This document shows positions 1 to 64,000 of a DNA stretch of 64,000 bases, one piece after another (within the stretch, counting starts at the first letter, position 1; every line of letters starts with the position of its first letter). The stretch comes from Pelomonas sp. Root1237 (GTDB lineage Bacteria > Pseudomonadota > Gammaproteobacteria > Burkholderiales > Burkholderiaceae_C): NCBI RefSeq assembly GCF_001425055.1, contig NZ_LMDK01000012.1, positions 186,001 through 250,000 on the forward strand, read 5' to 3'. Under the pieces are notes generated by a model, which saw only the letters and a program-made list of their open reading frames with translations, made no database searches and was not told where the DNA came from. The translations under genes were made by a program, and so were the position numbers.

Positions 1-794
1 CCGCTTCGGGCAAGCCCATCGCGCAGCTCTACGTCGACCTCTACCCGCGCGACGGCAAGTACAACCACGCGGCCGTCTGGCCGCTGCGCGGCAGCGCGAC
101 GCGCATTGGCCGCACGCCGGTGGCGGCGCTCGTCGTCAACTTCGACCGCAACGGCCTGACGCTGGACGAGGTCGAGACCCTGCTGCACGAGCTGGGCCAT
201 GCGGTGCATGTGAACCTGTCCAGCACGCGCTATGCGGCTACCGCGGGCACCAGCGTCATGCATGACTTCGTCGAGGCGCCGTCGCAGATGCTGGAGGACT
301 GGGTCTATGACAAGAAGGTGCTGAAGCTGATGCAGGAGGTCTGCCCGACCTGCAAGCCTGTGCCGGACGTGATGGTGGACCAGGCCGAGGCCGCCAAGCA
401 CTACGGCAAGGGTGGCCAGTTCGGCCGCCAGCATCTGTATGCCAGCTACGACATCACGCTGCACCAGAGCGCCAAGCCCGAGCCGATGCCGCTGTGGGCC
501 AAGATGGAAGGCGCCACGCCGCTGGGCCATGTGCAGGGCACGATGTTCCCGGCCGGCTTTGCCCATATCGCCGGCAGCTATGGCGCCGGGTACTACGGCT
601 ATTTGTGGAGCCTGGTCGTCGCCATGGACCTGCGCACGGCGTTTGCGGCCGACAAGCTCAGCCCCGAAGTCGGCAAGCGGTACCGTGACCTGGTGCTGGG
701 CCAGGGCGCACAGAAGCCGGCGCCCGAGCTGGTCAAGGACTTCCTGGGCCGCGAGAGCAACTCACAGGCGTTCTTCGAGTACCTGAAGAAGTAG
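1..794 (+). CDS. M3-family zinc oligopeptidase (thimet oligopeptidase / PrlC type), C-terminal part
   Basis: Open from the first in-frame codon at base 3, so the gene begins outside the window; about 263 residues are visible. The zinc motif HELGH lies at bases 186-200, followed downstream by FVEAPSQ, which carries the third zinc ligand (Glu) of M3 peptidases. The C-terminal part has the usual tyrosine- and glycine-rich segment (GSYGAGYYGYLWS) of the family's substrate-binding region. M3 peptidases of this type are soluble enzymes that trim short peptides. The convergent hemerythrin gene ends at the next base. The family is secure; whether it is the cytosolic oligopeptidase A or a secreted homologue cannot be decided because the N-terminus is missing. 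Confidence 0.93.
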   Translation, partial: ASGKPIAQLYVDLYPRDGKYNHAAVWPLRGSATRIGRTPVAALVVNFDRNGLTLDEVETLLHELGHAVHVNLSSTRYAATAGTSVMHDFVEAPSQMLEDWVYDKKVLKLMQEVCPTCKPVPDVMVDQAEAAKHYGKGGQFGRQHLYASYDITLHQSAKPEPMPLWAKMEGATPLGHVQGTMFPAGFAHIAGSYGAGYYGYLWSLVVAMDLRTAFAADKLSPEVGKRYRDLVLGQGAQKPAPELVKDFLGRESNSQAFFEYLKK

Positions 795-1274
795 TCAGGC
801 GCAGCTACCGCCCGAACCACAGCTGTGGCTCGCGGCGGTTTCTGCCGCCAGTTCGCGGCATTCGCCCGTCACCGGGTCGAAGCCGCGCTGCTCCATCGTG
901 AACACCAGGGCCGCGTCCATCATCTCGGCGTGCTGCGGAAACCAGCCGGCCAGCTCCGTGCGCAGGATGTTCAGCGGTTCGCGGTCGTTCAGCTCATTGG
1001 CATAGCGCAGCGCCTCGCGCATCACGTTCAGCACCATGGCGTGCTGGCTGGCATGGCAGTTCTGCGCCTCGAAGCCGCAGCGCGCCATCCAGTCCTCCTC
1101 CATCGCGAAGTGAGCCTCGGTGTGAGCCAACAGCGCGTGGTAGGCGGGCAGGGCGTCGATGCCGGCGTCCAGTGCGGCGCCGAAGGCGTTCAGCAGGCCG
1201 ACGAACTCTTCGTGGGTCGTGTCCAGCGTAGGCTGGTTCAGGACCAGTTTGTCGGTCCAGGCAAGCGTAGTCAT
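795..1274 (-). CDS. Bacteriohemerythrin with cysteine-rich tail
   Basis: A 159-residue single-domain hemerythrin. The expected di-iron ligands are present: His21, His55 and Glu59 (HFAMEE), His74 and His78 (HASQH), and His115 with Asp120 (HAEMMD). Bacteriohemerythrins bind O2 reversibly at a non-haem di-iron site and serve in oxygen sensing or delivery. After the four-helix domain there is an extension ending in SHSCGSGGSCA, with a further Cys a little upstream; the tail could bind metal or form a disulfide. It is convergent with the M3 peptidase. About 40 bases separate it from the upstream argH on the same strand, so co-transcription with argH is possible. Confidence 0.92.
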   Translation of the reverse strand: MTTLAWTDKLVLNQPTLDTTHEEFVGLLNAFGAALDAGIDALPAYHALLAHTEAHFAMEEDWMARCGFEAQNCHASQHAMVLNVMREALRYANELNDREPLNILRTELAGWFPQHAEMMDAALVFTMEQRGFDPVTGECRELAAETAASHSCGSGGSCA

Positions 1275-1317
1275 GCGGGGATGCTAGTGAGGCTCGACAA
1301 GGGCGTGTTGAGCCAGC

Positions 1318-2715
<1,398 letters not shown>

Positions 2716-2802
2716 GACTGAGATGAGGCGGGCGGCGGAATTCAGCGCGCAAAATGCAGGCGCAGCCCGGGATTATCGAACGCCAACAAATCCGAGCCCC
2801 AC

Positions 2803-3912
2803 ATGCCCTTCTTCAAGCGTCGCGCGCCAGCGCACCACAGCGTCTGGCACGAGTCCATGCAGCTCAGCCAATGGCTGGGCTTCGCGGCCACCGAGCTGCC
2901 TGAACTGCCCGAGCTCAACAAGGCGCCGCTGCTGGACCCGACGCGCGCCTTCGATGTCTGCCACGTTGGCCTGGTGCTGCGCGCCGTGCTTGGCGTGCAG
3001 CTGTTGCTGGCCCTGGGGGTAGCCGTCGTCGCGCGCGATGCCGGCCAATGGCTGACGCTGACGGCCAACGGCACGGTCGTGACGATGTTCGCCGTGCTGT
3101 CCTGGCTGCTCGTCGTCTGCGCGGCCAAGCGGCTGTGGCCGCGCCTGCCCGAGCCGGTGCAGTGGGGCGCGCTGATGCTGCTCGGCGCCGTCGGTGCCTT
3201 GATGGGCTTTGGCCTTCTGAGCCTGACGAGCGAAGACCCGGCCGGCGCCTGGCGCATCGCCAGCATCGCCGTCTGCGGCGCCAGCGGCGCGGCCCTGCTG
3301 CTGGCCTGGCTCAAGATGCGCGAGCACACCCAGCGCCCGGCCGACGCCCTGGCCCAGCTTGTCGAGCTGCAGTCGCGCATCCGGCCGCATTTCCTGTTCA
3401 ACACGCTGAACAGCGCCATCGCTCTCGTGCAGATCGACCCGGCGCGCGCCGAGAGCGTGCTGGAGGATCTTGCCGAGCTTTTCCGCGTGGCCCTGGCCGA
3501 CGCCAGCGCCTCGGTCACGCTGGCCGAGGAGGTCGAGCTGGCGCGCCGTTATCTCGCCATCGAGCAGATCCGCTTCGGCAAGCGGCTGCGCATCGTCTGG
3601 CACCTCGACCCCGAGGCGAACAGCGTGCGCGTACCGCCGCTGCTGCTGCAGCCGCTGGTGGAGAACGCCGTGCGCCATGGCGTGGAGCCCAATGACGAGG
3701 GCGGCGAGCTGGAGGTCACCACGATGCGCCGCGGCGCCGAGGTCGAGATCCGCATCGTCAACACCGTCGGCGGGCCGACGCGAACGGCCGGCCATGGCCT
3801 GGCCCTGCGCAATGTGCGCCAGCGGCTGAAGCTGATGCACGATGTCGCGGCGCGCTTCGAGATCGAATCCACCGAGCAGCGCTTTTCCTTGCGTATCCTG
3901 GTGCCGTTATGA
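2803..3912 (+). CDS. LytS/AlgZ-type sensor histidine kinase
   Basis: A 369-residue membrane sensor. Roughly residues 50-175 hold four hydrophobic helices with almost no periplasmic loop. The His_kinase (PF06580) block follows: SRIRPHFLFNTLN with the phospho-acceptor His at about residue 196, and the N-box QPLVENAVRHGVEP near residue 285. The G-box region is short (GHGLALRNVRQRL). This family phosphorylates LytTR-type regulators, and such a regulator is the next gene, overlapping by 4 bases (ATGA), so the two form a pair. The arrangement after argH resembles the algZ-algR locus of beta- and gammaproteobacteria. The signal sensed is unknown. Confidence 0.92.
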   Translation: MPFFKRRAPAHHSVWHESMQLSQWLGFAATELPELPELNKAPLLDPTRAFDVCHVGLVLRAVLGVQLLLALGVAVVARDAGQWLTLTANGTVVTMFAVLSWLLVVCAAKRLWPRLPEPVQWGALMLLGAVGALMGFGLLSLTSEDPAGAWRIASIAVCGASGAALLLAWLKMREHTQRPADALAQLVELQSRIRPHFLFNTLNSAIALVQIDPARAESVLEDLAELFRVALADASASVTLAEEVELARRYLAIEQIRFGKRLRIVWHLDPEANSVRVPPLLLQPLVENAVRHGVEPNDEGGELEVTTMRRGAEVEIRIVNTVGGPTRTAGHGLALRNVRQRLKLMHDVAARFEIESTEQRFSLRILVPL

Positions 3913-4751
3913 CCACAGCCCTGCGCGTCCTTCTCGTCGACGACGAACCCCTGGCCCGGCTGCGCCTGCGCGGCCTGGTCGACGCCATCCAGGAACCGCG
4001 CTGCGAGGTCGTCGCCGAGGCGGCCACCGGTTCCCAGGCCGCGGCCTGGCTGCGCGAACATGGCTGCGACATCGTGCTGCTGGACGTGCAGATGCCCGGC
4101 GCCGACGGCCTGCAGCTCGCCGACAGCCTGGCCCAGCGTCAGGCGGATCAGCCCGGCCTGCCGGCGCCGCTGATCATTTTCGTCACGGCCCATGCCATGC
4201 ATGCGCTGCGCGCCTTCGAACTCGACGCGCTGGACTATCTGACCAAGCCCGTGCGCCGCGAGCGCTTGCAGGCCGCCCTGGCCCGCGCCGCGCAGCGTCT
4301 GTCCGAGCGGGGTGCCGCCCAGGCCCAGCAGCCGCTGGACACGTCCGGCGCGCCCGGCGCTCCTGATACGGCCGACTTCGTCACGCTGACCGACCGGGGC
4401 CGCCTGCTGCGCGTGCCGATCGCGGAGGTGCTGTATTTCAAGGCCGAACTGAAATACCTGACGCTGCGCACCGCCAGCGAAAGCCATGTGATGGACGGGG
4501 CCCTGTCCGACCTGGAGCAGCGCTTCGGCGAGCGCTTCCTGCGCGTGCACCGCAACGCGCTGGTGGCGCGCTGGGCCGTGCGCGAACTGGAGCGCCACGC
4601 GCCGACATCCTTCGGTGAGCTGGATGGCGGTGACTCCGCCGAGGTGGCCGACAGCTGGGCGGTGCGCGTCGTCCATGTCGACGAATGGCTGGCCGTGTCA
4701 CGCCGCCAGGTGGCGGCCGTGCGCGAGGCACTGGCGGGGCAGGCGCGTTGA
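3909..4751 (+). CDS. AlgR/LytR-type response regulator (receiver plus LytTR DNA-binding domain)
   Basis: A 280-residue protein. The receiver domain has the acidic pair VDDEP near the N-terminus, the phospho-acceptor Asp at about residue 59 (LLDVQMPG), and the conserved Lys in YLTKPVRRERL. After an Ala/Gln-rich linker near residue 140, the LytTR domain begins (DRGRLLRVPIAEVLYFKAELKYLTL) and continues through ERFLRVHRNALVA. LytTR domains bind direct repeats upstream of target promoters. The gene starts inside the stop of the kinase gene and its own stop overlaps a TTG start of the next gene, so the three are probably one transcription unit. Targets cannot be read from this window. Confidence 0.93.
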   Translation: MTTALRVLLVDDEPLARLRLRGLVDAIQEPRCEVVAEAATGSQAAAWLREHGCDIVLLDVQMPGADGLQLADSLAQRQADQPGLPAPLIIFVTAHAMHALRAFELDALDYLTKPVRRERLQAALARAAQRLSERGAAQAQQPLDTSGAPGAPDTADFVTLTDRGRLLRVPIAEVLYFKAELKYLTLRTASESHVMDGALSDLEQRFGERFLRVHRNALVARWAVRELERHAPTSFGELDGGDSAEVADSWAVRVVHVDEWLAVSRRQVAAVREALAGQAR

Positions 4752-5983
4752 GGCGAGGCAGGAGGTGGCTGGCGTTGGGCCTGCTGATGCTGGCGACTGC
4801 CGGCGGCCTGGCCGGGTGGCGGGTGTGGCGGCCACCGCAGCCCAGCTCGGCGGCGCCAGTCGCCGCGCCATCGGTCGCGGCCAGCTCGACGCCGGTGCCA
4901 GCGCTGGCGACTGCGGCCGCGCGGTCCATCGCGGCCTCCGTGGTGCAGCCACAGGCCAGCGGGCCGGCGGGCGCCGAGTCGAAGGAATTCGTCGAGGTCT
5001 GCGGCTTCGGCCGGGTGAAGCGTGCCGACATGGATGGCAAGAGCGAGGAGCCGCCGCCTTGGGCGCAGGTCTGGGAGCGGCAGGCCGAGGAGGGCAGGGC
5101 CAGCCTGCTCAGGCGTTTGGAGGCGGGTAGCCCGGGGCAGCGTATCTCCGCCGCCGTGCTGCGTGACGACGTGCAGGCGGCCGCCGCGCTCGCGGCCACG
5201 ACCACCGACGCGGCAGCCTATCGCCTGGCACTGAGTGCCTGCCGCAACGATGCAGCCCGCCGAGTTGCTGCCGCCAGGCCGCCTTTACCGCCGGCGTCGA
5301 ATCCCAGTGGCGTGTTCCTGACAGAACCGCAGGCCCCCGGTCCTCTGCCGACGGCCTGTGCCGCACTGACCCTGGAAAGGCTGGAGCTGCTCAACCCTGG
5401 CGACGCCTGGCCCTGGCAAGCCCGCATGCAGGACAGCCAGCAGCGTGGCGACGCAGCGGGTGTTTCCCAGGCCCTCTATCAATTCGCCCAGCGTGCCCGC
5501 ACGGCCCCGCCATTCAGGCCGCTATCCATCGCCATGGCCGAAGTCGCGGCGGCCGAGCCGACGCCGGAGGAGGCCATGGCTCTGATGATGGTGCTTGGGA
5601 AAGACATGGCCATCATGCAAAGCCCGCACTTCGAGATCTCGCGCGCCTGCCGCCCCGAAACGCTCGGTGATGCCAACAGGCGCCAGCTTTGCGAGCAAGC
5701 CGTGCGACGCCTGCCCGAGATGACGACGGAGCTCATCGAAGCCAGCCTGCTGTACAGGCTGGAGGAGCGCGTCGGCCTGGTGCACAGCGCCAAGGCTCTG
5801 CAGCGCGATGAGGGCAACCGGGTCCTTGAGGCGATGGCGGCAGACTCGATGCGGTGGTTGAAAGAGCCCAACTGTGGCGGCCTCAGCCGCATGGGGCGAC
5901 AGCTCGCCCTGCTGGCTCGCCAGGGCGAGCTGGCCTATGCCCGCACGGTGATGAAGGACAGGCCGGCATCCGCGCCACCCTGA
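4748..5983 (+). CDS. Unknown membrane-anchored or exported protein, third gene of the AlgZ/AlgR-like operon
   Basis: I do not recognise the family. TTG at 4748 is chosen as start because it overlaps the regulator's stop and places the positive-then-hydrophobic segment RRGRRWLALGLLMLATAGG at the very N-terminus, an uncleaved anchor or signal peptide. The product would be 411 residues: an Ala/Pro/Ser-rich linker up to about residue 75, then an alpha-helical domain. Cysteines are few and spaced through the exported part, which would suit disulfides in the periplasm. Coupling to the two-component pair suggests an accessory or regulated envelope protein; this is inference. An upstream ATG at 4685 lies deep inside the regulator gene and is less likely. 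Confidence 0.7.
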   Translation: MRRGRRWLALGLLMLATAGGLAGWRVWRPPQPSSAAPVAAPSVAASSTPVPALATAAARSIAASVVQPQASGPAGAESKEFVEVCGFGRVKRADMDGKSEEPPPWAQVWERQAEEGRASLLRRLEAGSPGQRISAAVLRDDVQAAAALAATTTDAAAYRLALSACRNDAARRVAAARPPLPPASNPSGVFLTEPQAPGPLPTACAALTLERLELLNPGDAWPWQARMQDSQQRGDAAGVSQALYQFAQRARTAPPFRPLSIAMAEVAAAEPTPEEAMALMMVLGKDMAIMQSPHFEISRACRPETLGDANRRQLCEQAVRRLPEMTTELIEASLLYRLEERVGLVHSAKALQRDEGNRVLEAMAADSMRWLKEPNCGGLSRMGRQLALLARQGELAYARTVMKDRPASAPP

Positions 5984-6152
5984 GGCGGCCGGCCTTGCCT
6001 ATGTTGACGGCATGACTGCACGGACGCATCGCTGGTTTGGGATCGTGGCAGCCGGGGTGACGGCCTACCGGCGGCGTCGAGTGCCGGTTCGGCCGTCCTG
6101 GCGCGCATCATGGCCACGCCGCGCCAGCCAGCTTCTGCCAGCAAGGGTTGAG

Positions 6153-6947
6153 TCAACCTGCTGGTACCCGCTGCATCGCCCTCAGGCTCTCCAGGATCAG
6201 CGCATTGACCCGCCCCGCCTCGGCAATCGGCGCCATGTGGCCCGCGCCTTCCAGCATCTGCAGCTTCACCAGCGGCAGGCGCACTGACAGGCTCTGCGCC
6301 ACGCGGCGGGCACTGGCGCGGGTGGCGCTGCCGCAGATCAGTTGCACCGGCATGCGCAGCAGGTCCAGCAGGCTGTCGCTCCATTGCGCGGCGAACAGGG
6401 CCTCGAAATGGCGGCGCACCGTCGGCATGGCTTCGGCGATGCGCAGCTGCGCGGCGATGTCCATCTCGGGCCAGACGTCGCGGCCCTGCCAATAGGCGCA
6501 GAAACCGCGCGCGGCGCCGAAATCGTCGCTGCGGTCCAGGGCGGCACCCAGCGTGGCGGCGACCGTTCTGATTTCCTCCCACTCCGGCTCGTTCGGACCC
6601 AGGGCTGGCAGCACGCCGAAGGCCACGGGTTCGTACAAGGTCAGCGACAGCACGCGCTGCGGCTGCTGCAGGGCCATCTGCAGGGCGACGGCGCCTCCAT
6701 AGCTGTGGCCGACGAGATGAAAGCCCTGGTTGGGTGCGAACGGCAAGCCGGCCAGCACGCCGTTGGCTTCGACCGACAGCTGGCTGGGCATCAGCTCCGG
6801 CCAGTCGGGTCGGCCGCCATGGCCGTAGAGATCGGGCGTGTGCCACTGCCAGGCGTCACCACCCCGGGCAACGAGGCGGCGCCATTGCTTGCCGCTGGCG
6901 GCGCTGGAGTGCAGGCAGACGACGGGGGTGGCGTGGGGCTCGGTCAT
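6153..6947 (-). CDS. Alpha/beta-fold hydrolase
   Basis: A 264-residue single-domain hydrolase. The first strand and oxyanion region is VVCLHSSAASGKQW; the nucleophile elbow is GHSYGG (Ser); a catalytic Asp is expected after CGSATR; and the catalytic His lies in LEGAGHMAPI near the C-terminus. This is the arrangement of the Abhydrolase_1/6 families, which include esterases, lipases and C-C bond hydrolases. The substrate cannot be told from sequence. It is divergent from the glycine-zipper gene at 7178 with a 230-base gap between them. Confidence 0.88.
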   Translation of the reverse strand: MTEPHATPVVCLHSSAASGKQWRRLVARGGDAWQWHTPDLYGHGGRPDWPELMPSQLSVEANGVLAGLPFAPNQGFHLVGHSYGGAVALQMALQQPQRVLSLTLYEPVAFGVLPALGPNEPEWEEIRTVAATLGAALDRSDDFGAARGFCAYWQGRDVWPEMDIAAQLRIAEAMPTVRRHFEALFAAQWSDSLLDLLRMPVQLICGSATRASARRVAQSLSVRLPLVKLQMLEGAGHMAPIAEAGRVNALILESLRAMQRVPAG

Positions 6948-7177
6948 GGCGATCTCCGGTGTGTGGCGGCATCCTCCGGTGCCCGTGTTTCAAGCGGGCT
7001 GCGGAGGGCCGGACGTTTGTTTCATTCGTTTCAGGCCGCCGCGCCGGAGCTCGACGCAGGGGATCACGAACCCACTCGCATGTAGGTATGGGCCTACCCG
7101 TGAGCAGGCCGCAGGCCGATGTTTGCTGCACTGCGGTGGCGCCTAGGCTGGGGCTCCCCAATCAACAGGAGCGCGCA

Positions 7178-8251
7178 ATGAAGCACGCCAAGCATTTCTC
7201 GGCAACGGCCCTGGCCTGCGCGCTGGTGGCCGGTACCCCCTTCCTGGCCGAGCCGGCCCAGGCGCAGCAGCGCAGCAGCCAGATGGCGATGCTGCGCGTG
7301 ACGGGCTTTGACGTCGAACAGGTCGACCGCCTCGAGCCGGGCGCCGAGCTGAACTTCACGGTCTGGGGCACGCCGGGGGCAAACGTGCTGCTGCAGATCG
7401 ACGGCAGCCGGCGCACGGTGCGCCTGGACGAGACCAGCGCGGGCCGCTATCAGGGCAGCTACATCATCGGCCGCTCGGACCGCATCGGGCCGGATTCGCG
7501 GGTGCATGCCAATCTGCGCCGTGACAACCGCGTCACGACGGCGCTGCTGGGCGAAGCGCTGCAGGCGGGCTGGCCGGTGCCGGGCGAGACGGCCCTGCGG
7601 CCGGAGATCCAGTCCATGGATGTTGTGCGCGAACGCGGCCGTGGCCGCGCCGAGGCGCTGCGCTACACCTTGCGTGGCACACCAGGTGGCCAGGCCTCCG
7701 TGCTGCTGCAGGGCAGCGAGACGCGCAACATCGTCCTCGAGGAGATTCGCCCCGGCGAATATGCCGGCACCTATGTGCTGCCGCGCGGTGCCTGGGTGGA
7801 TACCGAACGGCCTCTGACGGCCCAGTTGCGCCTGGGGGACCGCAGCGTGCGCAGCAGCGCGCCCAATGCGTATGCCAGTGTGAACCTGCCGCCGCGCCGC
7901 GCCGAGGCCTCGTGCTATGACTGCGCGACCGTGCAGGCCGTGAATGCCGTGCAGGTCGACGGCGAGGGCCGCGTGCTCGGCACGGTGGCCGGCGGCGTGC
8001 TGGGCGCGGTGGTGGGCAGCCAGTTCGGCAAGGGCGATGGCCGCACGGCCGCGGGCGTGGCCGGAGCGGTGGGCGGCGCGCTGCTGGGCCGCGAGATCCA
8101 GAAGCGCAACAGCGAGCGCACGCAGTACGAAGTGGTGGTGCGCACGAACGACGGCCTGCAGCGCACGGTCGTCTATGCCGACCCGCCGTCTTTCCGCGTG
8201 GGCGACACGGTGCGCGTCGTTGGCGACACGCTGGCGGCCTACCAGCGCTAG
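7178..8251 (+). CDS. Envelope protein with duplicated beta domain and C-terminal glycine zipper
   Basis: ATG at 7178 gives a clear Sec signal peptide ending PAQAQQ, and AACAGGA lies just upstream as ribosome site; the longer open frame upstream is not needed. The 357-residue product has two similar domains, roughly residues 35-145 and 150-250, sharing the patterns GTPG-x-VLLQ and G-x-Y-x-G-x-Y. A glycine-zipper segment follows (VLGTVAGGVLGAVVG, then AGAVGGALLG), like the 17-kDa antigen/SlyB family, then a short C-terminal beta region. Such zippers insert in or lie against the outer membrane. A small inverted repeat (GTAGG at 7082-7086 and CCTAC at 7093-7097) sits in the divergent upstream region and could be an operator. 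Function is unknown. Confidence 0.82.
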   Translation: MKHAKHFSATALACALVAGTPFLAEPAQAQQRSSQMAMLRVTGFDVEQVDRLEPGAELNFTVWGTPGANVLLQIDGSRRTVRLDETSAGRYQGSYIIGRSDRIGPDSRVHANLRRDNRVTTALLGEALQAGWPVPGETALRPEIQSMDVVRERGRGRAEALRYTLRGTPGGQASVLLQGSETRNIVLEEIRPGEYAGTYVLPRGAWVDTERPLTAQLRLGDRSVRSSAPNAYASVNLPPRRAEASCYDCATVQAVNAVQVDGEGRVLGTVAGGVLGAVVGSQFGKGDGRTAAGVAGAVGGALLGREIQKRNSERTQYEVVVRTNDGLQRTVVYADPPSFRVGDTVRVVGDTLAAYQR

Positions 8252-8282
8252 CGTCCAGGCGACGCGGTCGGGGGCGTGCGCT

Positions 8283-11081
<2,799 letters not shown>

Positions 11082-11110
11082 GGCAGGTCGTCCGAGAAGG
11101 AATTGCTATA

Positions 11111-11135
11111 GGAGAAGTAACCAAGTTACCTCTCC
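11111..11135. promoter_or_regulatory. Inverted repeat upstream of ppc, candidate operator
   Basis: Arms GGAGAAGTAAC and GTTACCTCTCC flank CAA and pair with one mismatch. The site lies between the ppc start (11081) and the stop of the cytochrome gene (11172), so it can only serve ppc. The GTAAC-CAA-GTTAC core is the size and symmetry of MarR- or HxlR-type operators; this likeness is an impression and not a database match. Confidence 0.4.
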
Positions 11136-11171
11136 GTGACTCTAGCAGTTTCTTCTCTGGAACGGGCCCCT

Positions 11172-12407
11172 TCACTGTGCTGCCGGCGCTGTCGTGAAAC
11201 CGTCGCTGAGCGTGCGCAGGAAGGCGACAACGTCGGTCACGTCCTGGGCGGTCAGGGCCGGCGGCTGGCCGGCGCGCCGGAAGGGTGCGCCTTGCTGGAC
11301 ATTGCCGTGGTAAAGGGCGGGCAGGTCGTTATAGACCAGGGCCTGTCCGTTGACGGTCGGGTACCAGCGCGCCGGATCGAGGTCACGCGTGGCGTAGAAG
11401 GCGACGGCGTCTTCGAGTGCGGCGAAGCGGGCGTTGTGGAAGTACGGTCCCGTCAAGGCGACGTTGCGCAGCGTCGGCGTGCGGAACATGCCGCACAGGT
11501 CGGCGCGGCCAGCGAGGTCGCTGCGGGCGCACAGGCCGAGATCGAAGAAGGCCGGATTGGCGGTGGCCTGGCTCTGGTTGCGCGGCACGCCGAGGGCGTG
11601 ATAGCTGAAGTTGGTGAACAGGGCGCGGTTCAGGCCTGGCTGGATTTGAACAGGCCGGCTGTCATGGCAACTGGCGCAGTTGCCGCGCTGCGGGTCGTTG
11701 AACAGATTGAGGCCGCGCTGCTCCTGGGCGGTGAAGGTGGTGCGGCCGTCCTGGACCGCGTCGAACTTGCTTGTGAACGGATGGAACCTGGCGTCATCGG
11801 CCTGGTAGCGGGCGAGTGCGGTGACGGCGGCGTCGACCCACTGGTTGTCAGTCGCGGCGGCCGGCAGATTGGCTGCGGCACGCAGGTCGGCCGAATAGGG
11901 CAGGGCGCGCAACCGGGTTGCCAGCGCGGCGACGTCGGCATTGGCCATCTCGTCAGCATTGAACAGTGGCCCGCGCGCCTGCTCGCTGCGGTTGTTGGCG
12001 CGGCCATCCCAGAACAGCCCGCCGCGCGGCCGGCCCTGGGCGTCAAACCCAAAGGCGCCGGCCTGATCGAGGTAACGAGCGCTGGGCGAACTGCGCAGGC
12101 CCTGGTGGGTGCCGTCGGCACCACCCAGGGGCAGGAAGCTGCCGGTTGCATCCGAATGGCCGCGCGCCTCGACGTGGCAGCTGGCGCAAGCCAGCTTGCC
12201 GCTGGCGGAGAGGCTGACCTCCTCGAACAACCGGTCGCCGACCTGGGCCAGCGTCGGCACGGGAACGGGCGCTGGCAAAGGCGTGCGGGGTGGGCGCTGG
12301 GCGGCGGCATCGGCGCTGGCGTCGGCAGCGGCGCCGCCAGCGCCGCCGCCGCAGCCAGCGAGCAGGCAGAGCAGCATTGCGGGCAGCAGGATGTGGCGGG
12401 CGGGCAT
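11172..12407 (-). CDS. Di-haem cytochrome c peroxidase / MauG-family lipoprotein
   Basis: ATG at 12407 is preferred over the ATG at 12428 because AAGGAG lies seven bases before it. The 411-residue product starts with a lipoprotein signal (LLCLLAGCGGG), then a low-complexity Ala/Pro linker. Two haem c motifs are present: CASCH in the N-terminal domain and CASCH in the second domain. The block FRTPTLRNVALTGPYFHNARF is typical of bacterial di-haem peroxidases and MauG-like enzymes, as is the final DVVAFLRTL. It would act in the periplasm, either reducing peroxide or oxidising a substrate. It is divergent from the two-component genes at 12512, which may control it. Confidence 0.9.
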   Translation of the reverse strand: MPARHILLPAMLLCLLAGCGGGAGGAAADASADAAAQRPPRTPLPAPVPVPTLAQVGDRLFEEVSLSASGKLACASCHVEARGHSDATGSFLPLGGADGTHQGLRSSPSARYLDQAGAFGFDAQGRPRGGLFWDGRANNRSEQARGPLFNADEMANADVAALATRLRALPYSADLRAAANLPAAATDNQWVDAAVTALARYQADDARFHPFTSKFDAVQDGRTTFTAQEQRGLNLFNDPQRGNCASCHDSRPVQIQPGLNRALFTNFSYHALGVPRNQSQATANPAFFDLGLCARSDLAGRADLCGMFRTPTLRNVALTGPYFHNARFAALEDAVAFYATRDLDPARWYPTVNGQALVYNDLPALYHGNVQQGAPFRRAGQPPALTAQDVTDVVAFLRTLSDGFTTAPAAQ

Positions 12408-12468
12408 GGCGGTCTCCTTCGTTGGCATGCCGCGAGCTTCCCGGCCGAGCGTGGGCCCAGCATGGAGA

Positions 12469-12493
12469 AACTGTGGAGGCCGGCTCCACAGTT
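12469..12493. promoter_or_regulatory. Perfect 10-bp inverted repeat between cytochrome and sensor-kinase genes
   Basis: Arms AACTGTGGAG and CTCCACAGTT flank a 5-base spacer (GCCGG). The repeat sits in the 104-base divergent gap, 18 bases before the kinase start. It could be an operator for the regulator encoded at 14011 or another protein, or a hairpin in the kinase leader that hides its ribosome site. No T-run follows on either side, which argues against a terminator. Confidence 0.45.
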
Positions 12494-12511
12494 GCCCGGC
12501 AAGATGCGCGC

Positions 12512-14014
12512 ATGCGTCTTGTCCACCAGTTGTCTCTGCTTCTCATCACCATCGCGCTGGCGGCCGTCGCGGCCGTGGCCGGTCAAGTGGTCTGGAATCT
12601 GCGCGCCGGCTTCAGTGACTATCTGCAGGCTCAGGACGGCGAGCACCTGACGCGACTGATGGAAGCCGCCGAGCGAGACCTGGCCCGGCGCGGCGGGGCG
12701 CCGCAGGACTGGCGCCCGGCGCTGCGTGACTGGCTGGACACCGTGCGCGTGTCGACGGGGCATGGCGGCCCTGCTGAAGGACCACCGCCGGGCGGCCGGT
12801 CCGACGATCCGCCGCCACCGGAGCGTGGCGATCCCGAGGGCCGCCGTCCGCCGCCTGACCCGCGCCGCGACCCACCACCGCCGCGCCGCGATCCTTCCAA
12901 TTTCGGCCCACGCGTCGTTGTGCTGGCTGCCGATGGCATCACCCCGCTGGCGGGCCGCCGCGAGACGCTGGGCCGCCCCGGCCAGACCCGCGCCATCAAG
13001 CTCAATGGCCAGACGCTGGCCGTGCTGCGGCTGGCGGAACGTGCCGGGCCGGCCGAGGGGGTGGACGCCAGTTTCCTGCGACGGCAGTACATCGGCTTGG
13101 GCGTTGTGGTCGGGGGTGTCCTCATCGTGGCCTTGGTGCTGGCACGGCTGCTCGCCGTGCGCTGGGCGCGGCCATTGGCCGAGGCCCAGGTTGCGGCACG
13201 GCGGATCGCGGCGGGCGAGTTCGACGTGCGCCTGCCCGCGCCCCGCGATGGCGGCGGTGCCAGCGAGATCACAGGCCTGCACGCGGACATCAACGGCATG
13301 GCCGAGGCGCTGCAGCGACTGGAGAGCAGCCGCCAGCGCTGGATCGCCGAGCTGTCCCACGAGTTGCGCACGCCGCTGGCCGTGCTGCGTGGCGAGGTCG
13401 AGGCGCTGGTGGACGGCATACGGCCGCTGGACAGCACGGCGCTCACCTCGCTGCAGGAAGAGATCAAGCGCCTTTCCCGCCTGGTTGAAGACTTCCATCT
13501 GCTGGCCACGTCGGAGCTGCGGTCCCTGCCTTGCCAGTTCGAGCCCGTGGCGCCGGTTGCGCTGCTGCAGGCGGCCCTTGAGCGCGTCGCGCCGCGTGCC
13601 AGGGCGCGGGGCCTGGTCATCGAGGCGCCCTTGCCGCAGGTGCTGCCGGCCGCGTGCTGGGATGCGGTGCGAGTCTCTCAACTGCTGGCCAATCTGCTTG
13701 AGAACAGCCTGCGCTACACCGAGGCTCCCGGCCTGCTGCAGGTGTCGGCGCGCTCGCTGGGCACGGCCATCGAGATCCGCATCGAAGACACACCGCCCGG
13801 CGTGGCGGAGGCCGAGCTGGACCGCCTGTTCGACCCGCTCTACCGTGTCGACCCCTCGCGCAGTCGCGCCTTTGGGGGCTCGGGCCTGGGCTTGGCCATC
13901 GCCCGTGCCATCGCGCTGGCCCATGGCGGTCGCCTGCACGCCGAGGCCTCGACGCTGGGCGGCCTGGCCATGGTGCTGACACTGCCGCTCAAACCCGAGG
14001 GAAATGGCCTATGA
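12512..14014 (+). CDS. BaeS-like sensor histidine kinase with proline-rich periplasmic domain
   Basis: Start ATG at 12512 places a transmembrane helix at residues 8-28; the open frame extends upstream but runs into the divergent promoter. The 500-residue product has a periplasmic region with a striking Pro/Arg/Asp-rich stretch at about residues 85-130, a second membrane helix near residues 190-215, a HAMP domain, the H-box ELSHELRTPLAVL (His about 283), the N-box NLLENSLRYTE, and G-boxes ending in GGSGLGLAIARAI. It overlaps the regulator gene by 4 bases. BaeS and its relatives sense envelope stress or metals. The proline-rich insert is unusual and may be a ligand- or partner-binding segment. 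Confidence 0.92.
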   Translation: MRLVHQLSLLLITIALAAVAAVAGQVVWNLRAGFSDYLQAQDGEHLTRLMEAAERDLARRGGAPQDWRPALRDWLDTVRVSTGHGGPAEGPPPGGRSDDPPPPERGDPEGRRPPPDPRRDPPPPRRDPSNFGPRVVVLAADGITPLAGRRETLGRPGQTRAIKLNGQTLAVLRLAERAGPAEGVDASFLRRQYIGLGVVVGGVLIVALVLARLLAVRWARPLAEAQVAARRIAAGEFDVRLPAPRDGGGASEITGLHADINGMAEALQRLESSRQRWIAELSHELRTPLAVLRGEVEALVDGIRPLDSTALTSLQEEIKRLSRLVEDFHLLATSELRSLPCQFEPVAPVALLQAALERVAPRARARGLVIEAPLPQVLPAACWDAVRVSQLLANLLENSLRYTEAPGLLQVSARSLGTAIEIRIEDTPPGVAEAELDRLFDPLYRVDPSRSRAFGGSGLGLAIARAIALAHGGRLHAEASTLGGLAMVLTLPLKPEGNGL

Positions 14015-14700
14015 GCGATCTCATCCTGATCGTCGAGGACGAGCCCAAGCTGGCGGCCCTGGTGCGGGACTATCTGCAGGCCGCCGGCTACCGCAGCGAA
14101 TGGCTGGCCGATGGCCGCCAGGCGCTGGAGAGGCTCAAGACCGGCCCGATGCCGGCGGCGGTGCTGCTGGACGTCATGCTGCCCGGGCTGGACGGCCTGG
14201 AGGTCTGCCGCGCCGTGCGCATGTTCAGCGACGTGCCCATCCTCATCAACAGCGCCCGTGTCGAGGAACTGGACCGGCTGCTTGGCCTGGAACTCGGCGC
14301 GGACGACTACGTCTGCAAGCCCTTCAGCCCGCGCGAACTCGTGGCCCGCGTGAAGGCCCTGCTGCGCCGCGCCCAGGGACGGCTGGCGCCGGCCACACTG
14401 GTGCCGGCGGGTGGCGGCTTTGCGGTGGATGAGGCGGGCCAGCGCATCGTCTGGCAGGAGCAGGCGCTGTCGTTGACGCCGGTGGAGTTCCGCCTGTTGC
14501 GCCAGCTGCTGCAACAGCCGGGGCGCGTTTTCGAACGGTCCCAACTGCTGGATCTCATCCACGAGGACTTCCGCGACGTGTCCGACCGGGTTGTCGACAG
14601 CCATATCAAGAACATCCGCCGCAAGCTGGCGGCGCTGGAGCCAGCCCAGGAATGCATCGCTTCGGTGTACGGCGTGGGCTACCGGCTGGACCTGGCCTGA
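14011..14700 (+). CDS. BaeR-like OmpR-family response regulator
   Basis: A 229-residue regulator. The receiver has IVEDEPKLA at the N-terminus, the phospho-acceptor Asp at about residue 54 (LLDVMLPG) and Lys in YVCKPFSPREL. The C-terminal winged helix has LSLTPVEFRLLRQLL and the recognition region VDSHIKNIRRKL. The sequence ILINSARVEELDRLLGLELGADDY matches the BaeR subgroup, in which the usual LTAR is altered. It is translationally coupled to the kinase. The nearby divergent cytochrome gene is a likely target. Confidence 0.94.
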   Translation: MSDLILIVEDEPKLAALVRDYLQAAGYRSEWLADGRQALERLKTGPMPAAVLLDVMLPGLDGLEVCRAVRMFSDVPILINSARVEELDRLLGLELGADDYVCKPFSPRELVARVKALLRRAQGRLAPATLVPAGGGFAVDEAGQRIVWQEQALSLTPVEFRLLRQLLQQPGRVFERSQLLDLIHEDFRDVSDRVVDSHIKNIRRKLAALEPAQECIASVYGVGYRLDLA

Positions 14701-14762
14701 GCCTGCTTTCTCCACTGCGTTGCTTTTGGACAACTCATCACGGGCGCCGTACCTGCACTGAA

Positions 14763-14782
14763 ACCAGAGGCACTCCTCTGGT
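14763..14782. repeat. Inverted repeat after the response-regulator gene
   Basis: Arms ACCAGAGG and CCTCTGGT flank CACT, 63 bases after the regulator stop. No T-run follows on the plus strand, so a classical terminator is doubtful; it may protect the 3' end of the mRNA or be a protein site. Confidence 0.35.
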
Positions 14783-14873
14783 GCCCAAGTGACCCATCAT
14801 GGGCTTTCTGTCCCCATTCCGGGAAAACCAGACTGCGCCTGCAATTGAATCCTCCGCCACATTGGGATATTGT

Positions 14874-14887
14874 TGACAGCGTTGTCT
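14874..14887. promoter_or_regulatory. LacI-family-like operator candidate 1
   Basis: TGACAGCGTTGTCT fits the pattern TGnnAnCGnTnnCA of LacI/GalR-family operators at every fixed position except the last base. It overlaps a TTGACA hexamer, so a bound repressor would block a promoter there. Confidence 0.4.
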
Positions 14888-14930
14888 ATTTGAATTGACC
14901 CGCAGATCGATGTGCTCTTGGCAAGGATGC

Positions 14931-14944
14931 TGAGATCGCTACCA
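14931..14944. promoter_or_regulatory. LacI-family-like operator candidate 2
   Basis: TGAGATCGCTACCA keeps all fixed positions of TGnnAnCGnTnnCA. Its right half CGCTACCA is identical to that of candidate 3, 205 bases downstream, which argues against chance. Confidence 0.4.
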
Positions 14945-15135
14945 AAGCTCATCCCCGATGGTTGCGCGCAAGCGCACGATTCGCTGTCCGGCCACCCCGG
15001 AAAGAGCTGCTTTCGCAGGTGTTGTTGATTGCGCACACGGCAAGATCAACTCGCGTAAACCCCAGGAGTCATGGGGAGGCCAAAACGTACAGTACGCAGG
15101 CGCCTGCAACGGGCACTCTCTTTTTTGAGGAGTGC

Positions 15136-15149
15136 TGGTAACGCTACCA
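15136..15149. promoter_or_regulatory. LacI-family-like operator candidate 3 (near-perfect palindrome)
   Basis: TGGTAACGCTACCA has complementary TGGTA and TACCA arms around a CG centre, the standard form of a LacI/GalR-family operator. It lies 74 bases before the receptor's ATG at 15223, within the expected leader or promoter. LacI-family operators of this form control sugar-uptake TonB receptors in Caulobacter and Xanthomonas relatives. No lacI-type gene lies in the window. Confidence 0.6.
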
Positions 15150-15222
15150 AGTGCTGGCATCAGTGGGCCATAGAGTCGTCATCAATCGGCGCTACAGCCG
15201 CTTAAAGCAAGTAAGGAGACAA

Positions 15223-18200
15223 ATGAAACACCCTCAGATTTCCAAAGTTCGGCGTGGTCCCGTGCGGTCCATCCGGCTCAAGCCCGTTGCGTGGGCCTCG
15301 TCGATCGCGTTGCTCACGGGTGCCGCGGCCGTGCATGCCCAGCAGGCTGGCGCTGCGGCACCTGCATCTGCGGCGTCGGCTGCTGCCAACTCCCTGGAGA
15401 CCGTGGTCATCACGGGTATTCGCCGGTCCCTTGACAGCGCTGTCACCCTGAAGCGCGATTCACGCGGCTTGGTCGATGGCATCGTGGCCGAAGACATCGG
15501 CAAGTTCCCGGACACCAACCTCGCCGAGTCGATGCAGCGCATCGCCGGCGTGTCCATCGACCGGAACATGAGCGGTGAAGGCTCGCAAGTCACCGTTCGC
15601 GGTGTCGGCCCCGCATTCAACATGGTGCTGCTGAACGGCCGGCAGATGCCGACCTCCAATCCCTCCGGTAATGCCGGCCGCGCCTTCGACTTTGCCAACC
15701 TGTCCTCCGACGCAGTTTCCGCGCTGGAGGTGTACAAGACCGCGCGAGCCTCGTCGCCGACGGGCGGTATCGGCGCCACCATCAACGTCAAGACGGCCCG
15801 CCCGCTGGATGTGCGCGAAACCATCGCCAGCATCGGCATCAAGGCCAACTATGACGAGTCGATCGGCCGCCTGCCGGGCGAGATTGCGGGCTCGAAGGTC
15901 ACGCCAGAAATCTCCGGCATCTACAGCACGTCCTTCGGGGACCGCACGCTCGGCATCTCGATCAGCGGCAACTACTCGAAGCGCAATTCGGGCTCCAACA
16001 ACGCCTTCACTGGCAACGGTTGGCAAACTCAGCCGATTACGAACGGTGCCGCCGGTACGGCGTATGACGGTGTTCCGGCCGGCAACCTGAAGAACTTCCC
16101 GACCAGCGGCTATGTGACGCACACGAATGACGTGCGTTACCGCGTGACCGATCTGGAGCGCGAGCGCATCAACGGTCAGGCCGTTCTGCAGTTCGCCCCG
16201 ACGAAGGAACTGAAGTTCACGCTGGACCACACGATTGCCATCAACGCGACCAAGCAGAACGCCATTGAGAACTCCTCCTGGTTCGGCCCCTCGTATTCGG
16301 GCCCGTTGAATGGCCAGCCGCCCACGACCTTCACCGCCACGGGTCAGGTCTACGACCCGATCATCCAGACGGCCACCTGGGACGGCACGCACGACTTCGC
16401 GATGTACGCTGCCCAGCAGGCGGTCAAGACCAAGCTGAACTCCACCGGGTTCAATGCGGCATGGAAGGTCAGCGAGAAGCTGAACATCGATCTCGACGCT
16501 CACCATTCGACGTCCCGGACCAATCCGGACAGCCCTTATGGCGACACCAACGTCATTGACCTGGCAATGTTCAACCAGGGCAACACGACGATGTACTACG
16601 ACCAGAAGTTCCCGGTCATGCAGTCGCCCGGCTTGAAGTACGACTCCAGCAAGACCACCGTCACGGGCTCGCAGTTCACCAACAACATTTCCTATCAGGA
16701 CGTCGATCAGGTCCAGGCCAGCGGCACCTACAAGCTCAGCGCCGACGACAAGCTGCTCGCCGGCCTCGGTTTCACCAAGCTGAAGAATCGTTCCGCCGGC
16801 TCGAACAACTTCCACGGCGACTGGGGTGGCATCGGCCCGCAAGGCTCGTTCAAGGACATGACCGTCGCCCAGTACAACATCGCCAGCTTCTACGGCCGGA
16901 TTCCTGGCAGCAGCGACGCGCGCCAGTTCCCGACGTTCTTCGTGCCGAACTTCGACCAACTGCGTGCGCAGGCCGTCAAGAACGCGCAGTCGTATCGTCC
17001 GACGTCGCTCCCGCCGGGCAATCCGCTGAGCGCGGCGGAGGCAGATGCCTACTTCAAGCCGTATACCGACTTCACCAACGGCAACGATTGGCGCACCACC
17101 GAGAAGTCGACCGCGGCCTACGGTCAGTGGGACCACTCGTTCGACACGTCCATCCCGATGAACCTGTCGGTCGGTCTGCGCTATGAGCAGACGAAGATCA
17201 CGTCCTCGTCACAAGTCACCTCCTACAACGCCACCACCTGGTATGCGGAAAACGAGGTGAGGCTCGATGGCGCAACCACGACCTTCGGTACCAAGGACGG
17301 CAAGTACAGCTATTGGCTGCCCAGCATCGACTGGGATGCCGACCTGACGTCCGATATCAAGGTGCGCGCGAGCTACGGTGTCAACATCGGTCGCCCGAAC
17401 TTCGGCGACATGCTGGGCGGTGTCGCTCTGAACGCGAACTCGGGCCGCTACAACATCCACGGCGCCGGTTCGACCGGTGACCCGGCACTGAAGCCGCTGA
17501 AGTCCAAGAACTTGGACCTGTCTGCTGAGTACTACTACGCCAAGTCGTCGTATGTGGCAGCGGGCGCCTTCTACAAGAAGGTATCCGACTTCTTCACCAC
17601 GAAAACGGTTCAGCAAACGTTCGCCGGCCTGAACCAGCCTGCCAGTGGCACGTATTTCGACGCTGCCCGGGCGTCGGGTATTCCTGCTGACAGTCCCAAG
17701 CTGCTGCGCAACTACATCTTCAAGAACTACAACGGCCAGCCGGGCGTCACGGTCACCGATGCCAGTGACCCGAACTTCCTGAAGGGCAACATTGCGGGCA
17801 CGGTCCCCGGCGCCCAGCCGCTGATCTTCGACATCACGACGCCGTCCAATGCCGGTGGCGACAACATCAAGGGCCTGGAGTTCAACTTCCAGCACATGTT
17901 CAGCACCAGTGGCTTCGGCGTCTCGGGCAACTACACGCTGGTCCGCAGTGGCCTGAAGTACCGCAACGACGCGTCAAGCACCGATGTGCAGTCCCCTCTG
18001 GTGGGTGTCAGCGATTCCGCCAACGTGGTGGGCTTCTACGAAAACGACCAGTGGTCGATTCGTGCCGCCTACAACTGGCGCGATTCGTTCCTCTTGGGTA
18101 ACGACAACGGCAACAACCCGCGGTACACCGAGGCCTATGGTCAGGTGGACGCGTCCATCGGCTACAAGATTGGCAAGAACCTGACCCTGCAGGCCGACTT

Positions 18201-18312
18201 GCTGAACTTGAACGATGGCTACATCCGCACCCATGGCCGCAGCAAGAACGAGATCATCTCCGCGATCCAGACGGGCCGCCGTTACCTGGTCGGTGCTCGC
18301 TATCGCTTCTGA
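15223..18312 (+). CDS. TonB-dependent receptor, Caulobacter/Xanthomonas type
   Basis: ATG at 15223 is chosen because AAGGAG precedes it and it gives a standard long signal peptide ending AAVHAQQ; the frame is open further upstream. The 1029-residue product has a Ton-box-like start (LETVVITGIRRSLDSAV), a plug domain with EDIGKFPDTNLAESMQRIAGVSIDR and VTVRGVGPAFNMVLLNGRQMPT, and a large beta-barrel ending in aromatic YLVGARYRF. These features match the TIGR01782-type subfamily, whose known members often import carbohydrates. It is followed by a hairpin and then by the halogenase operon on the same strand. Operator-like sites upstream suggest induction by its ligand. Confidence 0.95.
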   Translation: MKHPQISKVRRGPVRSIRLKPVAWASSIALLTGAAAVHAQQAGAAAPASAASAAANSLETVVITGIRRSLDSAVTLKRDSRGLVDGIVAEDIGKFPDTNLAESMQRIAGVSIDRNMSGEGSQVTVRGVGPAFNMVLLNGRQMPTSNPSGNAGRAFDFANLSSDAVSALEVYKTARASSPTGGIGATINVKTARPLDVRETIASIGIKANYDESIGRLPGEIAGSKVTPEISGIYSTSFGDRTLGISISGNYSKRNSGSNNAFTGNGWQTQPITNGAAGTAYDGVPAGNLKNFPTSGYVTHTNDVRYRVTDLERERINGQAVLQFAPTKELKFTLDHTIAINATKQNAIENSSWFGPSYSGPLNGQPPTTFTATGQVYDPIIQTATWDGTHDFAMYAAQQAVKTKLNSTGFNAAWKVSEKLNIDLDAHHSTSRTNPDSPYGDTNVIDLAMFNQGNTTMYYDQKFPVMQSPGLKYDSSKTTVTGSQFTNNISYQDVDQVQASGTYKLSADDKLLAGLGFTKLKNRSAGSNNFHGDWGGIGPQGSFKDMTVAQYNIASFYGRIPGSSDARQFPTFFVPNFDQLRAQAVKNAQSYRPTSLPPGNPLSAAEADAYFKPYTDFTNGNDWRTTEKSTAAYGQWDHSFDTSIPMNLSVGLRYEQTKITSSSQVTSYNATTWYAENEVRLDGATTTFGTKDGKYSYWLPSIDWDADLTSDIKVRASYGVNIGRPNFGDMLGGVALNANSGRYNIHGAGSTGDPALKPLKSKNLDLSAEYYYAKSSYVAAGAFYKKVSDFFTTKTVQQTFAGLNQPASGTYFDAARASGIPADSPKLLRNYIFKNYNGQPGVTVTDASDPNFLKGNIAGTVPGAQPLIFDITTPSNAGGDNIKGLEFNFQHMFSTSGFGVSGNYTLVRSGLKYRNDASSTDVQSPLVGVSDSANVVGFYENDQWSIRAAYNWRDSFLLGNDNGNNPRYTEAYGQVDASIGYKIGKNLTLQADLLNLNDGYIRTHGRSKNEIISAIQTGRRYLVGARYRF

Positions 18313-18370
18313 GCGATGAGCACCGCCGCCCGGTAAACGCCCCTCGGGGCCGTTCGCCGGGCGACCCAGA

Positions 18371-18415
18371 TTGGCCGAGGCGGGCGCGCAACGCCCACCT
18401 CGGCCAAATTTCCTT
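18371..18415 (+). terminator. Strong hairpin with weak T-run between the TonB receptor and the halogenase operon
   Basis: Arms TTGGCCGAGG and CCTCGGCCAA, extended inward by GGGCG/CGCCC around a CGCAA loop, form a stem of about 15 pairs, followed by ATTTCCTTT. It lies 58 bases after the receptor stop and 57 bases before the halogenase start. The T-run is interrupted, so it may be a partial terminator or a 3'-end stabiliser that keeps receptor mRNA above that of the downstream genes. Confidence 0.6.
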
Positions 18416-18472
18416 TCAGAATTCCTCGGCCTTTGCGGCGTGCCCGGCACCCGCACGGCCATACTTTGCGGG

Positions 18473-20035
18473 ATGAGTTCCGAGGTGACGACAGCCGTTC
18501 GACGTATCGTGGTGCTGGGGGGAGGCTCGGCCGGTTGGTTGACGGCTGCGACCCTGGCGGCGGAACTGGGCGGTGACGGCCCCGACGCGCTGCAGATCAC
18601 GCTCATCGAATCCCCCGACGTGCCCTCCATCGGCGTGGGCGAGGGCACCTGGCCGACGATGCGCGCCACGCTGCATCGCATCGGCCTCAGTGAAGTCGAC
18701 CTGATCCGCGAATGCGACGCAGCCTTCAAGCAGGGCTCCTGCTTCGACGGCTGGCTGTACGGCGGTGCCGGTGATCGCTACTACCACCCCTTCACGTTGC
18801 CTCACGGCCATGGCGAGGCCGACCTGGCAGGCGCATGGCTGCAGGCGGGCGGCGAGCACGCGTTTGCCGAAAGCGTGGGTGCGCAGCCGCATGTGTGCGA
18901 CGCACGCCTGGCGCCCAAGCAGACGACGACGCCGGACTTCGCCGGCGTCCTCAACTACGGCTACCACTTCGACGCTGTCAAGCTCGGCCATCTGCTGCGC
19001 CGTCATGCGACGACGGTGCTCGGCGTTCGCCACATCGTCGATCACTTCGTCGCCGTGCGTTCGCACGAGAACGGCGACATCGCGGCGCTTGCGACCCGCG
19101 AGCACGGCGATCTCGAAGGCGATCTCTTCATCGACTGCTCCGGCATGGCCAGTTTGCTGCTGGGCCAGCACTACGGCGTCGGCCTCCGATGCCAAAAGGG
19201 CGTCCTCTTCAACGACAGCGCACTGGCCGTGCAGGTGCCGCATGCCGATGCCAAGGCGCCGCTCGCATCGGCCACCATCTCCACAGCCCATGCCGAGGGC
19301 TGGACGTGGGACATCGGCCTGCCCACGCGGCGCGGCATCGGCTTGGTGTTTTCAAGCGGCCATACCGACGATGCCGCCGCCGAGCGCGCGCTGCTGGGCC
19401 ATCTGCAGCGCAACGGGCTGTCGCTGGGCGACGCAACGCCACGCCGGCTCAGCTTCAGCCCCGGCTACCGCGAGCATTTCTGGCATCGCAACTGCGTCGC
19501 CGTTGGGCTGTCTGCCGGCTTCATCGAGCCGCTGGAGGCGTCCGCGCTGGCGCTGGTCGAACTGTCGGCCGCGATGATCCGCGACGAGATGCCTGCCAAT
19601 CGCGCCGACATGGACCTCGTCGCCAAACGCTTCAACGAGGCCTTCGCCTACCGCTGGTCGCGCATCATCGATTTCCTGAAGCTGCACTATGTGCTGAGCC
19701 GCCGCGACGACGCGGACTACTGGCGCGAGCACCGCAGCGCAGCGACGCAACCCGAGTCGCTGCGCGAACTGCTGCAGCTCTGGGCTCACCGCGCGCCGTC
19801 GCGCAACGACTTCTATCGCAACGAAGAGGTCTTCCCCGCCGCGAGCTACCAGTACGTGCTCTATGGCATGCATTTCAAGCCCGCGCTGCGGGCCCCGCGT
19901 GCCGACCAGCGGACCCAAGCCGAAACCGGCCTCAAGGACGTGACGACAATCACCCGGCGGTTGCTGGGCGGCCTGCCCCGCCACCGCGATCTCATCCAAC
20001 ACATCCGCGAGCACGGCATGCCGCCGGCCGCTTGA
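18473..20035 (+). CDS. Tryptophan-halogenase-family flavoprotein (first copy)
   Basis: ATG at 18473 is chosen as it puts the FAD-binding motif GGGSAGW at residues 16-22; the frame is open further upstream. The product is 520 residues, the normal length for the family. Lys86 in FKQGSCF corresponds to the catalytic Lys (K79 in PrnA). The block GVGEGTWPTMR replaces the usual GVGEATIPTL. The WxWxIP signature is altered to WTWDIGLP, and EPLES becomes EPLEA. FAD-dependent halogenases use reduced flavin, O2 and halide; with these changes, halogenation is uncertain and another oxidation is possible. It is first of four tightly spaced genes. No flavin reductase gene is nearby. Confidence 0.88.
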   Translation: MSSEVTTAVRRIVVLGGGSAGWLTAATLAAELGGDGPDALQITLIESPDVPSIGVGEGTWPTMRATLHRIGLSEVDLIRECDAAFKQGSCFDGWLYGGAGDRYYHPFTLPHGHGEADLAGAWLQAGGEHAFAESVGAQPHVCDARLAPKQTTTPDFAGVLNYGYHFDAVKLGHLLRRHATTVLGVRHIVDHFVAVRSHENGDIAALATREHGDLEGDLFIDCSGMASLLLGQHYGVGLRCQKGVLFNDSALAVQVPHADAKAPLASATISTAHAEGWTWDIGLPTRRGIGLVFSSGHTDDAAAERALLGHLQRNGLSLGDATPRRLSFSPGYREHFWHRNCVAVGLSAGFIEPLEASALALVELSAAMIRDEMPANRADMDLVAKRFNEAFAYRWSRIIDFLKLHYVLSRRDDADYWREHRSAATQPESLRELLQLWAHRAPSRNDFYRNEEVFPAASYQYVLYGMHFKPALRAPRADQRTQAETGLKDVTTITRRLLGGLPRHRDLIQHIREHGMPPAA

Positions 20036-20051
20036 TTCCCAGAGCCCATCC

Positions 20052-20747
20052 ATGCCGCAACTGCTCAACAACATCCAGCACAAGGACCTGCGCGTCATCA
20101 CCCAGCGCGGCGCGAAGTGGGGGGACGACATCATGTCGGCGCCCGTCACGGTGGACGAGTTCCGCAAGCTCCAGGCGCATTACCCCATCGTCTTCCAGAC
20201 TGACGGCAAGGGCGGCTTCGCGCCGGCGGCGCTGTTCGGCCTGCAGGAGGGGGAGAACCTGTTCCTGAACGAGCAGGGCTGGGATGCCGACTACCTGCCG
20301 CTGTCCGTGCAGCGCCTGCCGTTCTCCATCGGCATCGCCGATGACGAGCTGCGCATGATGGTCGACATGGACAGCAAGCGCGTCAGCCCGGGCGCCGAGG
20401 GTGAGGCCGTGTTCCTGCCGCATGGCGGCACGACCGACTTCACCGAGAACGCGAACTCCGTGCTGCGCACGCTGCACGAGGGCCTGCAGACGACGACCGA
20501 CTTCGTGCAGACGCTGACGCAGCACGAGCTGCTGGAGTCCTTCGTGCTCGACGTCGAGCGCCCGGACGGCTCGCGCGGCCAGCTGGTGGGCTACTACATC
20601 ATCCACGAGGAGCGCCTCGCCGCGTTGGACGCCAGCACCGTCGGCCTGCTGCACCAGGCCGACTACCTGCAGCCTATCTACATGGCCATCGCGTCGCTGT
20701 CCAACTTCACCAAGCTGATCAAGCGCCACCTCGCACGGGAGGTCTGA
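20052..20747 (+). CDS. SapC-family protein
   Basis: A 231-residue soluble protein 16 bases after the first halogenase. The pattern AKWGDDIMSAPVTVDEFRKLQAHYPIVF near the N-terminus and LFGLQEGENLFLN and YLPLSVQRLPFSIG further on are typical of the SapC family (PF07277), named for a Campylobacter S-layer-linked gene. The biochemical function of SapC proteins is not established. They recur next to tryptophan-halogenase-like genes and TonB receptors in Proteobacteria, as here. No signal peptide is seen, so it probably works in the cytoplasm with its neighbours, perhaps as partner or substrate carrier; this is inference. Confidence 0.88.
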   Translation: MPQLLNNIQHKDLRVITQRGAKWGDDIMSAPVTVDEFRKLQAHYPIVFQTDGKGGFAPAALFGLQEGENLFLNEQGWDADYLPLSVQRLPFSIGIADDELRMMVDMDSKRVSPGAEGEAVFLPHGGTTDFTENANSVLRTLHEGLQTTTDFVQTLTQHELLESFVLDVERPDGSRGQLVGYYIIHEERLAALDASTVGLLHQADYLQPIYMAIASLSNFTKLIKRHLAREV

Positions 20748-20752
20748 GCAGG

Positions 20753-21736
20753 ATGTTGGAGCGCAGTGATGTGAGCGCCGAAGCGATCCCGGCAGACGTG
20801 CTCCAGTCCACCCAGCCCGTGCTGATGCGCGGCTTGGTCGGGCGCTGGCCGCTGGTGCAGGCCGCGCAGCGGTCCGACGCCGATTTTTGCGACTACCTGC
20901 GCGGCTTCGGCGCCGACACGCGCCTGGCCCTCTGGCGCGGCGCACCGGAGATCGGCGGGCGCTTCTTCTACAACGCCGACTTCACCGGCTTCAACTTCCG
21001 GCACGAGACCCACACCTTCGGCGCGCTGCTGGACGAGCTGCTGGCCGGCACGCCGGACGCCCTCTACCTCGGCTCCACCGGCATCGACCACTGCTTTCCC
21101 GGCCTGCGCCCGCCCAACGACCTGCCTGCGCTGGCGCCCTTCAACCCGCATGCGAGCATCTGGCTGGGCAACCGCATGCAGGTGGCCGCGCATTTCGACC
21201 TGCCCGACAACATCGCCTGCGTCGTCGCGGGCCGGCGCCGCTTCACGCTGTTCCCGCCCGATCAGGTCGCCAACATCTACATCGGCCCGCTGGACCTGAC
21301 CCCCGCCGGCCAGCCGATCAGCCTCGTCGACCACGCGCGGCCCGACCTCGTGCGTTTCCCGCGATACGCGCAGGCGCTGGAGCATGCGCAAACCTTCGAG
21401 TTGCTGCCAGGCGATGCGCTCTTCATCCCCAGCCAGTGGTGGCATGGCGTGGAGTCGCTGGAGCCCATCAGTGCGCTCGTCAACTTCTGGTGGCGGCAGT
21501 CCCCGGCCTTCATGGACGAGCCGATCAACACGCTGTTGATGGCCCTGCTATCACTGCGCGACCTGCCACCGGCCCAGCGCGATACCTGGCGCGCGCTGTT
21601 CAACCACTACGTCTTCGACGCCGATGAACAGACGGCGGCCCACATCCCGCCCGCCGCGCGCGGCATCCTCGCGCCGATGACCGACAACAGCGCCCGCCAG
21701 CTGCGCTCGATGCTGCAGAACCGACTCAAACGATGA
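20753..21736 (+). CDS. Cupin-like / JmjC-type Fe(II) oxygenase domain protein
   Basis: A 327-residue protein starting five bases after sapC. It has the Cupin_8 (PF13621) pattern: YLGSTGI, then SIWLGNRMQVAAHFDLPDN with His147 and Asp149, VAGRRRFTLFPPD, and LPGDALFIPSQWWHGVES with His231. The His-x-Asp...His set is the iron triad of 2-oxoglutarate-dependent dioxygenases; family members hydroxylate proteins or small molecules. The stop overlaps the start of the second halogenase by 4 bases. A protein or peptide substrate is the likeliest choice from family knowledge, but nothing here fixes it. Confidence 0.9.
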   Translation: MLERSDVSAEAIPADVLQSTQPVLMRGLVGRWPLVQAAQRSDADFCDYLRGFGADTRLALWRGAPEIGGRFFYNADFTGFNFRHETHTFGALLDELLAGTPDALYLGSTGIDHCFPGLRPPNDLPALAPFNPHASIWLGNRMQVAAHFDLPDNIACVVAGRRRFTLFPPDQVANIYIGPLDLTPAGQPISLVDHARPDLVRFPRYAQALEHAQTFELLPGDALFIPSQWWHGVESLEPISALVNFWWRQSPAFMDEPINTLLMALLSLRDLPPAQRDTWRALFNHYVFDADEQTAAHIPPAARGILAPMTDNSARQLRSMLQNRLKR

Positions 21737-23991
21737 GCTCATCCACGACCATGACCACCGCTCCCAAACCCATCCGTCGCGTCGTCATCGCCGGTGGCGG
21801 CACCGCCGGCTGGATGGTGGCCGCGGGCCTGTCGAAGTGCCTGGGCAAGCACTACGACATCCGCCTCGTCGAGTCCGAGGAGATCGGCACCGTTGGCGTT
21901 GGCGAGGCGACGATCCCGACGCTGCACATCCTGCACGAGATCCTGGACCTGGACGAGCGCGAGTTCATCCAGGCCACGCAGGCCACGTTCAAACTCGGCA
22001 TCAGCTTCGAGAACTGGCGCAACGTCGGCGAGAACTACTTCCACTCCTTCGGCAAGACCGGCAAGGGTCACTGGACGGCCGGCTTCCACCATTTCTGGCT
22101 GGAAGGCCGCAAGCGCGGTCTGGCGAGCGACTATGGCGACTACTGCCTGGAGCTGCGCGCCGGGCTGGACAACCGCTTCGCGACGCTGCCCGACAACGGC
22201 ATCAACTACGCCTATCACTTCGATGCGACGCTCTACGGCCAGTACCTGCGCCGCTTCTCCGAAGCGCTGGGCGTGCAGCGCATCGAAGGCAAGATCGCCA
22301 AGGTCCACACCGATGCCGCCAGCGGCGACATCACCGGCCTGCAACTCGATGGCGGCGCGCTGGTCGAAGGCGACTTCTTCATCGACTGCACCGGCATGCG
22401 CGCATTGCTCATCGGCGAGACGCTGGGCGTGCCCTACGAGAGCTGGTCGCACTGGCTGCCCTGCGATAGCGCCCTGGCCGTGCAGACCACGCTGGTCGGC
22501 GAGCCCGTGCCCTACACCCGCGCCATCGCCCACCCCTGGGGCTGGCAGTGGCGCATCCCGCTGCAGCACCGGGTCGGCAACGGCGTCGTGTTCAGCAGCA
22601 AGCACATCAGCGACGACGACGCGAAAGCGGCGCTGCTCGCCAACATCGAGGGCGAGGTGCTGCGCCAGCCGCGTGTCATCAAGTTCACGCCCGGCCAGCG
22701 CGAGCAGGTCTGGAAGAAGAACTGCGTCGCCATCGGCCTGGCCAGCGGCTTCCTGGAGCCGATTGAATCCACCAGCATCCACCTGATCCAGAAGGGCCTG
22801 ACCCGGCTGATCGAGCTGTTCCCGACCGACGGCGTGCGCCAGAGCGACATCGACGAGTACAACCGGCAGACGCAGGAGGCGATCGAGGTCGTGCGCGACT
22901 TCATCATCCTGCACTACCACGTCAACAACCGCACGGACTCGGCCTTCTGGCGTGACTGCTGCGAGATGGATGTGCCGCCGCTGCTCAAGCACCGCATCCA
23001 GCATTTCCGCGACACCGCCCGCATCATGCTGAACCAGGGCGAGCTGTTCGCCGAGAACTCCTGGGTGCAGGTCATGATGGGGCAGGGCATCACGCCTGCC
23101 AGCCACCACCCCATCACGCGCAACATGGACAACCGCAACCTCGCGGAGTTCCTCGGCGACATCCGCAAGGACGTGGCGCGCACGCTGATGAAGCTGCCAA
23201 AGCACCAGCAGTTCATCGACGGCTTCTGCCCCGCACCCAAGCTCGACCTGGTCACGAACAAGCCTGTCGTCGGCCCCGAGCTGCGCATCAACCCCAACGC
23301 TCGTCTGGAGACGGTGCAGCTGTCCAACGGCGCGACGGTCTACGTGGTCGACGACTTCGCGCAAGACCCCGAGGCCCTCCTGGCGCTCGCCCAGGCCCAG
23401 GCCGGCCAGTTCGAGGCGCCCGCGGGCCATCCCTATCCCGGCCCGCAGCTGGCACTGCCGGACGGCATCGCCGGCGCACTGGGGGGCTATTTCGAACAGC
23501 ACCTGCGCCCCCGGCTGGGTGCCGGCCCGGGGCTGGGCATGTTCGGCCGCTTCTCGCGTGTCACCCAGGACGCCACGACGCTGGACCCGCGCCAGCGTAT
23601 CTGCCACCGCGACGACTCCGCCATCGGGCCGGGCGAGGTGATCTCGGCATCCGTGCACTACCTGTTCAAGGACGAGCAACTGGGGGGCACCGTGTTCTTC
23701 CGTTCGCTGATGTCCGACGCCGAGACGCGCCAGTTCATGCGCGACTCCAACACGCTGAACGGCAGCGCCTTCAGCGACAAGTACGGCATCGCGCCTGGCT
23801 ACATGACCGAGAGCAACCGTTACTTCGAGGTCATCGGCCGGGTGCCGGCCAAGTGGAACCGTGCCATCTTCTACAGCGGCAGCATCTTCCATACCGGCGA
23901 CATCAACTGGCCCGCTGCCAAGGCCGGCTACCAGACCGGCATGGGCCGCCTCACCATCAACGCCTTCTTCAAGAGCCGCCGGCCTGCCTAG
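21733..23991 (+). CDS. Tryptophan-halogenase-family flavoprotein fused to a DUF6445-like putative Fe(II) oxygenase domain
   Basis: A 752-residue protein, about 240 residues longer than a normal halogenase. Residues 1-500: FAD motif GGGTAGW (21-27), GVGEATIPTL (55-64), Lys87 in FKLGISF equivalent to PrnA K79, WQWRIP at 272-277, and EPIES at 342-346, all canonical. From about residue 515 a second domain begins (LSNGATVYVVDDFAQDPEALLALA), with His625-x-Asp627 in CHRDDS, His720 in FHTGDI and a conserved Arg739. This set fits a 2-oxoglutarate/Fe(II) dioxygenase fold and resembles the stand-alone DUF6445 proteins that neighbour halogenases elsewhere. The frame is unbroken, so the fusion is real in this sequence. 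It overlaps the preceding gene by ATGA and ends the operon. Confidence 0.88.
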   Translation: MSSSTTMTTAPKPIRRVVIAGGGTAGWMVAAGLSKCLGKHYDIRLVESEEIGTVGVGEATIPTLHILHEILDLDEREFIQATQATFKLGISFENWRNVGENYFHSFGKTGKGHWTAGFHHFWLEGRKRGLASDYGDYCLELRAGLDNRFATLPDNGINYAYHFDATLYGQYLRRFSEALGVQRIEGKIAKVHTDAASGDITGLQLDGGALVEGDFFIDCTGMRALLIGETLGVPYESWSHWLPCDSALAVQTTLVGEPVPYTRAIAHPWGWQWRIPLQHRVGNGVVFSSKHISDDDAKAALLANIEGEVLRQPRVIKFTPGQREQVWKKNCVAIGLASGFLEPIESTSIHLIQKGLTRLIELFPTDGVRQSDIDEYNRQTQEAIEVVRDFIILHYHVNNRTDSAFWRDCCEMDVPPLLKHRIQHFRDTARIMLNQGELFAENSWVQVMMGQGITPASHHPITRNMDNRNLAEFLGDIRKDVARTLMKLPKHQQFIDGFCPAPKLDLVTNKPVVGPELRINPNARLETVQLSNGATVYVVDDFAQDPEALLALAQAQAGQFEAPAGHPYPGPQLALPDGIAGALGGYFEQHLRPRLGAGPGLGMFGRFSRVTQDATTLDPRQRICHRDDSAIGPGEVISASVHYLFKDEQLGGTVFFRSLMSDAETRQFMRDSNTLNGSAFSDKYGIAPGYMTESNRYFEVIGRVPAKWNRAIFYSGSIFHTGDINWPAAKAGYQTGMGRLTINAFFKSRRPA

Positions 23992-24123
23992 CCGCCAGCT
24001 CGGCATCCAGCGCCAGAGCGCGCTGCGCGGCAGGGTACAGAACACAGCCGCGCTGCCGAGGCTCCCACTGCCGTCTAGGCAAGCCGCCCCAGGCCTACCG
24101 CAGCCCGCCTCGATAATCAGCGG

Positions 24124-25050
24124 ATGACCACTTCCATCACCATCGCCACGCGCGAAAGCCGCTTGGCGCTGTGGCAGGCCGAGCATGTGCAGGCCCGCCT
24201 CGCCGAGGAACTCGGCATTACCGCGACGCTGCTGGGCATGACGACGCGCGGCGACCAGATCCTGGACCGCACGCTGTCCAAGATCGGCGGCAAGGGCCTG
24301 TTCGTGAAGGAGCTGGAGACGGCGCTGGCCGAAGGCCGCGCCCAGCTCGCCGTGCATTCGCTGAAGGATGTGCCGATGGAGCTGCCCGAGGGCTTCGTTC
24401 TTGCGGCCGTGCTGGAGCGCGAAGACCCGCGCGATGCTTTCGTTTCCAACGACTACGCCTCGCTGGCCGAACTGCCCGAGGGCGCGGTGGTGGGCAGCTC
24501 CAGCCTGCGCCGCGTGACCCAGCTGCTCAGCCTGCGGCCCGACCTGCGCGTCGAGCCGCTGCGTGGCAATCTCGACACGCGGCTGCGCAAGCTCGACGAG
24601 GGTGGCTATCACGCCATCGTGCTGGCGGCGGCCGGCCTCAAGCGCCTGGGGCTCGCCAACCGCATACGTGCCCTGTTTGATATCGGCCAGATGCTGCCGT
24701 GCGCGGGGCAGGGCGCCCTGGGCCTGGAGATCCGCGCCGATGACGGTGCCTTGGCCGAAGCCCTGGCCAAACTCATCCATCAGCCGACGCTGTTGGCCTG
24801 CGAGGCCGAGCGCGCCGTGTCGCGTGCGCTCGGCGGCAGCTGCAGCCTGCCGCTGGCGGCCCACGCCCGCTGGCAGGGCGCGACGCTGTGCCTGGACGCC
24901 GCCCTGGGCCATGCCGAGGCCCACACCTCGCCGCTGCTGCGTACCAGCGTCACGGGTAACGTGGTGGCGACCGATGCGGCCCGGGCCCTGGGCCAGCAGG
25001 CCGCTGCGCGCCTGCGCGAACTGGGCGCCGGCTGCTACCTGCCTGGATGA
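24124..25050 (+). CDS. hemC: Hydroxymethylbilane synthase (porphobilinogen deaminase)
   Basis: A 308-residue enzyme that joins four porphobilinogen units into hydroxymethylbilane in haem synthesis. The N-terminal [16 protein letters not shown], the central [13 protein letters not shown] and [14 protein letters not shown] substrate-binding Arg blocks, and [12 protein letters not shown] with the Cys that carries the dipyrromethane cofactor are all intact. A 132-base gap separates it from the halogenase operon, so it should have its own promoter. Its stop overlaps the start of hemD (ATGA). Confidence 0.97.
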
Positions 25051-25787
25051 CGACCCTCATCGTCACGCGCCCACGGCCGCAGTGCGCGGCCTGGCTGGCG
25101 CGCCTGGCCGAACTCGGCGTCGAGGCGGTGGCGCTGCCCCTCATCGAGATCCTGCCGGCCCGCGATCCGGCAGCGGTTGTCGCGGCCTGGGCCAGCCTGC
25201 CCGATATGGACCTGGCCGTCTTCGTCAGTCCCAATGCCGTCGAGCAGTTCTTCCGCCACGCCGACCGCCCGTGGCCAGCCCACACGCTGGCCGCCTGCGT
25301 CGGGCCGGGCAGCGCCCAGGCGTTGATCGAACGCGGCGTGCCCGCGGGCCAGATCGTCCAGCCCGCAGCGGACTCAGCCAGCCTGGACTCAGAACACCTC
25401 TGGCAACAACTGTCACCCCGTCGTGCCTGGGCCGGCGCCCGGGTGCTGCTGCTGCGCGGCGATGGCGGACGCGAATGGCTGGCCGAGCAACTGACGGCCG
25501 CTGGCGCGCGCGTTGAAACCGTGACGACCTATCACCGTGCCGGCCCCCGCTTCGAAATGGCCGAGCAGGCATTGCTGGACGCCATTCGCGCAGAGCCCAC
25601 AGCCTTTGTATGGCTGTTCAGCAGTGCCGAGGCCGTCGGCCACCTGCAAGGCATGGACATGAACCAGCAGCGCGCCATCGCCACCCATGCCCGCATTGCC
25701 GAAGCTGCCCGGGCGGCCGGCTTCGATCCTGTGGTTTTGGCGCGACCGGCCCCTGAAGCGGTGACTCAGGCCCTGAAAGGCCTCTGA
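25047..25787 (+). CDS. hemD: Uroporphyrinogen-III synthase
   Basis: A 246-residue protein that closes hydroxymethylbilane into uroporphyrinogen III. The family is weakly conserved; visible marks are [14 protein letters not shown] at the N-terminus, the [14 protein letters not shown] block, [13 protein letters not shown] in the middle, and the final segment [10 protein letters not shown]. Position directly after hemC with a 4-base overlap and before hemX makes the call firm. Confidence 0.93.
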
Positions 25788-25803
25788 CAGAATCCATCGC
25801 ACT

Positions 25804-26949
25804 GTGAGTGAGCCTGCGCTGAATCCCCCTGCTGTCGCCGCGGCCGAGCCCGCCGCGCCGCCACCGTCCCCTTTCGCCCCCGCGCTGCCGGTCTGGCTGC
25901 CCTGGCTGCTGGCCCTGCTGGGCGCCGCCGTGCTGCTTTGCGTCGTGCTGGCCTGGCAGAGCCTGTCGCGCCAGCAGTCTCTGGAGCAGGAGCTGGTGCG
26001 CCGCCAGGAGGCCAGCCAGGCGCAGGCCACCGAGGCGCGGCTGGCTGCCAAGCAATCCGCTGAGCTGGTGCGCGACACGGCCGCCAAGGTCTCGCTGCTG
26101 GACGCCCGTCTGGCCGAGGTCGCCCTGCAGCGCGGCCAGTTGGAGGAGCTGATCCAGTCCATGTCCCGTTCGCGGGACGAGAACGTCGTCGGCGACATCG
26201 AGGCTGCCATCCGCGTGGCCCTTCAGCAGACGCAAATCACCGGCAGCGCCGAACCCCTGGTGGCCACGCTCAAGCAGGCCGACGAGCGCCTGCTGCGCTA
26301 CAAGCAACCGCGCATGGAAGGCATACGCCGCGCCGTCGCGCGCGACCTGGACCGCGTCAAGGCGGTTGCCGTCGTCGACGTGTCCACGCTGACCATCAAG
26401 CTCGACGAAGTCGTGCGCATGGCCGACGAACTGCCGCTGGTCTCGGGCAACGAGGCCGCGCCCAAGCAGCGCGACGAGCGCAACGGCGATGCCGCCAAGG
26501 AGCGCGAGCGTGCACTGAAGCTGCAACGCGAGCAGGCCGCCGCAGCGGCGGACGGCAAGGTCTCGTTGTGGTGGTGGCAGGCCACGCAGCAACTCTCCAG
26601 CTGGACCGGTGTGGTCTGGGGCGAAGCCCGCACGCTGCTGCGCGTGACCCGCATCGACCATCCCGAGGCGGCACTGGTCTCGCCCGATCAGAGCTTTTTC
26701 CTGCGCGAGAACCTGAAGCTGCGCCTGCTGAACGCCCGCCTGGCGCTGCTGAGCCGCCAGTTCGACACCGCTCAGTCCGACCTTCGTGACAGCCAGGAAA
26801 TGCTGAACCGCTACTTCGACACCCGTTCGCGCAAGGTGGCCAGCGTGGCCGAGCTGCTGCGCCAGGTGTCAGGCCAGGCGCGCCAGGTCAGCGTGCCGCG
26901 GCCGGATGACACGCTGGCTGCGCTGACCGCCGCCGCGGCCGGTCGATGA
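25804..26949 (+). CDS. hemX: HemX-family membrane protein
   Basis: A 381-residue protein with GTG start at 25804, 16 bases after hemD. An Ala/Pro-rich cytoplasmic tail is followed by one membrane helix (about residues 28-52), a long Gln/Glu/Ala-rich coiled coil (55-110), and a helical periplasmic domain. This is the PF04375 HemX layout. It has often been labelled uroporphyrinogen-III methyltransferase, but it lacks that enzyme's SAM-binding motifs; its role in haem synthesis is likely structural or regulatory. Confidence 0.9.
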   Translation: MSEPALNPPAVAAAEPAAPPPSPFAPALPVWLPWLLALLGAAVLLCVVLAWQSLSRQQSLEQELVRRQEASQAQATEARLAAKQSAELVRDTAAKVSLLDARLAEVALQRGQLEELIQSMSRSRDENVVGDIEAAIRVALQQTQITGSAEPLVATLKQADERLLRYKQPRMEGIRRAVARDLDRVKAVAVVDVSTLTIKLDEVVRMADELPLVSGNEAAPKQRDERNGDAAKERERALKLQREQAAAAADGKVSLWWWQATQQLSSWTGVVWGEARTLLRVTRIDHPEAALVSPDQSFFLRENLKLRLLNARLALLSRQFDTAQSDLRDSQEMLNRYFDTRSRKVASVAELLRQVSGQARQVSVPRPDDTLAALTAAAAGR

Positions 26950-26962
26950 AAGGACGCTGATC

Positions 26963-28210
26963 ATGCGTCTCGTCATCTGGCTGGTCCTGCTCTTCGTCGT
27001 CGCCGTCGTCGCGGCACTGACCCTGGGCAGCAACGACGGTCTTGCCAGCTTCTACTGGGCCGGTTGGCGGGTCGACATCTCGCTCAATCTCTTCCTGCTG
27101 CTGCTGGTCGCCAGCTGCTTCGCCCTCGTCACGGCCATCCAGGCCATCGAGGCGCTGACGACCCTGCCCAAGCGCGCCCGCGAGTGGCGGCTGGCGCAGC
27201 GTGAACGCAGTGCCCAGCTCGCCCTGCGCGAGGCTCTGGTCGAGCTCTTCGGCGCCCGCTTCAGCCGCGCCCAGAAAGCGGCGCAGAAGGCCCTCAACAT
27301 CCAGTCCGCCACGCCCGAACTGGCGGCCGACCAGTCCTTCATGGCCCTGGCCCACTTGCTCGCCGCGGCCAGTGCCCACCGCTTGCAGGACCGCCGCCAC
27401 CGTGACGAACAGCTCGCGCGCGCCCTCGATCTGGCGCATCGCACCAGTGGCGCACGCGCGCAGGAAGACGGCGCTCGGCTGCTCGCCGCCGAATGGGCGC
27501 TGGACGACCGCGACGCCACGCGCGCACTGAGCGTGCTCGGCGAACTGGCCCCCGGTGTCGCGCGCCGCACCCAGGCCCTGCGCCTGCGGCTGCAGGCGTC
27601 GCGCCTGGCTCGCCAGCCGCTGGATGCGCTGCGCACCGCGCGCCTGCTCGCCAAGCATCAGGCCTTCTCCAAGGTGGCGGCCCAGGGACTGTTGCGGTCG
27701 CTGGCCTTCGAAGCGCTGGACGGCGCGCGTGATGTCGACCAGCTGCGCTCGATCTGGCAACAGCTCGATCCAGCCGATCGCCGTGATCCCCTCGTCGCCG
27801 CGCGTGCCGCGCAATGTGCCGGCCAACTCGGTGCGCCGGACGACGGTCGCGGCTGGCTGCGGCCATTCTTCGATGATCTGGCCGAATTGCAGTCTGACGA
27901 CCGTGCGGCGCTTGCCAATGCGCTCGTGCCGGTGCTGGCTGGCTGCGGGCCTGACTGGCTGCAGCGCCTCGAGTCCGCGCAGTCGCGTTTCCCACGCGAG
28001 CGCGCTCTGGCCTATGCGCTGGGCCATGCTCTTGCGGAGCGCCAGCTCTGGGGCAAGGCGCGACTGATGCTTGAGACGGCAGCCGACGACGTGACGATGC
28101 CCGGCCCGGCCCGCCGTCGCAGCTGGCTGGCACTGGCGGCGCTGGCCGAGCAGGAAGGCGACGAAAGTCGCCGCGCGCGCTGCTTCGAGGCCGCCGCGCG
28201 CCTGCCTTGA
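26963..28210 (+). CDS. hemY: HemY-family TPR membrane protein
   Basis: A 415-residue protein, last gene of hemCDXY. Two N-terminal membrane helices (residues 2-24 and 40-62) flank the short motif ASFYWAGWRVDISLN, typical of proteobacterial HemY. The rest is an alpha-helical TPR-like domain. It is unrelated to the protoporphyrinogen oxidase also called HemY in Gram-positives. It is thought to help organise late haem-synthesis enzymes at the membrane. A promoter and tRNA-Arg follow directly. Confidence 0.93.
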   Translation: MRLVIWLVLLFVVAVVAALTLGSNDGLASFYWAGWRVDISLNLFLLLLVASCFALVTAIQAIEALTTLPKRAREWRLAQRERSAQLALREALVELFGARFSRAQKAAQKALNIQSATPELAADQSFMALAHLLAAASAHRLQDRRHRDEQLARALDLAHRTSGARAQEDGARLLAAEWALDDRDATRALSVLGELAPGVARRTQALRLRLQASRLARQPLDALRTARLLAKHQAFSKVAAQGLLRSLAFEALDGARDVDQLRSIWQQLDPADRRDPLVAARAAQCAGQLGAPDDGRGWLRPFFDDLAELQSDDRAALANALVPVLAGCGPDWLQRLESAQSRFPRERALAYALGHALAERQLWGKARLMLETAADDVTMPGPARRRSWLALAALAEQEGDESRRARCFEAAARLP

Positions 28211-28250
28211 TGGCGGCTGCCCCAACTATTTCTAAAAAAGCGCCAAAGTC

Positions 28251-28280
28251 TTGTCGGGCCCCTGAAAATCTGGCTATACT
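28251..28280 (+). promoter_or_regulatory. Sigma-70-type promoter of tRNA-Arg
   Basis: TTGTCG at 28251-28256 and TATACT at 28275-28280 are separated by 18 bases and lie 11 bases before the mature 5' end of the tRNA. Confidence 0.65.
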
Positions 28281-28291
28281 GTGAGGCTTCA

Positions 28292-28368
28292 GCGGCTGTA
28301 GCTCAGTTGGATAGAGTACTTGGCTACGAACCAAGGGGTCGTGGGTTCGAATCCTGCCAGCCGCACCA
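28292..28368 (+). tRNA. tRNA-Arg (anticodon ACG)
   Basis: A 77-base tRNA with encoded CCA. Acceptor arms GCGGCTG and CAGCCGC pair fully. The anticodon stem CTTGG/CCAAG encloses loop CTACGAA, giving anticodon ACG, whose first base is normally edited to inosine to read CGU, CGC and CGA. The T-arm contains GTTCGAATC. A promoter precedes it and a rho-independent terminator follows. Confidence 0.97.
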
Positions 28369-28386
28369 AAACAAGAAGAAATGGAA

Positions 28387-28424
28387 ACACCTCAGAGGTT
28401 CAAGCCTCTGGGGTGTTTTTCTTT
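28387..28424 (+). terminator. Rho-independent terminator of tRNA-Arg
   Basis: Arms ACACCTCAGAGG and CCTCTGGGGTGT (pairing with one mismatch) around a short loop, followed by TTTTTCTTT, 18 bases after the tRNA. It lies before the stop of the convergent CoA-transferase gene. Confidence 0.85.
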
Positions 28425-28435
28425 GTGGCGCCGAA

Positions 28436-29470
28436 TCAGCGGCTGCGCGAAAAGCGTGGTGCAGCGGCTGGTTGCCAATGGCCGCTCTCGGTCTGCGTGA
28501 AGCTGCCGCGCGCCAGGGCATGCGGATGCAGCGGCGCTTCGGCCAGGGTCAGCACCGGCGCGAAGCAGACGTTGCTGCCCTCCAACTGGGCAGACCATTC
28601 ATCACGCGTCTTCTCGCGCAGGCGCGAAGCCACGCGCTCGCGCAGCGCTGGCCACTGGCTGCGATCGTGTTGGGCGGCGGGATCGACGTCATCCAGCCCC
28701 AGGCGCTGCAGCAACTCGGCATAGAACTGCGGCTCCAGCGCGCCGATCGACACGAAGCTCCCGTCGGCGCATTCGAAGCAGTCGTAGAAGGGCGAGCTGT
28801 GCAGGAAGAAGTTCTGTTCGGGCTTGTCGCTCCAGCGGCCCGCGGCGCGCAGCGAATGCAGCAGGCTGGACAGCAGGCCCACGCCATCCACCATGGCCGC
28901 ATCCACCACTTGGCCCCGGCCGCTGCGCTGAGCCTCCCACAGCGCGGCCATCAAGCCGAAGGCCAGGAACATCGCGCCGCCGCCCATGTCGCCGATCAGT
29001 GTGGCCGGGATGCTCGGAGCGACGCCTGCACGCGTGGCCGCGGACAGTACGCCCGTCACCGCGACGTAGTTGATGTCATGGCCGGCGGCCTGGGCCAGCG
29101 GCCCTGTCTGGCCCCAGCCCGTGAGGCGGCCGTAGACGAGGCGCGGGTGGCTGGCCTGGAAGACCTCAGGCCCGAGGCCCAGGCGCTCCATGACGCCGGG
29201 ACGAAAGCCTTCGATCAGCGCATCCGCGCCCTCGACCAGCGCACGCGCCTCGGCCAGGCCGTCCGTCGTTTTCAAGTCCAGGCAGGTGCGTCGTTTGCCC
29301 CGATCCAGACCCGTGCCGGTATCCAGCACTCGGCCACCGGGGCGCTCGATGACCAGGACATCGGCGCCATGGTCGGCCAGCAGCATGCCGGCCAGCGGGC
29401 AGGGGCCGATGCCGGCCATTTCGACGACGGTGAGTCCGGTCAGCGGCCCGGCAGGCGAGGGGGTATGCAT
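28436..29470 (-). CDS. CaiB/BaiF-family protein, alpha-methylacyl-CoA racemase-like
   Basis: A 344-residue class III CoA-transferase-fold protein. The N-terminal GLTVVEMAGIGPCPLAGMLLADHGADV, RGKRRTCLDLK and GWGQTGPLAQAAGHDINYVAVTG blocks are those of the alpha-methylacyl-CoA racemase branch; the His of GHDINY and Asp of IGDMGGG match the racemase's acid/base residues. These enzymes invert the 2-methyl centre of branched acyl-CoAs. It is divergent from greB with only 14 bases between the starts, so promoters overlap coding sequence. Confidence 0.9.
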   Translation of the reverse strand: MHTPSPAGPLTGLTVVEMAGIGPCPLAGMLLADHGADVLVIERPGGRVLDTGTGLDRGKRRTCLDLKTTDGLAEARALVEGADALIEGFRPGVMERLGLGPEVFQASHPRLVYGRLTGWGQTGPLAQAAGHDINYVAVTGVLSAATRAGVAPSIPATLIGDMGGGAMFLAFGLMAALWEAQRSGRGQVVDAAMVDGVGLLSSLLHSLRAAGRWSDKPEQNFFLHSSPFYDCFECADGSFVSIGALEPQFYAELLQRLGLDDVDPAAQHDRSQWPALRERVASRLREKTRDEWSAQLEGSNVCFAPVLTLAEAPLHPHALARGSFTQTESGHWQPAAAPRFSRSR

Positions 29471-29484
29471 CGGACAATGTTGTC

Positions 29485-30054
29485 ATGAACAAGGCCTTCA
29501 CCAAGGAATCCGACACGGCCGACGATGACGATGGCGACGGCCCCTCGCTGCCGGCGCTCCCAGCTGGCACGCGCAACTATCTGACGCCGGCTGGCTATGC
29601 GCGGCTGCGTGCCGAGTTCATGGAGCTGCTGGACGTGGAGCGGCCGCGCGTCGTGGAGGTCGTGTCCTGGGCGGCAAAGAACGGCGACCGCTCGGAGAAC
29701 GGCGACTACCTCTATGGCAAGAAGCGGCTGCGCGAAATCGACCGCCGGCTGCGCTTCCTGACCAAGCGGCTGGACATCGCCGAGGTCGCCGACCCGAGCG
29801 TCCATTACGGCAGCGAACAGATCTTCTTCGGCGCGACGGTGACCTATGCCAACGCCAAGGGCGAGGAGAAGACGATCACGATCAAGGGCATCGACGAGTC
29901 CGACAGCCTGGCCGGCGAGGTCAGCTGGATCTCGCCCATCGCGCGCACGCTGCTGAAGGCACGCGTTGGCGACGAACTCAATCTCGTGACGCCGGTGGGC
30001 GTCGAGAAGATCGAGGTCGTCGAGGTCGTCTATCCGACGCCGGCAGGCGGCTGA
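29485..30054 (+). CDS. greB: Transcription elongation factor GreB
   Basis: A 189-residue GreA/GreB protein. GreB enters the RNA polymerase secondary channel and stimulates cleavage of backtracked RNA. The coiled-coil domain contains the acidic tip ENGDY (within KNGDRSENGDYLYGKKRL), and the C-terminal FKBP-like domain has GEVSWISPIARTLLKARVGD. The TPAGYARLRAEF start and KKRLREIDRRLRFL fit GreB over GreA. A short Asp-rich N-terminal extension (DDDDGDG) is present. Its stop abuts the stop of the convergent Sel1 gene. Confidence 0.95.
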   Translation: MNKAFTKESDTADDDDGDGPSLPALPAGTRNYLTPAGYARLRAEFMELLDVERPRVVEVVSWAAKNGDRSENGDYLYGKKRLREIDRRLRFLTKRLDIAEVADPSVHYGSEQIFFGATVTYANAKGEEKTITIKGIDESDSLAGEVSWISPIARTLLKARVGDELNLVTPVGVEKIEVVEVVYPTPAGG

Positions 30055-31695
30055 TCAGGATTTCTTCGCCGGCGGTTTCAGCATCGCGTCGGCGCGGGCC
30101 TTTTCGTCCGGACTCAACCGCGCGGCGATGCTGGGCAGGGCCACGGCGGCCTGCTCGTGGCCCATGGATTTGCTGAGGCTGCACCAGGCGTAGGCGGCAG
30201 CCATGTCCTTGTCGCCGCCCTGGCCCTGCGCCAGCATGACGGCGAGGTTGAACATCGCATCCGGCTGGCGGCGCTGGGCGGCGGCCTGGAAGAACTGGCG
30301 GGCTGTGGCGAAGTTCTGCGGCACGACCTCGCCGCGGTAGAAGAACGTGGCCAGCGCGTTTTGCGCATCGGCATGGCCTTTCAGCGCGGCGTCCTTGTAG
30401 AGCACGACCGCGCGTTCGGGCGCGGGTGCCGGCAGGCCTTCGCCGAGGTCCATCATGCGTGCGGCGGCGTAGGTGCCCTCCAGGTGGCCAGCCTTAGCGG
30501 CGGCGGCGAAGTAGGCACCGGCGCGCTGCAGGTCCAGCGGCACGCCGTCGGGCTGGCCGGGCAGTTGGTGGTGGTACAGCTGTCCCAACATGTACAGGGC
30601 GGTCACGTCACCTGCCTCGCCGGCGGCCTGCAGGTAGGCCAGCGCGGGCTTGGCGTCGGGCTTGGTGCCGATGCCGCTGAGGTGGGCCTGGGCCAGCAGC
30701 GTGCCGGCGGGCTCGAAGCCGTAGTCCAGCGCCTTGCTCCACCACTTGTAGGCCTGCACCGGGTCTCGCTTGGTGCCCTGGCCGGTGAGGTAGATGCGCG
30801 CCAGCAGCAGCGAAGCCTCGACGCGGGTATTGATGTTGTCGGGCTTCTTGGGATCGAACTTCAGGCGGTCCGCGGCCGGGTTGTAGGACGCGTCGACCAC
30901 TTCGTGCAGCCACTCGATGGCCTTGGGTGTGCTGCGCGGCGTGCCCAGGCCCATCAGGTGGATGCGGCCCAGCATCATGGCCGCTTCTTCATAGCCCAGC
31001 TTCTTCCAGCCCTCTTCAAACCTGGCGCGGGCCTCGGTGTAGTTGCCCGCTTCGTAAGCTTCGAAGGCCTGGGTGAGCGACTTGTCCTTGCGGGCGATCC
31101 AGTTGCGGCCGGCGGCGGCGCGGCGGTCGCCGGGACCGCACCCGGTGGAGGGCGCCATCAAGTCTGGCGCCGTGTCGACGGCGGGTTCCAGCGAGCTGCC
31201 AGCGCTGGCGGTCTTGGCATTGCCTTCGGGGCTGAGGTCGCTGAAGCGCTCGGCCTCGTTGGACGGGCTGTCCGACAGCTTGAAGTCACGCATGTAGGCC
31301 AGCGTGACGGGGTCATCGGCAGCCGAGTAGCTGCTCATGAAGGCGCAGGACCGCGCGTATTCGCGTGACAGCACCTTGTTCTTGGCGGCGTCGATCATGG
31401 ACGGATCGACGCTCTTGTCGCGCTGGCCTGTCACCTTGACGGCGTCCAGGGTGTTGGGCGCCCCGGCAGGCGCACTGGCGGCCGCCAACTGCGCCTGGCT
31501 GGCCGGGCAGGCCAGCGCGAGGCACAGCGCCACGCCGACGAGCCCCAGGTATTCGGGCCGAGCGCCGGGCCGCTCCCAAGCCGGCCCGCCATGGCGATGT
31601 GCTCGCGGCTCGATGCCGCGAGCATCGCCGTCCCCCCGGGGGACCGACCGGGCTTGCCCGCGTTCAGCGGGGCAAGACTGGGCGAGGGGTTTCAT
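30055..31695 (-). CDS. Exported Sel1/TPR-repeat protein with Ton-box-like motif (start uncertain)
   Basis: The open frame is 546 codons, but codons 1 to about 47 are made by a copy of an interspersed repeat (31555-31689). The hydrophobic signal LGLVGVALCLALACPASQAQ begins only after it. Translation may start at GTG 31533 (492 residues) or CTG 31548, or use the repeat's ATG one base after the upstream receptor stop. After the signal comes TLDAVKVTGQRD, which resembles the Ton box and plug start of TonB receptors. Then follow at least seven Sel1-like helical repeats (for example AAMMLGRIHLMGLGTPRS, ASLLLARIYLTGQGTKRD, TALYMLGQLYH). Sel1 proteins are scaffold or signalling adaptors. The partner is perhaps the receptor encoded directly upstream. 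Confidence 0.8.
   Translation of the reverse strand: MKPLAQSCPAERGQARSVPRGDGDARGIEPRAHRHGGPAWERPGARPEYLGLVGVALCLALACPASQAQLAAASAPAGAPNTLDAVKVTGQRDKSVDPSMIDAAKNKVLSREYARSCAFMSSYSAADDPVTLAYMRDFKLSDSPSNEAERFSDLSPEGNAKTASAGSSLEPAVDTAPDLMAPSTGCGPGDRRAAAGRNWIARKDKSLTQAFEAYEAGNYTEARARFEEGWKKLGYEEAAMMLGRIHLMGLGTPRSTPKAIEWLHEVVDASYNPAADRLKFDPKKPDNINTRVEASLLLARIYLTGQGTKRDPVQAYKWWSKALDYGFEPAGTLLAQAHLSGIGTKPDAKPALAYLQAAGEAGDVTALYMLGQLYHHQLPGQPDGVPLDLQRAGAYFAAAAKAGHLEGTYAAARMMDLGEGLPAPAPERAVVLYKDAALKGHADAQNALATFFYRGEVVPQNFATARQFFQAAAQRRQPDAMFNLAVMLAQGQGGDKDMAAAYAWCSLSKSMGHEQAAVALPSIAARLSPDEKARADAMLKPPAKKS
31555..31689 (-). repeat. Structured interspersed repeat, copy A
   Basis: Read on the minus strand it starts CCCCTCG eight bases after the receptor stop and ends in GCGCTCGGCCC. 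It shares blocks with copies at 37991 and 46613: GGGGACGGCGATGCT, AGCACATCGCC, and GGCGGGCCGGCTTGGGAGCGG. The hairpin arms between blocks differ from the other copies but still pair: CTTGCCC/GGGCAAG, GTCCCCC/GGGGGAC and GCTCGCGGC/GCCGCGAGC. It overlaps the 5' end of the Sel1-repeat open frame. Confidence 0.8.
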
Positions 31696-31696
31696 T

Positions 31697-34600
31697 TCAA
31701 CGCGGGCTGCGCAGCGTCATGCCCACCATGTAGCGGCGGCCGTTGTAGCCATCGCCATAGATGCTGGGAATGCCGTCGGCATAGTCTTGATAGCCGCCCG
31801 TCGTGGTCTGCGTGCGCTCCCCGGTGAGGTTGCGGACGTCCGCGAACAGCTCCAGGCCGTTCTTGAACCGATAGGAGACCTTGGCGTCAATGAAGGCGGT
31901 GCGGCTGCCGAAGATGGGGGCGCCCGGGTTGTAGCTCGTCGGTGCGCCGCGGAAGCTGGTGCCGATGGACGGGAAGTTGTTAACGCCCACGCTGGTTCCG
32001 GTGTTCGGCGTGAACACGAAATAGCGCGCGGCCACCACCTGCATCGCCACGCGGGCCTGGAAGCCGCCGTCGTCGTACCACAGCGAGGCATTCCACGAAT
32101 ACTTCGGCTCGTTGACGACCGGCAGGATTTCGCCGCTGATGAGGTCCAGCGTCGGCGCGCCCTGGGTCGAACGCACGCGGCTGTAATTGGCGTCCACGCC
32201 GGTGTAGCGCAGGATGGACGGCAGGAAGGTGAAGGCGGTCCTCACGCCAAGCTCCAGGCCGCGGCGGGTCGACGCCGGGGCGTTGTCCCACTGGGCGAAC
32301 GAGAAGTCGATGTCCTTCAGCGGGGTGCCGGTGATCGGGTCGACCGCATTGCTGGTGGCGAACACCTTGTTGTTGTTGCGGAAGACGCCGATGGTGGGCG
32401 CTCCGATCAGGCCCTTCTGGCGGAAGACGCCGACCGACACGCTGGTGTCGCGATTGGCATACCACTCCAGCGACAGGTTCTGGTTGACGTTGGTCTGCGG
32501 CTTCAGCGCCGGGTTGCCGAGCGTGCCCGAGCAGCCCTGGTCGGGGGCACTGTCGTCCGGATCGGCTGATTCCTCCACGATCTGGCTGTTGGAGCAGACG
32601 ACGTTGGTGCCGCCCGAGGGCAGCAGCTTGGACACCGGCGGGCGGGCGATCGTCTTGCCGAGGGAGTAGCGCAGCGCGACTTTGTCGACGACGGGCCACA
32701 GCACCAGGTTCAGCGAGGGCATCACGTCGGTCGACTTGGCCTCGACCGATGCGTTCTGCGAGAAGGTGTTCGACACGAAGCCGGCGGGGGCCGTCGGGTT
32801 GTTGATATCGAAAGCGGCGGTTTTGCGCACCGAGCGGAAGGTCAGGTAGCCGGTGCCGGTCACGTCGGTCTGCACCACGCGCACGCCGAAGTTGCCTGCC
32901 AGTTCCATACCGAAGGGCAGGGCCCAGTTCGTGAACGGCACGCGGTCGATCTCGAAGTCCGTCATCAGATAGGCGGCCTTGGACTTCTCGGTGAACTTGG
33001 TCATCGGCATGTCGTAGACCTTGCCGTCGCTGGCCGTGCAGGTGCGGAAGCAGTCCAGACGCACCGGGATGCCGGCAAGCTGGAACATCTTGTCGACGTC
33101 GAGCTGGTTCCAGCCGTCGATCAGCGTCGCCGGGCGGTCCTTGGAGCCGCCGTAGAACTGGCCGGCCGGGGCCATGGTCAGCGTCTGGCGGATCAGTTCT
33201 TCGTACTGCGCCTTGGTGAACGTGTTGGTGCCCGCCACCACGCTGCCGGTGCCGTTGTTGAGCTGGTTGTTGGGGATGTAGCCGTAAGCGCAGGGCTGGC
33301 CGTTCGCGGCCACGGAGCCGGCGGTGTTCTCGCAGCCGATGACGTTCCAGCGCGTGTTGACGCCGGGCATGTACACGCCCGGCACGAAGCCGGCCGTGCC
33401 GAAGGTGCCGACCGGGTCCTTGATCGTGCCGCCGGCGCCGCTCCAGGTGGTGCCGCCGGTGTCTCGGTAGTTGAGGCCGCCCTTCAGCGAGGTCAGGAAG
33501 GGCACCTTGTCGACCAGGTTGTAGGCCAGGTCGACCTTGCCGGTCTTTTCGGTGCTCTCGGTGTCGAAGGAGCGGATGACCAGCAACTGCGTGTTGTTGG
33601 TGTACTGCGCGCGCTGGGCGGCCGTGTAGGCCGGCACCGAGACCGGGTTGGTCGCCGAGGCCGGGAAGGCGGCCAATGGCGCGGCCGGGTTCAGCGTGGA
33701 ATAGAGCGGGAAGTTGAGTTGCTCGTTGTTGTTGCCATTGGGCAGCGTGAACGACCAGATGCCATTGGGCTGCAGCGCGAAGTTGCCGATGCCGTACACA
33801 TAGCTGACGGAGGCGCGGCGGTCATAGCGCATCGCGGTGGACTTGGTCGAGCCGCCCATCGCCTGCACGCTGAGGCGGTCGCTCTTGTATTCGCCGCCCA
33901 GGATCAGCGTCTTCGAATCGGTGTCGATGCTGCTGAAGATGGTGTCCGTGCCAAAGGAGCCGTTGTTGGTCGAATAGCTCGTCAGGTGATGCGAGGAATC
34001 GACCGTGTAGCCCGGCAGCACGTTGGTCGTCGTGCCGAGCACCAGCGGCGCATTGTTGGCGCGGAAGGAGTACGAGTTGGGCAGCAGCGAGGCAACGGCG
34101 CTCTGGCCCGCCGTCAACGAGCGGACGTTGGTGGTCGTGTTGTCGGTGAAGGTGCCAGCGGGATTGAAGGCCGTGTTGCTGCCCACGCCGAGGAAGCCGA
34201 CGATGTCGTCGACATGGCGCTTGTTGAGGCTGAGCTTGCTGTAGACGGTCAGCTGATCGTTGACCTTGAAGTCCAGCCGCACGTCGCCGCCGGTGCGCTT
34301 GTCGTCCTGGCTCTTGAAGTTGTAGCGAAAGCCCGCCGTTTGCGAGGGCGAGTAGTCATTCCACTGGTTCAGGCAGGTGATCTGCTCGTTCTGGCGCTGC
34401 GTGTAGGCCGCAGTGCGGCCAGCGGCGACCATGAGGTTGGTCTGGGCCGTCGTCAGATTGGGGAAGGTGGTGAAGCAGTCGGCCTTGGTCTGCGCTGCGG
34501 CTGACTTGGTCAACAGCTCCAGCGGCGTGGAGGCGTTGAAGTTCCCGCCGGCGATCAGCGGCGTGATCTGCATCGGCGTGTTGATGGTGTCGCCGTTGGC

Positions 34601-35446
34601 CGTCGCCGGGTTGAAGGTGAAGGTCTTCTCTGGCGAGCCGTCGAAGTCGCCCAGGCGCACCAGGCCCTGCTGGTTGTTGCTGCCGCCCTGCGTGACGCCG
34701 TGCTGCTCGCTCTTGTAACGCGACTTGTTCAGGTTGACGATTACCCCCAAGCGCTTGTCCAGAAACTTGTCGGCCAGCACCAGGTTGAAGTTGGGCGTGT
34801 TCTGCTTGTTCAGGTCGCTCTGCGTGGCGGCGGCGCGGAACGAGTAGAAGGGCTTGTCGAAGTCCAGGCCGGTGCGGGTCGTGATGATGATGCCGCCGCC
34901 GAGCGAACCTTCCGTCATCGCGGCCGTGGAGCCCTTGATGACGTCGACGCTCTTGATGAGGTCGGAAGACAGCTCGCGGAACTCGGTGCCGCGGCCGTCG
35001 CCGCCGCCCAGCAGGTCGGTGCCGGCGCCCGAACGCACGGCCATGCCGTCCATTTCGACGCGGGTCAGCTCGGGGCCGTTGCCGCGGATGGACACGTTCA
35101 CACCTTCGCCGAAGTCGCCGCGGTCCAGCGCCACGCCGGCGATGCGCGAGATGGCCTCGCCGATGTTGCGGTCAGGAAAGGCGCCAACGTCCTCGGCCAC
35201 GATGGAGTCCTGGGCCGTGGCCGCATGCTTCTTGCGGTTGATGCTGGACTGCTGCGACTGGCGCGTGCCGACCACCAGCACGGTTTCAAGTTCCTGCACC
35301 GGGGCGCCTGGCTTGCGCGCCGCCGGCTTGGCGTCTTCGGGCTTGGCGCCGTCGCCGCTTTGCTGGGCGAGGGCGGATTGCTGGGCCATCAGGGCCAGGG
35401 CCATGGAAACGGCGGTTGCCACCGCAGGCTTGCTGAACTTGTTCAC
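31697..35446 (-). CDS. Large TonB-dependent receptor
   Basis: GTG at 35446 is chosen because GGAGAAG lies a few bases upstream and it yields a signal peptide ending SALAQQ; the frame is open 61 codons further. The product is 1249 residues, well above the usual 700-1050. The Ton-box region ELETVLVVGTRQSQQSSINRKK is followed by a plug with EDVGAFPDRNIGEAISRIAGVALDR, VSIRGNGPELTRVEMDGM and GSLGGGIIITTRTG. The long barrel ends in aromatic-poor MVGMTLRSPR, which is unusual because most barrels end in Phe or Trp. Extra length lies in extended loops of the barrel. The ligand is unknown. The Sel1-repeat gene follows directly downstream. Confidence 0.93.
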   Translation of the reverse strand: MNKFSKPAVATAVSMALALMAQQSALAQQSGDGAKPEDAKPAARKPGAPVQELETVLVVGTRQSQQSSINRKKHAATAQDSIVAEDVGAFPDRNIGEAISRIAGVALDRGDFGEGVNVSIRGNGPELTRVEMDGMAVRSGAGTDLLGGGDGRGTEFRELSSDLIKSVDVIKGSTAAMTEGSLGGGIIITTRTGLDFDKPFYSFRAAATQSDLNKQNTPNFNLVLADKFLDKRLGVIVNLNKSRYKSEQHGVTQGGSNNQQGLVRLGDFDGSPEKTFTFNPATANGDTINTPMQITPLIAGGNFNASTPLELLTKSAAAQTKADCFTTFPNLTTAQTNLMVAAGRTAAYTQRQNEQITCLNQWNDYSPSQTAGFRYNFKSQDDKRTGGDVRLDFKVNDQLTVYSKLSLNKRHVDDIVGFLGVGSNTAFNPAGTFTDNTTTNVRSLTAGQSAVASLLPNSYSFRANNAPLVLGTTTNVLPGYTVDSSHHLTSYSTNNGSFGTDTIFSSIDTDSKTLILGGEYKSDRLSVQAMGGSTKSTAMRYDRRASVSYVYGIGNFALQPNGIWSFTLPNGNNNEQLNFPLYSTLNPAAPLAAFPASATNPVSVPAYTAAQRAQYTNNTQLLVIRSFDTESTEKTGKVDLAYNLVDKVPFLTSLKGGLNYRDTGGTTWSGAGGTIKDPVGTFGTAGFVPGVYMPGVNTRWNVIGCENTAGSVAANGQPCAYGYIPNNQLNNGTGSVVAGTNTFTKAQYEELIRQTLTMAPAGQFYGGSKDRPATLIDGWNQLDVDKMFQLAGIPVRLDCFRTCTASDGKVYDMPMTKFTEKSKAAYLMTDFEIDRVPFTNWALPFGMELAGNFGVRVVQTDVTGTGYLTFRSVRKTAAFDINNPTAPAGFVSNTFSQNASVEAKSTDVMPSLNLVLWPVVDKVALRYSLGKTIARPPVSKLLPSGGTNVVCSNSQIVEESADPDDSAPDQGCSGTLGNPALKPQTNVNQNLSLEWYANRDTSVSVGVFRQKGLIGAPTIGVFRNNNKVFATSNAVDPITGTPLKDIDFSFAQWDNAPASTRRGLELGVRTAFTFLPSILRYTGVDANYSRVRSTQGAPTLDLISGEILPVVNEPKYSWNASLWYDDGGFQARVAMQVVAARYFVFTPNTGTSVGVNNFPSIGTSFRGAPTSYNPGAPIFGSRTAFIDAKVSYRFKNGLELFADVRNLTGERTQTTTGGYQDYADGIPSIYGDGYNGRRYMVGMTLRSPR

Positions 35447-35698
35447 GTGTCTTCTCCGCGCTCCGGTGGGGTCCCGGGCTTGTTGTGGGTCGGTCGCTGC
35501 GGGCCGGAAAGAGGGGCTTTTGCACCGCCTTCCCGGGCCGCGGCGCGACCTTAAGCAGCCGCCGTAACTCGGAGAAATTCGTTTTGTCTCGTTTGCTATC
35601 CCGAAAAGAAATACCGGGCCCAGAAACACTGGTTAACCCGAGGAAGCGAATAGAAACAGTCACGGCCGTGATTGGCCGCAGCGCCCTCGGCGCGTTTC

Positions 35699-37957
35699 CT
35701 ACGGCTTGACGCGCCAGACCCGCTGCACGGGCGCGGTGCGGCGCAGCACGCGCAGCACGTCGGCCAGGTGCAGACGGTCGCGTACGGCGATGAGCAGCGT
35801 CATCTCGGCCGTTTCGCGCAATTGCGCCTCGTCGCTCATCGAGATGTGGGTGATGTCGGCCTCGGCCTGGGCCACCGCCTGGGCCACCTGGGCGAGCACG
35901 CCCTTGCCGTTGGCCATCAGCAGCGCGATGCCGGCCTCGAAGCTGCGGCCCAGCTCCTCGGCCCATTCGACCTGGATCCAGTGCTCGCTGTCGCGCTGGA
36001 AGAGGCGGCGGCCGATGGCGCATTCGCAGGTGTGCACGATAAGTCCTTCGCCGCGCCCGAGGTAGCCACGTACCTCGTCGCCGGGGATGGGGCGGCAGCA
36101 GCTGGCCAGCTGCACGGAAGCGCCCTCGTTGCCGTCGATGGTCACGCTGCCCTGGTTGGACGGCGCCTCAGCGAAGCGGCCGAGCGTCAGCGCCAGCGCA
36201 TCGGGCTTTTGCCCCTGCTCGGCCATCAGTCGGGCCAGCTTCTTGGCAATGATGGTGGCAATCTTGCGGCCCGCGCCAATGTCGACGAGGAGCTGCTCGG
36301 TGTTTGCACTACCGGCCCAGCCGGCCAGCTCATGCCAGATTGGCGCAGCCGCGTCGTCCAGTTCCAGGCTGGGCAGCCCGAGGCCTTCCACGCGCATCGC
36401 CTGCGCCAGCATCTTCTCGCCCAGCTCGCGTGACTCTTCCTGCTCCAGGTCCTTCAGGTAGTGGCGGATCTTGGAGCGGGCCCGGCCGGTACGCACAAAG
36501 CTCAGCCAGGCCGGGTTGGGGCTGGCGCCTGGCGCGGTGATGATCTCGACGATGTCGCCGCTGCGCAGCTCGGCGCGCAGCGGCACGGCCTCGCCATTGA
36601 CCTGGGCCGCGACGCAATGGTCGCCGACGTCGGAGTGGATGGCGTAGGCGAAGTCCACCGGCGTCGCGCCCTTCGGTAACGCCATGATCTTGGACTTGGG
36701 CGTGAAGACGTAGATCGCGTCCGGGAAGAGGTCGATCTTGACGTGCTCGAGGAACTCGTTGGCGTCACGCGTCTCATCCTGGATGTCGATGAGGCTTTGC
36801 AGCCAGCGCGCATTGGCCTGCTGGGCCACCAGCGCCGACGCCTGTTTGCCGCGGCTCTTGTAGATCCAGTGCGCCGCCACGCCCTGCTCGGCGATCTGGT
36901 GCATGCCCTCGGTGCGCAGCTGGAATTCCAACGGCGTGGCCAGCGGCCCCATCAGCGTCGTGTGCAGGGACTGGTAGCCGTTGTCCTTGGGCGTGGCGAT
37001 GTAGTCCTTGAAACGACCGGCTTGCGGCTTGTAGAGCTGGTGCAGCACGCCCAGGGCCGTGTAGCACTGCAGCGGCTCCTCGGTCAGGATGCGAAAGCCA
37101 AAAATATCGCTCACCTGGGCAAAGGACAGGCCGCCCTTTTCGCGCATCTTCTTGTAGATGGAGTGGACGGTCTTCTCGCGCCCCTGCACCTCCACGCGCA
37201 GGCTGGCCTTGGCAAAGGCGGCGCGGATCTCGCCCTCGATGCGCGACACCAGGTCGCGCCGGTTGCCGCGCGCCTTGCCCACCGCCTTGCTGAGCGCGGC
37301 ATAGCGCCAGGGGTGGAAATACTGGAATGACAGATCCTGCAGCTCGCGGAAGGTCTGGTTCAGGCCGAGGCGGTGGGCGATGGGCGCATAGATGTCGAAG
37401 GTCTCGCGCGCGATGCGGCGGGCCTTGTGCGGCGCCATCGCGCCCATGGTGCGCATGTTGTGCAGGCGGTCGGCCAGCTTGATGAGGATGACGCGCAGGT
37501 CGCGCGCCATCGCCAGCAGCATCTTGCGGAAGGACTCGGCCTGCGACTCCTCCTTGGTGGAGAACTGCAGCTTGTCCAGCTTGGTCAGGCCGTCGACCAG
37601 ATCGGCCGTCGTGGCGTCGAACTTCTCGATCAGCTCGGCCTTGGAAACGCCGCAGTCTTCGACCACGTCATGCATCAGCGCCGCCATCAGCGCCTGGGCA
37701 TCGAGTCGCCATTCGGCACAGATGCCGGCGACGGCGATCGGGTGGGTGATGTAGGGCTCGCCGGTGGCCCGCTTCTGGCCCAGGTGGGCCTCGTCGGCGA
37801 ACTTGTAGGCCTCACGCACGCGCTTGACCTCGGCCTTGCTCAGGTAGCCGAGCTTGGGAGCGAGGGCATCAAAGGAAGCAGCTTCCGCCTGCGTGGGCGG
37901 CGCCGCCTGGCGCAATCCAGGCAGCGTGAACCAGGCGGTGAGGGAGCGTTGGGCCAT
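35699..37957 (-). CDS. spoT: Bifunctional (p)ppGpp synthetase/hydrolase (RelA/SpoT family)
   Basis: A 752-residue long RSH enzyme that makes and degrades the stringent-response alarmone. The N-terminal HD hydrolase domain is intact (HPIAVAGICAEWRLD, LMHDVVED, LIKLADRLHNMRT). The synthetase domain (KMREKGGLSFAQVSDIFGFRI, then KDNGYQSLHTTLMGP) follows, then TGS (VFTPKSKIMALPKGATPVDFAYAIHSD) and a C-terminal ACT-like region. Both active sites look complete, so the SpoT-like name is preferred. It follows gmk and rpoZ, but a terminator and repeat copy B separate it from rpoZ by 207 bases, so it probably has its own promoter. Confidence 0.95.
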   Translation of the reverse strand: MAQRSLTAWFTLPGLRQAAPPTQAEAASFDALAPKLGYLSKAEVKRVREAYKFADEAHLGQKRATGEPYITHPIAVAGICAEWRLDAQALMAALMHDVVEDCGVSKAELIEKFDATTADLVDGLTKLDKLQFSTKEESQAESFRKMLLAMARDLRVILIKLADRLHNMRTMGAMAPHKARRIARETFDIYAPIAHRLGLNQTFRELQDLSFQYFHPWRYAALSKAVGKARGNRRDLVSRIEGEIRAAFAKASLRVEVQGREKTVHSIYKKMREKGGLSFAQVSDIFGFRILTEEPLQCYTALGVLHQLYKPQAGRFKDYIATPKDNGYQSLHTTLMGPLATPLEFQLRTEGMHQIAEQGVAAHWIYKSRGKQASALVAQQANARWLQSLIDIQDETRDANEFLEHVKIDLFPDAIYVFTPKSKIMALPKGATPVDFAYAIHSDVGDHCVAAQVNGEAVPLRAELRSGDIVEIITAPGASPNPAWLSFVRTGRARSKIRHYLKDLEQEESRELGEKMLAQAMRVEGLGLPSLELDDAAAPIWHELAGWAGSANTEQLLVDIGAGRKIATIIAKKLARLMAEQGQKPDALALTLGRFAEAPSNQGSVTIDGNEGASVQLASCCRPIPGDEVRGYLGRGEGLIVHTCECAIGRRLFQRDSEHWIQVEWAEELGRSFEAGIALLMANGKGVLAQVAQAVAQAEADITHISMSDEAQLRETAEMTLLIAVRDRLHLADVLRVLRRTAPVQRVWRVKP

Positions 37958-37990
37958 ATGGTCCCGAATTTAGCCGATGAAAACTGTTGG

Positions 37991-38106
37991 CCCCTCGTCC
38001 AGGGAATACCTGGCCGGTCCCCCGCGGGGACGGCGATGCTTGTAGCGTTGAGCCACAAGCACATCGCCATGGCGGGCCGGCTTGGGAGCGGCCCGTCGCT
38101 CGGCCC
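37991..38106 (+). repeat. Structured interspersed repeat, copy B
   Basis: Read on the plus strand it starts CCCCTCGTCC and ends CGCTCGGCCC. Stems: CCAGG/CCTGG, GTCCCC/GGGGAC, GGCGATGCTTGT with ACAAGCACATCGCC (one bulge), and GGGCCG/CGGCCC. It lies between the terminator of rpoZ and the start of spoT, in the opposite orientation to both genes. Confidence 0.8.
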
Positions 38107-38112
38107 AAACTC

Positions 38113-38144
38113 CGAAATGCAAACGGGCGCCCGAGGGCGCCCGT
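38113..38144 (-). terminator. Rho-independent terminator after rpoZ
   Basis: On the minus strand the arms ACGGGCGCCC and GGGCGCCCGT form a perfect stem, followed by TTTGCATTT. It begins 21 bases after the rpoZ stop. Confidence 0.75.
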
Positions 38145-38164
38145 GTGGCAGCAGGGGACGGTGC

Positions 38165-38368
38165 TTAGACCGGAACCTTGCGCAGCATCTCGATGCCGAC
38201 TTCGCCGGCGGCAATTTCACGCAGGGCGGTCACGCCGGGCTTGTTCTTGCTCTCGATGCGCGGGCTGTGGCCCTGGCTCAGCATGCGGGCGCGATAGGTG
38301 GCGGCCAGCACCAGCTGGAAGCGGTTCGGGATCTTGATCAGGCAGTCTTCGACGGTGATGCGGGCCAT
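38165..38368 (-). CDS. rpoZ: RNA polymerase omega subunit
   Basis: A 67-residue protein. ATG at 38368 with AAGGAA upstream gives the standard N-terminus [20 protein letters not shown], followed by [11 protein letters not shown] and [12 protein letters not shown], all typical omega blocks. Omega helps assemble RNA polymerase and forms part of the ppGpp-binding site, which suits its place between gmk and spoT. It starts 23 bases after gmk. Confidence 0.97.
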
Positions 38369-38391
38369 GGTGTTCCTTGGAGAAAAGCGGA

Positions 38392-39012
38392 TCAGGGCAG
38401 ATCGAGCGCCTGAAAGACGGCAGAGCGGTTGCGCCGCTGAGCCAGGTATTTTAGCCGCTGCGCGTGGACGATGGATTTGAGGTCGAAAACGGCGGTGTCG
38501 AACACCGCATTCACGACGACAAAATCGAAGTTCTGCGCCTGCGCCACCTCGAGGCGCGCATTGGCCATGCGCTTGGCGATGACCTCGGGTTCGGTGTCGC
38601 CACGGCGGTTCAGGCGTGACTGCAATTCGTCCCAGCTCGGCGGCAGGATGAAAATCAGCACGGCATAGGGGAAGAGCTGCTTGATCTGCAGCGCACCCTG
38701 GAAATCGATTTCGAGCACGACGTCGTCGCCATGCTGCATGCGCGCCTCGATGGCGGCACGTGAAGTGCCGTAGAGATTGCCGTGGACCTCGGCCCATTCA
38801 AAGAAATCACCGCGCTCTGCCATCGCGCGGAATTCCTCGGGCGTGATGAACCAGTATTCGCGGCCATGCTGCTCCTGGCCGCGCGGTGCGCGCGAGGTGT
38901 GGGAGATGGACACGGCCAGCTTGGCATCCAGCTCCAGCAGCGCCTTCACAAGGCTGGATTTGCCCGCGCCGCTCGGTGCGGCGACGACGAAAAGATTGCC
39001 GGGATATTCCAT
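38392..39012 (-). CDS. gmk: Guanylate kinase
   Basis: A 206-residue enzyme that phosphorylates GMP to GDP. The P-loop [11 protein letters not shown] is at residues 12-22; [22 protein letters not shown] holds the GMP-binding Ser, Arg and Tyr; and [11 protein letters not shown] and [15 protein letters not shown] follow. It is first in the gmk-rpoZ unit, read leftward, with spoT beyond a terminator. Confidence 0.97.
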
Positions 39013-39321
39013 GGAGAAGTGGGCTTGGCGTGCCGGGCCGGCTTGGGGCTGAAGGCTAAGTGCCTGTCAGCCCTGCGGATTTCTCGCGCCGCCCGGTGGG
39101 TGATGGGTGCGAACTTTAGCTCGGACGCCGCCCGGCGCCGCCTGCACGGAGCGGCGATGTCTGCCCTATTTGGCAATGCAGGCCCGATTGCGAGTGCCCG
39201 ACGACCCCGTGCGTCGTCAAGTCTTGACCTCCGGCAGCGCCACAGCGGCTTGTCCGACGCGGGCGTCGGGTGGCTTTTCTTATCGTCGTGGCGTGTCCAT
39301 GTGACATCACGAGGTCCCACG
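39013..39321. other. 309-base intergenic region between gmk and the YciO-like gene
   Basis: It must hold the divergent promoters of gmk and the downstream gene. No gene was found. A terminator-like inverted repeat (CCGACGC at 39254-39260 and GCGTCGG at 39263-39269, then TGGCTTTTCTT) occurs with no gene upstream of it on the plus strand. The bases around 39020-39050 share a short stretch (CGGGCCGGCTTGGG) with the interspersed repeat but nothing more. Confidence 0.4.
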
Positions 39322-39948
39322 ATGCGCCGCTTTCTTCGCCACGAGGTCCATCCCGACAACCCGCAAGCGCGCCTGCTCCAGGCGACTGCGGACAGGCTGC
39401 GCGCCGGCGCGATCGCCGCCCTGCCGACGGCGGCCGGGTATCTGATGGCCTGCCGGCTCGACGACAAGGCGGCCGCGGCCCGGTTGCTGCGCGTGGTGGA
39501 CGAGCGCCAACCCGTCATGCTGTTGTGCCGCGACCTCGCCCAGGCGGCCACTTATCTGCGCATCGACGACCGCGCCTTCCGCGCGGTCAGGGATGCCGAG
39601 GCGGGTGCCGCTGCCTTCCTGCTGCGCTGCACCCACCGCGTGCCGCGCCGCCTTGCTGCGGCGGCTGGCGGCGCAGGCTTGCTGTATTTTGGCGCCCATC
39701 CGGTCTGCCAGGGCCTGTTGGGCCTGCTCGACGAAGCGCTGCTCGTCACGCCGCCGCTTTGGGGGCAAGGCGCAGAAGACCTCGACCTGCTCCCGATTGA
39801 TGCCCAGGCGGTGCTGGACGTCGCCCTCGACGTCGGCTCGCTCGAACCCCAGGATCTGGCGTGGGTGGAGCTGTTCCAGCCGTCCCGGCCGAGCCTGGCG
39901 CGTTGGCCCGTTGGCGTGGCGCAGTCCGAGGTGCGGATGGCCGCCTGA
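39322..39948 (+). CDS. YciO/YrdC/Sua5-family protein with diverged nucleotide-binding motif
   Basis: A 208-residue protein. HPDNPQARLLQATADRLRAGAIAALPTAAGYLMAC aligns by eye with the YciO start (HPENPQ...G..V..PTDSGYALGC), and MLLCRDLAQAATYLRID and TFILPA-like AAFLLRCTHRVPRRL follow in family order. YrdC/Sua5 members bind ATP and, in TsaC, make threonylcarbamoyl-AMP for tRNA. Here PTDSGY has become PTAAGY, losing the conserved Asp, so catalysis is doubtful. YciO itself has no firm function. ATG at 39322 is used; the longer upstream frame is discarded. Confidence 0.75.
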   Translation: MRRFLRHEVHPDNPQARLLQATADRLRAGAIAALPTAAGYLMACRLDDKAAAARLLRVVDERQPVMLLCRDLAQAATYLRIDDRAFRAVRDAEAGAAAFLLRCTHRVPRRLAAAAGGAGLLYFGAHPVCQGLLGLLDEALLVTPPLWGQGAEDLDLLPIDAQAVLDVALDVGSLEPQDLAWVELFQPSRPSLARWPVGVAQSEVRMAA

Positions 39949-39964
39949 ATGACCTGCCCAAAAC

Positions 39965-40879
39965 CTATTCGATGTTTTGCACCTGTTCGCGCATCTGCTC
40001 GATGGCGACTTTCATTTCGACGGAAATATTGGTCAATTCCAGCGCGGCGGATTTGGAGCCCAAAGTATTCGCTTCGCGATGTAATTCCTGAATCAGAAAA
40101 TCCAGGCGTTTGCCGAGTTCGCCGCCCTTTTTCAGCAGGCGGGTCAGCTCTTCCAGATGCGCCCGCAGACGTCCCAATTCCTCGGCCACGTCGATGCGGA
40201 TAGCAAACGCCGCGGCCTCGTTCAGCGCGCGCTCCTGCAAAGCTTCCTGCGGCACGCTGCTGCCAGCGCCGGTGGTGGCCAGCGCCTCCTGCCAGCGCTC
40301 CAGGAAGCGCTGCTGCTGGCGCGCCACGACGGCGGGCAGCAGCGGCTCGGCCTCATCGGCCAGCACGCGCAGCCGTGCAATGCGCTCGTTCAGGATGGCC
40401 ACCAGCTTCTCGCCCTCGCGTTCGCGGGCCTCGGCCAGGCCCTGCACGCAGGCCTGTGCGGCCTCGAGCGTCGTAGCGTCCAACTGGGCTGGTGCCGCCG
40501 CGCCGCTCTTGCACCAGTTCAAGGCCTCATGGACAGACAGCGGCGCCGCCTGCGGCAGCCAGGTGAGTACCTTGGCTTCCAGGCTGGCGAGGCGGTTGAG
40601 CTGCTCGGGCTGGGGTTGCGGCCAGGCGCCATCGGTGTCGCGCTGGGTGTTGATGCGCAACTCGATCTTGCCGCGCTTGCAACGTGCCGCGATCAGCTCG
40701 CGCAACTGGGGTTCAAGGCCGCGCATCTCCTCGGGCATGCGCATGGACAGGTCCAGGAACCGGCCGTTGACCGACCGCAATTCGACGCTGACCGACGCTT
40801 GCGCTGAACTGTTGCCGTCCTCGGCTTTAGGGGGTTGTGCCAGGGAATTGGCGTACCCGGTCATGCTGTAGACTGGCAT
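39965..40879 (-). CDS. yicC: YicC-family endoribonuclease
   Basis: A 304-residue protein. The N-terminal MTGYANS and VELRSVNGRFLDLSMRMPEEMRGLEPQLRELI and the C-terminal GKRLDFLIQELHREANTLGSKSAALELT are the hallmark ends of YicC. YicC proteins are RNases linked to RNA turnover, in E. coli to decay of the small RNA RyhB. The gene is divergent from the protein-kinase gene with only 32 bases between starts. The stop lies 16 bases from the YciO-like stop on the other strand. Confidence 0.95.
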   Translation of the reverse strand: MPVYSMTGYANSLAQPPKAEDGNSSAQASVSVELRSVNGRFLDLSMRMPEEMRGLEPQLRELIAARCKRGKIELRINTQRDTDGAWPQPQPEQLNRLASLEAKVLTWLPQAAPLSVHEALNWCKSGAAAPAQLDATTLEAAQACVQGLAEAREREGEKLVAILNERIARLRVLADEAEPLLPAVVARQQQRFLERWQEALATTGAGSSVPQEALQERALNEAAAFAIRIDVAEELGRLRAHLEELTRLLKKGGELGKRLDFLIQELHREANTLGSKSAALELTNISVEMKVAIEQMREQVQNIE

Positions 40880-40911
40880 TTCGCATCTCGCAAAACAGAC
40901 AAAACGCGATT

Positions 40912-41880
40912 ATGTCCAAGCCGAAGCCGGCGCCCTTGCCCGCAGGCACGGTGGTTGGGGGCTATCAGATCATCAAGCGGCTGGCGGCGGGCGGTTTCGG
41001 CGTGGTGTATCTCGCCGAGGATCCCGACCACCATCTGGTCGCATTGAAGGAATATCTGCCCTCGTCGCTGGCCGAACGTTCGCCCGGCGAACTGACCCCT
41101 CGCGTCAAGCCCGAGAAGCAACCGCTATACCGACTCGGCCTGAAGAGCTTCTTCGAAGAGGGCCGTTCGCTCGCGCAGATCTCGCACCCCAGCGTCGTCT
41201 CGGTGCTGAATTTCCTGCGCGAGAACGAAACTGTCTACATGGTCATGAACTACCTGCAGGGCGACACCCTGCAGGACTTCATCGTGACCGCGCGCGATAT
41301 GAAGCGCGACAAGGTCTTCCGCGAGTCAACCATCCGCAGCCTCTTCGACGAGATCCTGCGCGGCCTGCGCATCGTCCACCAGCACAAGATGCTGCACCTG
41401 GACATCAAGCCGGCCAATATCTTCATCACCAATGACAACAAGGCCGTGCTGCTGGACTTCGGCGCCGCGCGCGAAGTGCTGAGCAAGGAAGGCAACTTCA
41501 TCCGCCCGATGTACACGCCGGGCTTTGCGGCGCCCGAGATGTACCGCCGCGACGGTAGCTTGGGCCCCTGGACCGACATCTACGCCATTGGCGCGTGCAT
41601 CTATGCCTGCATGCAGGGCTACCCGCCGAACGACGCGCCGCAGCGCCTGGAGAAGGACCGCCTGTCCTTGAGCCTCTCGCGCCTGCGCAATGTCTACTCG
41701 GACAACCTGCTCGAAGTGACCGAGTGGTGCATGTCGCTGGACGCACTGTCGCGCCCGCAGAGCGTGTTCGCGCTGCAGAAGGAACTCGCTCGTGAGACCG
41801 AAAGGCGCTACACCAAGCTCAGCTTCAGTGAACGCCTCAAACTCCAGCTTGAAAACCTGAAGTCCGGAGCGAAAGCCTGA
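40912..41880 (+). CDS. Hanks-type serine/threonine protein kinase
   Basis: ATG at 40912 gives a 322-residue cytoplasmic kinase with no membrane segment. Visible subdomains: glycine loop LAAGGFGVVYLAED, ATP Lys in VALKEYLP, catalytic loop HLDIKPANIF (HRD changed to HLD), DFG in LLDFGAARE, activation segment YTPGFAAPEMY, and DIYAIGACIYAC. The HLD form occurs in other bacterial kinases. The next gene, a PP2C phosphatase, shares one base with its stop codon; such pairs act as a phosphorylation switch. No forkhead-associated partner is in view. Confidence 0.94.
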   Translation: MSKPKPAPLPAGTVVGGYQIIKRLAAGGFGVVYLAEDPDHHLVALKEYLPSSLAERSPGELTPRVKPEKQPLYRLGLKSFFEEGRSLAQISHPSVVSVLNFLRENETVYMVMNYLQGDTLQDFIVTARDMKRDKVFRESTIRSLFDEILRGLRIVHQHKMLHLDIKPANIFITNDNKAVLLDFGAAREVLSKEGNFIRPMYTPGFAAPEMYRRDGSLGPWTDIYAIGACIYACMQGYPPNDAPQRLEKDRLSLSLSRLRNVYSDNLLEVTEWCMSLDALSRPQSVFALQKELARETERRYTKLSFSERLKLQLENLKSGAKA

Positions 41881-42788
41881 TGCGATTCAATGTCTTCCAG
41901 GTCAGCCGTCGCGGTGGCCGTGAGACCAACGAAGACCGCATGGGCTATTGCTTCACGCGGGAGGCGGGACTGTTCGCGCTGGCTGACGGCATGGGCGGCC
42001 ACCCGGAAGGTGAAGTCGCGGCCCAGATCGCGCTGCAGACGTTGGCCGCGCTGTTCCAGCAGGACGCCCGCCCGGTCATCGAAGACCCACAGCGCTTCCT
42101 GCAGGAAACCATCGTCATTGCCCATCAGCAGCTGCTGCGCTATGCCGAGAGCAAGGGCCTGCACGACACGCCGCGCACGACGGTCGTCGCCTGCATCCTG
42201 CAGGGCAACCAGGCCTGGTGGGCGCATTGCGGCGATTCGCGCCTGTATCTCGTGCGCGCCGGCAAGCTGATTGCCCGCACCCGCGACCATTCCTATTCCG
42301 AGTTGCAGGAAGCCCTGGGCCGCGTGTCCCGCGGCGGCGAGCCTTTCAATCGCAACGTGCTCTTCACCTGCCTGGGCAGCCCCGGCAAGCCCATGGTGGA
42401 CTGCCAGGGGCCGCTCATCATGGAGGCCTCGGACCGCATCCTGCTGTGCTCCGACGGCCTGTGGGGCAGCGTGGAGGACGGCGAGATCGTTCAGCACATG
42501 GCTGACCAGGCCATTACCGAAGCTGTACCCGAACTGGTCGAGCAGGCCTTGCGCCGCGGCGGTGCGCGCAGTGACAACGTCACCGTGCTGGCCGTCGAAT
42601 GGGAAGGCGAGGGCGAGCCCAGTGGCGAGACCACGCAGAATCTCGGCAATTCCGGCTTTGCGTCCACCATCCAGGGTGCCCTGGACGCCGACCTTGTCGC
42701 CGGCATGGACGACGAGGAGATCGAGCGTTCGATACGCGAGATCAACGAAGTCATCCGCCAATCGGGCCGCGGCGCCAATCGCCGCTAA
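41880..42788 (+). CDS. PP2C-family serine/threonine protein phosphatase
   Basis: A 302-residue phosphatase beginning at the last base of the kinase stop codon. Metal-binding motifs are intact: [50 protein letters not shown] and [15 protein letters not shown]. The C-terminal 60 residues form an acidic, probably flexible tail. It should reverse the action of the upstream kinase. The pair precedes rph in a gene order common in Burkholderiales. Confidence 0.95.
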
Positions 42789-42801
42789 CTCTCCTTTTCT
42801 C

Positions 42802-43530
42802 ATGACCAAGACCTTCACGCGCAGCGCAGGCCGCGCTGCCAATCAATTGCGCCCGGTGCGCATCACCCGCGGTTTCACCGTGCATGCCGAGGGCTCGGTG
42901 CTGATCGAGTTCGGTGGCACCCGCGTGCTGTGCACGGCCTCGGTCGAGGAGCGCGTACCGCCGCACAAGCGCGGCTCGGGTGAAGGCTGGGTGACGGCCG
43001 AGTACGGCATGCTGCCGCGCGCCACCCACACCCGCGGCGACCGCGAGGCCGCCCGCGGCAAGCAGAGCGGCCGCACGCAGGAGATCCAGCGACTCATCGG
43101 CCGCTCACTGCGCGCGGTGTTCGACCTGAGCGCCCTCGGCGAGCGCACGATCACGCTGGACTGCGACGTGCTGCAGGCCGACGGCGGCACGCGCACGGCG
43201 GCCATCACCGGCGCCTTCGTCGCGGCCCAGGACGCCGTCAACAGGCTGCTGGCCGACAGCAAGCTGTCGCGCTCGCCGATCAAGGACACGGTGGCCGCCA
43301 TCTCGGTCGGCATCGTCGACGGCGTGCCGCTGCTGGACCTTGAATACATCGAGGACGTGGCCTGCGACACCGACATGAACGTCGTCATGACGGGCTCGGG
43401 TGGCTTTGTCGAGCTGCAGGGCACGGCCGAGGGCGTGGTGTTCACGCGTGACGAGATGAATGCGCTGCTCGACCTGGCCGACAAGGGCATCCGCGAGCTG
43501 ATCGAGGCCCAACAAGCCGCGCTGAAGTGA
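42802..43530 (+). CDS. rph: Ribonuclease PH
   Basis: A 242-residue phosphorolytic exoribonuclease that trims tRNA 3' ends. ATG at 42802 gives the canonical [19 protein letters not shown] start; the open frame continues far upstream only as an overlap of the phosphatase gene. [50 protein letters not shown] and [15 protein letters not shown] are all present. Its stop overlaps the GTG start of rdgB. Confidence 0.97.
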
Positions 43531-44132
43531 AGCTGGTTCTTGCCTCCAACAACGCCAAGAAGCTCGTCGAGCTGCAGGCGTTGTTCGCGCCGCTCGGTAT
43601 CGAACTGGTGAATCAGGGCAGCCTGGGCATCCCGGAGGCCGAGGAGCCCTTTGAAACCTTTGCCGAGAACGCGCTGACCAAAGCCCGCCACGCCGCCAAG
43701 CTCAGCGGCCTGCCAGCGCTGGCCGACGATTCAGGCTTGAGCGTTGACGCTCTCGGCGGCGCGCCCGGCGTGCGTTCGGCACGTTACGCGCTGGATGCCG
43801 GCGGCGAGAAAAGCGACGCAGCCAACAATGAACGGTTGCTGCGCGAGATGGCCGGCATCGAGGATCGCCGGGCGCGCTTTGTCTGCGCCCTGGTGGCGGT
43901 GCGCAGCGCCGACGACCCCGAGCCACTGATCGCCATGGGCCGCTGGAGCGGCGAGATCCTGAAGGCGCCGAGCGGCGAGGGCGGCTTTGGCTACGACCCG
44001 CTGATGCACATCCCCGAGCTCGGCCAGACCGTGGCCAGCCTCGGCGCCACGGTCAAGAACCAGCACAGCCACCGGGCGCTGGCCGCCGTGCACCTGATCC
44101 AGCAATTCCGCGAGGTCTGGCGGCTTGGCTGA
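43527..44132 (+). CDS. rdgB: XTP/dITP diphosphatase (RdgB/HAM1)
   Basis: A 201-residue house-cleaning enzyme that hydrolyses ITP and XTP to keep them out of nucleic acids. GTG at 43527 (GTGA overlap with rph) yields [16 protein letters not shown], the standard start. [24 protein letters not shown] and GGFGYDPLM and the final SHRALA are diagnostic. It overlaps hemW by eight bases if the TTG start of hemW is used. Confidence 0.96.
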
Positions 44133-45309
44133 GATCGTCCATCTGATGCGGCCGGGTACGCTGCAGTTGCCCGCGCTGCCCCCGCTCGCCCTCTATGTGC
44201 ACCTGCCCTGGTGCCTGCGCAAATGCCCCTACTGCGACTTCAACTCGCATGAGGTCAAGGATGGCGCGTTGGCGGTCGACACGGCCGAGGCCTATCTCGC
44301 TGCGCTGCGAGCCGACCTCGAAGCGGCGCTGCCGCTGATCTGGGGCCGGCCTGTCATCAGCATCTTCATCGGCGGCGGCACGCCCAGCCTGTTCAACCCC
44401 GAGCAGATCGCGCAGCTCATCTCGGACATCCGTGCACGCCTGCCGCTGGAGCCGGGCTGCGAGATCACGCTGGAGGCCAACCCCGGCACCTTCGAGCGCG
44501 AGCGCTTCAAGGGCTTTCGCCAGGCTGGCGTCACGCGCCTGTCAGTGGGCGTACAGAGCTTCGATGACGCGCAGCTGAAGACGCTCGGCCGCGTGCACAG
44601 CGCGACCCAGGCGCGTGAGGCGCTCACCGAGGCGGCCGGCGCCTTCGAGACCTTCAATCTCGACCTGATGTATGCGCTGCCCGGCCAGACGCTGGACGAC
44701 CTGTCGCGCGAGCTCGACGAGGCGTTGAGCTTCAATCCGCCGCACCTGTCCATCTATCACCTGACCATCGAGCCCAACACGGTGTTCGCCACGCGCACGC
44801 CCGAGCATCTGCCCGACCCCGACCTGGCCAGCGACATGCTGGACCTGATCACTGCGAGGACCGGCGCCACGGGGCTGTCGCGTTACGAGGTCTCGGCCTA
44901 TGCCCGCGACGGCCACCGCTGCCTGCACAACCTGAACTATTGGCAGTTCGGTGACTACCTGGGCATCGGCGCTGGCGCGCACAGCAAGCTGAGCTTCCCC
45001 AACCGCGTGCTGCGCCAGGTGCGCTGGCGCGAGCCGGCGGCCTTCATGGCGCAGGCGAACAAGGTCAGCAACGAACACGAGGTGGCGCGCAAGGACCTGC
45101 CCTTCGAGTTCATGCTGAATGCGCTGCGGCTGAAGGAAGGCGTCACGCTGACGCAGTTCCTCGAGCGCACCGGGCTGCCTGTGTCGGCGATTGCGAAAGG
45201 CTTGGAGGTGGCCCGTGGCCGTGGCTTGCTGACCAGTGATGCGGCTCGCATCCAGCCAACCGAGCGAGGCTTCGACTTCCTCAGCGATCTGCAGCAGCTG
45301 TTTCTTTGA
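44125..45309 (+). CDS. hemW: HemW-like radical SAM protein
   Basis: A 394-residue protein related to HemN. The radical SAM cluster motif is CLRKCPYC near residue 32, with the additional FNSHE found in the HemN/HemW group; GGGTPSLF and NLDLMYALPGQT follow. HemW lacks coproporphyrinogen oxidase activity in studied cases and acts as a haem chaperone. The start is TTG at 44125 or ATG at 44146. The 3' end overlaps the convergent LysR gene by 29 bases. Confidence 0.93.
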   Translation: MAEIVHLMRPGTLQLPALPPLALYVHLPWCLRKCPYCDFNSHEVKDGALAVDTAEAYLAALRADLEAALPLIWGRPVISIFIGGGTPSLFNPEQIAQLISDIRARLPLEPGCEITLEANPGTFERERFKGFRQAGVTRLSVGVQSFDDAQLKTLGRVHSATQAREALTEAAGAFETFNLDLMYALPGQTLDDLSRELDEALSFNPPHLSIYHLTIEPNTVFATRTPEHLPDPDLASDMLDLITARTGATGLSRYEVSAYARDGHRCLHNLNYWQFGDYLGIGAGAHSKLSFPNRVLRQVRWREPAAFMAQANKVSNEHEVARKDLPFEFMLNALRLKEGVTLTQFLERTGLPVSAIAKGLEVARGRGLLTSDAARIQPTERGFDFLSDLQQLFL

Positions 45310-46210
45310 GTCGCTGCTGCAGCGCCGCGACCTCGGCGTGCAGCCAGTCGCAGAAGATGCGCACGGCCGGGTCGTCGCGCAGGGCCTCGGGGTAGACGAC
45401 CTGGTAGTCACGCGTGGCGTCGTCATCTACGGCGTGAGTCGACAGCCGCACGAGCCGCCCGTCCAGCAGCGCGTCGGCGGCAAACAGCTCGCGCGTCAGG
45501 GCCACACCCATCCCTTGCTCGGCCGCCTGGCCCAGCATCGCGGCGTCATTGAAGGTGGCCACAGGCGTTGGCACCGTGCCGGAATGGCCGACCTCGGCAA
45601 ACCACTGTCGCCACAAATCGGCGTCGCCCATCAGCGGCTGCTGCGTCAAGAGTTCCGGCGTTGCATCCACCAGGCGCTGCGCGAGCAGCGGCGCGGCAAC
45701 GACGATGTGCGGCGAGTGAAAGAGTGGCTCACAGATCAGCCCGGGCCAGCCGCCACGGCCGATGCGCAGGCCGATGTGAAATCCCTCGCGTTCCAGGTCC
45801 ACCACCTGCTGGGATGAATGCAGGTCCAGCGTGATGCAGGGCTGCAGGGCTTGCCAGCGCGGCAGGCGGGGCAGCAGCCAACGCTGGGCGAACGAGGGCA
45901 GGGCGGTCACTCGCAGCGTCTGCGCGGCGCTCCCATGCGCTTGCGCCGCCGCCAGCAGGCCCGCCTGCAAGGCAGCGAACACCTGTGTCACGCCGCGCTG
46001 CAGCGCCTGCCCAGCCGGGTTCAGCGTCAGCCGCCGGCCCTGGCGAGTGAACAGCTCAAAGCCGAGCTGGGCCTCCAGTCCGCGGATCTGCTGGCTGACC
46101 GCGCTGTGCGTCAGGTGCAGGCTCTCGGCCGCGGCGCGCAGGTTCTCGGTCTGGGCCGCGGCACGAAAGGCAGCCAGGTAATGAAGGGGAAAACGGTCGA
46201 GTGAGGCCAT
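45281..46210 (-). CDS. LysR-family transcriptional regulator
   Basis: ATG at 46210 gives a 309-residue regulator with the N-terminal helix-turn-helix FRAAAQTENLRAAAESLHLTHSAVSQQIRGLEAQLG. The effector domain (LRVTALPSFAQRWLLPRLPRW) resembles the GcvA branch. It is divergent from the small secreted-protein gene at 46305; LysR proteins commonly control the adjacent divergent gene, so that gene is the first candidate target. The 3' end overlaps hemW by 29 bases. Confidence 0.93.
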   Translation of the reverse strand: MASLDRFPLHYLAAFRAAAQTENLRAAAESLHLTHSAVSQQIRGLEAQLGFELFTRQGRRLTLNPAGQALQRGVTQVFAALQAGLLAAAQAHGSAAQTLRVTALPSFAQRWLLPRLPRWQALQPCITLDLHSSQQVVDLEREGFHIGLRIGRGGWPGLICEPLFHSPHIVVAAPLLAQRLVDATPELLTQQPLMGDADLWRQWFAEVGHSGTVPTPVATFNDAAMLGQAAEQGMGVALTRELFAADALLDGRLVRLSTHAVDDDATRDYQVVYPEALRDDPAVRIFCDWLHAEVAALQQRLKETAAADR

Positions 46211-46304
46211 CTGGTAAGCCAATCCAACCAATCAGTGAAGAAATAAGCGCTTTGTGGCGAGGCTCTGGATGCATAGCATAACCAGCACTTGAAGGAGACC
46301 CGCC

Positions 46305-46610
46305 ATGATCACTCTGCCCCGCTGGATTGCTTTTGCCTCATTTGCCGCTGTCCTCGTGCTCGCCACGACCGGCGCCCGGGCGTTCACGGATTCGAATGCC
46401 GAATTGAAGGAAGCGGCCGCGGAGCGCTCCAACCGCGTCATCGTGACCGGCAAGGCCGAACGGCCCGTGCAGACGGCCTGGGTGCCGACCGCCCCGAAGT
46501 CGCTGGACGGTTTCAAGCCGGTTTTCCCGGCTGACCCCGTGGTCGTCGCGCGTCACCGTCCGATGCTGCTGGCCAAGGCCGATGCGCCCGCCAGTGCTGG
46601 TAAACGTTGA
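46305..46610 (+). CDS. Small secreted protein of unknown function
   Basis: A 101-residue protein. A strong ribosome site (AAGGAG) lies ahead of ATG 46305. A signal peptide (residues 1-26, ending ARAF) is followed by about 75 mature residues without cysteine. The segment RVIVTGKAERP has a Ton-box-like VIVTG. I recognise no family. It is divergent from the LysR gene, and repeat copy C begins two bases after its stop. Confidence 0.75.
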   Translation: MITLPRWIAFASFAAVLVLATTGARAFTDSNAELKEAAAERSNRVIVTGKAERPVQTAWVPTAPKSLDGFKPVFPADPVVVARHRPMLLAKADAPASAGKR

Positions 46611-46612
46611 AG

Positions 46613-46804
46613 CCCCTCGTCCAAGGATTACCTTGGCCGGGACCGCGCTGCGGCCAGTGGCGCAGCGCTTCGGCAGGCACATCGCGCCCACTGGGCGCAA
46701 TGTGTCCGGCCTCAGCCCCCAAGGGGACGGCGATGCTTGCCGGATTCGCCGACAAGCACATCGCCCAAGGCGGGCCGGCTAGGGAGCGGCCCGGCGCTCG
46801 GCCC
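46613..46804 (+). repeat. Structured interspersed repeat, copy C (long form)
   Basis: It starts CCCCTCGTCC two bases after the secreted-protein stop and ends GCGCTCGGCCC. It shares the backbone of copies A and B but carries about 75 extra bases after the first hairpin, themselves two hairpins (GCGCTGCG/CGCAGCGC and GCGCCCA/TGGGCGC). Shared stems: CCAAGG/CCTTGG, CCCC/GGGG, GCTTG/CAAGC. A 71-codon frame runs through it (46607-46822) but looks like a by-product. Confidence 0.8.
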
Positions 46805-46826
46805 GCAAAACGCCTGAAATGAATCG

Positions 46827-47915
46827 TCAGACGCGGTTGAGCGAGATGCCCGAAGTGGCGCGCAGCCGCTCCAGCACTTTGGTCGCAATCTGGTTCAGCG
46901 GCAGCACCTCGTCCGCCGCGCCGGCCGCGATGGCCTCGCGCGGCATGCCGAAGACGACGCAACTGGCCTCGTCCTGGCAGTAGTTGTAGGCGCCAGCGTC
47001 CTTCATGACCTTCATGGCCCTGGCGCCATCCGCGCCCATGCCGGTCAGCATGATGCCGATGGCGTTCGGGCCGACCACCTTGGCAGCCGACAGGAACAGC
47101 GCCTCGACCGAGGGCTTGTGGCGGTTGATGGGTTCGCCGTCCTGCACGCGGGCGATGTAGTTCGCGCCGCTGCGTTCCACGCTCAGATGCATGCCGCCCG
47201 GCGCGATATAGCCGTGGCCGGGCAGGATGCGCTCGCCGTCCTGGGCTTCCTTGACGCGGATCTTGCACAGGCCGTCCAGCCGCGCGGCATAGCTCTTGGT
47301 GAAGCCGGGCGGCATGTGCTGGGTGATGACAACGGCCGGGCTGTCGGCCGGCAGGTTGATCAACACGTCCTTGGTGGCTTCGGTGCCCCCGGTGGAGGCG
47401 CCGATGAAGATGATCTTTTCGGTCGAGGCCCTGCCGAGGCTGGCCATCGTGACGGCCTTGACCGGGGCTGGCGCGGCTGCACCCGGTGCGGGCGGCGGTG
47501 GCGCGCGGCGGATGTGGGCCTTGGACGCGATGCGGATTTTGTCCGTGATGTCCTGGGCCAGTTGGCGGATGCCGTCGGCCACGCCGATCTTGGGTTTGGC
47601 GACGAAGTCGATGGCGCCCAGTTCCAGCGCCTTCAGCGTGACCTCGGCACCGCGCTCAGTCAGCGTGGACACCATCACCACTGGCATCGGCCGCAGTCGC
47701 ATCAGCCGCGAAAGGAAATCGAGGCCATCCATGCGCGGCATCTCGACGTCCAGCGTGATGACGTCGGGGTTGAGGTTGCGGATCATCTCGCGCGCGACCA
47801 GCGGGTCGGCGGCCGCGCCGATGCATTCCATGTCGGACTGCCGGTTGATGATCTCGGTGAGGATGGAGCGCACCAGCGCTGAGTCGTCCACCACCACGAC
47901 TTTGGTCTTGGCCAT
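46827..47915 (-). CDS. cheB: Chemotaxis protein-glutamate methylesterase CheB
   Basis: A 362-residue protein. The receiver domain ([13 protein letters not shown], phospho-acceptor Asp in [19 protein letters not shown]) is joined to the methylesterase domain with catalytic Ser in GASTGGTEA, His in [10 protein letters not shown] and Asp in [10 protein letters not shown]. CheB removes methyl groups from chemoreceptors and also deamidates Gln. It is last of cheR-cheD-cheB, ten bases after cheD. Confidence 0.97.
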
Positions 47916-47925
47916 CGGTGGCCTC

Positions 47926-48591
47926 CTAGAACAAATCGATGGAGCCGCCGCTGCTGGCGACCGGCTGCACCTTTTGAATGGCTGCCCTGTCCTGCTGGAT
48001 CAGCGCGTCGTTATTCGTCGGTGCCAGGCGCTTCACCATCGCCTTGCCACTGGCCGGCAGGAAGCAGACCTTGCGGGGGTAGACGTCCATCACGTCCTTG
48101 GACACGATGGGGATGCGCTCGAGCTTCAGGAAGTCGATGACGAAGTTGGTGTTGCGCTCGCCGACGTTGAGCGAGTTCATGCCCGAGATGACGGCACCGC
48201 CGCCGAAGATCTTTGCTTCCATGCGTGCCTTGCTGGCACCGCGCTTCATCATCTCGTTGATGAGCAGTTCCATGGCGAACGAGCCGTAGCGGCCTGAGTC
48301 GCCATTGCCCTCGGGCAGCATGAAGTGGTTCATGCCGCCAACCTTGGCGACGCGGTCCCACAGGCAGGCGGCGATGCAGGAGCCCAGCGTCGTCATGACG
48401 AGCAGGTCTTCCTGGTCGACGAAGTACTCGCCCGGCAGGATCTTGACGGCCGCGTTCTTGAAATGCGCGTCGTAGAAGAAGAACGAGGCTTCACCCTGCT
48501 TGCGCGGCTGGGCCTTGAGGTGGTTGACCTTGGCCACCGCGACCGGGTTGCCGAGGCCGACCGTGGGTGGCGAGGCGAATGGGGTGCTCAT
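47926..48591 (-). CDS. cheD: Chemoreceptor glutamine deamidase CheD
   Basis: ATG at 48591, two bases after the cheR stop, gives 221 residues. The catalytic Cys is in [13 protein letters not shown] and the His in [12 protein letters not shown], with [25 protein letters not shown] and [10 protein letters not shown] typical of CheD. CheD deamidates chemoreceptor glutamines and in some species docks with CheC. The longer upstream frame overlaps cheR and is not used. Confidence 0.96.
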
Positions 48592-48593
48592 GG

Positions 48594-49457
48594 TCAGACC
48601 CGTTCGTAAATGGTTTTGCCGCGCAGCTTGAACAAGTCGCGGGCTTCGGTGAAGTTCTCCGAATGCCCGACGAAAAGCAGCCCTCCCGGCCGCATGACGC
48701 GGTGGATGCGCTCCAGCACCTTGCGCTGGGTTGGCGCATCGAAATAGATCATCACGTTGCGGCAGAACACCATGTGAAAGGGGTCGCCCAGCTGCCACTG
48801 CGCGTCCATCAGATTCAGCGAGCGGAACTCGACCCAGCGCTGCAGTTCAGGCTTGACGCGGATCTTGCCGGAGTTGGCGCCGGTGCCGCGCATGAAAAAG
48901 GTCTTCAGCCGCGTCGCGTCAAGGCCGCGGGCGTCGGCGTTGTAGACGCCGCGCTTGGCCGTGGCCAGCACGTTGGTGTCGATATCGCTGGACACGAGCT
49001 GCACCGAGGCGCTGGCGCCCAAGGCCTCGCTGCAGGTCATCAGGATGGAATAGGGCTCTTCACCGGTGGAAGCGGCGCAGCACCAGATGCGGACCTGCTT
49101 GCCGGCCGAACCGTTTGCAAAAGGCTTGAGGTCGTCCTTCAGCGCGTGGAAGTGATGCTCCTCGCGGAAGAAGGAGGTCAGGTTGGTCGTCAGGCAGTTG
49201 ACGAACTCCTGCCATTCCGCGGCGCCGGACGGGCCGGTCGAGGCCTCCAGCCACTGCAGATAGCTGCCGAAGCTCTTGTGCCCGGTCTCGCGCAGGCGCC
49301 GAGACAGCCGGCTGTAGACCATCGCATGTTTGCCGTCATGCAGGCTGATGCCGGCGTGCTTGTAGATCAGTTCACGCACACGGTCGAAGTCGGCCTTGCT
49401 GAAGCTGAATTCGTGGTCGAGGGAGTCCGTGCCGGAGGCGAGGTCGGGTGCGGGCAT
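48594..49457 (-). CDS. cheR: Chemotaxis protein methyltransferase CheR
   Basis: ATG at 49457 gives 287 residues, the usual size; a GTG at 49517 would add 20. The N-terminal helical domain (FDRVRELIYKHAGISLHDGKHAMVYSRLSRRLR) precedes the SAM-binding domain (IWCCAASTGEEPYSILM, VSSDIDTNVLATA, VFCRNVMIYFD). CheR methylates receptor glutamates using SAM and opposes CheB. The three che genes point to a motile cell whose main che/flagellar genes lie elsewhere. Confidence 0.95.
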   Translation of the reverse strand: MPAPDLASGTDSLDHEFSFSKADFDRVRELIYKHAGISLHDGKHAMVYSRLSRRLRETGHKSFGSYLQWLEASTGPSGAAEWQEFVNCLTTNLTSFFREEHHFHALKDDLKPFANGSAGKQVRIWCCAASTGEEPYSILMTCSEALGASASVQLVSSDIDTNVLATAKRGVYNADARGLDATRLKTFFMRGTGANSGKIRVKPELQRWVEFRSLNLMDAQWQLGDPFHMVFCRNVMIYFDAPTQRKVLERIHRVMRPGGLLFVGHSENFTEARDLFKLRGKTIYERV

Positions 49458-49667
49458 GTCGAAATTCAGATTTGTTGGTGCTCGCAGCAGTTCTGGCGTG
49501 GCGCGCCGATTCTGCACCGCAGGGCCTTTTTAAGGCCCCTGGGCCGGTCCAGCATAGTGCAAACAGCCTCCAGGAACGTGCCTGTTTCACGACCTGGGCG
49601 CGCAGACGCCGCTGCTAGACTGCCCCGAAACCACAATCCACCCATCCGCCCCCACAGCCACAACCCT

Positions 49668-50405
49668 TTGGAACAACGCCTGCCCGCCACCCACCTGATC
49701 GACGCCGAAGCGCTCGTTCTGGATCAGGCCCTGCAATTGCTGCAGCAGGCCGGCGCATTGCTTCCAGACGAGGCGCCGATGAGTGCTGCCTGGTTGCAGG
49801 CCGTGCTGGATGCGCTGTGCGACCTCTCCAGCCGGGATGCGCTGACCGGTCTCGTCAACCGCCGCAGCTTCGAGATGGCGCTGGCCCGCGAGGTCGACCG
49901 CGTCGCGCGCTCGGGTGAGGGGGCCCTGCTGCTGATGCTGGACATCGACCACTTCAAGGCTGTCAACGACACCCACGGCCATGGCGCCGGCGACCAGGTC
50001 ATCCGTGCCGTGGCCTGCGCCGTCGAGCAGACCGTGAGGCCCATGGATCTCGTCGCCCGCGTGGGCGGCGAGGAGTTCGCCATCATCCTGCCCAACTGCG
50101 CCTCGCATGTGGGCTTGGCCGTGGCTGAGCGCGTGCGCGAGCGCGTGTCCGAGCTCGCCATCGAGGTCGGCCCGGGCCAGATGCTCAGCGTCACCGTCAG
50201 CCTGGGCGGCGCCTTCGCGCCACAGTGGGTGCGCTCATCACCGTTGCTTTGGACGGAGCGGGCCGACCGCCAGCTCTACCGCGCCAAGGCCGAGGGCCGC
50301 AACCGCGCCTGCCTCGAACCTCAGATCGACTCCCTGGTCAGCGCCGAAGAAAAGGGCATGTTGTTCGCCTCCCTGAATCTCGAAACGCAACAGGACACCG
50401 CATGA
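49668..50405 (+). CDS. GGDEF-domain diguanylate cyclase
   Basis: The cyclase domain is clear: SSRDALTGLVNRRSFEMAL, DIDHFKAVNDTHGHGAGDQVI and the active site GGEEF. RPMD lies five residues before it and fits an inhibitory I-site (RxxD), so product inhibition by c-di-GMP is likely. Start is uncertain: TTG 49668 (245 residues) is used; GTG 49578 and ATG 49779 are options. There is no membrane segment; the short N-terminal helix region may dimerise. Its stop overlaps the start of the ATPase gene, and it is divergent from cheR, so it may link motility and c-di-GMP. Confidence 0.88.
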   Translation: MEQRLPATHLIDAEALVLDQALQLLQQAGALLPDEAPMSAAWLQAVLDALCDLSSRDALTGLVNRRSFEMALAREVDRVARSGEGALLLMLDIDHFKAVNDTHGHGAGDQVIRAVACAVEQTVRPMDLVARVGGEEFAIILPNCASHVGLAVAERVRERVSELAIEVGPGQMLSVTVSLGGAFAPQWVRSSPLLWTERADRQLYRAKAEGRNRACLEPQIDSLVSAEEKGMLFASLNLETQQDTA

Positions 50406-51223
50406 GCACGACCTCTGATCCTGCTGCTCCCGCCGCATCTCCTGCTCAGCCGCCGCGCCCGGCGCGCGGCGGTGCGCGCACCCTCGCCGTCACCAGCGGC
50501 AAGGGCGGCGTCGGCAAGACCTTCGTCACCGCCAATCTCGCTGCAGCCCTGGCCGCGCGCGGCCAGAAGGTGCTGGTGCTGGACGCCGACCTCGGCCTGG
50601 CCAACCTCGACGTGGTGCTGAACCTGCACCCCAAACTGACGCTGCACGACGTCTTCACCGAAAAGGCCACGCTGGAGCAGGCCATCCTGCCCGCGCCGGG
50701 CGGCTTCTCCGTGTTGCTGGCCGGCTCGGGCATGGTCGAGTATTCGCGCCTGACTCCCGAAGTGCGCGACAAGCTGCTGCACATCATCGACCTGGTCAAG
50801 CCGCGCTTCGACTGGGTGCTGCTGGACACCGGCGCGGGCATCTCCGACGTCGTGCTGTTCGCGATCTCGCTGGCCACCGACGTCCTCGTCGTGGCCACGC
50901 CCGAGCCCACGTCGCTGACCGATGCCTACGCCACCATCAAGGTGCTGGCCACCCAGCAAGACCGCCGCCACGTGGGCCTGCTCGTCAACCAGGCCAACCG
51001 TGTCGGCGAGGGCAAGCTGATTTGTGGCCAGTTGCAGCAGGTGCTGCAGCGCTTCGTCGGCCCGACGCCGGGTCAGAGCTTCCGGCTTGAGCTCTACGGC
51101 GAGGTCAAGGCCGACGTGGCCGTCAAGCAGGCTGTGCTCAAGCGCCAGCTGATGCTGGAGCACTATCCCGGCTGCGACGCGGCCCAGGCCATCAAGGCGC
51201 TCGCCTCCAAACTCCTTGGCTGA
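50402..51223 (+). CDS. FlhG/FleN-like MinD-family ATPase
   Basis: A 273-residue ATPase starting inside the stop of the cyclase gene. After a Pro/Ala-rich 27-residue tail, the deviant Walker A is TSGKGGVGKTFVTANLA, with VLDADLGLANLDVVLNL (Walker A' and switch I) and DWVLLDTGAGIS. LANLDVVLNL fits FlhG/FleN, which sets flagellar number and site. Neighbouring che and GGDEF genes support this. A more general ParA/MinD role is not excluded. Confidence 0.88.
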   Translation: MSTTSDPAAPAASPAQPPRPARGGARTLAVTSGKGGVGKTFVTANLAAALAARGQKVLVLDADLGLANLDVVLNLHPKLTLHDVFTEKATLEQAILPAPGGFSVLLAGSGMVEYSRLTPEVRDKLLHIIDLVKPRFDWVLLDTGAGISDVVLFAISLATDVLVVATPEPTSLTDAYATIKVLATQQDRRHVGLLVNQANRVGEGKLICGQLQQVLQRFVGPTPGQSFRLELYGEVKADVAVKQAVLKRQLMLEHYPGCDAAQAIKALASKLLG

Positions 51224-51605
51224 ATCGACTCCCACCACTGCCTTCGAATGGGCAGGCGGCGAGGCGCGGGTGCGCGGGCTCGTGGACCGCTTCTACGACC
51301 TGATGGACCTGGAGCCGGCCTACGCGCGGCTGCGCGCGGCGCATGGCGATTCGCTGGACAGCGCGCGCGACAAGCTGTTCTGGTTTTTGTGCGGGTGGCT
51401 CGGCGGTCCGGACCACTACATCAGCCGCTTCGGCCACCCGCGGCTGAAGGCGCGGCACATGCCGTTTCGCATCGGCATTGCCGAGCGTGATGAGTGGCTG
51501 GCCTGCATGGGCCAGGCCATGCAGGAGACCGGAGTGGACCCGGCCCTGCAGGCCCGGCTGGCCGAGTCCTTTGCGGGCACGGCCGACTGGATGAGAAACG
51601 TTTAA
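51216..51605 (+). CDS. Group II truncated haemoglobin
   Basis: A 129-residue globin with TTG start at 51216, overlapping the ATPase gene by eight bases. VDRFYDLMDLEPAYARLRAAHG is the B/E region, LFWFLCGWLGGPDHYISRFGHPRLKARHMPFRIG carries the proximal His block and the Trp at G8 of group II, and MGQAMQETG follows. Such globins bind O2 or NO and may detoxify reactive species. It is convergent with the TonB-like gene, overlapping by four bases. Confidence 0.93.
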   Translation: MAESTPTTAFEWAGGEARVRGLVDRFYDLMDLEPAYARLRAAHGDSLDSARDKLFWFLCGWLGGPDHYISRFGHPRLKARHMPFRIGIAERDEWLACMGQAMQETGVDPALQARLAESFAGTADWMRNV

Positions 51606-52252
51606 TCCAGCCTGAAAGCGAAATCCTGCTGGAAGGTCGCATCGCCCTGGCACTGGTAGCCGGAGAGGGCGGATTCCACCGAGCGTTGCAGCGAGCGCTT
51701 GGTCTTGCCGTCCAGGGCGCCTTGCATCACGCGGAAATCGCTGCCGACCACGCGGCCGCCGCGCACCGTGGCAACCACTTGCAGCACGGCTTCACCGCTC
51801 CAGTTGACGGCGGGGACTTCGGGGCGCGGCATGACCGAGCAGACGGCGCCGGCCGCTCTGAGCCCCGCGTCCTGTTTCACCACAGGGGGCGTTACTGGCG
51901 GCGTGCCGGTGCCTGTCGAGCCGCCCGCCGAAACCGTGGGTTCTCCGGTCCGCTGTTCGACGACAACGACATGCGGTGTCTCCTCTGTCCATGTGGGTGG
52001 AGGCAACACGTCCGGCTTGGGAACATTGATCAGCGTGGGCTGTTCGGCCTTCTTGATCTCTCGCACAGGTTCCCTTTCGGGCTGCTTGTCCGGGATGGGT
52101 GGCAACAGGATGGTGGCTTCCTTGACCCTGGGCGGAGACTTGATCAGCCCGGCGCTCAGCGCGTAGATCCCGGCCAGATGCAGGGCGACAACCAGACCGA
52201 TGCCCAGATAGCTCTTGGGCTGGGGCGCACGATCGGAAAAGGTAAGGGACAT
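51602..52252 (-). CDS. TonB-like energy transducer
   Basis: A 216-residue protein with one N-terminal membrane helix (about residues 14-38), a Pro/Lys/Glu-rich periplasmic spacer (residues 40-130, KSPPRVKEATILLPPIPDK onward), and a C-terminal domain with WSGEAVLQVVATVRGGRVVGSDFRV, which fits TonB_C. TonB couples the proton gradient to outer-membrane receptors; the window holds two such receptors. ExbB and ExbD are not adjacent, so the partner motor lies elsewhere. It is an orphan TonB candidate. Confidence 0.82.
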   Translation of the reverse strand: MSLTFSDRAPQPKSYLGIGLVVALHLAGIYALSAGLIKSPPRVKEATILLPPIPDKQPEREPVREIKKAEQPTLINVPKPDVLPPPTWTEETPHVVVVEQRTGEPTVSAGGSTGTGTPPVTPPVVKQDAGLRAAGAVCSVMPRPEVPAVNWSGEAVLQVVATVRGGRVVGSDFRVMQGALDGKTKRSLQRSVESALSGYQCQGDATFQQDFAFRLD

Positions 52253-52404
52253 GGGCTCTCCTCGTTGGGGCTGGGAAACCGGATGTCGCGCTGATGGCGG
52301 CTTGAGCCCAGACTACTCCGGGCTAACGGCGTCGGTCAATGGCGTTGCACCTCGTGTCGGCCGCGCGACGTGACAGCCCGGTGTTATTCACCGTCAGCGG
52401 CGCG

Positions 52405-53052
52405 TCAGGCCGTTCCGCTGAGCAGCACGATCAGCGCCCCCGCCCCGCCGTCACTGGCGCGCGCCTGCACGAAGGCCAGCACCTCGTTCTTCTGCACCAG
52501 CCAGCGCCGCACGCGGCCCTTGAGAACGGGCTCGCGGCCCGGTGAGCCATGCCCCTTGCCATGCACGACGCGCACGCAGCGCAGGCCGCGCCGCGCGCTG
52601 TCGTGGATGAACAGCCCCAAGGCCTCGCGGGCCGCATCACGGCGCAGCCCGTGCAGGTCGAGCTGGGCCTGCAGCGCCCAGTGGCCGCGGCGCAGTTTGC
52701 GCACCGCCTCGAGGCTGATGCCTTCGCGGCGAAAGCTCAATGTCTCGTCGGTGTCCAGCAGCGTGTCGACGTCGATCTCGTCGGACAGGGCCTGCAGCAG
52801 CACCGCGCGCTCGTCCGCTTCGCGCTGGCGCGGCTCGGGTGGCGGTTGCTCGAGGTCGTGGATGAAGCGGTCCATGCTGCGCAGCGGTGTCACCGGGCCG
52901 ACGGTCAGCTCGAAGACCCGCCTTTCCTGCTCCGCCAGGCGCACGGCCGCGGCGACACGCTCCCGTTCGAGCTCGGCTGCCAGCCTTGCCGCGGCCAACT
53001 CGCGGGCCAGCGGTTTCAGGTCGGCCAGGCTGCGCATCGTCTTGACGGTCAC
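52405..53052 (-). CDS. Smr-domain protein (MutS2-type small nuclease domain)
   Basis: A 215-residue protein with GTG start overlapping the radC stop (GTGA). A charged helical N-terminal region of about 120 residues is followed by the Smr domain: [35 protein letters not shown] and [10 protein letters not shown]. Free-standing Smr proteins nick DNA or cleave RNA. Pairing with radC fits a DNA-handling role. No MutS2 body is present. Confidence 0.93.
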
Positions 53053-53723
53053 AGCAGCCCCCGCTCCGCAAATGACACGACCTCGCCCGCACCGACGACG
53101 AAATGGTCGACAACACGCACATCCACCAGGGCCAGCGCCTGGCTGAGATGCTTGGTCAGCAGTTCATCGGCGCGCGAGGGCTCGGCCACGCCGCTGGGGT
53201 GGTTGTGGGCGAGGATGGCAGCGCCGGCGCCCAGGGCGAGAGCACGTTTGACGACCTCGCGCGGATGCACGGTCGTGTGGGTCAGCGAGCCCTGGAAGAG
53301 CGTCTCCATTGCAATCAGGCGCAACTGCGCGTCGAGGAACAGCACTGCGAAGACTTCGTGGCCCAGCGCGCCCAGATGCAGGCGCAGATAAGTCTTGACC
53401 GTGTCCACGTCGTTCAGCGCTGGCTTCTCGGTCAGCTGCTGGTTCAGCGAGCGCCGCGCAATCTCCAGCACGGCGGCGATCTCGGCACGCTTTGCGGGGC
53501 CCAGGCCCTTGATTTTGCCGAGGTCCTGCACGCTGGCCGCCAGCAGCCCCGCCCAGCCGCCAAATCGATCCAGCAGGCTCTGTGCCAGTTGCAGCACGGG
53601 CAGGCCCTGGATGCCGGTGCGCAGCAGCAGGGCGAGCAGTTCGGCATCCGCCAACGCCTGCGGGCCGCGGGCAAGCAATTTCTCGCGCGGGCGGGCTTCA
53701 GGGGGCAGATGGGTCAACGACAT
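53049..53723 (-). CDS. radC: RadC-family JAB/MPN domain protein
   Basis: A 224-residue protein. The N-terminal helix-hairpin-helix region contains [32 protein letters not shown] and [12 protein letters not shown]. The JAB domain has EVFAVLFLD and the zinc motif [16 protein letters not shown] (H-x-H...D). RadC was once thought to act in DNA repair; its true role is not settled. It is divergent from slpA with 50 bases between. Confidence 0.95.
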
Positions 53724-53773
53724 AAAATCGGCCGCAGTCTAGCCAAGCGTTCCCTTTTCTTTTCCCTTCTCGC

Positions 53774-54213
53774 ATGAACCCCATCCAGGCCGGGTCCTTC
53801 CTGACCTTGCATTACCGGCTCTCGGGCCCGGACGGCGCCGACATCGTCAACACCTTTGACGACAAGCCCGCCACGCTGTCGCTCGGTGCCGGCCAGCTGT
53901 CGCCCGCCATCGAGGCGCGCCTCATCGGCCTGCCCGAGGGCGCGCATGAGCGCTTCGAGCTGAAGCCCGGCGAAGCGTTCGGCGAGCGCAACCCCGAGCT
54001 GTTGCAGCGCGTGAAGCTGTCACTGCTGCGGCAGCTGGGCGACCCGGACGAGGTCTACAACGTCGGTGACGTCGTGCAATTCCCCGGCCCGGACGGGCAG
54101 GGCGGCTATGCCGGCGTCGTTCGCGAACTTGGCGACGAAGCCCTGCTGTTCGACTTCAACCACCCGCTTGCTGGCCAGCCGGTCAGCTTTGAAGTCCAAG
54201 TGATCGGGGTGCT

Positions 54214-54217
<4 letters not shown>
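53774..54217 (+). CDS. slpA: FKBP-type peptidyl-prolyl isomerase, SlpA type
   Basis: A 147-residue cytoplasmic isomerase. [54 protein letters not shown] is the FKBP core with the insert-in-flap domain following ([14 protein letters not shown]). SlpA aids folding. It overlaps ispH by four bases, the common slpA-ispH (lytB) pairing. Confidence 0.95.
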
Positions 54218-56563
<2,346 letters not shown>

Positions 56564-56579
56564 GCTCAAAAAGCCTGGC

Positions 56580-56585
56580 TATAAT
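56580..56585 (+). promoter_or_regulatory. -10 box (TATAAT) upstream of tRNA-Ser
   Basis: A perfect TATAAT 25 bases before the tRNA 5' end. Possible -35 hexamers (TTGCGA, TTGAGC) are at poor spacings, so only the -10 is called. Confidence 0.5.
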
Positions 56586-56610
56586 GCTGGGCTCAGCTCG
56601 CACCAGATTC

Positions 56611-56698
56611 GGAGAGGTGGCAGAGTGGTTGAATGTACCTGACTCGAAATCAGGCGGACGGTAACGTCTCGGGGGTTCGAATCCCCCCCTCTCCTCCA
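56611..56698 (+). tRNA. tRNA-Ser (anticodon CGA)
   Basis: An 88-base class II tRNA with a long variable arm and encoded CCA. Acceptor arms GGAGAGG/CCTCTCC pair fully; the anticodon stem CCTGA/TCAGG encloses CTCGAAA, giving CGA (reads UCG). The discriminator before CCA is T instead of the usual G. A rho-independent terminator follows. Confidence 0.96.
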
Positions 56699-56702
56699 GC
56701 AC

Positions 56703-56732
56703 AAGGCCAGTCCACCAGGACTGGCCTTTTTG
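56703..56732 (+). terminator. Rho-independent terminator of tRNA-Ser
   Basis: Arms AAGGCCAGTCC and GGACTGGCCTT around ACCA, followed by a T-run, directly after the tRNA. Confidence 0.9.
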
Positions 56733-56750
56733 CTTTGTGCGGGGCGTCAA

Positions 56751-57488
56751 TCAGGGCAGGTTGGGTGCGCGTGGCTGCAACTGCCCCGGTGTGAGCCCCA
56801 GAATCCTGCGCAGCGAATGCGTGAGATGGGCCTGGTCGGTGTAGCCCAGTTCGGCCGCCACATCGGCGGGGCGCTGACCTTGTTGCAGCAGGCCTGCGGC
56901 GGCGTCTGCCCGCAGGATCTGCTGCAGCTTCTTCGGGCTCATGCCGGTCACATGGCTGCTGTGGCGCTGCAGGCTGCGGTCGTCCACGCGCTCCCAGCCG
57001 CCGGCAGCAGCGCGCTGCACCAGCAGGTCCACCTCGATGAGGCCGCGCCGCGCAAGTTGCATGACGAGCTGCTCGGCGTTCTCGAAGCTGGGCAGTTCCA
57101 GGCGCTCGTCGCCGATCAGGAAGTCACGCCGCCCCGCGAACCCATGCACATGGCCCTGGTTCATCATGCGCTGGCCTGGTCGGGCGGGCATGTAGATCTC
57201 GGGTCGGAAAGCGATGCTGAGATAGCTGTCGCCGGCCTCGCTGCCCAGTTTCACGACGCGGTCGGTCTGGCCGGTCTGCAGCACCATCAGGCCGCTCCGG
57301 GTCTGCCGGAAGACGAGGTCCCAGCTGCCATCCGGCCGTACCAGATCCTGCGTCGCTGCCGTGTAGCTCACCCGGTCGATGTGCGTGATGAAACGCGCGG
57401 CCGATGGCGAATCGGCCGCGCGCGTTTCACGCTGGATGCCTGGGTTGTGGCCCGTCACGCCACGTGCATGCGAGGAGAAGGCATGCAC
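56751..57488 (-). CDS. AraC-family transcriptional regulator
   Basis: GTG at 57488 gives 245 residues; the frame extends upstream only as a shadow of the epoxide hydrolase gene. The C-terminal AraC domain has GMSPKKLQQILR and the second helix-turn-helix GQRPADVAAELGYTDQAHLTHSLRRILGLTPGQL. The N-terminal half is a sensor region. It is 16 bases downstream of the epoxide hydrolase gene on the same strand and may control it. Confidence 0.85.
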   Translation of the reverse strand: MHAFSSHARGVTGHNPGIQRETRAADSPSAARFITHIDRVSYTAATQDLVRPDGSWDLVFRQTRSGLMVLQTGQTDRVVKLGSEAGDSYLSIAFRPEIYMPARPGQRMMNQGHVHGFAGRRDFLIGDERLELPSFENAEQLVMQLARRGLIEVDLLVQRAAAGGWERVDDRSLQRHSSHVTGMSPKKLQQILRADAAAGLLQQGQRPADVAAELGYTDQAHLTHSLRRILGLTPGQLQPRAPNLP

Positions 57489-57504
57489 GCATGGTAGCGA
57501 CGAC

Positions 57505-58641
57505 TTACTGCAACTGGGCGAAGAAGCGGCGTATGTCCCGCACCAGCAGCTCGGGCGCGTCCGTCGCCGCGAAATGCCCGCCATGCGGCATTTCGGTCCA
57601 CTGCATGATGTTGCTGTGCGAGCGCTCGGCAAAGGCACGCACCGAGCGGAAGTCGTTCGGGAAGGAGGCCACGGCCGTGGGCACCGGGTTGGGCAGTTCA
57701 CGGTAGCCGGCGCCGGTCTGGGCGGTCTCGAAATAGAACTCTGCCGCCTGACCGCCGGTGGCGGTGAACCAGTACAGCGAGACATGGGTCAGGAAGCGCT
57801 CGCGGTCCATGGTCTGGGCGGCCTCGCCCTCGAAGCCGAAGAAGAGTTCGGCATTCCAGGCCAGCTGCGCCACCGGCGAATCCACCAGGCCGAAGCCCAG
57901 CGTGGCCGGCCGCTTGGACTGGATCTCGGCATAGCCGTTGTACTTCTGGAAGCGCTCGAGGTTGGCGAACCCGGCCCTCTCGAACGGGGACAGCTTCTCC
58001 ATCTCGCCCGGCGCGCCGCTCGGGAAGGCGAAGATCTGCTGCAGGTGGACGCCGATCAGGCCCCGCGGATTCAGGATGCCCAGCTCGCGGCCGACGAGCG
58101 CGCCGCCGTCGCCCCCCTGGGCGCCATAGCGCTCGTAGCCCAGGCGCTTCATCAGCGTGTCCCAGGCGGCGGCAGTGTGCGTGGCCTCCCAGCCTGGGCC
58201 GGCCAGCGGCGACGAGAAGGCAAAGCCGGGCAGAGACGGGATGACGAGGTGAAAGGCCATCGCCGGGTCCAGCCCATGGGCGCGCGGGTTGCTCAAGGGG
58301 CCGATCACATCGAGGAACTCGGCCACCGTGCTGGGCCAGCCGTGCGTGAGGATCAGTGGCAGCGCATGCGGCTCGGGCGAGCGCACGTGCAGGAAGTGGA
58401 TGGTCTGGCCGTCGATCTCGGTCAGGAACTGCGGATGGCGGTTCAGCTCGGCTTCATGCGGGCGCCAGTCGTAGCCATCCACCCATTGCTCCGCCAGTTC
58501 GCGAATGAAACCGGTGGCCTGGCCGCGGCTCCAATCCTGCACGGTGGTCTGGGGCCAGCGGGTCTGGCGCAGGCGCTGCTTCAGGTCGTCGATCTGGGCT
58601 TGCGGGATGTCGATGCGGAAGGGGCGGATGGTGGTGCTCAT
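57505..58641 (-). CDS. Epoxide hydrolase, N-terminal EHN-domain type
   Basis: ATG at 58641 with AGGAG upstream gives 378 residues. The EHN domain ([25 protein letters not shown], residues 4-110) precedes the alpha/beta core with oxyanion motif HGWPST, nucleophile Asp in [12 protein letters not shown], and catalytic His in PHGGHFAA. These enzymes open epoxides to diols. The substrate is unknown. The AraC gene follows directly. Confidence 0.9.
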
Positions 58642-58731
58642 GACAGGCTCCTGGGTGGGGTGGATCGATGGAGTCAGTGTCTCGATCTGCCCCGCCGAGA
58701 GCTTGTAAAAACCCGCCAATGCGGCCCGCCG

Positions 58732-60090
58732 TCAATGTTGGTGGTGCCCTCCGGGCTTGCGCACCTGCACCTGGGCATCCTGGGGAGCCGCACCGGGCGC
58801 CGTGGCCGCTGGCGGCGCGTCACCCACTTCGCGCGCCAGCGTGCCGGCGGGGTGCGGGAACCAGCCCGGGTCGCTGTAGTCGCCCCGCTTCAGTCCGCGC
58901 CTGACCTTGAGCACGCTGAACATGCCACCCATCGCTATCGATCCGAAAGGCCCGTCCCCGGCCATCATGGGCGCGGTGTTCTCCGGCCCCGGCATGCTCA
59001 TCTCCGTCATCTCGTGCATGCCGCTGTGGCCCATGGCCATATAGCCCGGCACCAGCTTGCGGATCTTGGCCTCCAGGTCGCTCGCATCCACACCCAGCAT
59101 GGTTGGCACGTCATGTCCCATCGCGTTCATCGTGTGGTGAGCCTTGTGGCAGTGGAAGGCCCAGTCGCCTTCCTCGTCGGCGATGAACTCGATCTGGCGC
59201 ATCTGGCCGACCGCGATGTCGGTTGTCACTTCGGGCCAGCGCGCCGTGCGTGGCACCGGGCCGCCGTCGGTGCCGGTGACCTCGAACTCATGGCCATGGA
59301 TGTGCATGGGATGGTTGGTCATCGTCAAGTTGCCGATGCGGATGCGCACGCGGTCGCCCTGGCGCGCTACCAGCGGCGCGATACCCGGAAAGATGCGGCT
59401 GTTCCAGCTCCACAGGTTGAAGTCCAGCATGGTCATGACCTTGGGCGTGGCGCTGCCGGGCTCGATGTCATAGGCATTGAGCAGGAAGGCGTAGTCGCGG
59501 TCCACGTCGTCGATCTGCGGGTGCTTCGCCTTGGGATGCGTGATCCACAGGCCCATCATGCCCATGGCCATCTGCACCATCTCGTCGGCATGCGGGTGGT
59601 ACATGAAGGTGCCGGGGCGGCGGGCGATGAACTCGTAGACCCAGGTCTTGCCGGGTGGGATGGGAGGCTGCGTGAGGCCCGTGACACCGTCCATGCCGTT
59701 GGGCAGGCGCTGGCCGTGCCAGTGCATGCTGGTGGCCTCGGGCAGGCGGTTGGTCACGTAGATGCGCACGCGGTCGCCCTCGACGACCTCGATGGTCGGG
59801 CCGGGGCTCTGGCCGTTGTAGCCCCACAGGCGTGCGGTGAAGCCCGGCGCCATCTCGCGCACGACGGGTTCGGCGACGAGATGGAATTCCTTGACGCCGG
59901 CGTTCATGCGCCATGGCGCCGTCCAGCCGTTCAGCGTGACGACGGGGTTGTAGGGGCGGCCATTGCGTGGAACCAGCGGCGCTTGCGTGTCGGGCGAGGT
60001 CTGGATGACGGGTTCTGGCAGGGCCGCGAGCGCCACGGTGGACACCGCGGCCAGCGAGGTGCCAGCGAGCAGGGAGCGTCGATTGAGCAT
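58732..60090 (-). CDS. Multicopper oxidase with Met/His-rich C-terminal region
   Basis: A 452-residue exported enzyme. A Tat-like signal (RRSLLAG) leads the protein. Copper motifs are complete: HWHG, HPHAD, HPMHIHGHEF and HCHKAHHTMNAMG. After the last motif come MGHSGMHEMTEMSMPG and a final HHQH, Met/His-rich stretches common in copper-handling oxidases. It would oxidise Cu(I) or phenolics in the periplasm. It follows a TolC-like gene and a small metal-binding protein, making a copper-resistance cluster. Confidence 0.93.
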   Translation of the reverse strand: MLNRRSLLAGTSLAAVSTVALAALPEPVIQTSPDTQAPLVPRNGRPYNPVVTLNGWTAPWRMNAGVKEFHLVAEPVVREMAPGFTARLWGYNGQSPGPTIEVVEGDRVRIYVTNRLPEATSMHWHGQRLPNGMDGVTGLTQPPIPPGKTWVYEFIARRPGTFMYHPHADEMVQMAMGMMGLWITHPKAKHPQIDDVDRDYAFLLNAYDIEPGSATPKVMTMLDFNLWSWNSRIFPGIAPLVARQGDRVRIRIGNLTMTNHPMHIHGHEFEVTGTDGGPVPRTARWPEVTTDIAVGQMRQIEFIADEEGDWAFHCHKAHHTMNAMGHDVPTMLGVDASDLEAKIRKLVPGYMAMGHSGMHEMTEMSMPGPENTAPMMAGDGPFGSIAMGGMFSVLKVRRGLKRGDYSDPGWFPHPAGTLAREVGDAPPAATAPGAAPQDAQVQVRKPGGHHQH

Positions 60091-60104
60091 GGGATCCTCG
60101 GGAT

Positions 60105-61475
60105 TCAGTGGGTTGCCGCGGTGGGGGCGGCGGCAGCGGCCTGGGGCAGCGCTGGCGCGACACGACCGACAAGGGCCTGGTCGAGGTCGGCCTGGGCGAC
60201 CCAGAAATCGCGCAGCGCCTCCTGCGTGGCGCTGACGGCGGCGACCTGGGCGCGGGCATCGGCCAGCAGCTCGAAGACGCCGATCAGCATGGCGTTGTAG
60301 CGCAGCAGCTGTTCGCTGGAGACGCGCTGGGCCAGCGGCAGCAGTTCGTCCCGGTGCTGGCGGGCGACATCGAAAGCGCTGCGGTAGAGGCCGTACGCCT
60401 CGCGGGCTTCGGAGCGGGCCTGGATGGCTGTATCCGCGGCCACATGTGCGGCTTCGCGGGCCAGCGCCTCGGCCTTCGGTTGGGGGCCGGGGCCGAAGAG
60501 CGGCAGCTCCAGCGCCACCTCCCAGCCGCGTTGGGTAGGCTGTTCGTTGGACGAGTTGCGTACCGTGCCCAGCTCCAGCATCGACACCCAGCGCGTCATT
60601 CGAGCAAGGTCAAGCTGGCGCGCGGATTGCTCCAGAGTCAGCCGCGCCGCCTGCACGTCCAGGCGCTGGGCCAGGGCTTGCGCTTCGATGCCGGCTTGCT
60701 CTCGCGGCGTGGTTGGTAGGTCGGGCAGGCGCTCCGGCAGGCGCAGTGCGCTGCCGTCCTCCAGGCTCAGCAGGCGCACGAGGCGTTCGCGTGCGGCGAG
60801 CCGCTGGGCCTCGGTGCGTGCCAAGGCGAGTCGGGCGTCGGCCTCGAAGCCTTGTTCGCGGGCCCGCGCCAAAGCATTGAAGTTGCCGGCGACCTGCATG
60901 CGGCGTGCGAGTTCCGCGCCGGCCTCGGCGGCTTCCCGCACCTGGCGGCGGTAGGCCAGGGCCTCCTCGGCCGCGACGGCGCGTACCCAGGCGCGGCGCG
61001 TGTCGGCGGCCAGGGCCAGCGTGTCGGCGGCGGCCTGCTGCTGCTCAGCCTGCAGGCGGCGCTGCTCGGCGGCGCGCACCAGCGGCAGGGTCAGCAGACG
61101 CGCAAGGTCGATATGCCAGCCGCGCTCCAGCTCCACCTCGCTGCCACGCGTCAGGCGGCTGAAGCGAAAGCCTGGGTTGAGCAGACGGCCGGCCGCATCG
61201 ACGTCGGCAGCAGTGACACCAAGGCGCGCCAGCCGGGCCTGCAAACCGCGATTGTTCTGCAGCGCGAGCTGCACGGCGGCATCCGCCGTCAGCGGTTCTC
61301 GCAGTCGCTCGGCAATCTGGTCAGCAGAGGGCAGGGTGGCCGACAGTGGCTGGGCGGTGTGTGGCTCGGTCAGCCTGGAGACGGGGGCGATGCTGTCGGG
61401 GGGCGCGGTGGTGCAGCCAGTCAGCGCGGTCAGTAGCGCGAGCCCGCAGGTGCGGGCGAAGGGAAGGGGATGCAT
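60105..61475 (-). CDS. TolC/CusC-family outer-membrane efflux lipoprotein
   Basis: A 456-residue protein with lipoprotein signal LLTALTGCTTAP. Two outer-membrane-efflux (OEP) repeats follow, rich in Ala/Leu/Arg helices (RLLTLPLVRAAEQRRLQAEQQQAA, and LARMTRWVSMLELGTV). It starts about 85 bases after the small protein gene and ends 14 bases before the oxidase gene. No RND pump or adaptor gene is present in the window, so it may serve a distant pump or the oxidase directly. Confidence 0.88.
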   Translation of the reverse strand: MHPLPFARTCGLALLTALTGCTTAPPDSIAPVSRLTEPHTAQPLSATLPSADQIAERLREPLTADAAVQLALQNNRGLQARLARLGVTAADVDAAGRLLNPGFRFSRLTRGSEVELERGWHIDLARLLTLPLVRAAEQRRLQAEQQQAAADTLALAADTRRAWVRAVAAEEALAYRRQVREAAEAGAELARRMQVAGNFNALARAREQGFEADARLALARTEAQRLAARERLVRLLSLEDGSALRLPERLPDLPTTPREQAGIEAQALAQRLDVQAARLTLEQSARQLDLARMTRWVSMLELGTVRNSSNEQPTQRGWEVALELPLFGPGPQPKAEALAREAAHVAADTAIQARSEAREAYGLYRSAFDVARQHRDELLPLAQRVSSEQLLRYNAMLIGVFELLADARAQVAAVSATQEALRDFWVAQADLDQALVGRVAPALPQAAAAAPTAATH

Positions 61476-61559
61476 GCAGGGCCTCTCGGGGCGGTGCGAA
61501 GACGCCCGCCGCGTTTTGCAGCGGCGGGAACAGCGGCAGTAACAGCGGCGAAGAGAAGC

Positions 61560-61898
61560 TCAGCCCCTGGGAGGCGGGTCGGGCAATGGAGGTACGACGC
61601 CAGCCCAACGCTCGGCCGGTGCCTGAGCCACGCGCAGGGCCGGTGCGGCAGGCGGCGTGTCCAGCGTCAGCACGGGTGGCGGCGCGGCGGCCAGGCAACA
61701 GGGCGCGCAGAGCTTGCAGGGCTTGGCCGCGTGGTTGTGGGGATCGCCATGCATGCTCTGGTGGTCATGGCCGGCGTGTTGCTCTTGCATAGGCACCGGT
61801 ACCGGCTCACAGCCCAGTTGGCCGGCCGCGAGCAGGCTGCGCAGGGGCAGCAGCACGAGCAGCAGGCAGAGCAGGACGAAGCGACCGACGCGATGCAT
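61560..61898 (-). CDS. Small exported His/Met/Cys-rich protein, probable copper binder
   Basis: ATG at 61898 gives 112 residues with a signal peptide (LLCLLLVLLPLRSLLA). The mature part has MQEQHAGHDHQSMHGDPHNHAAKPCKLCAPCC, dense in His, Met and Cys, then a Pro/Ala-rich tail. It resembles CopL-type leader proteins of copper operons in layout; the name is not certain. It is in line with the TolC-like and oxidase genes. Confidence 0.8.
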   Translation of the reverse strand: MHRVGRFVLLCLLLVLLPLRSLLAAGQLGCEPVPVPMQEQHAGHDHQSMHGDPHNHAAKPCKLCAPCCLAAAPPPVLTLDTPPAAPALRVAQAPAERWAGVVPPLPDPPPRG

Positions 61899-61911
61899 CT
61901 GCGGCACTTTA

Positions 61912-62766
61912 CTACCCGTGCTGCTGAAGCCAGGCCCGCGGCGACATGCCCGCATGCCGCTGCGCGAACAGCCGGCTCAGGGCCGAGGCATTCGCATAGC
62001 CCAGCTCGGCCGCCAGCGTCTTCAAGGACTTGCCGGCGCGCAGTTCGGCGCGGACGATGGCCAGGCGCCAGTCGGCGAGATAGCCGGCGGGCGTCTGGCC
62101 CAGGGCGTCGCGAAACGCCTCGGCAAAGCGGCTGCGCGACATGCCAGCCTCGGTCGCCATGGCTGCCAGGCTCCAGGCCTCGCCCGGCCGGGCATGCAGG
62201 GCCGTTAGCGCCCGGGCCAGGCGCGCGTCCGCCAGGCCGCGCATCAGGCCCAAGGGCAGGGCCGCGTCGCGCTGGTCCAGCATCCAGCGCAGCAGTTGCA
62301 GCAGCAGCACCTCGAACAACCGGTCTGCCAGCAAGCGCTGGCCACAGCGCACGCGCTCGGCTTCGCCGAACAGCAGGGAGAGCGTGGCGTCAATGCCGTC
62401 CACCTGCGCCAGCGGCAGCACCACCAGCGGCGGCAGCGCCTGCACGAGCGGGTGGCCGGCCTCGAAGTCCAGGGTTGCGCAGACGAAGTCCGAGCCCTCG
62501 GTCGGCGCGTTGTGGAAGTCGTGCGCCAGCGGGCGCGGGTAGAAGACCAGGCTGGGTTCGCGCACCCACAGGCGTTCGATGAGGCCGGTCGCACGGGCAT
62601 GCCTCACCTCCATCTCGCCATTGCGCATCACATGCAGGAAACCGCGGTCGGGCCGGGCATCGAAGTGGGTCACGCCGCACAGCGGCCCGGCGTGGAAAAG
62701 GCTGGCGCGCACGCGAAAGCGCTCGAACAGCGGGCTCAGGCGGTCCAGTGGCGGGCTATCAGTCAC
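61912..62766 (-). CDS. AraC-family regulator with cupin sensor domain
   Basis: A 284-residue regulator. The N-terminal half is a Cupin_6-type sensor (FHAGPLCGVTHFDARPDRGFLHVMRNG), and the AraC domain has WSLAAMATEAGMSRSRFAEAFRDALGQTPAGYL and LKTLAAELGYANASALSRLFAQRHAGMSPRAW. It lies 13 bases upstream of the copper-protein gene on the same strand and 99 bases from the divergent AhpD-like gene, either of which it may control. Confidence 0.92.
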   Translation of the reverse strand: MTDSPPLDRLSPLFERFRVRASLFHAGPLCGVTHFDARPDRGFLHVMRNGEMEVRHARATGLIERLWVREPSLVFYPRPLAHDFHNAPTEGSDFVCATLDFEAGHPLVQALPPLVVLPLAQVDGIDATLSLLFGEAERVRCGQRLLADRLFEVLLLQLLRWMLDQRDAALPLGLMRGLADARLARALTALHARPGEAWSLAAMATEAGMSRSRFAEAFRDALGQTPAGYLADWRLAIVRAELRAGKSLKTLAAELGYANASALSRLFAQRHAGMSPRAWLQQHG

Positions 62767-62865
62767 GGTACGAATGGGTTGAATTGTTGGATGAAATGAT
62801 ACCTATCGCTCCTGCCTGGCAACGACAGTGGAGGCCTTCATCCACTGCCATCGAAAGGCGACACC

Positions 62866-63414
62866 ATGACCTCCCGCGTTCCCCTTGTCTCTGCCACCGA
62901 CACCCCCGCCGCAGCCCGCGCGACGCTGGACGCGATCCACGGCGCCTTTGGCGCGACGCCGAACATGTTCCGCGCGGCGGCGAATTCGCCTGCGGCGCTG
63001 CAGGCCATGTGGTCCTTCTTTGGCGCTCTTGGTGGCGGGGCCATCCCGGCCAAGCTTGGTGAGCAGATCGCTGTCGCCGTGGCCGACCGCAATGCCTGCG
63101 AGTACTGCCTGGCCGCGCATACCGCCCTGGGCCGCAAGGCCGGCGCGACGCCTGCCGAGATGAACGCGGCCCAGGCTGGTGAGTCGGCCGACCCGGCGAC
63201 GGCGGTGGCGCTGCGCTTCGCGCTCCAACTCGTCGAGCAGCGCGGCCAGGTGGGTGATGCCGATGTGGCAGCCGTGCGCGCGGCGGGGTTTGGCGACGGC
63301 CAGATCGTCGAGATCCTGGCTCACGTGGCGCTGAACCTGTTCACCAACTACGTGAACGTCGCGTTTGCGGTGCCGGTGGATTTCCCGAGCGTGAAGCTGC
63401 GCTCGGCTGTCTGA
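62866..63414 (+). CDS. Carboxymuconolactone decarboxylase / AhpD-like protein
   Basis: A 182-residue alpha-helical protein of the CMD superfamily. NACEYCLAAHTALGRKAG carries the CxxC and His of the AhpD-type peroxidase site. Such proteins cope with alkyl peroxides or act as decarboxylases. It is divergent from the AraC gene, a pairing seen often for AhpD-like genes with AraC regulators, and is followed after 13 bases by the amidotransferase gene. Confidence 0.92.
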   Translation: MTSRVPLVSATDTPAAARATLDAIHGAFGATPNMFRAAANSPAALQAMWSFFGALGGGAIPAKLGEQIAVAVADRNACEYCLAAHTALGRKAGATPAEMNAAQAGESADPATAVALRFALQLVEQRGQVGDADVAAVRAAGFGDGQIVEILAHVALNLFTNYVNVAFAVPVDFPSVKLRSAV

Positions 63415-63427
63415 TCGAGAGGCGATG

Positions 63428-64000
63428 ATGGCGCAGATGAAAACCGCCCTGGCCCTGCGCCATCTCGCCTTCGAGGACCTCGGTCTCATCGAGCCCGTGC
63501 TGCTTTCACGCGGTTTCGATGTCCGCTATCACGAGGCCGGCGTCGACGACTTCGCTGCCGTTGATCTTGATGCAATCGATCTGCTCGTCGTGCTTGGCGG
63601 GCCGATCAGCGTGGAAGACGAGGAACGTTTCCCCTGGCTGGTCGACGAGGTCGGGCTGATCCGCCAACGACTGGACTCACGCCTGCCGCTGCTCGGCATC
63701 TGCCTGGGCGCGCAGCTGATGGCCCGAGCCCTGGGCGCGCGCGTGAAGCCCATGGGCGTCAAGGAGATCGGCTTTGCGCCGCTGACCATGACGGCGGCGG
63801 GGCAGGGCACGGCGTTGGTCGAGCTGGGCGATCAACCCATGTTGCACTGGCACGGCGATCAGTTCGAGTTGCCGGCCGGGATGGTGTCACTGGCGGCGAC
63901 GACCGTCTGCCCTCACCAGGCGTTCGCGCCGCACAACCGGGCCCTGGGCCTGCAGTTCCACCCCGAGGTCGCGCCCGAGCGCTTCGAGCAATGGCTGATC
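63428..64000 (+). CDS. Class I glutamine amidotransferase-like protein, N-terminal part
   Basis: The frame is open to the window end; 191 residues are visible. ATG at 63428 lies five bases after GAGAGG; ATGs at 63425 and 63437 are possible. The nucleophile elbow is GICLGAQLMARALGARV (Cys), the His/Glu motif is LQFHPEV, and VVLGGPISVED is the family's second signature. This is the GMP-synthase-like subgroup that removes the ammonia of glutamine or hydrolyses gamma-glutamyl bonds. The C-terminus is missing. Confidence 0.9.
   Translation, partial: MAQMKTALALRHLAFEDLGLIEPVLLSRGFDVRYHEAGVDDFAAVDLDAIDLLVVLGGPISVEDEERFPWLVDEVGLIRQRLDSRLPLLGICLGAQLMARALGARVKPMGVKEIGFAPLTMTAAGQGTALVELGDQPMLHWHGDQFELPAGMVSLAATTVCPHQAFAPHNRALGLQFHPEVAPERFEQWLI

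Follow-up and report, generated by a model that had tools for sequence, protein, structure and literature searches.

A conserved co-linear unit joins a TonB-dependent receptor (TBDR) to SapC and, at a minimum, one halogenase; a second halogenase, a cupin_8 protein and a DUF6445 domain complement it in combinations that vary. This tie between a sugar-type receptor and enzymes known for oxidising or halogenating aromatic groups, found across many Proteobacteria, suggests a chemical modification of the receptor or of its cargo that is not yet described. Most units of relatives are next to genes for sugar utilisation and have LacI-type operators in front of them. The reading that we favour, tentatively, is that of a LacI-regulated oxidative tailoring module dedicated to one carbohydrate-type TonB receptor lineage. 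No description of a tryptophan halogenase, SapC and a TonB-dependent receptor together was found in the open-licence literature.

Organisation of the locus

The locus occupies positions 14873-23991 of the window (the whole stretch of 64,000 nucleotides from Pelomonas sp. Root1237 that was analysed). Its order is LacI-type operators, TIGR01782 TBDR, strong hairpins, HalA, SapC, JmjC/cupin_8 and HalB:

14873-14888, no strand: LacI-type operator 1, TTGACAGCGTTGTCTA, which fits WTGACARCGYTGTCWW; 3 exact places in the genome
15136-15149, no strand: LacI-type operator 2, TGGTAACGCTACCA; exact once in the genome
15223-18312, plus strand: TBDR, TIGR01782, with a signal-type N-terminus (ORF and family profiles)
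18327-18407, plus strand: two stem-loops between receptor and HalA (folding of 18313-18463)
18473-20035, plus strand: HalA, Trp_halogenase-family flavoprotein, 2pyx-like; start ATG
20052-20747, plus strand: SapC (PF07277; family profile)
20753-21736, plus strand: Cupin_8 / JmjC-like Fe(II)/2OG oxygenase, H147-x-D149...H231 (profile and motif)
21733-23991, plus strand: HalB, with a Trp_halogenase domain at residues 16-466 and a fused DUF6445 (profile)
23293-23970, plus strand: DUF6445 domain of HalB, 209 bits; HxD (H625, D627), H720, R739

The elements listed in an earlier note on this DNA (operators, TonB receptor, hairpin, two halogenase-family genes, SapC and a JmjC/cupin protein) are all recovered by ORFs and family profiles. 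The ORF coordinates also reproduce its spacing of 16 bases between HalA and SapC, 5 between SapC and Cupin_8 and -4 (an overlap of 4) between Cupin_8 and HalB. Its count of four flavin/Fe(II) enzyme-type genes holds for catalytic-type domains but not for genes: since DUF6445, absent from that description, is fused within HalB, there are three enzyme genes with four such domains, plus SapC. The set enzymes have no signal peptide. The TBDR is composed of a Plug and a barrel and matches TIGR01782 over the entire model (1-868 of 868) with 606 bits for a cut-off of 310; its AF2 model has a pLDDT of 81.3 and a pTM of 0.77.

The halogenases HalA and HalB

HalA and HalB score 387 and 625 bits against Trp_halogenase (PF04820, cut-off 21). 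Both carry the GxGxxG and WxWxI(P) motifs of flavin-dependent halogenases together with the catalytic Lys and Glu, which are conserved in no less than 97% of the sequences compared (82 for HalA, 71 for HalB); halogenation itself is predicted from these features. The tryptophan motif reads WxWxIP in HalB and WxWxIGLP in HalA, which also has EAS in place of EST.

The best PDB match of HalB is Xcc4156 (6y1w, E 4e-210) and the third is BrvH (6frl, E 2e-139). They share WxWxIP and the catalytic Lys87 and Glu345 with HalB, which differs from them by its fused DUF6445 domain. In the passages of PMC5945002 and PMC7336383 that deal with them, both are indole-type flavin-dependent halogenases whose native substrates are stated to be unknown; BrvH-type enzymes brominate free indole in vitro, peptide or protein substrates are suggested for both proteins, and the open site of Xcc4156 is suggested to take peptides. 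These same passages do not mention TonB receptors. The receptor/SapC tie provides a short, testable substrate list for halogenases of this type. The best match of HalA is 2pyx (E 6e-164), a "tryptophan halogenase" structure that shares EAS for EST and that a passage of PMC7336383 presents as a deposition from unpublished work, with no assigned function.

According to PMC7876137, the flavoprotein QhpG, whose fold resembles that of halogenases, acts in the cytoplasm on quinohemoprotein amine dehydrogenase and hydroxylates a peptidyl Trp of this protein before it is exported. The likeness of this peptidyl-Trp dihydroxylase to HalA and HalB is one of functional analogy only: with its equivalog model (NF049967) they reach 25.4 and 29.2 bits for a cut-off of 240.

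Oxygenase domains and SapC

The Cupin_8 protein (222 bits with the family profile) has a HxD...H metal triad, H147, D149 and H231 being present in at least 95% of 79 sequences. Its best PDB matches are protein hydroxylases of the FIH/JMJD5 type (FIH, E 8e-16, over the core). It differs from them in its bacterial origin and in that the alignment is confined to the core region, where the lysine of the FIH GYKRC stretch aligns with an arginine. By analogy, this likeness, the open site of Xcc4156 and the QhpG precedent would argue for a protein substrate.

In DUF6445, the HxD, a distal H and an R line up when the domain of the window is compared with 11 further sequences, all in frame, two out-of-frame rows having been removed. 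This 2OG-oxygenase-type signature suggests that the C-terminus of HalB is a second Fe(II)/2-oxoglutarate-type domain of the set; no mention of DUF6445 was found in the open-licence literature. SapC (224 bits with PF07277) yields a confident AF2 model (pLDDT 94.4, pTM 0.89) with no fold match in PDB or BFVD, and its profile finds nothing below E 0.4 among PDB sequences.

Regulation

Elsewhere in the same genome, operator 1 also precedes a GH1 gene and occurs where LacI and MFS genes diverge. If as many as three mismatches are allowed, it is not enriched in the genome (45 matches versus 40 for the control), unlike the stricter symmetric pattern WTGACARCGYTGTCWW, which with at most one mismatch gives 18 strand-counted matches versus 3 for the reversed control. 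A copy of operator 2 with a single mismatch, at C20:115769, precedes a further TIGR01782 receptor; with as many as two mismatches, operator 2 is not enriched and is rarer than its reversed control (12 versus 59). Both operators are matched at similar positions in three of the five close relatives with upstream sequence (L037, L039 and L105), while L038 has a weaker counterpart of operator 1 only and L065 has neither. LacI-type operators precede 55 of 69 receptors versus 3 of 1380 shuffles, a descriptive figure because the operator classes were defined from the same upstream regions. LacI control of the window locus is predicted from the conservation of the operators and from their sharing with the GH1 and LacI/MFS loci. 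The co-regulation put forward in the earlier note is supported by gene spacing and by these conserved operators.

Recurrence across Proteobacteria

Among loci chosen via SapC, a set-type TBDR in the locus is accompanied by a halogenase in 51 cases out of 52, and in 50 out of 50 when it is adjacent on the same strand. This near-constant company speaks for a module dedicated to the receptor. It also rejects a random association of the gene set, the outcome by which the earlier note had proposed that its reading could fail. The enzyme combinations vary among loci. The control genome of Caulobacter vibrioides gives a signal for each of TIGR01782, SapC, cupin_8 and halogenase. Two observations run against tailoring. 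In L223, a SapC locus with the receptor on the other strand, DUF6445 is present and the halogenase absent, and SapC is often alone: in the class sample, neither a set-type TBDR nor a halogenase accompanies 51 of the 66 SapC genes, and SapC therefore has another role too. The distance matrices of receptor, SapC, Cupin_8 and HalB correlate with r of 0.79-0.88 (104 loci), a figure given no weight because species phylogeny is uncontrolled. Even if the receptor is unmodified, these comparisons delimit a widespread module whose composition varies, and a SapC family that has no known fold.

The receptor lineage

The set receptors form one clade (69 plus 4) and several genomes hold one set per receptor (two sets in the window genome, three loci each from G516 and G635), both of which favour a receptor-dedicated module. 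In the alignment, W353 and W952 are invariant across 72 set-lineage receptors. Of the 108 receptors that come with HalB, 107 have Trp at position 534, versus 3 of 13 without HalB (n=121, the position having first appeared striking in 72 receptors before the sample was enlarged). These residues would be in keeping with tailoring of the receptor. However, on the tree HalB changes 3 times and W534 4 times, other receptor columns associate with HalB as strongly, and W534 is kept without HalB in at least L060 and L186. Strong by count but confounded by phylogeny and with exceptions, the correlation was rejected as proof of receptor modification and is therefore only a lead. Conserved Trp on the outer rim are just as expected if they serve as sugar platforms.

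Sugar-utilisation context

The commonest neighbours in relatives are GH16, LacI and GH3, with GH30 also present, and a paralogous set on contig C4 of the same genome adjoins LacI, GH16-CBM6 and GH18. Sugars of the GH16, GH3 and GH30 type offer no aromatic group to a halogenase, which argues for the receptor rather than its cargo as substrate. A glycoside hydrolase or sugar transporter, the mark of a carbohydrate locus, accompanies the C4 paralogue and many relatives, but neither is found among the ten neighbours scanned in the window. The earlier statement that this is not a plain sugar-utilisation operon is only partly right: it agrees with the lack of a glycoside hydrolase among these ten genes, but has to be amended in view of the glycoside hydrolases and LacI beside the paralogue and in relatives, and of the sharing of operator 1 with the GH1 and LacI/MFS genes. 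TonB-receptor carbohydrate loci of Proteobacteria (e.g. PMC1790865) resemble the set by their TIGR01782 receptor and LacI-type operators and, for relatives, by glycoside hydrolase and sugar transporter neighbours. The set differs by the addition of halogenases, SapC and 2OG-type oxygenases; halogenase, SapC and cupin do not occur in the main text of PMC1790865.

Possible substrates

Between receptor and ligand as target, left undecided earlier, the evidence leans, short of proof, towards protein modification, and we favour a cytoplasmic modification of the receptor precursor over that of a sugar. The substrate of the set enzymes would be a cytoplasmic protein, in all likelihood the precursor of the receptor while it awaits export. 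Aromatic side chains would be halogenated or hydroxylated by HalA and HalB, and other side chains hydroxylated by the cupin_8 and DUF6445 domains, with SapC serving to hold the substrate or to present it. The residues so modified may lie along the outer rim, where the ligand binds, and adjust the capture of sugars. Such modification of an unfolded barrel protein before export would be unusual. In the full version, SapC would guide the halogenases and the Fe(II)/2OG oxygenases to chosen residues of the cytoplasmic precursor, which they would halogenate or hydroxylate, and the rim residue W534 would be the target of HalB; this version is possible though rather doubtful. Were the receptor modified, bacteria would tune outer-membrane transporters chemically by halogenation or hydroxylation, an outer-membrane protein modification of a kind for which no description was found, and peptide chemistry would gain natural halogenases of proteins.

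It is unlikely that the receptor instead imports a glycan bearing or linked to aromatic groups, or another aromatic ligand, to be oxidised or halogenated in the cytoplasm for use or detoxification. The operon structure and sugar-type regulation do couple the enzymes to uptake, BrvH-type enzymes accept free indole in vitro (passages of PMC5945002), and where receptor residues differ between enzyme combinations, a difference in ligand could be the cause just as well. However, the GH16, GH3, GH30, GH1 and GH18 neighbours indicate plain beta-glucans and sugars of the chitin type, which have no aromatic groups, and the top families of 89 downstream genes include no recurrent inner-membrane or aromatic-catabolic family except MFS_1, in 5.

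A modification of another protein, for instance SapC or a secreted glycoside hydrolase, with a receptor that is merely co-regulated, would draw on the same FIH/JMJD5, Xcc4156/BrvH and QhpG arguments as tailoring of the receptor, and glycoside hydrolases are frequent neighbours. It is nevertheless decidedly improbable: their families vary and can be missing altogether (none is found in the ten neighbours scanned in the window), while the partner that stays constant is the receptor, and SapC lacks the enzymes in the 51 class-sample cases given above. It is less probable still that the set makes or inactivates a small halogenated compound, either indole or a signal, that merely shares regulation with sugar uptake. 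The family offers a precedent in the bromination of free indole in vitro (passages of PMC5945002 and PMC7336383), but the set has no scaffold-making or export gene, none recurs in the top 25 families of 89 downstream neighbours, and the constant pairing of the enzymes with SapC and a receptor of one lineage would be left unexplained. A secondary-metabolite cluster was rejected, as these 25 families include no recurrent biosynthetic one.

Other elements of the locus

The 151-nt gap between TBDR and HalA folds into two main stem-loops (-85.2 kcal/mol, z = -5.96), a stability that none of 200 shuffles reaches. No Rfam family matches the gap at the gathering threshold, and the stem-loops are absent from the output of a simple terminator scan; they may be an attenuator or a stability element. 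A small peptide gene in this gap, as substrate, was set aside because the gap length varies widely among loci, from about 0 to at least 250 bases.

MauG is a Trp-modifying enzyme. A CCP_MauG-family gene at 11172-12428 was dropped as a further partner, since the first gene model upstream of the receptor in L039 and L105 lies on the minus strand, and no model of CCP size intervenes. These upstream models, of 932 and 928 aa, have the size of the PEP carboxylase of the window.

Gene content of the locus

Inspection of the open reading frames of the window bears out the five genes and the spacing proposed in the earlier note. Pfam and NCBIfam profiles assign them to a TIGR01782 TonB receptor, two flavoproteins of the Trp_halogenase family (HalA and HalB), a SapC protein and a Cupin_8 protein. 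The enzyme families listed in that note stand; it had overlooked a DUF6445 domain at the HalB C-terminus, whose HxD...H...R motif is characteristic of Fe(II)/2-oxoglutarate oxygenases and which may represent an enzyme of this type.

14873-14888, operator 1, LacI-type palindrome
15136-15149, operator 2, LacI-type palindrome
15223-18312, + strand, TonB receptor
from 18473 (ATG start), + strand, HalA, followed on the same strand by SapC, Cupin_8 and HalB

On sequence inspection a signal peptide is present on the receptor and absent from HalA, SapC, Cupin_8 and HalB. The set is preceded by a two-component system, a CCP_MauG-family protein and PEP carboxylase and followed by porphobilinogen deaminase and HemX-type genes, and none of its ten scanned neighbours is a glycoside hydrolase. 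The CCP_MauG-family di-haem peroxidase gene (11172-12428) lies on the opposite strand and is apparently not retained beside the set in two other surveyed loci (L039 and L105). The window includes a second TIGR01782 receptor (31697-35629, 393 bits, 1310 aa ORF), which has no halogenases and adjoins a Sel1-repeat protein and a RelA/SpoT gene.

Distribution and composition of the module

The module is real, strongly conserved and widespread. A survey selected by HalA retained 80 named-genome loci, the best 80 of 585 relatives, of which the 68 with at least 3.4 kb to the left and 4.5 kb to the right of HalA were counted. The receptor lies directly upstream in 63, and SapC, Cupin_8 and HalB are found in 65, 63 and 62, respectively. 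The strict complete arrangement occurs in 56 of the 68, and several of the 12 incomplete loci are not truly lacking genes (L109 and L110 are rearranged; L064 was missed by the gap filter). By title, these loci belong to Burkholderiales, Xanthomonadaceae/Lysobacteraceae, Steroidobacter, Colwellia/Alteromonadaceae and Cellvibrio-type genera.

Two further samples were picked by SapC; selection of the class sample by PF07277 made it blind to halogenases. SapC by itself is widespread, occurring in 50 of 370 class-sample genomes and 138 of 397 phylum-sample genomes. Among the 66 class-sample SapC loci outside Root1237, 13 have a set-type receptor (>400 bits) together with a halogenase and none has such a receptor by itself; two contain only the halogenase of this pair, and the remaining 51 contain neither. 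In the phylum sample, the 40 best-scoring loci not already included were examined, a selection enriched for sets because most of the ranking profile came from set SapCs; 38 have receptor and halogenase. Of the other two, L223 has an opposite-strand receptor with SapC and DUF6445 and no halogenase, and L203, on a short contig, has halogenases without receptor. Across both samples, a set-type receptor in a SapC locus is accompanied by a halogenase in 51 of 52 cases. Stand-alone SapC genes (the 51 class-sample loci with neither partner, and L021 9723-10556, where receptor and halogenase are absent nearby) may be a key to SapC function.

Coding HalA, HalB, Cupin_8 and DUF6445 as A, B, C and D, the combinations beside the 121 same-strand receptors of all surveys, skewed towards A by the HalA-selected loci, are ABC (69), BC (16), ABCD (15), A (8), AC (5), BCD (5), AB (2) and BD (1). 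Cupin_8 or DUF6445 without halogenase was found beside none of them. The 50 SapC-selected loci alone give BC 16, ABC 14, A 8, ABCD 6, BCD 4, AC 1 and BD 1.

Sugar context and regulation

The 102 genes upstream of set receptors are led by GH16 (17), LacI (15), polysaccharide deacetylase (11), GH30 (6) and GH3 (4), and no family dominates the 89 downstream genes. In another 29 loci, with 102 neighbouring genes, GH3 comes first (11), followed by MFS (10), LacI (8) and GH16 (6). LacI-type palindromes of four specificity classes, themselves derived from the upstream regions counted, occur with at most two mismatches upstream of 55 of 69 set receptors; the corresponding figures are 3 of 1380 for shuffled upstream sequences and 0 of 72 for regions inside the receptors.

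The exact symmetric pattern of operator 1 occurs at three places in the Root1237 genome: at the window set, before a GH1 gene that closely follows a LacI gene, and where a LacI and an MFS gene start divergently. These sites suggest that the inducer may be of beta-glucoside or beta-glucan type. The sugar link of the module corrects the earlier statement that the locus is not a plain sugar-utilisation operon. Operator 2 has its only exact genomic match at the window set, and its looser matches in this genome are not enriched over the control. A one-mismatch match to operator 1 within the receptor gene (15431-15446) is probably coincidental, since it falls on the codons of the LDSAVT motif.

Possible target of the enzymes

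Flavin-dependent halogenases require an electron-rich, as a rule aromatic, substrate, which beta-glucans do not offer. Because, in addition, the enzymes are cytoplasmic as judged by sequence, several genomes pair each receptor with a set of its own, and these sets accompany a single receptor clade (node support only 0.59), we favour a protein as substrate, the receptor foremost. The four "other" receptors within this clade all lie in HalA-carrying loci, and that of L064 is itself a set receptor. The set enzymes would modify the receptor, a mechanism that we prefer only tentatively. A precedent is QhpG, described in PMC7876137 as a flavoprotein acting on peptidyl Trp in the cytoplasm prior to export.

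The closest solved structure to HalA is 2pyx; for HalB it is 6y1w, followed by 9luq and 6frl (BrvH). The catalytic Lys and Glu are kept across 82 HalA and 71 HalB sequences. PMC7336383, where 6y1w is Xcc4156, and PMC5945002 describe halogenases of the 6y1w/BrvH type as having unknown native substrates and an open substrate site, with peptides possible. The top PDB matches of the Cupin_8 protein are FIH and JMJD5. SapC is predicted with high confidence (pLDDT 94.4, pTM 0.89), and its model has no fold match below E 0.05 in PDB and BFVD.

In the receptor, W353, W414 and W952 are invariant across 72 set-lineage sequences. Over the 121 receptors, Trp occupies position 534 in 107 of 108 with HalB versus 3 of 13 lacking it (Fisher 2e-11 with no phylogenetic correction), and position 952 in 110 of 110 with Cupin_8 versus 6 of 11 lacking it. 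Judging from the strand order in the AF2 model, positions 353, 534, 673 and 952 presumably adjoin outer-side loops. The W534-HalB correlate is a lead and no evidence of modification, because HalB-less receptors mostly form a single group, HalB changes only three times on the tree, other receptor columns associate with HalB as strongly, W534 is retained without HalB in L060 and L186, and the residue at this position in L093 is alignment-dependent.

Related loci in the same genome

The Root1237 genome has about 15 strong halogenase matches (two on very short contigs) and a few weak ones, 20 TIGR01782 receptors above cut-off, and three SapC, five Cupin_8 and three DUF6445 matches. By coordinates, a TIGR01782 receptor is located no more than 5 kb from nine of the 15 strong halogenases. 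Contig C4 carries a second set with the same gene order (receptor, HalA, SapC, Cupin_8, HalB) and without DUF6445; identity to the window set is 60% for HalA, 47% for SapC and 61% for HalB. This set directly adjoins LacI, GH16-CBM6 and GH18 genes.

The same gene kinds occur in a different composition on contig C8 (L015 7274-18414), where DUF6445, a receptor, two Cupin_8, a halogenase and a second TIGR01782 receptor are clustered without SapC. On contig C20 (L012 6718-15687), a receptor locus includes two halogenases, GH1, PfkB, LacI and MFS_2. A peptide methionine sulfoxide reductase gene separates the halogenases from the TIGR01782 receptor there, and a GH2-type gene lies past the receptor. 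Next to halogenases, a repair enzyme of this kind would be consistent with protein oxidation or a leak of hypohalite.
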